26,364 bases of DNA, from IMG/VR virus record IMGVR_UViG_3300045912_000098, positions 1-26,364 of that record; one strand, 5' to 3'. The DNA comes from a virus. The notes beneath the pieces were generated by a model that saw only the letters and a program-made list of their open reading frames with translations, ran no database searches and was not told the origin of the DNA. A program made the translations under genes and the position numbers. This document shows positions 1-26,364 of this stretch, one piece after another. The stretch's first letter is position 1; each line of letters begins with the position of its first letter.

Positions 1-23
1 AGCCCGAGCCGGAACCGGAGTGA
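1..23 (+). CDS. C-terminal end of an upstream gene (partial)
   Basis: The first bases read in frame as alternating Pro and Glu codons and end in a TGA at 21-23. The next gene starts with a GTG that overlaps this stop (GTGA), the coupling pattern used throughout the window. Only about six residues are visible, so no function can be given; the Pro-Glu tail may belong to a low-complexity C-terminus. Confidence 0.3.
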
Positions 24-229
24 CCGTGAGCCGCCTCGAAGCCGCGCTGCTGTCCGTGTCGCTGGTGTGCGCCGCGCTGGCGGTCGTCTGCTACGCGGCG
101 GACGCCTTCCCGCGCCGGCCGCCCGAATCGCTGCGCCGGGCCTGGCAACGCGAACGGCTGAGGCGGCGGTTTCCGGGCGTGTACGCGCGGTTGCATGGCG
201 ACGCCGCGAGGCGTGACGAGAGGCCGTGA
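20..229 (+). CDS. Small single-pass membrane protein, unknown function
   Basis: A 69-residue protein with one clear hydrophobic segment at about residues 7-28 (rich in Ala, Leu, Val) followed by a strongly basic tail (many Arg), as expected for a short inner-membrane protein with a cytoplasmic C-terminus. The GTG start overlaps the stop of the preceding gene by GTGA; a second GTG two codons later is possible. It lies two genes before the large terminase. Small one-helix membrane proteins at this place could belong to lysis (holin or spanin-like), but nothing in the sequence proves that, and I do not recognise a family. Confidence 0.55.
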   Translation: MTVSRLEAALLSVSLVCAALAVVCYAADAFPRRPPESLRRAWQRERLRRRFPGVYARLHGDAARRDERP

Positions 230-239
230 GGTCTATAAT

Positions 240-599
240 GTGCCGGACTCATCGGGGGATTTGGGGGGCGATCATGCGCCGGGACTGGCGGAACGCCGCA
301 TGGAGGAGCGGGCGATCCGCGAAGGGTGGAACGTCCCGCAGCACATCCGCGTGCAAATCCTCAACCGGCTTGCCGGTTACGTCGATGCGGACGCGGACCA
401 CGAACCCCGCACGGTGATCCAGGCCGCGCGGACGATCGTGTCGGCCGACCTGAAGACGCGATCACTCGACCTCCAGGAGCGGTCGTTGGTGCTTCGCGGC
501 GGCCGGACCGGCGACACCGCCTCGGACGCGCGACGACGCATTGATGAAGCCCGACGAAAACGCGCTGACGCCCGACGAGATCGAAGCGATCCTGAATGA
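240..599 (+). CDS. Small helical protein in the small-terminase position
   Basis: A protein of about 119 residues, helical and charged, with a central stretch containing VIQAARTIVSADLKTRSLD and an Arg-rich C-terminus. It lies just before the large terminase and overlaps it by about 56 bases. The position and the size are those of a phage small terminase subunit, which binds the packaging start site and regulates the large subunit; this role is inferred from position, since I see no diagnostic helix-turn-helix motif. The start is uncertain: GTG at 240 has a purine-rich GTGAGG eight bases upstream, while ATG at 195 would overlap the previous gene and ATG at 300 would give a shorter product beginning MEERAIREGW. 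Confidence 0.55.
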   Translation: MPDSSGDLGGDHAPGLAERRMEERAIREGWNVPQHIRVQILNRLAGYVDADADHEPRTVIQAARTIVSADLKTRSLDLQERSLVLRGGRTGDTASDARRRIDEARRKRADARRDRSDPE

Positions 600-1962
600 G
601 TGCGAGGACGACCCCAACCCGCACGACTACTTCAACGAGGTCGTTCTCGGGCGCGGCGAATACTGGCGTAAACAAAAAGAAATCTGCTTATCGGTCGAGA
701 AGTACAATTCGACCTACGTGCCGACCGGCAACGCCGTGGGCAAGACGTTCCTGGCCGCCGGTGTGATTCTCAGTTTTTTGACGCGCTACCAAAATTCGAT
801 CGTGCTGGCGACCGCGCCGACTCAGGTGCAGTTGGAGGAAGTCCTCTGGAAAGAGGTCGAGCGCGCCTACCGCGACAGCCTGATTCCGCTGGGCGGGCGC
901 ATGTTCAAGAGCCCGCTCAAAATCGAGATCGACGCCGAATGGAAGGCGCTGGCGTATTCGACGACGAAGACGGAGCGATTGTCCGGGCACCACGCGAAGG
1001 ATTTGCTGGTCGTGGTCGATGAGGCGTCGGGCGTCGAGCCGCCGATCTTCGAGGCGCTCGATTCGCTTAAGCCGACCCGCCGGTTGTACATCGGCAACCC
1101 GCTTCGGCCCGACGGCGTGTTCTACGACCGCTGCACGTCCGCCGAATCCGGGAAGAACCCGCTGGCGAACGTGATCCGCATACCCTCGACGCTCAGCCCG
1201 CATATCGAACGGGAACGGTCGCCGTTCGGCCTGGCGGACGCGACGTGGCTGGAGGAGTCGCGCAACGACTACGGCGAAGGGTCGCTCTGGTGGACGTGCC
1301 ACGTTGACGCGCTCTTCCCCGACTCCGCCGAGGATACGCTCATCCCGCGATCGTGGCTGGACCGTGCCGCCGACGCGGGCCGCGAGCCGTTCCGCCGCTC
1401 GGGGCATCCCCGCATGGCGGTTGACCTGGGACTCGGTTCGGGCGGCGACCGATCCGTGATCGTGGTTAGGGACGACAACGGGATTCTCGACCTCTGGCAC
1501 TCGAACACATCGGGATTCGAGGGCGTGGCGTCTCGGGTGGCGCTGCTGAGACAGAAATGGGGCGTCGCTCCGCATCGCGTGGTGTACGACGTGGCGGGGA
1601 TCGGGGCCGACTTCGGCAACCGATTGCAGGTGGTCGGCATCCCCGGCGCGCGGCCGTACCGAGGTGGCAACCCCGGCGGCGTCAAGTTCACCAACTTCCG
1701 CACGGCCAGCGCCTGGAAGCTCCGCCAACGTCTCGACCCCGAGTATCGTCGCGTTCTGCCCGACGGTGCCAGCGTTCCGCAAGCGCCCTTCGCCGTTCGG
1801 CCCGACTGGATGACCTTGATGCGTGAGGAATTGCAGGGCTTGCGCTACAGCGAAACGGCAGGGGGCACGGCCCTGGAGCCGAAAGAGGACTTCGCCGCTC
1901 GGCTCAAGCGCAGCCCCGACTTCGCCGACGCACTCATCATGTCGTTCGGGTGGTCCGACTGA
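544..1962 (+). CDS. terL: Phage terminase large subunit (TerL)
   Basis: This is the DNA-packaging motor ATPase with a headful or cos nuclease. The N-terminal ATPase domain shows a Walker A motif TGNAVGKT at about residues 61-68, and a Walker B segment LLVVVDEA near residues 154-161 with the catalytic Glu after the Asp. The C-terminal RNase H-like nuclease shows acidic residues in VDLGLGSGGDRS (Asp about 294), VVYDVAGIGAD (Asp about 349) and DFADALIMSFGW (Asp about 462), the expected three-motif pattern. The length (472 residues) is normal for the family. ATG at 544 is chosen; a TTG one codon upstream is also open. All key residues are present, so the enzyme looks functional. The 3' end overlaps the next gene by one base (ATGA style). 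Confidence 0.95.
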   Translation: MKPDENALTPDEIEAILNECEDDPNPHDYFNEVVLGRGEYWRKQKEICLSVEKYNSTYVPTGNAVGKTFLAAGVILSFLTRYQNSIVLATAPTQVQLEEVLWKEVERAYRDSLIPLGGRMFKSPLKIEIDAEWKALAYSTTKTERLSGHHAKDLLVVVDEASGVEPPIFEALDSLKPTRRLYIGNPLRPDGVFYDRCTSAESGKNPLANVIRIPSTLSPHIERERSPFGLADATWLEESRNDYGEGSLWWTCHVDALFPDSAEDTLIPRSWLDRAADAGREPFRRSGHPRMAVDLGLGSGGDRSVIVVRDDNGILDLWHSNTSGFEGVASRVALLRQKWGVAPHRVVYDVAGIGADFGNRLQVVGIPGARPYRGGNPGGVKFTNFRTASAWKLRQRLDPEYRRVLPDGASVPQAPFAVRPDWMTLMREELQGLRYSETAGGTALEPKEDFAARLKRSPDFADALIMSFGWSD

Positions 1963-2129
1963 TGACCGACAACCATGCGCGGGCGCTGGCGATCGCCCTG
2001 TGGATCGACGAACTCGAACGCGCGCTGGAACACGCGCGGGACGAGGGCGATAAGCTCTGGCCGCGACTGACCGAAGCCGAGCGGGAAACGTTGCGCCGTT
2101 TCGCGCCGTGTGGGACGACCGCCGACTGA
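1962..2129 (+). CDS. Small hypothetical protein, 55 residues
   Basis: A short frame starting at an ATG that shares its A with the terminase stop codon and ending in a TGA whose last base is the A of the next ATG. The product begins MTDNHARALAIALWIDELER and is helical and charged, with amphipathic spacing (ALWIDELERALEHARDEGDKL). Exact stop/start overlaps on both sides and a normal residue composition argue that it is a real gene. No family is recognised. The position between terminase and portal suggests a virion-assembly or packaging accessory, but this is inference only. Confidence 0.6.
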   Translation: MTDNHARALAIALWIDELERALEHARDEGDKLWPRLTEAERETLRRFAPCGTTAD

Positions 2130-2491
2130 TGGACCCCTGGTCCGCGCGGATGATCGCGCAGCATGAGCGGCGGAACGACACGCCCGAGGGGTTCGGCCCC
2201 GACGAGGCCGACGACGCCGAACTGTCGAGGCGCGTCCGCCGCGTCGCGGCGAAGCTCTGGCCCGAGAAGCTCGTCCGGCCGGTCCGCCAGGCCGCGACGC
2301 CCGGCCCCTGGTCGATCCGGTTCGCGGTGCGCGATCTCGACGGGCTCGAAGGCGAACTGTGCAGGATCGCGGCTGAGAACCCGAAGGTCGATCGGGCCGA
2401 GAAGCTGGAAATCCACGCGCGGCTGGTGCCGCTGCGGTGGGAGTACGAGATCACGATCATGGCCGACCTGACTCGGGACTTCCTGATTTGA
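2129..2491 (+). CDS. Hypothetical protein between terminase and portal
   Basis: A 120-residue protein starting MDPWSARMIAQHERRN. The ATG overlaps the preceding stop, which favours this start over an upstream GTG at 2108. The N-terminal third is charged and helical; the middle holds LWPEKLVRPVRQAATPGPW and the C-terminal part (RLVPLRWEYEITIMADLTRDFLI) looks like a mixed helix-strand domain. I do not recognise a family. Its stop overlaps the TTG start of the portal gene, so it is translationally coupled to it and is likely expressed in similar amounts. Confidence 0.65.
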   Translation: MDPWSARMIAQHERRNDTPEGFGPDEADDAELSRRVRRVAAKLWPEKLVRPVRQAATPGPWSIRFAVRDLDGLEGELCRIAAENPKVDRAEKLEIHARLVPLRWEYEITIMADLTRDFLI

Positions 2492-4008
2492 CCGACCCAC
2501 GCGAGATTCGCCGGGAGATCGAGTCCGGCCTGCCCAACGAGCGCGAGCGGTTGGACCGCGCGATGATCGGCCTGGAGTTCTACCAGGGCAACTTCCGCCT
2601 GGCTCCCGTGCGTCCGCAGGGTTTCAGCGGCGACCGATCGCGCTGGCCCCGCTATTCCCTTTTAATGCAACAGTGCGTCAAGACGCTGACGAAACTTTTA
2701 TATAAGCAGGGGCCGGGACGAACGCTCAAGGACCAGGACGCGGCGACCGACTGGTTGAACAATGTTTACCGCGTCAACTGCATCGACGCGCTCTGGCAGG
2801 AAGCCGACCGGATGTCGGTCGTGTCGGAAGTCGCGGCGTTCCAGGTGGTGCCGTATCCCGACCCCGACAAGCCGATCAAGGTGCGGCTCTGGGATGCGTC
2901 GTCGTTCACGGTCTGGGCGAGCCCCGACGACCCGCTCGAACCCTACGCCGTGGCGATCCTGGACAAGTTCGACAACCAGCGGCGCTTGCGGCTCTGGACC
3001 GACGATTCCGTATCGACCTTCGTGACGCCGAAGTACAACGGGCAGACCTCGGGCGCGACCGCGTATCGGTTCGTCGAGGAAAAATCGAACGATCTCGGGT
3101 TCCTGCCGTTCTGCTTCGTGCACTTCGACTTTCCGATCTGCGATTTCTGGACGCCCAGCCCCGGCCACGTCCTGCAACAGATCAACGACGGGGTGAACAA
3201 GCAGATCACCGATGCGTTCGACCGCAACCGCTACAACCTGAACCCGATCGTGGTGTTGAGCGGCGTGCGCGGCGACTGGCGGCCCCCCAGCCCGGCGCAG
3301 CCCGGCGACGTGTGGTATCTGCCGTCCGGCGGCGACACGGCGAGCGAGGATGGGGGTGACGCGAACGCCGAATACCTTCAGGCCGATTCGTCGTTCATCG
3401 CCGCGACGTGGGAAGACCTGGACGCCTTCCTCGGACACACCCTGGAAATGCTGGGCATCCCGCCCGCCGCGATCCGCATGGAGCAGTCGAGCGCCCGTTC
3501 CGGGGTGTCGATCGCGGCCGAGCAGATCGCGCTGGTCGATTGGGCGACGTGCCGTCAGCGGCCGTTCGCCTACTACGAGGATGAACTGGCGAAACTGGTG
3601 CTCAAGGTCGGCACGGTCCATCTCGGGTCGCAACTCCATCAGGAGTACGTGGCCACGGCGGCGGACCTCGAAGTCGCCTACCACAACCCGCAACTCACGC
3701 TCCGCTGGCCCGACTTCAATCCCAAGCTGCCCGGCGAGGAACGCGACCGCCACTGGCAATTCCTGATCGACAACGCGCTGACGTCGCGTAAACGGATTTT
3801 GATGGAGGAGCAGAACCTCACCGACGAGGAAGCAGAAGCCGTGCAGGTGGAGATCATGGAGGAGTTGAAGTGGGAGCAGGAACAACTTCAGGCGATGTCG
3901 CCGCAAACGCAGCAGTTCGGGGCCGACGGCCAACCTATCGAGGAAGGTGAAGACGATGTGCCAGTGCAAGGCGAAGAAGACGAAGAAGCGGCGGAAGAAG
4001 AAGGGTAA
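2488..4008 (+). CDS. Phage portal protein
   Basis: The portal is the dodecameric ring at the capsid vertex through which DNA is packaged and ejected. The product is about 506 residues from the TTG at 2488, which overlaps the previous stop (TTGA); the reading frame is open further upstream to a GTG at 2437, but that region lies inside the previous gene. Family-like features are the N-terminal LLMQQCVKTLTKLLYKQG segment, the central SPGHVLQQINDGVNKQITDA helix and the conserved late segment LGIPPAAIRMEQSSARSGVS followed by a long helix. The C-terminus is very acidic (EEGEDDVPVQGEEDEEAAEEEG by parts), and the DNA for it also encodes a basic peptide in another frame. Gene order directly after the terminase supports the call. 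Confidence 0.88.
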   Translation: MTDPREIRREIESGLPNERERLDRAMIGLEFYQGNFRLAPVRPQGFSGDRSRWPRYSLLMQQCVKTLTKLLYKQGPGRTLKDQDAATDWLNNVYRVNCIDALWQEADRMSVVSEVAAFQVVPYPDPDKPIKVRLWDASSFTVWASPDDPLEPYAVAILDKFDNQRRLRLWTDDSVSTFVTPKYNGQTSGATAYRFVEEKSNDLGFLPFCFVHFDFPICDFWTPSPGHVLQQINDGVNKQITDAFDRNRYNLNPIVVLSGVRGDWRPPSPAQPGDVWYLPSGGDTASEDGGDANAEYLQADSSFIAATWEDLDAFLGHTLEMLGIPPAAIRMEQSSARSGVSIAAEQIALVDWATCRQRPFAYYEDELAKLVLKVGTVHLGSQLHQEYVATAADLEVAYHNPQLTLRWPDFNPKLPGEERDRHWQFLIDNALTSRKRILMEEQNLTDEEAEAVQVEIMEELKWEQEQLQAMSPQTQQFGADGQPIEEGEDDVPVQGEEDEEAAEEEG

Positions 4009-4012
4009 ATAA
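3956..4012 (+). CDS. Possible 18-residue Cys/Lys-rich peptide nested in portal 3' end
   Basis: An ATG at 3956 opens a short frame reading MCQCKAKKTKKRRKKKGK and stopping with TAA at 4010-4012, four bases past the portal stop. An AGGAAGG sequence at 3941-3947 lies eight bases before the ATG, which is a good ribosome binding site. The peptide has a CxC pair and 11 basic residues of 18. Tiny Cys- and Lys-rich peptides do occur in phage genomes. However the same purine-rich DNA encodes the acidic portal tail, so the frame may be a by-product of GAA/GAG-rich codons. Confidence 0.3.
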   Translation: MCQCKAKKTKKRRKKKGK

Positions 4013-4015
4013 GTC

Positions 4016-4894
4016 GTGCCGGCACTCAAGGTTGCGACGCCGAAAGCGAATACACCGGGGCGGTCCAGGACGCGATCCAAGACGGGCGACCCGAAGTGTT
4101 CGGCCGCGATGAAAGCGGTCCAGGACGCACGGTTCGGCAACCCGGTCAGCATGGCTCTCGACGTGGCGCACAAGATTCTTGGGCGCTGTCGAGCGAAACA
4201 GGGTCCGCAGCAGGCTGAACGGAACCGGCGGACGATCGAGCGATTACGGGAGCGGATCACCCGGCGTAGCACGGACCGACAGTCGCAGCCCGCCGACGCG
4301 CCGGACCGAGGCAAGTTCGTCGGCAAAAAGGTCGGCAAGGCAGAGCATGTATTGGCGGACAAGACGGAACAGGAAATCGCGCAAGCGACCGGCGGCAAGT
4401 GGATGTCGGACTACGAGCCGCACGACGTCGAGATTCGCGCGGCCGGAGGGCGGAAGCACTTGATCGAGGTCAAGTCGCTGAGCAAGGGCAAGAAACAGAA
4501 AATCTCGGTCCATGACGACGCCCTGGCGCGCAAGGTCGATCGGCTCGCCCAAGAGAAACCCGGCAGCATCTACCATACGGTCGCAGTCGATCACCGGCGG
4601 ACCCATGACGGCGGCGCGTACGCCGAGCATTACAGCGGCCATCAACTCTACTACCGTCGTGCGTCCGGCCCCTACACGCTCTCGTCGATGTACAAGGTCA
4701 AGAACTACGCGGAACTCAAGCGGTTGATCCGCATGCCCGACCACGAATTGCCGCCCAAAGCGCGGGGCGAGTTTCCGTCGGGCGAGAAACTCGAACATCT
4801 CCGGGAGCAGGCCAAGAAGGCGCACGCATCCCGGCTTCGCAAGGATCGAGCGCTCAAGGCCCGGAAGAAAGCGGAACGTCAAGGGGGCTCCTGA
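4016..4894 (+). CDS. Module-plus-nuclease-like protein (PD-(D/E)XK-type motif)
   Basis: A 292-residue protein from a GTG eight bases after the portal stop. Residues 20-61 form a module (RSKTGD.KCSAAM ... NPV.MALDVA.KILG.CRAK) that recurs in the gene at 5207. A basic linker follows, then a mixed alpha/beta region containing HDVEI (Asp 137) and HLIEVKS (Glu 151, Lys 153): D-x13-E-x-K, the spacing expected of PD-(D/E)XK nucleases. A following YHTVAVDHR strand and a basic coiled C-terminus complete it. Genes after the portal often encode minor head proteins, and in temperate phages these can carry toxin domains (MuF polymorphic toxins); this one has no recognisable MuF domain. A DNA or RNA nuclease packaged in the virion, or a DNA-processing nuclease, are the main options. 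Stop and next start overlap (ATGA). Confidence 0.65.
   Translation: MPALKVATPKANTPGRSRTRSKTGDPKCSAAMKAVQDARFGNPVSMALDVAHKILGRCRAKQGPQQAERNRRTIERLRERITRRSTDRQSQPADAPDRGKFVGKKVGKAEHVLADKTEQEIAQATGGKWMSDYEPHDVEIRAAGGRKHLIEVKSLSKGKKQKISVHDDALARKVDRLAQEKPGSIYHTVAVDHRRTHDGGAYAEHYSGHQLYYRRASGPYTLSSMYKVKNYAELKRLIRMPDHELPPKARGEFPSGEKLEHLREQAKKAHASRLRKDRALKARKKAERQGGS
4073..4198 (+). repeat. Shared 42-residue N-terminal module, copy 1
   Basis: This segment encodes residues 20-61 of the nuclease-like protein. It matches residues 19-60 of the protein at 5207 at 33 of 42 positions counted by hand, without gaps, including two conserved Cys. Codons differ at many identical residues, so the copies are old rather than a recent duplication. 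Confidence 0.85.
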
Positions 4895-5205
4895 TGGGAT
4901 TCTCGATCGTCTTCGAGGACGGATCAGGCGACCCGCATGACGGGTTCCCTTTTGATCTGGCCACGAACAGCGGATGGGCTCGCGCGGCGGAGTGGATCGA
5001 ATCGCTTCCGGCGAAGCAGGCCCCGACGCTCCGCGCGCTGGCCCTGGACGGATCGTGCCGCGACACGAGCGCCCTGGCGGGCGAACTCGCTTACCACCTC
5101 AAGGCGCGGCCCCCGAAGGATAAGGACGTGCGCCACACCCTCGACCAGTTGCTTGAACGGATCGGCGACGGCGACCCCGACGAAACCGCCACGGTGATCG
5201 ACTGA
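4894..5205 (+). CDS. Small acidic protein, candidate partner of the nuclease-like protein
   Basis: A 103-residue acidic protein starting MGFSIVFEDGSGDPHDGFPF; the ATG overlaps the stop of the nuclease-like gene (ATGA), so the two are probably translated together. The body is helical (GWARAAEWIESLPAKQAPTLRALALDGSC, DVRHTLDQLLERI) with an acidic end. I recognise no family. A small acidic protein directly downstream of a nuclease-bearing gene is the classical arrangement for an immunity protein that protects the producer cell; that role is a hypothesis from context. Alternatively it is an ordinary head-assembly accessory. Confidence 0.65.
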   Translation: MGFSIVFEDGSGDPHDGFPFDLATNSGWARAAEWIESLPAKQAPTLRALALDGSCRDTSALAGELAYHLKARPPKDKDVRHTLDQLLERIGDGDPDETATVID

Positions 5206-5206
5206 C

Positions 5207-6655
5207 ATGCCCAAGATGACCGCCCTGAAGCGTGGCCCCGGCGGCAAGCTCGCGTCGGCCCGGTCGAAGACCGGCGACAGCAAGTGCAGCGCCGCCATGA
5301 GCGCCAAGGTTAACGCGCGCCACGGCAACCCCGTGGCGATGGCGCTGGACGTGGCCAACAAAATCCTCGGCGAGTGTCGGGCGAAAGCCCATGCGCTGCG
5401 CCAGGGCACGCTCCATCGCGCGGCGGGCAACGAGGCCAAGGCGCAGGCGCTGGAGCATCGCGCCACCAGCGGCAAGCCGGTCTCGGCGAAGGCTCGGATC
5501 GAGCGCGCCAAGGAACTAAGGGAGCAGCGCCGCGCGGACATCATGAATCCAACCAGCGAACGGAACCTCCGTCAGTCTGCTGCGGCTTACGATCGGGCGA
5601 AGCGGCGGAGCGACGAGAAGCGACGGGCGACGATCGCGGCGAAGAAGGAGGAACGCTCGGCCGCCCAGCGTGTCCATCAGCAGTTGTCCGAGAAGGCGAC
5701 GGCTGCCCCCAAGCCCGCCGTCGTGAAGGCGGCGGGGAGGGGGACGGTCGAGCGGATCGCGCGGGCCAGGGAGATCAAGGAGAACCGGTTCGCGGCGCGC
5801 ATCCACGACGCGGCGGAGCGGACGGGCCCGGCCGAGCGGTTCCACGGCGACAAGGCGTTCATCGGCCCGGTGTACGACCAGTACCGCCGCGCGACCGGCT
5901 CCAGGATCGGCGAGCTTGATTTTCACCGTAAATTGGTCGAGTCCGGGCGTAAGGGCAAGGTGGGCCTCTCCCGCGCCGATCTCGTCGAGGCGATGGACTC
6001 CAAGCTGGTCGGCCGAAGCCAGGTCTCAATCGGCCGCTCCGGCTCCGTGATTCCCTACGACCAGGCGCGGAAGGAATTCGGCGTGACAGAGTTCCACTTC
6101 GTGAGGGTTGACGCCCAGCAGCGCGACAAGCTCCGCGCGGCGGCGACGGCCGGGCGGCCCCAGCGGGCCAAGCCCCCCGCCCGCCCCTCGCTCCGCGAAC
6201 AGGCGGCGGCGCATCGGGCGACTAAGGGGACGGCGACCGAACGTGGGGTTGCGCTCCGCAATAAGATTTACCCTCGGATCGCGGCGGCGCGAACCGCGTC
6301 CAAGACAAGCAGAGGCGAAGACAAAGTTAGGCTTATCGGCAGGGCGAATCGCCTCGAACGGGCTTTGGAACGATCCGAGCGGGCAGAATCCCGCGTCGCG
6401 TCTCTCGCCCCGGAGAGGCGATCGGCGGGGCTGCGATCCGCGTCGATCGAGCAACTCAAGGCGGAGCAGTCGCGTCTCTATGGAGAGGTGAATCGATTCG
6501 GGCGCATGGCTGTCGTGCGCCGCCCGAACGTCGCGGAACGGGAGTCCTTGAGGGCGACCGAGGATCGGCTTACCAAGGTGAATCGCATCGTCGAAAAGGC
6601 GACACAACGACGGAAAGCGAGGCTCCTGTCCGGTCAGCCGACGAGACGAACCTAG
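5207..6655 (+). CDS. Module-bearing long helical protein, probable minor virion protein
   Basis: A 482-residue, very basic protein with ATG one base after the previous stop. Residues 19-60 are the second copy of the module seen at 4073-4198. Residues 60-195 are Ala/Arg/Lys/Glu-rich coiled coil. Residues about 210-302 form a compact domain (GDKAFIGPVYDQY ... LSRADLVEAMDSKLV ... TEFHFVRVD). From memory the LSRADLVEAMD core resembles a small winged-helix-like domain found at the ends of large phage or plasmid helicase/methylase proteins; this needs a profile search. Residues 330-482 are again helical and basic. The location after the portal and the basic coiled regions suggest an internal or minor head protein that contacts DNA. 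No catalytic residues are evident. Confidence 0.65.
   Translation: MPKMTALKRGPGGKLASARSKTGDSKCSAAMSAKVNARHGNPVAMALDVANKILGECRAKAHALRQGTLHRAAGNEAKAQALEHRATSGKPVSAKARIERAKELREQRRADIMNPTSERNLRQSAAAYDRAKRRSDEKRRATIAAKKEERSAAQRVHQQLSEKATAAPKPAVVKAAGRGTVERIARAREIKENRFAARIHDAAERTGPAERFHGDKAFIGPVYDQYRRATGSRIGELDFHRKLVESGRKGKVGLSRADLVEAMDSKLVGRSQVSIGRSGSVIPYDQARKEFGVTEFHFVRVDAQQRDKLRAAATAGRPQRAKPPARPSLREQAAAHRATKGTATERGVALRNKIYPRIAAARTASKTSRGEDKVRLIGRANRLERALERSERAESRVASLAPERRSAGLRSASIEQLKAEQSRLYGEVNRFGRMAVVRRPNVAERESLRATEDRLTKVNRIVEKATQRRKARLLSGQPTRRT
5261..5386 (+). repeat. Shared 42-residue N-terminal module, copy 2
   Basis: Encodes residues 19-60 of the 482-residue protein and matches the copy at 4073-4198 (33 of 42 identical residues). 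Both copies sit at the same distance from the N-terminus and are followed by unrelated sequence, as expected for a targeting or tethering domain. Confidence 0.85.
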
Positions 6656-6687
6656 TTCCACTCCAAGCGAACTTCAGCCAACCACCC

Positions 6688-6705
6688 GGCGGCGATGTCG
6701 CCGCC
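6688..6705 (+). terminator. GC-rich hairpin in the gap after the module cassette
   Basis: GGCGGCGA and TCGCCGCC are perfect inverted repeats separated by two bases (a 7-bp stem with a 4-base loop is the realistic form). It lies in the 78-base gap between 6655 and 6734. No T-run follows, so it is at best a weak intrinsic terminator or an mRNA processing/stabilising hairpin. Confidence 0.3.
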
Positions 6706-6733
6706 ACGATTTGACCCGTAGACAGGTGTTTGA

Positions 6734-7105
6734 ATGACGAAAGAGATTGAGACGAAGGCCGACGCCACCGCGTCGCCGCCGCCGAAGCCGATGCGCCCCG
6801 CGCAGGCGATCCAGGCCGACATGAGGCGCGAGCGGGAGCGGTTCGACGAACTGCACAAGCGCGTCGAGGCCGAGAACGCCAAGCGGCAACGCCAGGCGCA
6901 GCGGATCGACCGGGCGAAGGAATTCCACAAGGTCAACTTCCCCGGCGAGCCGTTCGACCCCGAGGCGTTCAACCCGCCGCTGACGCCCTACGAGATCGAC
7001 CCCGAGCTTCAAGCCGACTTTCACTCCCAACATTACCGCGTCGCCGAACTGGAGGCCGAACTCGCGGCCCACTATCGGGCGCGGTCGAAGGGGGGTGAGC
7101 GATGA
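6734..7105 (+). CDS. Helical hypothetical protein upstream of the scaffold
   Basis: A 123-residue, charged, mostly helical protein. It begins MTKEIETKADATASPPPKPM, has a coiled stretch at about residues 28-65 and a second helix near the C-terminus (YRVAELEAELAAHYRARSKG). An AGGTG sequence lies about six bases before the ATG. The stop overlaps the next ATG (ATGA). Position directly before scaffold and capsid suggests a role in head assembly. I do not recognise a family, and a catalytic role is unlikely from the composition. Confidence 0.65.
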   Translation: MTKEIETKADATASPPPKPMRPAQAIQADMRRERERFDELHKRVEAENAKRQRQAQRIDRAKEFHKVNFPGEPFDPEAFNPPLTPYEIDPELQADFHSQHYRVAELEAELAAHYRARSKGGER

Positions 7106-7761
7106 GCGAGGGCGCGTCGTCGCTCATCGACAGCCTCAATCGGAGGATCGCGGAGCTACAAAGCGAACTGGCCGACACCAAGAGCGAGGCCAAGAAACGA
7201 CGCCTGGAAGTCAAGGGGCTGCGCGAGGAGTTGCAGAAAACGCAGGCCGAACTCCAGGAGTTCGCCGAAGGGTTCGAGGCGTTGGACCAGGAATACAATC
7301 AATTCAAGGCGCAAGCCGAAGCACATCCGTCCGAGTTGCAGGCCAGGATCGACGAATTGACCGGCCAGATACGGACGCGGACGCACCGCGACGTGTTCGA
7401 CCGGATCGCCAGGGACGCCAAGTTGCGCCCCGAAGCGGTCGAGGACGCCTGGAAGCTCAGCGGGTATCAGGCCGAGTCCGACGAAGTGGACGAAGCCAAG
7501 CTGGCGAGCCTGATCGGCGAGGTCGTGAAGACCCGGCCGCACTGGCTCGATACGGGCGAGACGCCCCCGCCGTCCCGCGAAGGGACAACGCCGCGCCCAC
7601 CGCTCCAGACGAGCGTGGACGCGAGTCGCGGAGCCCGCGACACGAGCCCGCACACCTTCCGGCTCACGAAGGACAACCTTCGCGATTCGGCGTGGATGCA
7701 GGCCAACCAGAAGCAGATCGCCGAGGCGCGGGAAGCCGGCACCCTCGAAATCGCCGACTGA
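7102..7761 (+). CDS. Probable phage scaffold protein
   Basis: A 219-residue protein directly before the major capsid gene. Residues about 5-75 are a strong heptad coiled coil (SLNRRIAELQSELADTKSE and onward), followed by a helical middle (TRTHRDVFDRIARDAKLRPEA) and a Pro/Thr/Ser-rich region, then a short C-terminal helix SAWMQANQKQIAEAREAG. An elongated coiled-coil acidic protein with a small C-terminal helix that could bind the capsid protein, encoded just before it, is the usual form of internal scaffolds, which assemble the procapsid and then leave or are cleaved. The ATG overlaps the preceding stop. No protease signature is visible. Confidence 0.75.
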   Translation: MSEGASSLIDSLNRRIAELQSELADTKSEAKKRRLEVKGLREELQKTQAELQEFAEGFEALDQEYNQFKAQAEAHPSELQARIDELTGQIRTRTHRDVFDRIARDAKLRPEAVEDAWKLSGYQAESDEVDEAKLASLIGEVVKTRPHWLDTGETPPPSREGTTPRPPLQTSVDASRGARDTSPHTFRLTKDNLRDSAWMQANQKQIAEAREAGTLEIAD

Positions 7762-7775
7762 CCCAGCGCCGCGAA

Positions 7776-7782
7776 ACGGAGG
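7776..7782 (+). promoter_or_regulatory. Strong ribosome binding site of the major capsid gene
   Basis: ACGGAGG lies nine bases before the capsid ATG. Unlike most genes here, which are coupled by overlaps, the capsid gene has a free, strong Shine-Dalgarno sequence, consistent with a highly expressed protein. Confidence 0.65.
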
Positions 7783-7791
7783 CCATAAACA

Positions 7792-8742
7792 ATGGCCAAC
7801 GCTTTCACGTCGTTCTGGCAGACCGTCGTGGCCGCCGCGTCGGAAGCAAGCCAACTGCTCGCCCCGACCTGGAACGCGCTCGATTCGGTCTACCTCGACT
7901 ATAAGCCTCTCCCCGCGACGATCGGGCAAACCATCAACGTCCCGATCCCGCAAGACCCGACCAATGCCGTCAACGATATTGGCGCGGGCGACGTCACGAT
8001 CTCCGACGTGGGCTTCAGCACGGTGCCCATCGTCTTCGACCGCCACCCGAACTTCGCGTTCGTGGTGCGCGACTTCGAGCAGTTCAACAGCCCCCAGCAA
8101 ATCCGCAGCCTGTTCATGGACGCGGCCATGAAGGGGGTCAAAAATCACATCAACCAGAACGTGGCGAACCTGTTCACCACGGCCAACTTCACGACCAACA
8201 CGGCGATTCCCTGCACGTCCAGCGTGATCTCAGTCACGCAGTTCACGCAGGGGTTGGCGAAGCTGGCGGACCAGCGCGTGCCGGTCCAGAACGACCCCGA
8301 CAACATGAATCTGGTGCTCCCGTCCGTGCCCTACGCCGCCATGATGGACGCCTCGTCCACCGCCGGCGGGTTCTGGGCTCAGGCGCGGATCACCGGGGGC
8401 AACATCGCCGAATCCATCCGCTCCTCCGGCGTGATGGTTCCGGCGTTCGGCTGTCGGATCAAGCTCGACCAGCAGATGCCGACTTCGGGCGCGTCGCCGA
8501 GCCGGACGTTCACGGCCGCCTACCTCCACCGGTGGGCCGTCGCGGTCGTCTCGCGCGACATGCCGCCGCCAGACTCCAAGGTCGTGGACTACATGTACAT
8601 GCCCTTTGGCGGCATCAGCCTGAGAATCTCCATCGGCTACAACCAGTATCCCAAGCAGGGCTACGTGGTCAACGTCGATGCCGGGTACGGCCTCAAGGTC
8701 GTGCGGGAAAACATGTGCCAACTCTTTACCATCGCCGAATAA
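7792..8742 (+). CDS. Major capsid protein (HK97-fold type)
   Basis: A 316-residue protein that builds the icosahedral shell. The layout fits the P22/HK97-like coat group: an N-terminal helical start (MANAFTSFWQTVVAAASEAS), a strand pair with SVYLDYKPLPATIGQTINVPIPQD, an extended VGFSTVPIVFDRHPNFAFVVRDFEQ segment, a long helix with IRSLFMDAAMKGVKNHINQN (spine helix), an A-domain-like NMNLVLPSVPYAAMM segment and a C-terminal beta region (HRWAVAVVSRDMPPPDSK ... GGISLRISIGYNQY). Position after the scaffold and the strong ribosome binding site support it. No N-terminal cleavage domain is obvious. The exact subfamily is not resolved by eye. Confidence 0.88.
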   Translation: MANAFTSFWQTVVAAASEASQLLAPTWNALDSVYLDYKPLPATIGQTINVPIPQDPTNAVNDIGAGDVTISDVGFSTVPIVFDRHPNFAFVVRDFEQFNSPQQIRSLFMDAAMKGVKNHINQNVANLFTTANFTTNTAIPCTSSVISVTQFTQGLAKLADQRVPVQNDPDNMNLVLPSVPYAAMMDASSTAGGFWAQARITGGNIAESIRSSGVMVPAFGCRIKLDQQMPTSGASPSRTFTAAYLHRWAVAVVSRDMPPPDSKVVDYMYMPFGGISLRISIGYNQYPKQGYVVNVDAGYGLKVVRENMCQLFTIAE

Positions 8743-8747
8743 GGAGG
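8741..8747 (+). promoter_or_regulatory. Ribosome binding site of the decoration-type gene
   Basis: AAGGAGG overlaps the capsid stop codon and lies nine bases before the ATG at 8757. It is the closest match to the consensus in the window and points to high expression of the following gene. Confidence 0.7.
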
Positions 8748-8756
8748 TTTTGACAC

Positions 8757-9299
8757 ATGGCAGCGACGAACCTCCTGCATGTGCTCGAACCGGGCAACGC
8801 CTACGAGGTCGGCGGCAACGCCGGCGCGAAGGTGGGCGTTCCGGTCGGCCGTTACTCGGGCGTCGGCTTCAACGCCAAGACGGACAGCGGGGTTGACTGG
8901 ATTTTCCGGTTGCCCGCGACGGCCGGCTTGTCTACGGGCGTGACGCTCAACCTGTTGTTCGCGGACGATCCGCTCAACCCCGACCCCGGCAAGGTGGCCC
9001 GCTTCGGCGTCACCTGCGGCGAGTTCGCGGGCACGACGTATATCCCCATCGACCCGACCGCAACGGGAGCCGATGTGGGCACCGAGACGACGTCCGACGT
9101 GGACTTGCCGCCCGACACGAACCGGCCCACGCTCGGCAAGGGCCGTAACGTCTCGGTCGCGATCACCACGGCGAACCTGGGCGCTTCGGTCGCCGCGGGC
9201 GATTGGGTGCGGCTTCGGCTCCGCCGGATCGGCACGCACGCCAACGATACGCACCGTGGCCGCGTCGTCTTCCTCGGTGGAGACGTGCGCGACACCTGA
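8757..9299 (+). CDS. Probable capsid decoration or head structural protein
   Basis: A 180-residue protein with alternating beta-strand pattern and few charged helices (VDWIFRLPATAGLSTGVTLNLLFADDP, GDWVRLRLRRIGTH). It follows the major capsid gene by 14 bases and has a near-consensus ribosome binding site, both typical of head decoration proteins that bind the outside of the mature shell in many copies. No motif proves this; other beta-rich virion proteins (head fibre base, tail tip) are possible. The start MAATNLLHVLEPGNAYE is secure because of the ribosome binding site. Confidence 0.65.
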   Translation: MAATNLLHVLEPGNAYEVGGNAGAKVGVPVGRYSGVGFNAKTDSGVDWIFRLPATAGLSTGVTLNLLFADDPLNPDPGKVARFGVTCGEFAGTTYIPIDPTATGADVGTETTSDVDLPPDTNRPTLGKGRNVSVAITTANLGASVAAGDWVRLRLRRIGTHANDTHRGRVVFLGGDVRDT

Positions 9300-9328
9300 C
9301 CCGATCCCTTCTCCAGCCCCTTTCTCCG

Positions 9329-9356
9329 CTCCCGCCGTGGACGATCGCGGCGGGGG
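9329..9356 (+). terminator. GC-rich hairpin after the capsid-decoration genes
   Basis: CCCGCCG (9331-9337) pairs with CGGCGGG (9348-9354) across a 10-base loop, extendable by a T-G and a C-G pair. A pyrimidine-rich stretch precedes it and no T-run follows. It may end or attenuate capsid-gene transcription or protect the mRNA end; termination is not shown. Confidence 0.35.
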
Positions 9357-9378
9357 CGGCACGCCCTTAGATTCAATC

Positions 9379-9702
9379 ATGCCTCCCCTGACCGACGACG
9401 CCCTGAGTCGCAGGATCGCGCCCGCGATGCAGGCGGCATTGGATGCGCAGCGCGACGACATCCTGGCGCACGCGAATTGGTGGCAGCGGGCCGTGATCCG
9501 GGGCGTCTGGCCCCGCCTGATCGCCGCGATTCCCGAGCTTGCCGACGCCGCGATCGGAGCGATCCGCCGCTCGTTCGGCCACATGACCTTGAACGACGTG
9601 CTCGACTGGCTCGGCAACACGCCCCATCCGCCGATCGGCTATCGCCGTGACGAAGTGTTAACGCGGAGCGTTAGCATCCAAACCGGACCTGCGCCTAAAT
9701 AG
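9379..9702 (+). CDS. Small hypothetical protein, partly hydrophobic
   Basis: A protein of about 107 residues starting MPPLTDDALSRRIAPAMQ. The central stretch WWQRAVIRGVWPRLIAAIPELADAAIGAIRR is amphipathic to mildly hydrophobic, which could lie on or in a membrane but lacks a clear 20-residue apolar core. The frame stays open far upstream inside the preceding gene, where the translation becomes Arg/Ser-rich and is a shadow; ATG 9379 has no good ribosome binding site, and an in-frame GTG at 9337 is an alternative start. No family recognised. It precedes a two-helix membrane protein, so the pair may form a lysis or membrane-associated unit. Confidence 0.55.
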   Translation: MPPLTDDALSRRIAPAMQAALDAQRDDILAHANWWQRAVIRGVWPRLIAAIPELADAAIGAIRRSFGHMTLNDVLDWLGNTPHPPIGYRRDEVLTRSVSIQTGPAPK

Positions 9703-9778
9703 CAAGGTGTTAAGCCGTAATGGTTTGCGTGCGACATGCTAATTAGCAGGTCGTTAGAACTAAATTAGCGATCCGCCC
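9659..9778 (+). promoter_or_regulatory. AT-rich spacer with palindromes (candidate regulatory site)
   Basis: Between the two small genes the composition drops sharply to AT-rich. It contains TAACGC-GGA-GCGTTA (9659-9673, at the 3' end of the preceding gene), the perfect 12-base palindrome TGCTAATTAGCA (9737-9748) and TTAG-AA-CTAA soon after, with TTAGC repeated three times. No convincing -35/-10 pair or T-run terminator is seen. It could be a repressor or host-factor site, a promoter for the host-contact genes, or a recombination scar. Confidence 0.4.
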
Positions 9779-9982
9779 ATGCGTAACGCGACCGTGATCT
9801 TTGCGATTCTTTATCCGTTCGTCCCGCTCGCCTGGACGATCGCGGCGTTCTGGGTCTCGGGATATGAGGCCACGATCACGGCGGTCGTGAGGGACTACGC
9901 CGCGCGTTACCCGATGGCCGGAATCGCCGTCGCGGTCGTGTTCACCAGCCTGTGCTGGCACTGGTTCGGTCATTGCGACTAA
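9779..9982 (+). CDS. Two-helix small membrane protein, holin candidate
   Basis: A 67-residue protein starting MRNATVIFAILYPFVPLAWT with two hydrophobic segments at about residues 5-28 and 46-62, separated by a short polar loop holding both acidic and basic residues, and a short C-terminus ending WHWFGHCD. Size and topology match class II holins, which open the inner membrane at lysis. No endolysin gene is next to it, so the assignment is tentative; a membrane-exclusion or other small membrane protein is equally possible. No ribosome binding site is obvious before the ATG, which directly follows the AT-rich spacer. Confidence 0.55.
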   Translation: MRNATVIFAILYPFVPLAWTIAAFWVSGYEATITAVVRDYAARYPMAGIAVAVVFTSLCWHWFGHCD

Positions 9983-10002
9983 CACGTAAGGGTTGATGCG
10001 TT

Positions 10003-12270
10003 GTGCAACGCCCGTATTTCGCGATCCGACATCCTGGCGGCGGCGCGTTTATCGTCGGCCTCAACCCCGGCCCTGGCGGCGGTGGCGGCGACAGCGGCGA
10101 TGAGGGAGACGACGACGTGGGCGCGCTGACGATCAACGTCACGGAGGAGCCGTGGAACGTCGTCGCCAACGGCTCCACGGACCAATCCGACGCCGTTCAG
10201 GCGATCATCGATTCGCTGGCCGGTCTGACCTCGAACGCCGCCGGATCGAAGAAATACCGCATCCACTTCCCGTCCGCGCCGCTGACCTACCGATTCAATA
10301 AGCCGGTGTGGGTGGACCTGCCCAACGTCGAGATCACGGGCGAGGGCTGGGGCACGCGGATCGAGATGCACCCGAGCCACCGGCACTCGATCTTCCGGTT
10401 CGGGCTGAGGCGTTCCGAGGCGGGCAACACGAACGTCGGCAACGCGAGCTACCGGCCCGACGCCTTCGGCAAGCTCGACTCGGGAGCCGCGAGTTCCACG
10501 GGGCAGAAGTACGGCATCCGCACCAACAACAATTCCTGGGTCCAGTTCCAGGGAACGCCGTTGGACGCGGGACCGTCGAGCGGAACCGCGTACTACTCGA
10601 CCTGGGAGACCACGGGTCAACTGACGCTCGAATTCCTGATCGACGATCCGGGCGGGTCGGGTCTGCCGTCGAGTCAGCCGATCTTCAACATGGGCAATCG
10701 CTCGGGGCACTGGCGGCCGACGCCGTTCTCGATTCGCACCAGCGGCACGGGCAATTACGAGTTCGCCTTCAACACGTCCGAAATGCCGTGGCTGAGCAAC
10801 AACCTCACGCCGCGCAAGTTCATCTTTTCCTCGGGCGGCGCGGCCTACCCGCATCGCGTCGCGGTCGTGCTCAACCTGGACGCCGAACCCCCGTGGTGCG
10901 CGGCGTTCGTCAACGGCACGCAGCGGGCGCTGACCAGCACAAGCAACCTCACGGCGGAATCGACTTATCCGTTCGTGAGCGGCCTGAAGCTGCTGCACAA
11001 CGACTACCATCCCGCCATGATCGGCGCGCGGACCGATCGCGGTCCCGTGCAGCAGGCGAACACGGGCATCGACCTGGCTCTGTATGGGCTGAGGCTGTCC
11101 AAGACGGCACGCTACAAGAACCTGGGGGTCGGGCAGCCGCAGACTCGCGCCGACAACGACTCGACGACGATCAGCGACACCTACGCCTACTTCACCAACG
11201 ACGCCCACACGATCGGCTTCCTGCCTCTGACGGACGCCCCGGCGGCGAACGCCCGGACCGTGACCGTCCGGGCCGGGCAGGCCGGTTGGGACACGACGAC
11301 ATCCGGCGTCTGGATGACGTGCGCCAACGCCGGGGGCATCTACGGCAACGCCGTCCGCAACATTTCGTTGTCGTGCGCCAACGGGTACGGGCGGGCGATC
11401 GAACTCGGCTCCGTGCTCAATTTCACGGTGCAGAACGTCCGCGCGGCCTACGGCTACAACGCGATCGGCTCACTCAATTCGCTGGCGTCCTACACGACAC
11501 ATCTGATCGGCTCCAACGAGCTTCACGGTTACGACGCGCCGATCGCCCTGCATATGCACCTGGCGTCACAATCGGGCTTCCTGGACCTCCGCAATACCGG
11601 ACGTGTCGCCTTGCGTCTGACCGGGTGCAGCGGCTCGTGGGACAACATCTTCGTCGCCGAATCGACACCCGTGACCGAGTGTTTCGCCAAGATGCTGGGA
11701 GCATCGAGCTACGGCGGCGAGCATGTGATCCGGCACGTTCGCTGCAACTTCGAGAACGCCGGACAACTGTTCAGCCGCGCCGCGATCTACTGCGCCGCGC
11801 ACGGCTCGACGCCGCGCGGCACGTCGCTCTGGCTCGAAAACGTGTTCTTCGACCTGATCGGCGCGAACGCGGCGGTGATCGAACTGGTGGACGTGGGCAC
11901 GGAGGACGGCGACGCCTACAAGCCCGCGCTGATCCGCGCGTTCAACGTCCAGGCGATCGGCACCACCTACGATTGCGTGCTCAGGCTGACGGGTCCGCTC
12001 TGGCGGGGCGAGATCAGCGACAGCACGTCGTTGCGCGGTCCAAGGGTCAAGCATCTCGGCACATGGGGATCGACGGCCAACGTCGTGATCCGGGAATCGG
12101 TCGCGGGTTTGCCCGATTCCGGGCCGTGGTACGCGGGCGCGCATATCCTCGTGGTCCGCTCACCCGGACTCGGCGACCACGCCGAGTATCGCTGCATCGA
12201 GTCGGGAACTTACGGCGACTCCGATCCGGTCTGGGCCGGGGTCGGCGTCCTGGACGGTCTGGGAGACTAA
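10003..12270 (+). CDS. Tail spike-like protein: pectate-lyase-type beta-helix with LamG-like insert
   Basis: A 755-residue protein from GTG 10003, with TAAGGG about 10 bases upstream. Order: short N-terminus with a Gly/Asp-rich linker (residues 20-40); start of a pectate-lyase-like helix with NVVANGSTDQSDAVQAIID (52-70) and NVEITGEGWGT (108-118), the usual opening of beta-helix spikes; a concanavalin/LamG-like domain at about 165-370 (LTLEFLIDDP, HRVAVVLNLDAEPPWCAAFVNG, IDLALYGLRLSKTARY); the remaining beta-helix coils at about 435-700; a small C-terminal domain (AEYRCIESGTYGDSDPVWAGV). Such proteins bind and often cut host surface polysaccharide. The active site cannot be located by eye. No signal peptide, as expected for a virion part. 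Confidence 0.75.
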   Translation: MQRPYFAIRHPGGGAFIVGLNPGPGGGGGDSGDEGDDDVGALTINVTEEPWNVVANGSTDQSDAVQAIIDSLAGLTSNAAGSKKYRIHFPSAPLTYRFNKPVWVDLPNVEITGEGWGTRIEMHPSHRHSIFRFGLRRSEAGNTNVGNASYRPDAFGKLDSGAASSTGQKYGIRTNNNSWVQFQGTPLDAGPSSGTAYYSTWETTGQLTLEFLIDDPGGSGLPSSQPIFNMGNRSGHWRPTPFSIRTSGTGNYEFAFNTSEMPWLSNNLTPRKFIFSSGGAAYPHRVAVVLNLDAEPPWCAAFVNGTQRALTSTSNLTAESTYPFVSGLKLLHNDYHPAMIGARTDRGPVQQANTGIDLALYGLRLSKTARYKNLGVGQPQTRADNDSTTISDTYAYFTNDAHTIGFLPLTDAPAANARTVTVRAGQAGWDTTTSGVWMTCANAGGIYGNAVRNISLSCANGYGRAIELGSVLNFTVQNVRAAYGYNAIGSLNSLASYTTHLIGSNELHGYDAPIALHMHLASQSGFLDLRNTGRVALRLTGCSGSWDNIFVAESTPVTECFAKMLGASSYGGEHVIRHVRCNFENAGQLFSRAAIYCAAHGSTPRGTSLWLENVFFDLIGANAAVIELVDVGTEDGDAYKPALIRAFNVQAIGTTYDCVLRLTGPLWRGEISDSTSLRGPRVKHLGTWGSTANVVIRESVAGLPDSGPWYAGAHILVVRSPGLGDHAEYRCIESGTYGDSDPVWAGVGVLDGLGD

Positions 12271-12273
12271 CGG

Positions 12274-15200
12274 ATGCCGTTTTCCGTCGGCGACGTGATT
12301 ACGCTCAAGATCGTGTCGATCACGCCCGGAGACCAGATCGGGCCGCCGTCGAGCCTCCAGGCGCAGACGCTGGGCGCGGACTCGATCCGCCTGACCTGGA
12401 CGCCAAACCCCGGCGGCGAGCCGACCGGCCAGCGCATCGAGCGCTCAACCGACGGCGGCCAGACGTTCGGCACGCTCGATACCGTCGCCGCCGACGCCGC
12501 GACCCACGACGACGAAGGGCTGGCCGCCTCGACCACCTATCACTATCGGATTCGCACACTCAAGGATACCGAGGTCTCGGAGCCTTCCAACGTCGCGTTC
12601 GCCACGACGGATGCGGGCGAGGCCGAGCCGGAAGGACCGGAAGCCCCGACCGGGTTCACGGCGACGCCCGCCGGCACAACGGAGATCGGGCTCTCCTGGG
12701 ACGCGCCCGATCCCGAGCCGGACAGCTACGAGATCGAGCGGAGCTTGAACGGCCTGTCCGGCTGGACTCAATTCGCCACACCGGCCGGTTCGGCGACCAC
12801 GGCCGGCGACACCGGGCGCGGCCCCGGCACGCGCTACTACTACCGGATTCGCTCCGTGGACGGCGAGATCGTATCGCCGTGGTCCACGGTCGCCAGCGCC
12901 CAGACATTCGCCGAACCCGAGGCTCCACTCGCGCCCGAGAACGTGGTCGCGTGGGCATTCTCCTCCACGGTGATCCGCTTCACGTTCAGTGATACGAACG
13001 CCGGGCAAGCGAACTATCGCGTCGAGCGGAGTGTCAACGGTACAACCTGGACGACCGTGCAAACGCTGATGCCGGGCACGTACCTTTGGGGACAGGCAAG
13101 CGGACTCGCGGCGGGCACGCGCTATTTCTTTCGCTTCACCGCCGTCAATGGCGAACTCGAATCGCCGTCGGTCATCGTCTCCAGAGCAACCGCCGTGGCC
13201 GTCGCCGACGCGCCGACGAACCTCCAGGCGGTCGCGTTCCGGGCCGACGCCATCGCCATCGACTTTGGACGCTCCACAAATACCTTCCAGTACATCGAAC
13301 GGTCGTCTGACAATGGCGAGACCTGGGAACAACGGGCGCGGCTCGTGGGGCTTGTGTCCGAGTTCCTGGACAGCGCGGAACCGAATACGTCCTACCTCTA
13401 TCGTGCGCGGGCGGGCAACGGAACGGGGACGTTCACCGGCTATACGACGCCCGTCGCCGTCACGACTCCGGCGGCGGACCTGCCGCTGTCCGCCGTCGCC
13501 GACCTCCGCATGCGAGCGATCAAAGGCGGACAGGTGGAACTGACCTGGATCAACGACCCACTTCGCAAGGAACGGCGCATCGAGATCCAGCGCTCGCGCG
13601 ACGAAATCGGATGGCTCACGGTCGCGGGCAATCTCTATCCCGGCTCGGCGCGGTTCGTGGATCTCGGGCTCGATGATGACAAATACCATGTCTGGCGGGT
13701 CCGCTACGTCAATGAGTCCGGTCCCGGACCGTGGGCGACCATAAGCGGCAACTCGGCCGCGTTCGCCGGGGAGGGTACGCCGCCCCCAGCCCCCAGCGAC
13801 TTGGAAGCATGGCCATACAGTGACTCGGCCGTGTACCTCTGCTGGCGCTACGGCGACGACACCGAGGACGGGGCGATCGTCGAGATGAACTCCGACGGCG
13901 TCAATGCTTGGGTCGAGGTCGCACGTGTCGGCAAGTGGGTCTGGGATTGCTACGTGACCGGACTGGAGCCGGACGCCGCATATCGTTTTCGCGTCCGCGC
14001 GTTCAACTCCAACGGCTATTCAAGTTGGAGCGACTCGACTAACGCTGCGACCTTTAAGGAGGGCGGCCACTATCAGACGGACCTTGGCATCAGTGTCCCG
14101 CCACGCACGCTGATGACGCCCAAGCACCGCGCGATTCTCCAGCGAATGAAGGCGGACTACGACGCCGCTCCGTCCAATCCGACGACATTCGGCGGACGGC
14201 TCTGGAAGCACATGACGGTCAACTATGCCGACCTGAGCCTGACCGCACCGCGTTTCACCGACTACGGGCTCTGGGGCGCGATCGCCTACCAGGCGACCGG
14301 CAACACAACCTATGCCGCCGGGGCTTATGCCCGTGCCTACGGCCTCTACGTCTCCAAAGACCCGCGCGTCGGCGGCGTTTCGGCCAACGACGTGCGACGG
14401 CTCACGATCGAACTGGCGCTCACCTACGACCTGGCGCAAGCGGGCTGGACCAACGAGCAGCGCGACAATTACAAGGCCGGGCTGAAAGCGTGGGCCGAAT
14501 ACTGCTTCGGGCTGAATTGCGACAACTATCGGGGCGGGTTCCGGCTCAGCGACAGCGATCAGTCGGTCGGCCAGTATTTCGGTCTGGCGCTCATCAATCA
14601 CGTCCTGGACGAGAACGACCCGGCCTTGGGTCTGGGCCTGCTGCAAGCCGGGGGCAGCGCTGGGATGGAGCGAGTCGGCGGACTGATGCCGAGCCTGGAC
14701 GACCGACAGACGGTGGCGAACACCGTGCTGGGCGACTATCCCCGGATCACCGAGGGTGGTGAGTGGATTGAAAGTTCGCAGTACAACGCCAGCACGGTGC
14801 GGTTGGTCACGTCGGGGCTAGAGGCGATGGCACGCGCCCGCGCGCTGCTCGGCGACCACGTCGACTACTTCGACGCGCTCCGCGACGTGTCGCGGCGGCA
14901 CGGCCTGATGGAGTTGGCGCGGTTCTCGCCCGACCTGGCGCAAATCTGGCAATGGGGCGACGACGAGACGGGCCGCACGCCGTCGCTGACGGCGCGCGTG
15001 GCAACGCAGTCCCTCAGCGCGGGTATGGCGCGGGGTAATCCGACGCTCGGGCCGCTTAACCTCGGCTTCGCGTCCGAGATGTGCGACGTGGGCGGCACGG
15101 CGATCATCCAGTTCGCGCAGTCGTACCTGTTGATCGACCCCTACGCGCCGACCGAAGCGCGGACCGCCGCGCCGGCAATCCTCGCCGCGCCGGGCATGGG

Positions 15201-16464
15201 CGCGCTGCTGCACCACGACGGACATGATCCCTCCGACAGCTTCTTCGCCGCGATCTTCATGCCGAATACGCAATGCGACCACAACTCGCGCGGCGTGTGG
15301 GGCGATTTCCAGCTTTACCGCAAGGGCGAATGGGCGCTGACGCACCCGATCTGGTATGGCTCGTTCGCCGTCGAGAACGACGCCTACAACAGCACTCTGT
15401 TGTGCGGCTTCGGTTCGGTCTCACTGACCAACGACCCCAAGGCGGTCCGGCGGATGATCGCCACGGCCGGCGAACCCGGCGTGTACTCCTACATCGCGGG
15501 CGAGACCCACGGCTATCTCAAGAATCTCGACTACTTCCAACGTCCGCCGCAATGCATCTTCGAGAACACACGCAGTCTCGTCTATCTGCCCAGCGCCGAC
15601 AAGAAGTCGGACGCCGTGGTTGTCTTCGATCGCATGCTGGCATCGAACCCGAACTATCTGCCGACCTTCGACGGCTCGGCGGCGGTTGGGGTGACGCGCT
15701 ATGCGACCGGGGCCAACACGGGCGGCGGCGCGGCGAGCGAACAGGCGCGGATCAACTTCAACCCCGTCGCGGGCACGCGGGCGATGGAGCAATGGCTGCT
15801 CCATTGCCGCGAGGAGCCGACGATCACCGGCAACGCGGCCACTTGGACCAGCTATCTCGGCAACAGCGACCTCAAGCACGTGTGCCTGCTGCCGAGCGCG
15901 GCGACGATCCTCAAGGACAATTTGGTCACGCACTGGTCGCCGCCGATCAACTGGAACGAGGCGGGCATCCCCAAGACGGGCGGGCATCCGACCTACGGCC
16001 CCGAGCGGCGTTGGCGAATCACGGTCCACCGCTCCGACGCTCCCTGGCCGGACGACGCCACGCCACGCTTCACGACGTTCCTCAACGTCGTCTTCGCCGC
16101 GGACGCAGACGGCGGGCCGACGTGCAACGCCACGCTGGTCGAGTCCAGCGCGGGCGCGGCCGTGGTCGCGGCGCACGTCACCCGCACCGACCTCGACGAC
16201 CAACTGGTCGCGTTTTCGGCCGCACCCAGCACGCGGAGCGGCACGACGACGACGTTCAACCGCGTGTTGACCAGCGGCTTCACGCTCGCCTGGACGTCCA
16301 CGGGCGACACGGAGGTCTACCTGTTCGATCTGCTGCCTGGCGACGGCTGGACGGTGAACGTGGACGACGGCGGCGCGGACCCGCTGACCGTCTCGGACCA
16401 GGGAGTGGCCCGTATCACCGTGCCTGGGGCCGGAGCGCACACGCTCGTCGTGGGGACCGCCTAA
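12274..16464 (+). CDS. FN3-repeat protein with heparinase II/III-like polysaccharide lyase
   Basis: A 1396-residue protein. About residues 22-595 are six fibronectin type III domains (roughly 22-112, 122-212, 218-305, 312-398, 404-497, 504-594), each with a W or F in strand B (IRLTWTPNP, IGLSWDAPD) and a Y-x-[YF]-R-x-R pattern in strand F (YHYRIRTL, YYYRIRSV, YFFRFTAV). From about 610 an alpha-helical domain (ALTYDLAQAGWTNEQRDNYK, GGEWIESSQYN at 828-838) is followed by a beta-sandwich with DHNSRGVWGDFQLYRKGEW at 1002-1020, very like the start of the heparinase II/III-family beta domain. It probably cleaves an acidic host glycan; FN3 domains act as spacer or glycan binder. Catalytic Tyr/His are not assigned. 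It is unusually large for a phage lyase. Confidence 0.78.
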   Translation: MPFSVGDVITLKIVSITPGDQIGPPSSLQAQTLGADSIRLTWTPNPGGEPTGQRIERSTDGGQTFGTLDTVAADAATHDDEGLAASTTYHYRIRTLKDTEVSEPSNVAFATTDAGEAEPEGPEAPTGFTATPAGTTEIGLSWDAPDPEPDSYEIERSLNGLSGWTQFATPAGSATTAGDTGRGPGTRYYYRIRSVDGEIVSPWSTVASAQTFAEPEAPLAPENVVAWAFSSTVIRFTFSDTNAGQANYRVERSVNGTTWTTVQTLMPGTYLWGQASGLAAGTRYFFRFTAVNGELESPSVIVSRATAVAVADAPTNLQAVAFRADAIAIDFGRSTNTFQYIERSSDNGETWEQRARLVGLVSEFLDSAEPNTSYLYRARAGNGTGTFTGYTTPVAVTTPAADLPLSAVADLRMRAIKGGQVELTWINDPLRKERRIEIQRSRDEIGWLTVAGNLYPGSARFVDLGLDDDKYHVWRVRYVNESGPGPWATISGNSAAFAGEGTPPPAPSDLEAWPYSDSAVYLCWRYGDDTEDGAIVEMNSDGVNAWVEVARVGKWVWDCYVTGLEPDAAYRFRVRAFNSNGYSSWSDSTNAATFKEGGHYQTDLGISVPPRTLMTPKHRAILQRMKADYDAAPSNPTTFGGRLWKHMTVNYADLSLTAPRFTDYGLWGAIAYQATGNTTYAAGAYARAYGLYVSKDPRVGGVSANDVRRLTIELALTYDLAQAGWTNEQRDNYKAGLKAWAEYCFGLNCDNYRGGFRLSDSDQSVGQYFGLALINHVLDENDPALGLGLLQAGGSAGMERVGGLMPSLDDRQTVANTVLGDYPRITEGGEWIESSQYNASTVRLVTSGLEAMARARALLGDHVDYFDALRDVSRRHGLMELARFSPDLAQIWQWGDDETGRTPSLTARVATQSLSAGMARGNPTLGPLNLGFASEMCDVGGTAIIQFAQSYLLIDPYAPTEARTAAPAILAAPGMGALLHHDGHDPSDSFFAAIFMPNTQCDHNSRGVWGDFQLYRKGEWALTHPIWYGSFAVENDAYNSTLLCGFGSVSLTNDPKAVRRMIATAGEPGVYSYIAGETHGYLKNLDYFQRPPQCIFENTRSLVYLPSADKKSDAVVVFDRMLASNPNYLPTFDGSAAVGVTRYATGANTGGGAASEQARINFNPVAGTRAMEQWLLHCREEPTITGNAATWTSYLGNSDLKHVCLLPSAATILKDNLVTHWSPPINWNEAGIPKTGGHPTYGPERRWRITVHRSDAPWPDDATPRFTTFLNVVFAADADGGPTCNATLVESSAGAAVVAAHVTRTDLDDQLVAFSAAPSTRSGTTTTFNRVLTSGFTLAWTSTGDTEVYLFDLLPGDGWTVNVDDGGADPLTVSDQGVARITVPGAGAHTLVVGTA

Positions 16465-16721
16465 TGGCCTACACTTACACGCGATCCGCCGACGGCGTGA
16501 TCCTGGTCTCGGACGGCTCGTACACGTTCGGCATCAGCCAGGCCGAACTCCGCGCCGCGCTCGACCCGACCTCGGAGCAGTTCGCCAGGGCGGCCGTGAT
16601 CGCCGCGCTCGCGGCCGACGCGACCCGCACGCGATCGCTCGACGAACAGGCGACGCGGCTGGGTACGCTCGACCCGATCGGCGCGGCCAAGGCCACTCTC
16701 GACGGGAGCCGGACGCGATGA
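16464..16721 (+). CDS. Small hypothetical protein after the lyase
   Basis: An 85-residue protein starting MAYTYTRSADGVILVSDGSY. Its ATG shares a base with the lyase stop (TAATG) and its stop overlaps the next ATG (ATGA), so it is firmly placed in the operon. The N-terminal third looks like two beta-strands, the rest is a helix-rich Ala/Asp/Thr segment (FARAAVIAALAADATRTRSL). A short accessory, chaperone or trimerisation partner for the neighbouring host-contact proteins is plausible. I do not recognise a family. Confidence 0.65.
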   Translation: MAYTYTRSADGVILVSDGSYTFGISQAELRAALDPTSEQFARAAVIAALAADATRTRSLDEQATRLGTLDPIGAAKATLDGSRTR

Positions 16722-17863
16722 GTCAGCCGCTCACGGCCCACACGCTCGGCTTCCTCGCGGGCTCGGCGTCCAGTTCACCGACCCTGGCGCTGAACAACGC
16801 CAACAACCGGCTGGGGTTCTCGTTCGTCATCACGGCCGCGAAGACGCTCAACACGGTCCGCATCTTCACATCAACATCATCCGGGTCTCTGGGGGCCAAT
16901 GATCTCGTCTGCGAAATCTACGCCGTGGATACGGCGACCGGCAACCCGACTGGCTCGGCGCTGGCGTCAAGCAATACGCTCTCGGCCACTTACGCCAACG
17001 GCTACAACACATTCACGGGTTTTTCCCTGTCGCTCTCGGCGCACACGGTCTACTGGATCGTGATCTCCAACGCCAACGGGACTCCGGCGTCGAACCACTT
17101 CACGGTCAGATTTACAAATAACAACACGGCGCCGACCTACGCCAACGGCACGATCTCGGGCTCGGCCGTCTGGGGGTGGAACAAGAAGCACTCGACAGAC
17201 GGCGGCTCGACCTGGGGGACCAACGTCACGTCCTGCATGGGGATTCGGCTCGGTTTCAGCGACGCGACTTACGCCGGCTTTCCGGCGAACGCGGTCGCGA
17301 CGTCGGCGAGCGTGTCGGCCGAGCGGGTGCACACCGGGGTCGAGACGGGCGTGATCTTCACGTCGCCCGCCCATGCCGGCCTGCGCGTGATCGGCGCGAC
17401 GATGTTCCCCGCGGCGCAGGGCAGCCCGACCGGCTCCGCGCGGTACCGGCTCTACACGGGGTCGGGCGGCTCGCCGACGTTGGCCGGCACGACGGCGGGC
17501 GTCCCGGCGGCGCATCTCGGCTCGACGGCGCCGCTCCCCCTCTACTTCGCCTCGGCGATCGAGATCCCCGCCGCGACGGTGTGCCGTCTGGTCGTGAGCA
17601 ACAGCGCGGCCGACAATTCATCGAACTATTTTTACGCATCACAGCGCTGGTCCTACGACTCGGACTCGGGGAGCCTGGGCCTGCGCGCCATGGGCGGGAC
17701 GTGGCGGCAGGCGGTCAAGGACGGCTCCGACGCGTGGTCCGAGGCGGACGACGTGTTTTACTCGGGGGCGCTGATCCTCGACGGCGCGCAGCCGTTCATG
17801 ACGCCCTCGGGCGGCGGCGGACTCCTGCGGCATCCCGGCATGACGGGAGGGTTCCATGGCTAA
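16718..17863 (+). CDS. Beta-rich virion protein with two sandwich-like halves
   Basis: A 381-residue protein starting MSQPLTAHTLGFLAGSASSS. It is rich in Ser, Thr, Gly and Asn and shows two similar beta-sandwich-like halves, about 15-180 (LGFSFVITAAKTLNTVRIFTS, TVYWIVISNANGTP) and about 190-355 (GLRVIGATMFPA, ATVCRLVVSNSAADNSSNYF). In each a strand like YW.V.SNA or CRLVVSNSA repeats, suggesting duplication. This layout is typical of carbohydrate-binding or fibre-associated proteins. The end is a flexible Gly-rich tail (PSGGGGLLRHPGMTGG). No catalytic motif is evident. It overlaps the next gene by eight bases. Confidence 0.65.
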   Translation: MSQPLTAHTLGFLAGSASSSPTLALNNANNRLGFSFVITAAKTLNTVRIFTSTSSGSLGANDLVCEIYAVDTATGNPTGSALASSNTLSATYANGYNTFTGFSLSLSAHTVYWIVISNANGTPASNHFTVRFTNNNTAPTYANGTISGSAVWGWNKKHSTDGGSTWGTNVTSCMGIRLGFSDATYAGFPANAVATSASVSAERVHTGVETGVIFTSPAHAGLRVIGATMFPAAQGSPTGSARYRLYTGSGGSPTLAGTTAGVPAAHLGSTAPLPLYFASAIEIPAATVCRLVVSNSAADNSSNYFYASQRWSYDSDSGSLGLRAMGGTWRQAVKDGSDAWSEADDVFYSGALILDGAQPFMTPSGGGGLLRHPGMTGGFHG

Positions 17864-19364
17864 GGCATCCCGGCGCGCCGGATCGACGTCGAATATCTTT
17901 GAAGTGTTCATACAGGATTCGAGCGCGACGACGGGCGTCGGCCTGACGGGCCTGGCGTACAACACGTCGGGCCTGGCGTGCTACTACAAGCGAGACGTGG
18001 GTACGGCGGCGGTCTCCGTCTCGCTCGCCAACATCACCACGCTGGGCACGTTCGCCAGCGGCGGGTTCAAGGCCGTGGACGGCACGAACATGCCGGGCGT
18101 CTACGAGTTCCACCCGCCCGACGCGGCGCTTGCGAGCGGGGCGAAGAACGTCGTGTTTATCCTGCGCGGGGCCGCGAACATGGCCCCGACGCTGCTGGAA
18201 ATCGAGCTAACCGCGACGGACAACCAGGACGGCACGGCGGGCGGAATCTCCCGGCTCGACGCGGCGGTTTCCAGCCGCTCGACGTTCGATCACACGTCGA
18301 ATCAGGTGATCGTCGGCACCAACAACGACAAGACCGGGTACGCGCTAAGTGGCACGCAAGCCTTCAACCTCACCGGCAATATCAACGGATCGATCAGCGG
18401 CAGCCTTGATGGTTCCGTCGGCTCCGTCACGGGCAACGTCGGTGGGAACGTGGTCGGCTCGGTGGGATCGGTCACGGGTTCCGTCGGCAGTGTCACGGGC
18501 AACGTCGGCGGCAACGTCATCGGGTCGGTCGGCAGCCTTGCCGCTCAGGCCAAGGCTGACGTCAACGCTGAAGTCGATGCGGCGATTGAAACCTACCACC
18601 TCGATCATTTGTTGGCAGCCACATACGATCCAGCGTCCAAGCCCGGCGCGGCCGACGCGCTGCTGAACGAGTTGGTCGAGAACGATTCGGGTGTCGCCCG
18701 CTTCACGGCGAACGCCTTGGAGCAGGCACCCACCGGCGGATCGGCCCCGACCGTCGAGCAGATCAGGACGGAGATCGACGCGAACTCGACGCAACTCGCG
18801 GCGATCCGGGCCGACACGGAAGACTTGCAAACTCAGATCGGTACGGCGGGCGCTGGCCTCACGGCGCTGGGCGACACGCGGATCGCCAACCTCGACGCCA
18901 CGGTATCAAGCCGACTCGCTTCGGCGAGCTACAGCGCGGCACCGACAACCGGGCAGATCGCGGCGGCGATCCTGGCGACCCCGGCCAATTTGCTGGCCAC
19001 GGACGGATCAGGCCGTGTGACGGTCGGCAGCAACGCCGACAAGACGGGGTACAGCCTGGCCTCGCCACCCCCCAGCGCGGCCGACAACGCCACCGCCGTC
19101 TGGGCCGCCGAGGCCAGAGCCTTGACCGACAAGGCCGGTTTCGCGCTGGCGGCCGGCGGGCTCGACGCGATCCCCACCACGGCACCCGCGGGCGTGGCGG
19201 GCAACTTCCGCGAGATGATCGTGCAACTCTGGCGGCGGGCGTTCAAGCGATCGACCCTCACCGCCACGCAACTCGTCACCTACGCCGACGACGGATCGAC
19301 CGCAATCACCACCCAGGCCGTCAGCGACGACGGCGACACCCAAACCCTGGGGGCGGCGACGTGA
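17856..19364 (+). CDS. Fibre or baseplate-like structural protein with GSVGSVTGNV repeats
   Basis: A 502-residue protein. Residues about 12-120 form a conserved-looking N-terminal beta domain (IFEVFIQDSSATTGVGLTGL, GVYEFHPPDAAL). A Gly/Ser/Val repeat (GSVGSVTGNVGGNVVGSVGS and onward) covers 186-227. A helical region with DVNAEVDAAIETY follows. LDAAVSSR plus VGTNNDKTGYALS (134-141, 153-165) recur as LDATVSSR plus VGSNADKTGYSLA (346-353, 390-402). The C-terminus has a phage-typical segment (FREMIVQLWRRAFKRSTLTA, TYADDGSTAITTQAVS). Proteins of this design are trimeric fibre or upper-baseplate proteins. The ATG overlaps the previous gene and the stop overlaps the next GTG. Confidence 0.72.
   Translation: MAKASRRAGSTSNIFEVFIQDSSATTGVGLTGLAYNTSGLACYYKRDVGTAAVSVSLANITTLGTFASGGFKAVDGTNMPGVYEFHPPDAALASGAKNVVFILRGAANMAPTLLEIELTATDNQDGTAGGISRLDAAVSSRSTFDHTSNQVIVGTNNDKTGYALSGTQAFNLTGNINGSISGSLDGSVGSVTGNVGGNVVGSVGSVTGSVGSVTGNVGGNVIGSVGSLAAQAKADVNAEVDAAIETYHLDHLLAATYDPASKPGAADALLNELVENDSGVARFTANALEQAPTGGSAPTVEQIRTEIDANSTQLAAIRADTEDLQTQIGTAGAGLTALGDTRIANLDATVSSRLASASYSAAPTTGQIAAAILATPANLLATDGSGRVTVGSNADKTGYSLASPPPSAADNATAVWAAEARALTDKAGFALAAGGLDAIPTTAPAGVAGNFREMIVQLWRRAFKRSTLTATQLVTYADDGSTAITTQAVSDDGDTQTLGAAT
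18411..18536 (+). repeat. Gly-Ser-Val-rich repeat array inside the fibre gene
   Basis: Encodes 42 residues built from GSVGSVTG and NVGGNV units, each of the two blocks GSVGSVTGNVGGNV followed by V or I. Nucleotide spelling differs between copies, so selection acts on protein. Such patterns are expected to form a triple beta-helix or similar elongated shaft. Confidence 0.75.
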
Positions 19365-19579
19365 GGCTCTTCGGGCGCGTGACGGGAATCGTGGATCGGT
19401 TCGACCGGGCAGAATGGCTTACCCTGCCGTTCGATCTGGCGCTGGGGCTGCCCCCGGCGCGCCGGGCCACGCCCGACCCGCTCCGCGCGTCGTCGCGCCG
19501 GTTCGGCCCCGACCCGAGCCGCGCCACCAGCCGACGCAACACGCCCGATCCGCTCCGCGCCACGACGGGAGGACCGTAG
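19361..19579 (+). CDS. Small basic protein with three PDPxRA repeats
   Basis: A 72-residue basic protein from GTG 19361, overlapping the previous stop (GTGA). The first 30 residues (MRLFGRVTGIVDRFDRAEWL and LPFDLALGLPPARR) are a mixed segment; the rest is three tandem 12-residue repeats with PDPLRASSRR, PDPSRATSRR and PDPLRATTGG starting at Pro 38, 50 and 62. The repeats are preceded by Thr, Gly and Thr. The residues are disorder-prone. I do not recognise a family; a short peptide linking tail parts, or a DNA-contacting basic peptide, are options without proof. Confidence 0.55.
   Translation: MRLFGRVTGIVDRFDRAEWLTLPFDLALGLPPARRATPDPLRASSRRFGPDPSRATSRRNTPDPLRATTGGP
19469..19576 (+). repeat. 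Three 36-base tandem repeats in a small gene
   Basis: Three in-frame units of 36 bases encode the 12-residue repeats; each has a CCCGA(C/T)CC core followed by a CGC-rich stretch. The number could vary between relatives by slippage. Confidence 0.65.
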
Positions 19580-19582
19580 CTC

Positions 19583-20428
19583 ATGGCCATCTGGCAGATC
19601 GGACGCGGCGGCTCGATCCGCGAACAGGTCACGATCCGCGACGGCGACGGAGACCCGATCACCACCTATGCCGGCACCGAAACGCTCGCCGCCAAGGTCT
19701 GGCCCGGTCAGAACCTCCCCGCGCTCTGTACGCCCACCGTCGAGTGGGACGACCCGAGCGAAGGAACGATCCTGGTCACGATCGACGCCGACGATTCCGC
19801 CGATCTGGAGACCGGGCTCTATTTCGTCCGCGTCACGCTGACCGACGGCGACGGCGCGACGTTTGAAATCTATCGCGGTCATCTCGACGTCGCGTCCAGC
19901 CCCGACGAGTCCGAGGACGCCGAAACGCCGTCGCTCCCGGTCTATTGCTCGTTTCATGACCTGTTGATGTACGCAAGCTGGATCGAAGACCTCCAGAAGC
20001 AGGACCCGGATGCGGGCTTGGCCGGGTTCCTCCGCGAACGGGCGCGGGCTCGGGCGTGGCTCGACGAGATCATCGTCAACCGCTGGAAGCTCTCGAATCA
20101 GTCGCTCACGATCGGCCAGCCGGGCTGGATGCCGCAGAACATCTTCGGCGGCCAGGACACGATCCCGAACAAGTGGCTCAAGGATCGACTCGCCGACGGC
20201 AAACTGGTCGTCACGGAGCGCGTCAAGGAAATCGTGTGCAAGAAAGCGATCTCTTATATCTGTGAGCCGCAGATCGGCGGCCGGGGCGACATGCCGTATT
20301 CCCTGCTCGCCGCCCGGTTCGCCCGCGCGGCCGAGAGCATGTTGACCGGACTCCGGGCCGAAATCGACCTGTCCGACACGGGTTGGGCGTCGATCGTGGT
20401 CAACCTCGGGGCGTCGAGTCTCAGATAA
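19583..20428 (+). CDS. Probable neck/connector protein with BppU-like N-terminal domain
   Basis: A 281-residue protein. Residues 1-105 form a beta domain (IREQVTIRDGDGDPITTYAG, AKVWPGQNLPAL, LYFVRVTLTDGDG), like the N-terminal domains of upper-baseplate proteins. Residues 110-281 are helical (VYCSFHDLLMYASWIEDLQK, LRERARARAWLDEIIVNRW, TERVKEIVCKKAISYICE) and resemble head-tail connector adaptors in helix order. The position before a tail-terminator-like gene and the tail tube fits a connector. The combination in one chain is unusual; exact family assignment requires a profile or structure comparison. Confidence 0.5.
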   Translation: MAIWQIGRGGSIREQVTIRDGDGDPITTYAGTETLAAKVWPGQNLPALCTPTVEWDDPSEGTILVTIDADDSADLETGLYFVRVTLTDGDGATFEIYRGHLDVASSPDESEDAETPSLPVYCSFHDLLMYASWIEDLQKQDPDAGLAGFLRERARARAWLDEIIVNRWKLSNQSLTIGQPGWMPQNIFGGQDTIPNKWLKDRLADGKLVVTERVKEIVCKKAISYICEPQIGGRGDMPYSLLAARFARAAESMLTGLRAEIDLSDTGWASIVVNLGASSLR

Positions 20429-20429
20429 C

Positions 20430-20939
20430 ATGCCGAGCAAACCGCGACTACCGCTCAAGACCTCGCCCCGCGTCAAGGTGTTCCGGCTCATCGACCAGAC
20501 CTTGCGCAACGATCCGACCTTGCGCAACGTGGTCGGGTTCTGGCAAAGCTGGGAAGGCGACCCGACCCGCGACGGCACGCCGCTGCCGCTCAATCGCGGC
20601 GTGGCGATCCAGTTGCGCCCGCTGCCCGGCCGCGAGGGGTTCTGGGCCGTCAACTCGATGAGTTGCGACCTCGTCATCGGCGTGGAAATGGTCGTTCCGG
20701 GGACGTGCTACGACGACATCGACAACCTCTGGCACGCCGTTGAACTGGTGTTGTTCCCTCCGCCCAAGCCGGACCACAACGCCCTGATCGCCAAGCTGCA
20801 ACAGGCCGGGGCGCGCAAGGGCGTGGCGATCGGGTTCCAGCCGCCGGGCCTGCTCGCGCAGGAGAACGACGCGGGCGAGCCGTGCATGCGGGCCCTGGGA
20901 CGCATCACGATCGAGGTCCAGAACGATTTCAACCCGTAG
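20430..20939 (+). CDS. Putative tail terminator or head-tail joining protein
   Basis: A 169-residue protein starting MPSKPRLPLKTSPRVKVFRL, one base after the previous stop. It has an alpha/beta pattern: N-terminal helix (RLIDQTLRNDPTLRNVV), beta strands (RGVAIQLRPLPG, DLVIGVEMVVPGTCYDDIDN), a helix with LWHAVELVLFPP and a final strand (GRITIEVQNDFNP). Size, fold pattern and location before the tail tube fit the proteins that cap the tail tube at the neck. I see no definitive motif, so this is partly inference from gene order. Confidence 0.55.
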   Translation: MPSKPRLPLKTSPRVKVFRLIDQTLRNDPTLRNVVGFWQSWEGDPTRDGTPLPLNRGVAIQLRPLPGREGFWAVNSMSCDLVIGVEMVVPGTCYDDIDNLWHAVELVLFPPPKPDHNALIAKLQQAGARKGVAIGFQPPGLLAQENDAGEPCMRALGRITIEVQNDFNP

Positions 20940-20951
20940 GAGAAGGCGGCC

Positions 20952-22049
20952 TTGAACCGCGTCGTCATTCGCACGCAAGTCAACCCCTGGACCGGGTACG
21001 GCCAGATCGGCATTCACCTGGGACGATCCCTGGAGGCGCTGGGGATTCCCGTCGTGTTCGATCCGTTCGGCGTCGATGAGACGTTTTACGGCGTCGATTC
21101 GTGGGTGGCCGAGCGGATCGACCTGGACGGCGCGGACCCCGGCGAGATCGCCGTACAGTTGGCCGGACCCGGCGCGCTCAGCCCGTATCCCCGCGACACG
21201 CTCGCGTTCACCATGTTCGAGTCGGCGGGCGTCACCGCCGACGCCGTGCGCGTCCTCAATCGGATGCGGGGCGTCGTCGTGCCGTGCTCGTGGTGCGCGG
21301 CCGTCCTGTCGGCCGCCGGGATGGTCCGGCCTCTTTTCGTCGCGCCGATGGGCGTGGACGAGACCGAGGGATTCACCTACGCGCCGCCGCCGCAACGGGG
21401 CAACTTCGTGATCGGCGTCGCGGGCCGGATGTCGCACGGCGGTTGCCGCAAGGGCTTGAATGAGGCCATGAGGGCGTTCGCGCTCGCGTTCCCCGCCGAA
21501 ACCGACGTGGAGTTGCGGGTCAAGGTCTGGCCCGACGACATCATGTATCTCGACGTTCCCGACCATCCGCGCATCCACGTCCACCCCCGCCCGCTGCGCC
21601 CCCGCGAAATGGCTCACTGGCTCAAGAATTTACATGTGTATCTCTGCCCGTCCAAGGGCGAGGGCTGGGGCCTCATCACGCATCAGGCGATGGCGGTGGG
21701 CCGTCCCGTGATCGCCGCGCGCTGGAGCGGCACCGCCGAGTTCTGGGACGACCGCGCCGGGTACGAACTGGAATACGACCTCGAAGCCGCTCAGGACTTC
21801 TACGGCGAGTGCGGCGTCTGGGCCGCGCCCCGGCTCGATTCCATGATTCGCGTGCTGAGACACGCCTACGCGCGCCGGGCCGAACTGCCCGAAAAAGGGC
21901 TGAACGCCCACGCTCTGGCGCTCCGCTGGACGTGGGACCGCACGGCCCGCGCCCTGGTCGGCGCGCTCAAGGCGTGCGGATGGACGCCGAACGACCGAAC
22001 GAACTGTCACCGCGTTTTAGGGAGCTACGCCAATGGCGTCCTCGTTTGA
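20952..22049 (+). CDS. GT4-like glycosyltransferase in the tail operon
   Basis: A 365-residue protein starting at TTG 20952; AGGAG (20938-20942) lies nine bases upstream and overlaps the preceding stop, which fixes the start. It has the GT-B layout: N-terminal Gly loop (NPWTGYGQIGIHLG), a switch to the second domain at FVIGVAGRMSHGG (Arg 159, Lys 167) and the nucleotide-sugar segment SKGEGWGLITHQAMAVGRP. The usual E-x7-E pair here is Glu 237 and Gln 245, so the second Glu is replaced. Such enzymes transfer a sugar from a nucleotide-sugar. Targets could be host surface glycan, virion proteins or phage DNA. It overlaps the tail-tube gene by 17 bases, so it is coupled with structural genes. Confidence 0.8.
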   Translation: MNRVVIRTQVNPWTGYGQIGIHLGRSLEALGIPVVFDPFGVDETFYGVDSWVAERIDLDGADPGEIAVQLAGPGALSPYPRDTLAFTMFESAGVTADAVRVLNRMRGVVVPCSWCAAVLSAAGMVRPLFVAPMGVDETEGFTYAPPPQRGNFVIGVAGRMSHGGCRKGLNEAMRAFALAFPAETDVELRVKVWPDDIMYLDVPDHPRIHVHPRPLRPREMAHWLKNLHVYLCPSKGEGWGLITHQAMAVGRPVIAARWSGTAEFWDDRAGYELEYDLEAAQDFYGECGVWAAPRLDSMIRVLRHAYARRAELPEKGLNAHALALRWTWDRTARALVGALKACGWTPNDRTNCHRVLGSYANGVLV

Positions 22050-23028
22050 GTACCTTGTGTTGGTCAAGGAATCCGCCTACGGCGAGACGATGGCCAATCC
22101 CGTGTGGGGGACCGACGCCATCGTGGTACGCCTAGCGGGACCGAACCGCTTCACGCCCCGCCCCGCGCGGCCGCTGGTGCAAATCCCCTACGGCGGCGGC
22201 GTCAACATCCGCCACTACACGACCTCGGGCAAGTTCGCGATCACGGGATCGCTGACGACCGAACTGTACGCGAGCCAAGCGGCGTTCCTGCTCAACTGGT
22301 GCGCCACGCGGATCAACACCGGGCGCACCACGCCCTGGACGACCACCGACGCGGGCGGCGTGATGCCCGTAGGCGACCTCGCGTCCGTCACCTGCTACCA
22401 CGCCATCCGCCGCAACGACGGCACCACCAAGCGGCGCAAGTACGTCGGCACCAAGGTCCATTCATGGCGGCTGGAGGGCAACGACACCGACCAGCAATTC
22501 ATGCTGAGCCTTGAGCTTCAATCCAAGAAAATGCACGGCAACATCATCGACGCCTCGAACGACCCCGATGCAGTCGAGTTCCCCGAACCGCTCGATTCCG
22601 ACTACCCGACCGACCTGTACCTGTTCACCCACACGGTCGGCGGCTTCACGCTCGATTCGGTGCGCTCGATCTATTCCAGCATGTCCATCAATGTGCAAAA
22701 TTCGATGGATGCGCGGTTCTTCGAGGCCCCGTTCATCTACCTGGACCAGTTCCGGGGCCGAGCGGCCACCATGTCGATCAAGGGTTTGTACAAGGCCAAC
22801 CCCGACGACCGCGCGGCGTTCGAGGCGATCGACACCCACGAGGCGGAAGTCGTGATCGACAACGGCGACATCACGACCACGATCCAGTTCAACGGCAACA
22901 ACGTGCTCGATCAGATCACGGACGATCTGCCTCTCGACCGCGTGTTTGAGCAGGAGTTTCTGCTGGCCACGCAATGGGACAACGCGGTCCACGAAGACCT
23001 GTCGGTCAGCGTGACGGAAAATCCCTGA
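22033..23028 (+). CDS. Putative major tail tube protein
   Basis: A 331-residue protein starting MASSFEYLVLVKESAYGETM. It is beta-rich, with paired halves: LVQIPYGGGVNIRHYTTSGK and SLTTELYASQAAFLLNWCAT in the first, FTLDSVRSIYSSMSINVQNS and AATMSIKGLYKANPDDRAAF in the second. Two repeated beta-sandwich halves with a helix between them are typical of tail tube proteins of siphoviruses, forming stacked hexameric rings. The place between the terminator-like gene and the tape-measure module fits well. Sheath-like features are absent. ATG 22033 lies inside the glycosyltransferase gene; the overlap is 17 bases. Confidence 0.72.
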   Translation: MASSFEYLVLVKESAYGETMANPVWGTDAIVVRLAGPNRFTPRPARPLVQIPYGGGVNIRHYTTSGKFAITGSLTTELYASQAAFLLNWCATRINTGRTTPWTTTDAGGVMPVGDLASVTCYHAIRRNDGTTKRRKYVGTKVHSWRLEGNDTDQQFMLSLELQSKKMHGNIIDASNDPDAVEFPEPLDSDYPTDLYLFTHTVGGFTLDSVRSIYSSMSINVQNSMDARFFEAPFIYLDQFRGRAATMSIKGLYKANPDDRAAFEAIDTHEAEVVIDNGDITTTIQFNGNNVLDQITDDLPLDRVFEQEFLLATQWDNAVHEDLSVSVTENP

Positions 23029-23714
23029 TGGCGCGTGTCAGCGCCGCATTCCGCGTGCCCTATCATCGCGTCGAGCCGATCGACCCGTTCTGGGGGCTGG
23101 CCGACGAGCGGACGCGCGCCGCGTTCCGCAAGGAAGTGGTCAAGGCCGTGCTCGCCGAGAAGGACAGGGATTTGGCGGCGGGCCTGGACCGGCGCGGCCG
23201 GCGCATGAAGCGCATCAGCGAATGGACGCGCTTACATCGTCGCTCCGAGATGGGCAAGGCCGACCCCGACGCGCCGCCGCTGACGCCCGCGCACGGACTG
23301 TCGCGCACCCGCGCCTATCTTGACGGCCGCGCCCTGGCCGATGAAGCTGAGTTCTTCTGGCGCGGCGGCTGGGGCCGGATTCTCCACTTTCACCGCATCG
23401 GTGCCGGCCGGCTCCCCGTCCGCGACGTGATCGGAGTCTCGGACATGCTGCTTGCCCGCGTCCAAAATCGCATGGAAGCCTGGTGGAAAGCGTATCGCGC
23501 GGGCGTCGTGGAGCAGGCGGAGCGGGACGCGGAACGGTTCCGCGTGGTCGTGCCGTCGCGAGCCCCGGCGCGCCGCGAGCCGCCGCGATCACGGCGCAAG
23601 GCCGTGGCGACCCCCGTCACGCCCAAGGTGATTACCTATCACACGCGCCGCGAGCCGGAAGCCCCCGCCGACTTCTCGACGGGCTGGCGTCAATTCCGCG
23701 TGCCGGGGAGATAG
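23028..23714 (+). CDS. Virion-morphogenesis-like tail protein
   Basis: A 228-residue basic protein from ATG 23028, sharing its A with the tail-tube stop; the frame extends upstream inside that gene but as a shadow. The middle part, LSRTRAYLDGRALADEAEFF followed by GWGRILHFHRIGAG and RLPVRDVIGVSD, resembles phage virion-morphogenesis (gpG-type) proteins, where a His-rich beta region leads to a PxR-like end. After about residue 165 an Arg/Pro-rich tail with low complexity follows, ending FSTGWRQFRVPGR. It probably helps tail completion. The family match is by eye only. Confidence 0.55.
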   Translation: MARVSAAFRVPYHRVEPIDPFWGLADERTRAAFRKEVVKAVLAEKDRDLAAGLDRRGRRMKRISEWTRLHRRSEMGKADPDAPPLTPAHGLSRTRAYLDGRALADEAEFFWRGGWGRILHFHRIGAGRLPVRDVIGVSDMLLARVQNRMEAWWKAYRAGVVEQAERDAERFRVVVPSRAPARREPPRSRRKAVATPVTPKVITYHTRREPEAPADFSTGWRQFRVPGR

Positions 23715-23719
23715 AGGCC

Positions 23720-24277
23720 GTGGCGCAGTTCATCGACACCGGATTGGTCAACCTCGAGCGCAAGCTCGACCGCATGGCGAATCCCGATTTCGCCCCGCTG
23801 ATGGAGCAATGGGAAAAGGTGATCGTCGAGGATAACCGGCAGGGCGTCCTCTCGGGACTCGACAAGGATGGACGCCCGCTCGCGCCCGTGACCTATCGAG
23901 GCGGTATTGCCAAGCCGACGCGACGACGGCGCAACGCCCGGTTCGGCACCACGGCCGGCACGTTCAAGCCGGGCTCCGGCGGCAACCTTTCGCCGTCCGA
24001 GTATCGCACGTTGACCGGGCCGCCGCTGGCCCCGAGGCGCGAGGAGTCGCGCGTCATCACCAATCTCGTCACGCGCAGCGGTCGCACGGGAACGACCTGG
24101 CACGCCGAAGCCGCGTGGGCCGATGTCGTCAGTGAGGATGGAATCCCGTTCCTCGACGCCCACTTCGAGGGGCGCAAGCAGAAGCGACGCGACCTGCGCG
24201 GCGTGCGACCCTGGGGGATCGCCGAAGCGCGGCGACTGCTTCGCGCCTATGTCCGTCGGCTATGGCGCAGCCTCTGA
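23720..24277 (+). CDS. Second tail-assembly protein, gpG-like
   Basis: A 185-residue protein from GTG 23720 with GGGGAG about 10 bases upstream; the frame is open further upstream within the previous gene. The N-terminus has LVNLERKLDRMANPDFAPLM and the segment RQGVLSGLDKDGRPLAPVTY, a frequent pattern of phage virion-morphogenesis and head-tail proteins. The C-terminal half contains PFLDAHFEGRKQKRRDLRGV and a final helix (EARRLLRAYVRRLWRSL). It may act with the previous protein in completing the tail. A minus-strand gene overlaps its last 18 bases. Confidence 0.55.
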   Translation: MAQFIDTGLVNLERKLDRMANPDFAPLMEQWEKVIVEDNRQGVLSGLDKDGRPLAPVTYRGGIAKPTRRRRNARFGTTAGTFKPGSGGNLSPSEYRTLTGPPLAPRREESRVITNLVTRSGRTGTTWHAEAAWADVVSEDGIPFLDAHFEGRKQKRRDLRGVRPWGIAEARRLLRAYVRRLWRSL

Positions 24278-24676
24278 ACGGCCGGGCATCAACCGCAACT
24301 CGTGACGGCAGGCATACCACAGTTGGTCTCTCCGGTCGCCTTCGAGGATGCGTAGTTGGACCGGGCGCAAGGGATCGTCCGCGCCGCCGTCATCGGCCGT
24401 GACCAGTGCCCTCGTTCCCGCCGGAACGCGACAGACGTTCTCGCGGTCGTCGAACGGTCGCAATTGGATCGTGTGCGCGGTCTCGCTCCCTTCCTCAAGT
24501 TCGGCCTGAATGTACGGCTTGTACCAGTCGGCGATCACCAGAACGACGGCGGAGCCGGGGGCAAGACGGTCCACGTCGGGACGATCCGCCACGGCGGGCG
24601 GATCAACCGCCGGTGAACCGCATCCGTAAGCCGAAAGGCATGACGCAATGAGCACGGGCGGCAACGACGAACGCAT
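24260..24676 (-). CDS. Reverse-strand lipoprotein-like protein, moron candidate
   Basis: A 138-residue protein read on the minus strand, the only gene in this direction. ATG 24674-24676 is preceded by GAGGA at 24685-24689 (minus strand) with eight bases spacing, a good ribosome binding site. The N-terminus MRSSLPPVLIASCLSAYGCG is short and hydrophobic with two possible lipobox Cys (IASC and AYGC). The mature part (ADWYKPYIQAELEEGSETAH, CRVPAGTRALVTADD, VQLRILEGDRRDQLWYACRH) looks like a small SH3-like beta domain. Normal composition (W, Y, K) separates it from the Arg/Ser-rich shadows on the opposite strand. Opposite orientation and position fill the gap between tail genes. A prophage-expressed moron such as a superinfection-exclusion lipoprotein is possible. 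Confidence 0.6.
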   Translation of the reverse strand: MRSSLPPVLIASCLSAYGCGSPAVDPPAVADRPDVDRLAPGSAVVLVIADWYKPYIQAELEEGSETAHTIQLRPFDDRENVCRVPAGTRALVTADDGGADDPLRPVQLRILEGDRRDQLWYACRHELRLMPGRSEAAP

Positions 24677-26364
24677 TCGGTTAGTCCTCGATACGGTCGG
24701 GAAGCAGGGTCTCGACGACCTCAAACGCGCGGCCGCCGACGCCAAGGATCAGTTTAGCGCGTTCCGCGTCGAGATTGAACGGACGACCTCCGCCAAGCGG
24801 CGAGTCTTCGACCTCGGGGCGCGGATGAAGACGGCCGAAGCGGAGATGTTCGCCGCTCGGATCGCCCAGCAACGCCAGGAGCAGGAGGAAGCCGAGCGAA
24901 CCGAGGCGATCATGGATCGCGCGATGCGCCGAACCGTCTCGGCGCACAACGCCAGCCAGAAAGCCGTAGCGCAATCCGCCGAAGCCGACCGCGATTCCGC
25001 CAAGGCGAAGATGGGGGCCGCGCAAGCCGCCCTGGAACTGTCCCGTGGCCTGGAAGACCTCGCCACGGGCGGCTTCATGGGGATTCTGAACAATATTCCC
25101 CGCATGGTCGAAGGCGTCGGCCGCGCCATCGGCCTGACGCTCGCCAAGGTGATGGCGCTCTCGACCGCCGTCACCATGACCGCGACGGCTGTTTATGTCT
25201 TGTTTCGCAATTGGGATCAGGTCACGGAGGTCTTCGGCAAGTCCGGCGTCCCCACGGAAGACCTGATCGGCAAGATGGGACGCCTGGAGAAAGCCATCAA
25301 GGGGAACAAGGACGAACTCGACAAGCTCACGCAATCGACCTCGATGTCGGTCACGGAAATCGAGCGCTACAACAAGCTCACCGAGGAAACCGCGCGGCTG
25401 GAAAAGCTCAAGGCCGACGAGATGGAGCGGCAGCAGCGCATCAAGCGCGTCGATGAAGCGAAGGACCCCAAGGTCGTCGGCGAAATGGCGTCCGCCAAGG
25501 AAGTGATGCAGACGCTGATGAGCGATAAGGACGCCATTGTCCGCGCGATCCAGGATTCCATGCCGCAGGCCGCGATCCAGGCCGTCAACGCGCAGTTGAA
25601 TCAGGTCATCCGCCAGCGGCACGAGGCGTTCACCAGGGGCGACCTCGCCGAACGCAAGCGCATCCCCGAATACGATCAGGAGATCGCCCGATTGGCTTCG
25701 TTGCGGAATCAGAAGATCGCGCAACGTCAAGGCGACGCCAAGGTGTTGTTCGACAAGGCGATGGAGGGGGACGCCGCCGCGATCGCCCAACTCGCCGGAG
25801 TCCCCGGCCTGACGCCCGGCCAGCGCTCGGTTATCGACGTCGCGAGCCCAGAATACCAGGCCGCGCAGCGCCGCGCCAAGCATGAGAACGTCGAGTTCTT
25901 CCGGCAAAGAGACGTCATGACGGACGAACTGAACAGGCAGGGCGCGGAGTTCGAGGCGGCCGGCAAGATCGACAACGAACTCCAGGAAGCCGCCGCGAAA
26001 CTTATCAACGACACGACGCAGCACATGGGCAAGGTCTGGGAAGACGAAGTGAAAGCCCGCGTCGAGATCGGCAAGGAAGCGCGCGACGCGCAGCGCAAAC
26101 ATCAGGATTGGCGCGACAAGAAGACCGAGGAACAAACCCGCATGGATGTTGATTTACTGAAGAAAGGGACGATCGACGAGGAGGCAGCCGCCGCGCTGGC
26201 TCAGGCTCGCGCCATGGGGGGATGGCGCGACGAGATGGGCAACCTCGTCCGTGCGACGCCCCAGCAGCAGAACCGGGCGCTCGTGGAAGACCTGCACCGC
26301 AACCTGGCCGCGACCAATCCGGCGTTCCAGGGGGCGCGTGGGCGCAACGCCGCCGTCCAGATCG
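24648..26364 (+). CDS. Tape measure protein, N-terminal part (runs off the window)
   Basis: Open from ATG 24648 to the window end (about 572 residues) with no stop. It begins MSTGGNDERIRLVLDTVGKQ, then long charged helices (MKTAEAEMFAARIAQQRQEQ, LTEETARLEKLKADEMERQQ and others) typical of tape measures that fix tail length. A hydrophobic segment at about residues 145-185 (GLTLAKVMALSTAVTMTATA) fits the membrane-inserting part used during DNA ejection. Position after the tail tube and assembly genes supports it. The total length, and hence predicted tail length, cannot be known because the gene is cut. The first 29 bases overlap the reverse-strand gene. Confidence 0.8.
   Translation, partial: MSTGGNDERIRLVLDTVGKQGLDDLKRAAADAKDQFSAFRVEIERTTSAKRRVFDLGARMKTAEAEMFAARIAQQRQEQEEAERTEAIMDRAMRRTVSAHNASQKAVAQSAEADRDSAKAKMGAAQAALELSRGLEDLATGGFMGILNNIPRMVEGVGRAIGLTLAKVMALSTAVTMTATAVYVLFRNWDQVTEVFGKSGVPTEDLIGKMGRLEKAIKGNKDELDKLTQSTSMSVTEIERYNKLTEETARLEKLKADEMERQQRIKRVDEAKDPKVVGEMASAKEVMQTLMSDKDAIVRAIQDSMPQAAIQAVNAQLNQVIRQRHEAFTRGDLAERKRIPEYDQEIARLASLRNQKIAQRQGDAKVLFDKAMEGDAAAIAQLAGVPGLTPGQRSVIDVASPEYQAAQRRAKHENVEFFRQRDVMTDELNRQGAEFEAAGKIDNELQEAAAKLINDTTQHMGKVWEDEVKARVEIGKEARDAQRKHQDWRDKKTEEQTRMDVDLLKKGTIDEEAAAALAQARAMGGWRDEMGNLVRATPQQQNRALVEDLHRNLAATNPAFQGARGRNAAVQI
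24685..24689 (-). promoter_or_regulatory. Ribosome binding site of the reverse-strand gene
   Basis: GAGGA on the minus strand, eight bases before the ATG of the lipoprotein-like gene. It lies inside the first codons of the tape measure gene, so it may be chance, but the spacing is ideal and it decides the start. Confidence 0.5.

What the first reader, a model, noticed from the sequence alone, without database searches (positions are those of the whole stretch)
24260..24676. Only reverse-strand gene: a lipoprotein-like protein just before the tape measure
Seen: minus-strand frame of 138 residues exactly filling the gap between two late genes, with GAGGA eight bases before its ATG, a short hydrophobic N-terminus with Cys, and an SH3-like beta body. 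It overlaps both neighbours by a few bases. Known: prophages carry morons, and some phage lipoproteins block DNA entry of related phages, with the tape measure as a target in at least one known case. Inference: a superinfection-exclusion lipoprotein placed beside the tape measure gene.
Basis: partly seen in the sequence, partly recalled or inferred. Interest (0 to 1): 0.66.

Follow-up and report, generated by a model that had tools for sequence, protein, structure and literature searches.

The report
Antisense lipoprotein gene beside tape-measure gene
A temperate virus of soil Planctomycetota bacteria carries, backwards between two tail genes, a small lipoprotein gene of host type, and several relatives carry other backwards membrane-protein genes around the same tail genes, which suggests a recurrent docking place for genes that change the envelope of the infected cell, perhaps to shut out rival viruses.

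Summary
The reverse-strand frame (24676 to 24260, 138 aa) fills a 370-bp insert between a minor tail gene (stop 24277) and the tape-measure-like gene (ATG 24648). Length and codon usage do not prove it is a gene; homology does. An HMM of eight Isosphaeraceae (Planctomycetota) proteins, built without it, ranks it first of 12,283 sequences (38.9 bits, E 5e-10; best decoy 11.3). Those relatives are small chromosomal proteins with a lipobox or membrane helix plus a common body. Cys19, not Cys13, fits the lipobox rule. In 24 of 28 phage lineages the tape measure follows the previous tail gene within about 75 bp, so the gene is a host-type moron, in a temperate phage. The setting recurs: the other three inserts before the tape measure (L098, L103, L108), and junctions in L104 and L116, also hold reverse-strand membrane-protein genes, mostly of one two-helix family. 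Superinfection exclusion is plausible by analogy with Ltp and HK97 gp15 but untested; antisense placement could silence the gene during late transcription, as in the Tha/Ith noncontiguous operon of S. aureus prophages.

The parts
24260..24676 (-). lipoprotein gene P0001, 138 aa
   Evidence: open frame; first of 12,283 sequences with an HMM of eight Isosphaeraceae proteins that excludes it, E 5e-10
24623..24676 (-). signal-peptide codons 1-18 (MRSSLPPVLIASCLSAYG); the first 29 nt are antisense to the start of the tape-measure gene
   Evidence: sequence; lipobox rule
24620..24622 (-). codon of Cys19, the likely lipidated residue
   Evidence: lipobox rule met at Cys19 and not within range at Cys13; aligned with the LVVAGC lipobox of L139
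24293..24580 (-). residues 33-128, body shared with the Isosphaeraceae proteins
   Evidence: HMM alignment, residues 28-128; alignment A8
24685..24689 (-). GAGGA, possible ribosome-binding site, 8 nt before the ATG
   Evidence: sequence
24278..24647 (.). 370-bp insert, absent at the matching junction of 24 of 28 lineages
   Evidence: junction lengths in relatives
23720..24277 (+). upstream minor tail gene P3 (185 aa, GTG start)
   Evidence: homologues in the related phages, up to about 50% identity, conserved to the C-terminus
24648..26363 (+). tape-measure-like gene, runs off the record
   Evidence: place after tube and P3, alignable start and length in relatives; weak tape-measure PHROG hits for relatives only
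22033..23028 (+). tail tube protein gene
   Evidence: Pfam Phage_tube_2, E 6e-9

Best explanation
The frame is a real gene for a small, exported, lipid-anchored protein of a family encoded in chromosomes of Isosphaeraceae. A temperate phage of such a host carries it as a moron, reversed between a minor tail gene and the tape-measure gene. Inferred: it is transcribed from its own promoter while the prophage is silent, the product crosses the inner membrane, is lipidated on Cys19, and changes the envelope of the lysogen, most likely by hindering entry of related phages (superinfection exclusion). Inferred: when the late operon is transcribed, the sense transcript runs over the whole gene and shuts it off, so the phage does not hinder its own progeny (a noncontiguous operon). 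Shown here: coding by homology, lipobox, insertion, temperate carrier, recurrence of similar genes at neighbouring junctions. Step confidences: coding 0.93; lipoprotein 0.8; host-type moron 0.9; expression in lysogeny 0.6; superinfection exclusion 0.35.
For: Coding: host-only HMM finds P0001 first of 12,283 sequences, 38.9 bits, E 5e-10; 31.4 bits without the two seed proteins; best of 20,000 shuffles about 8 bits. Lipoprotein: Cys19 fits the lipobox rule; host members L139, L153, L155 have clear lipoboxes. Moron: no insert in 24 of 28 lineages; homologues in host chromosomes away from terminase, tube or P3 homologues. Temperate: integrase in the longer contig of the same virus. Setting: reverse-strand anchored-protein genes at tube/tape-measure junctions also in L098, L103, L104, L108 and L116. 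Analogy: Ltp and HK97 gp15 exclusion is overcome by changes in tape measure or tube (PMC4737114, PMC10883804); antisense control of a prophage defence in 80alpha (PMC11087260).
Against: No expression data. No sigma-70-like promoter or terminator near the gene, though host promoters may differ. Codon usage unlike the phage's structural genes. Weak hydrophobic stretch with two prolines. No similarity to any known exclusion or defence protein. Host relatives have no known function, so a role in exclusion rests on analogy and position. Six of the eight host members were found with a profile that included P0001, so the E-value is somewhat flattered.
Confidence: 0.42

Rival explanations
1. A host-derived envelope lipoprotein moron that benefits the lysogen in some way unrelated to phage entry (surface properties, stress), the tail junction being only a tolerated insertion site.
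For: Relatives are ordinary chromosomal genes of the host family without phage genes nearby; no link to any defence family.
Against: Unrelated anchored proteins recur around the same tail genes, which a neutral site explains less easily, though only anchored genes may be tolerated there for other reasons.
Confidence: 0.35
2. A small product or antisense RNA whose role is to tune late expression of the tape measure rather than to act in the envelope.
For: The 5' end of the reverse gene is complementary to the first 29 nt of the tape-measure gene, and it lies wholly within the late region.
Against: Most relatives do without the insert; the protein body and the lipobox are kept; other phages hold unrelated proteins in the same position.
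Confidence: 0.08
3. A lysis or virion component, such as an outer-membrane spanin-like lipoprotein, or for the two-helix proteins of relatives a holin.
For: Small anchored proteins in a tailed phage; spanins include small lipoproteins (general knowledge, not tested here).
Against: Reverse strand, so not in the late operon; absent from most relatives; relatives are host chromosomal genes.
Confidence: 0.05
4. Not a gene: an open frame by chance in GC-rich DNA, the insert being non-coding.
For: 57% of shuffles of the insert keep some frame open; codon usage is close to that of shadow frames.
Against: Profile match E 5e-10 over nearly the whole body, with a colinear anchor and C-terminus.
Confidence: 0.05

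Closest known systems
Isosphaeraceae chromosomal anchored small proteins (alignment A8, no named family)
   Same: N-terminal lipobox or helix plus a body with GTR..V..D..DD..R.V.V...G......R..LR; 105-146 aa
   Different: The others found are chromosomal; P0001 is the only phage copy found
Ltp, superinfection-exclusion lipoprotein of Streptococcus phage TP-J34
   Same: Small lipoprotein of a temperate long-tailed phage (142 aa); its target is the tape measure (PMC3952083, PMC4737114)
   Different: No sequence match found; ltp lies in the lysogeny module, not in the tail genes; host is Gram-positive; activity of P0001 untested
HK97 gp15, membrane exclusion protein
   Same: Moron-encoded membrane protein of a temperate long-tailed phage; swapping tube and tape measure escapes it (PMC10883804, PMC4737114)
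   Different: No similarity found; a predicted inner-membrane protein rather than a lipoprotein; activity of P0001 untested
Tha/Ith noncontiguous operon of S. aureus prophage 80alpha
   Same: A gene nested antisense in an operon of a prophage, a layout that couples a defence to the lysis-lysogeny switch (PMC11087260)
   Different: There the antisense gene is the inhibitor in the lysogeny region; here the presumed effector itself is antisense, in the late tail genes, and no transcript is known

Membership tests
Isosphaeraceae anchored small-protein family (A8) | Profile match of the body | tested here: met
   38.9 bits, E 5e-10, host-only HMM; members found each other at 37-57 bits when left out in turn
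Isosphaeraceae anchored small-protein family (A8) | N-terminal lipobox or membrane helix | tested here: met
   Cys19 lipobox
Bacterial lipoprotein | Lipobox rule (PROSITE PS00013 as remembered): pattern, Cys at 15-35, K/R in the first seven residues | tested here: met
   Cys19, Arg2; 2 of 780 reverse-strand ATG frames pass
Bacterial lipoprotein | Lipidation and membrane location | not testable with these tools
   Needs an experiment
Moron | Inserted gene absent from relatives that keep the flanking genes | tested here: met
   24 of 28 lineages lack an insert there
Moron | Own promoter and terminator | tested here: inconclusive
   None found by sigma-70 and terminator consensus; host signals may differ
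Moron | Expressed from the prophage | not testable with these tools
   Needs strand-specific RNA
Ltp-type superinfection-exclusion lipoprotein | Sequence relationship to Ltp | tested here: not met
   No Pfam or PHROG family matched
Ltp-type superinfection-exclusion lipoprotein | Blocks DNA entry through the tape measure | not testable with these tools
   Needs infection assays and escape mutants
Noncontiguous operon | Gene nested antisense within an operon | tested here: met
   Between two + strand tail genes, overlapping both; operon inferred from spacing
Noncontiguous operon | Reciprocal transcription of the two strands | not testable with these tools
   Needs strand-specific RNA before and after induction

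The most novel reading that the evidence does not exclude
Temperate phages of Planctomycetota have a recurrent insertion site around their tube/tape-measure genes where host-type membrane-protein genes are placed antisense, beside the genes of the proteins they block, so that late transcription switches exclusion off: an exchangeable set of exclusion genes with built-in self-protection.
Probability: 0.25. Interest if true: 0.78.

Novelty: new variant of a known kind. Interest (0 to 1): 0.6.

Why it matters
Paper searches for phages of Planctomycetota and Isosphaeraceae listed no title on this phage group. If the recurring antisense membrane-protein genes are exclusion factors, their position points to target and control at once: the neighbouring tube/tape-measure proteins, and silencing by late transcription. 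Small genes at such junctions are easily missed by codon-based gene finders (this one was), so the pattern could be searched for in other phage groups.

Tried and rejected
Single-protein scans of IMG/VR with P0001, tape measure, P3 and tube, and tblastn of them in phage records, found nothing useful. A scan of bacterial genomes with P0001 alone found nothing. Codon usage as proof of coding: rejected. Cys13 as the lipid site: rejected, too close to the start. Flanking direct repeats as an insertion scar: none found. Most other hits (L138, L140, L142-L147): judged chance. Long reverse frames over the tape measure and terminase (484 and 590 aa): taken as shadow frames. L092 8452-8877 and L114 9491-9931 (reverse, after the tape measure, signal-like N-terminus) are kept as candidates only.

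Full report
The observation. The window is an IMG/VR virus record of 26,364 bases. Terminase (541-1962), portal, scaffold-like and major head genes are followed by tail genes, all on the + strand. The frame complement(24260..24676) is as described: ATG start, 138 aa, GAGGA 8 nt before it, 18 nt overlap with the upstream gene and 29 nt with the tape-measure-like gene. That downstream gene is called tape measure from its place, its length and its alignable start (MSTGGNDERIRLVLD against MRDDLNEDEQLRLLFRAG); direct family evidence is weak and comes only from relatives.

Is it a gene? Length proves nothing: 57% of shuffled inserts keep some frame open. Codon usage is close to that of shadow frames. 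No database family matches it. The answer came from the host. Terminase relatives led to two phages with homologous tails, these to the neighbouring P3 family, and a P3 scan of bacterial genomes to a prophage in an Isosphaeraceae assembly (L108). Searching 45 Isosphaeraceae genomes with P0001 gave two colinear candidates (L139, L141), and a profile of the three found more, down to E 2e-10 for a new protein (L157). An HMM of the eight host proteins alone puts P0001 first of 12,283 sequences with 38.9 bits (E 5e-10), against 11.3 bits for the best decoy and about 8 for the best of 20,000 shuffles; leaving out both seeds still gives 31.4 bits. Some circularity remains, since six host members were found with a profile that held P0001, but members recognise each other at 37-57 bits when left out in turn. 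A sample of 392 genomes across the phylum gave only marginal hits, so the family looks largely confined to Isosphaeraceae.

What kind of protein. Three host members have lipoboxes (LVVAGC, VLLAGC, LSAVAC) and the other five a membrane helix, followed by a body ending in GTR..V..D...DD..R.V.V....G......R..LR. In P0001 the lipobox rule is met at Cys19, which aligns with a host lipobox, and Cys13 lies too near the start. Only 2 of 780 reverse-strand ATG frames in the phage set pass this rule. The fold is unproved.

How it got there. I counted 28 distinct lineages with a P3 gene, window included. In 24 the last tail gene before the tape measure ends within about 75 bp of its start; only the window (370 bp), L098 (334 bp), L103 (827 bp) and L108 (450 bp, tube to tape measure) have an insert. 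The host surroundings I fetched for six homologues hold no terminase, tube or P3 homologue. A longer contig of the same virus (L002, 99.98% identical over 9.3 kb) carries a tyrosine integrase and a sigma factor, so the phage is temperate.

The recurrence. Each of the four inserts holds reverse-strand genes for anchored proteins: the window's lipoprotein; two-helix proteins in L098 and, twice, in L103; a zinc-ribbon protein with a C-terminal helix in L108. The two-helix family is also on the reverse strand just after the tape measure in L104 and between tube and P4 in L116, and an HMM of it finds no + strand copy among 20,718 six-frame fragments. It has relatives in 12 of 45 Isosphaeraceae genomes. 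The copies in L098 and L103 are 49% identical over 65 residues. Carriers lie scattered among non-carriers on the P3 tree, though the tree does not rule out fewer gains with losses. Typically the reverse gene starts within about 100 bp of the next tail gene's start and ends near or inside the previous gene. The sample is small and the junctions were examined because of this finding, so a formal test of the insertion site is still owed.

Mechanism. A gene antisense in the late operon is not made from the late transcript; the natural time for it is lysogeny. Two known exclusion proteins of long-tailed phages act at DNA entry and are overcome by changes in tape measure or tube: the lipoprotein Ltp and the membrane protein HK97 gp15 (PMC4737114, PMC10883804). 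In S. aureus prophage 80alpha an antisense arrangement (noncontiguous operon) couples the Tha defence to the life cycle so that it is off after induction (PMC11087260). Put together, an exclusion lipoprotein silenced by late transcription is the most economical reading, but every step after 'exported lipoprotein moron in a temperate phage' is inference. A lysogenic-conversion role unrelated to phage entry is almost as likely.

Verdict. A real gene, ordinary in kind (a moron), unusual in setting: reverse strand, tail junction, host-type lipoprotein, and a recurring pattern in related phages. New variant of a known kind.

Noticed in passing
window 20952-22049: Glycosyltransferase gene (PHROG 2170, E 1e-19) on the + strand just before the tail tube gene: perhaps another moron, altering surface sugars.
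   Followed up: no
L098 8476-8922, L103 8651-9022 and 9068-9343, L104 9967-10230, L116 4567-4845 (all reverse strand): Two-helix membrane-protein family at tube/tape-measure junctions of four phages, with relatives in 12 of 45 Isosphaeraceae genomes; no Pfam or PADLOC family.
   Followed up: partly
L108 12180-12488 (reverse strand): Zinc-ribbon protein with a C-terminal membrane helix between tube and tape measure of an Isosphaeraceae prophage.
   Followed up: partly
L114 9491-9931 and L092 8452-8877 (reverse strand): Frames with a signal-like N-terminus just after the tape measure; possibly further cases of the same pattern.
   Followed up: partly
window 23028-23714; L092 4856-6259; L093 3894-5177: The tail gene after the tube has a metallopeptidase-like C-terminal part (HEVGHGF, HTIEHELAHREH) in relatives that is missing in the window.
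   Followed up: no
L002 5333-6010: Phage-encoded RNA polymerase sigma factor (PHROG 351, E 6e-17) upstream of the terminase, a candidate switch for late transcription.
   Followed up: no
window 12274-16464: 1396-aa fibre-like protein with several fibronectin type III domains.
   Followed up: no
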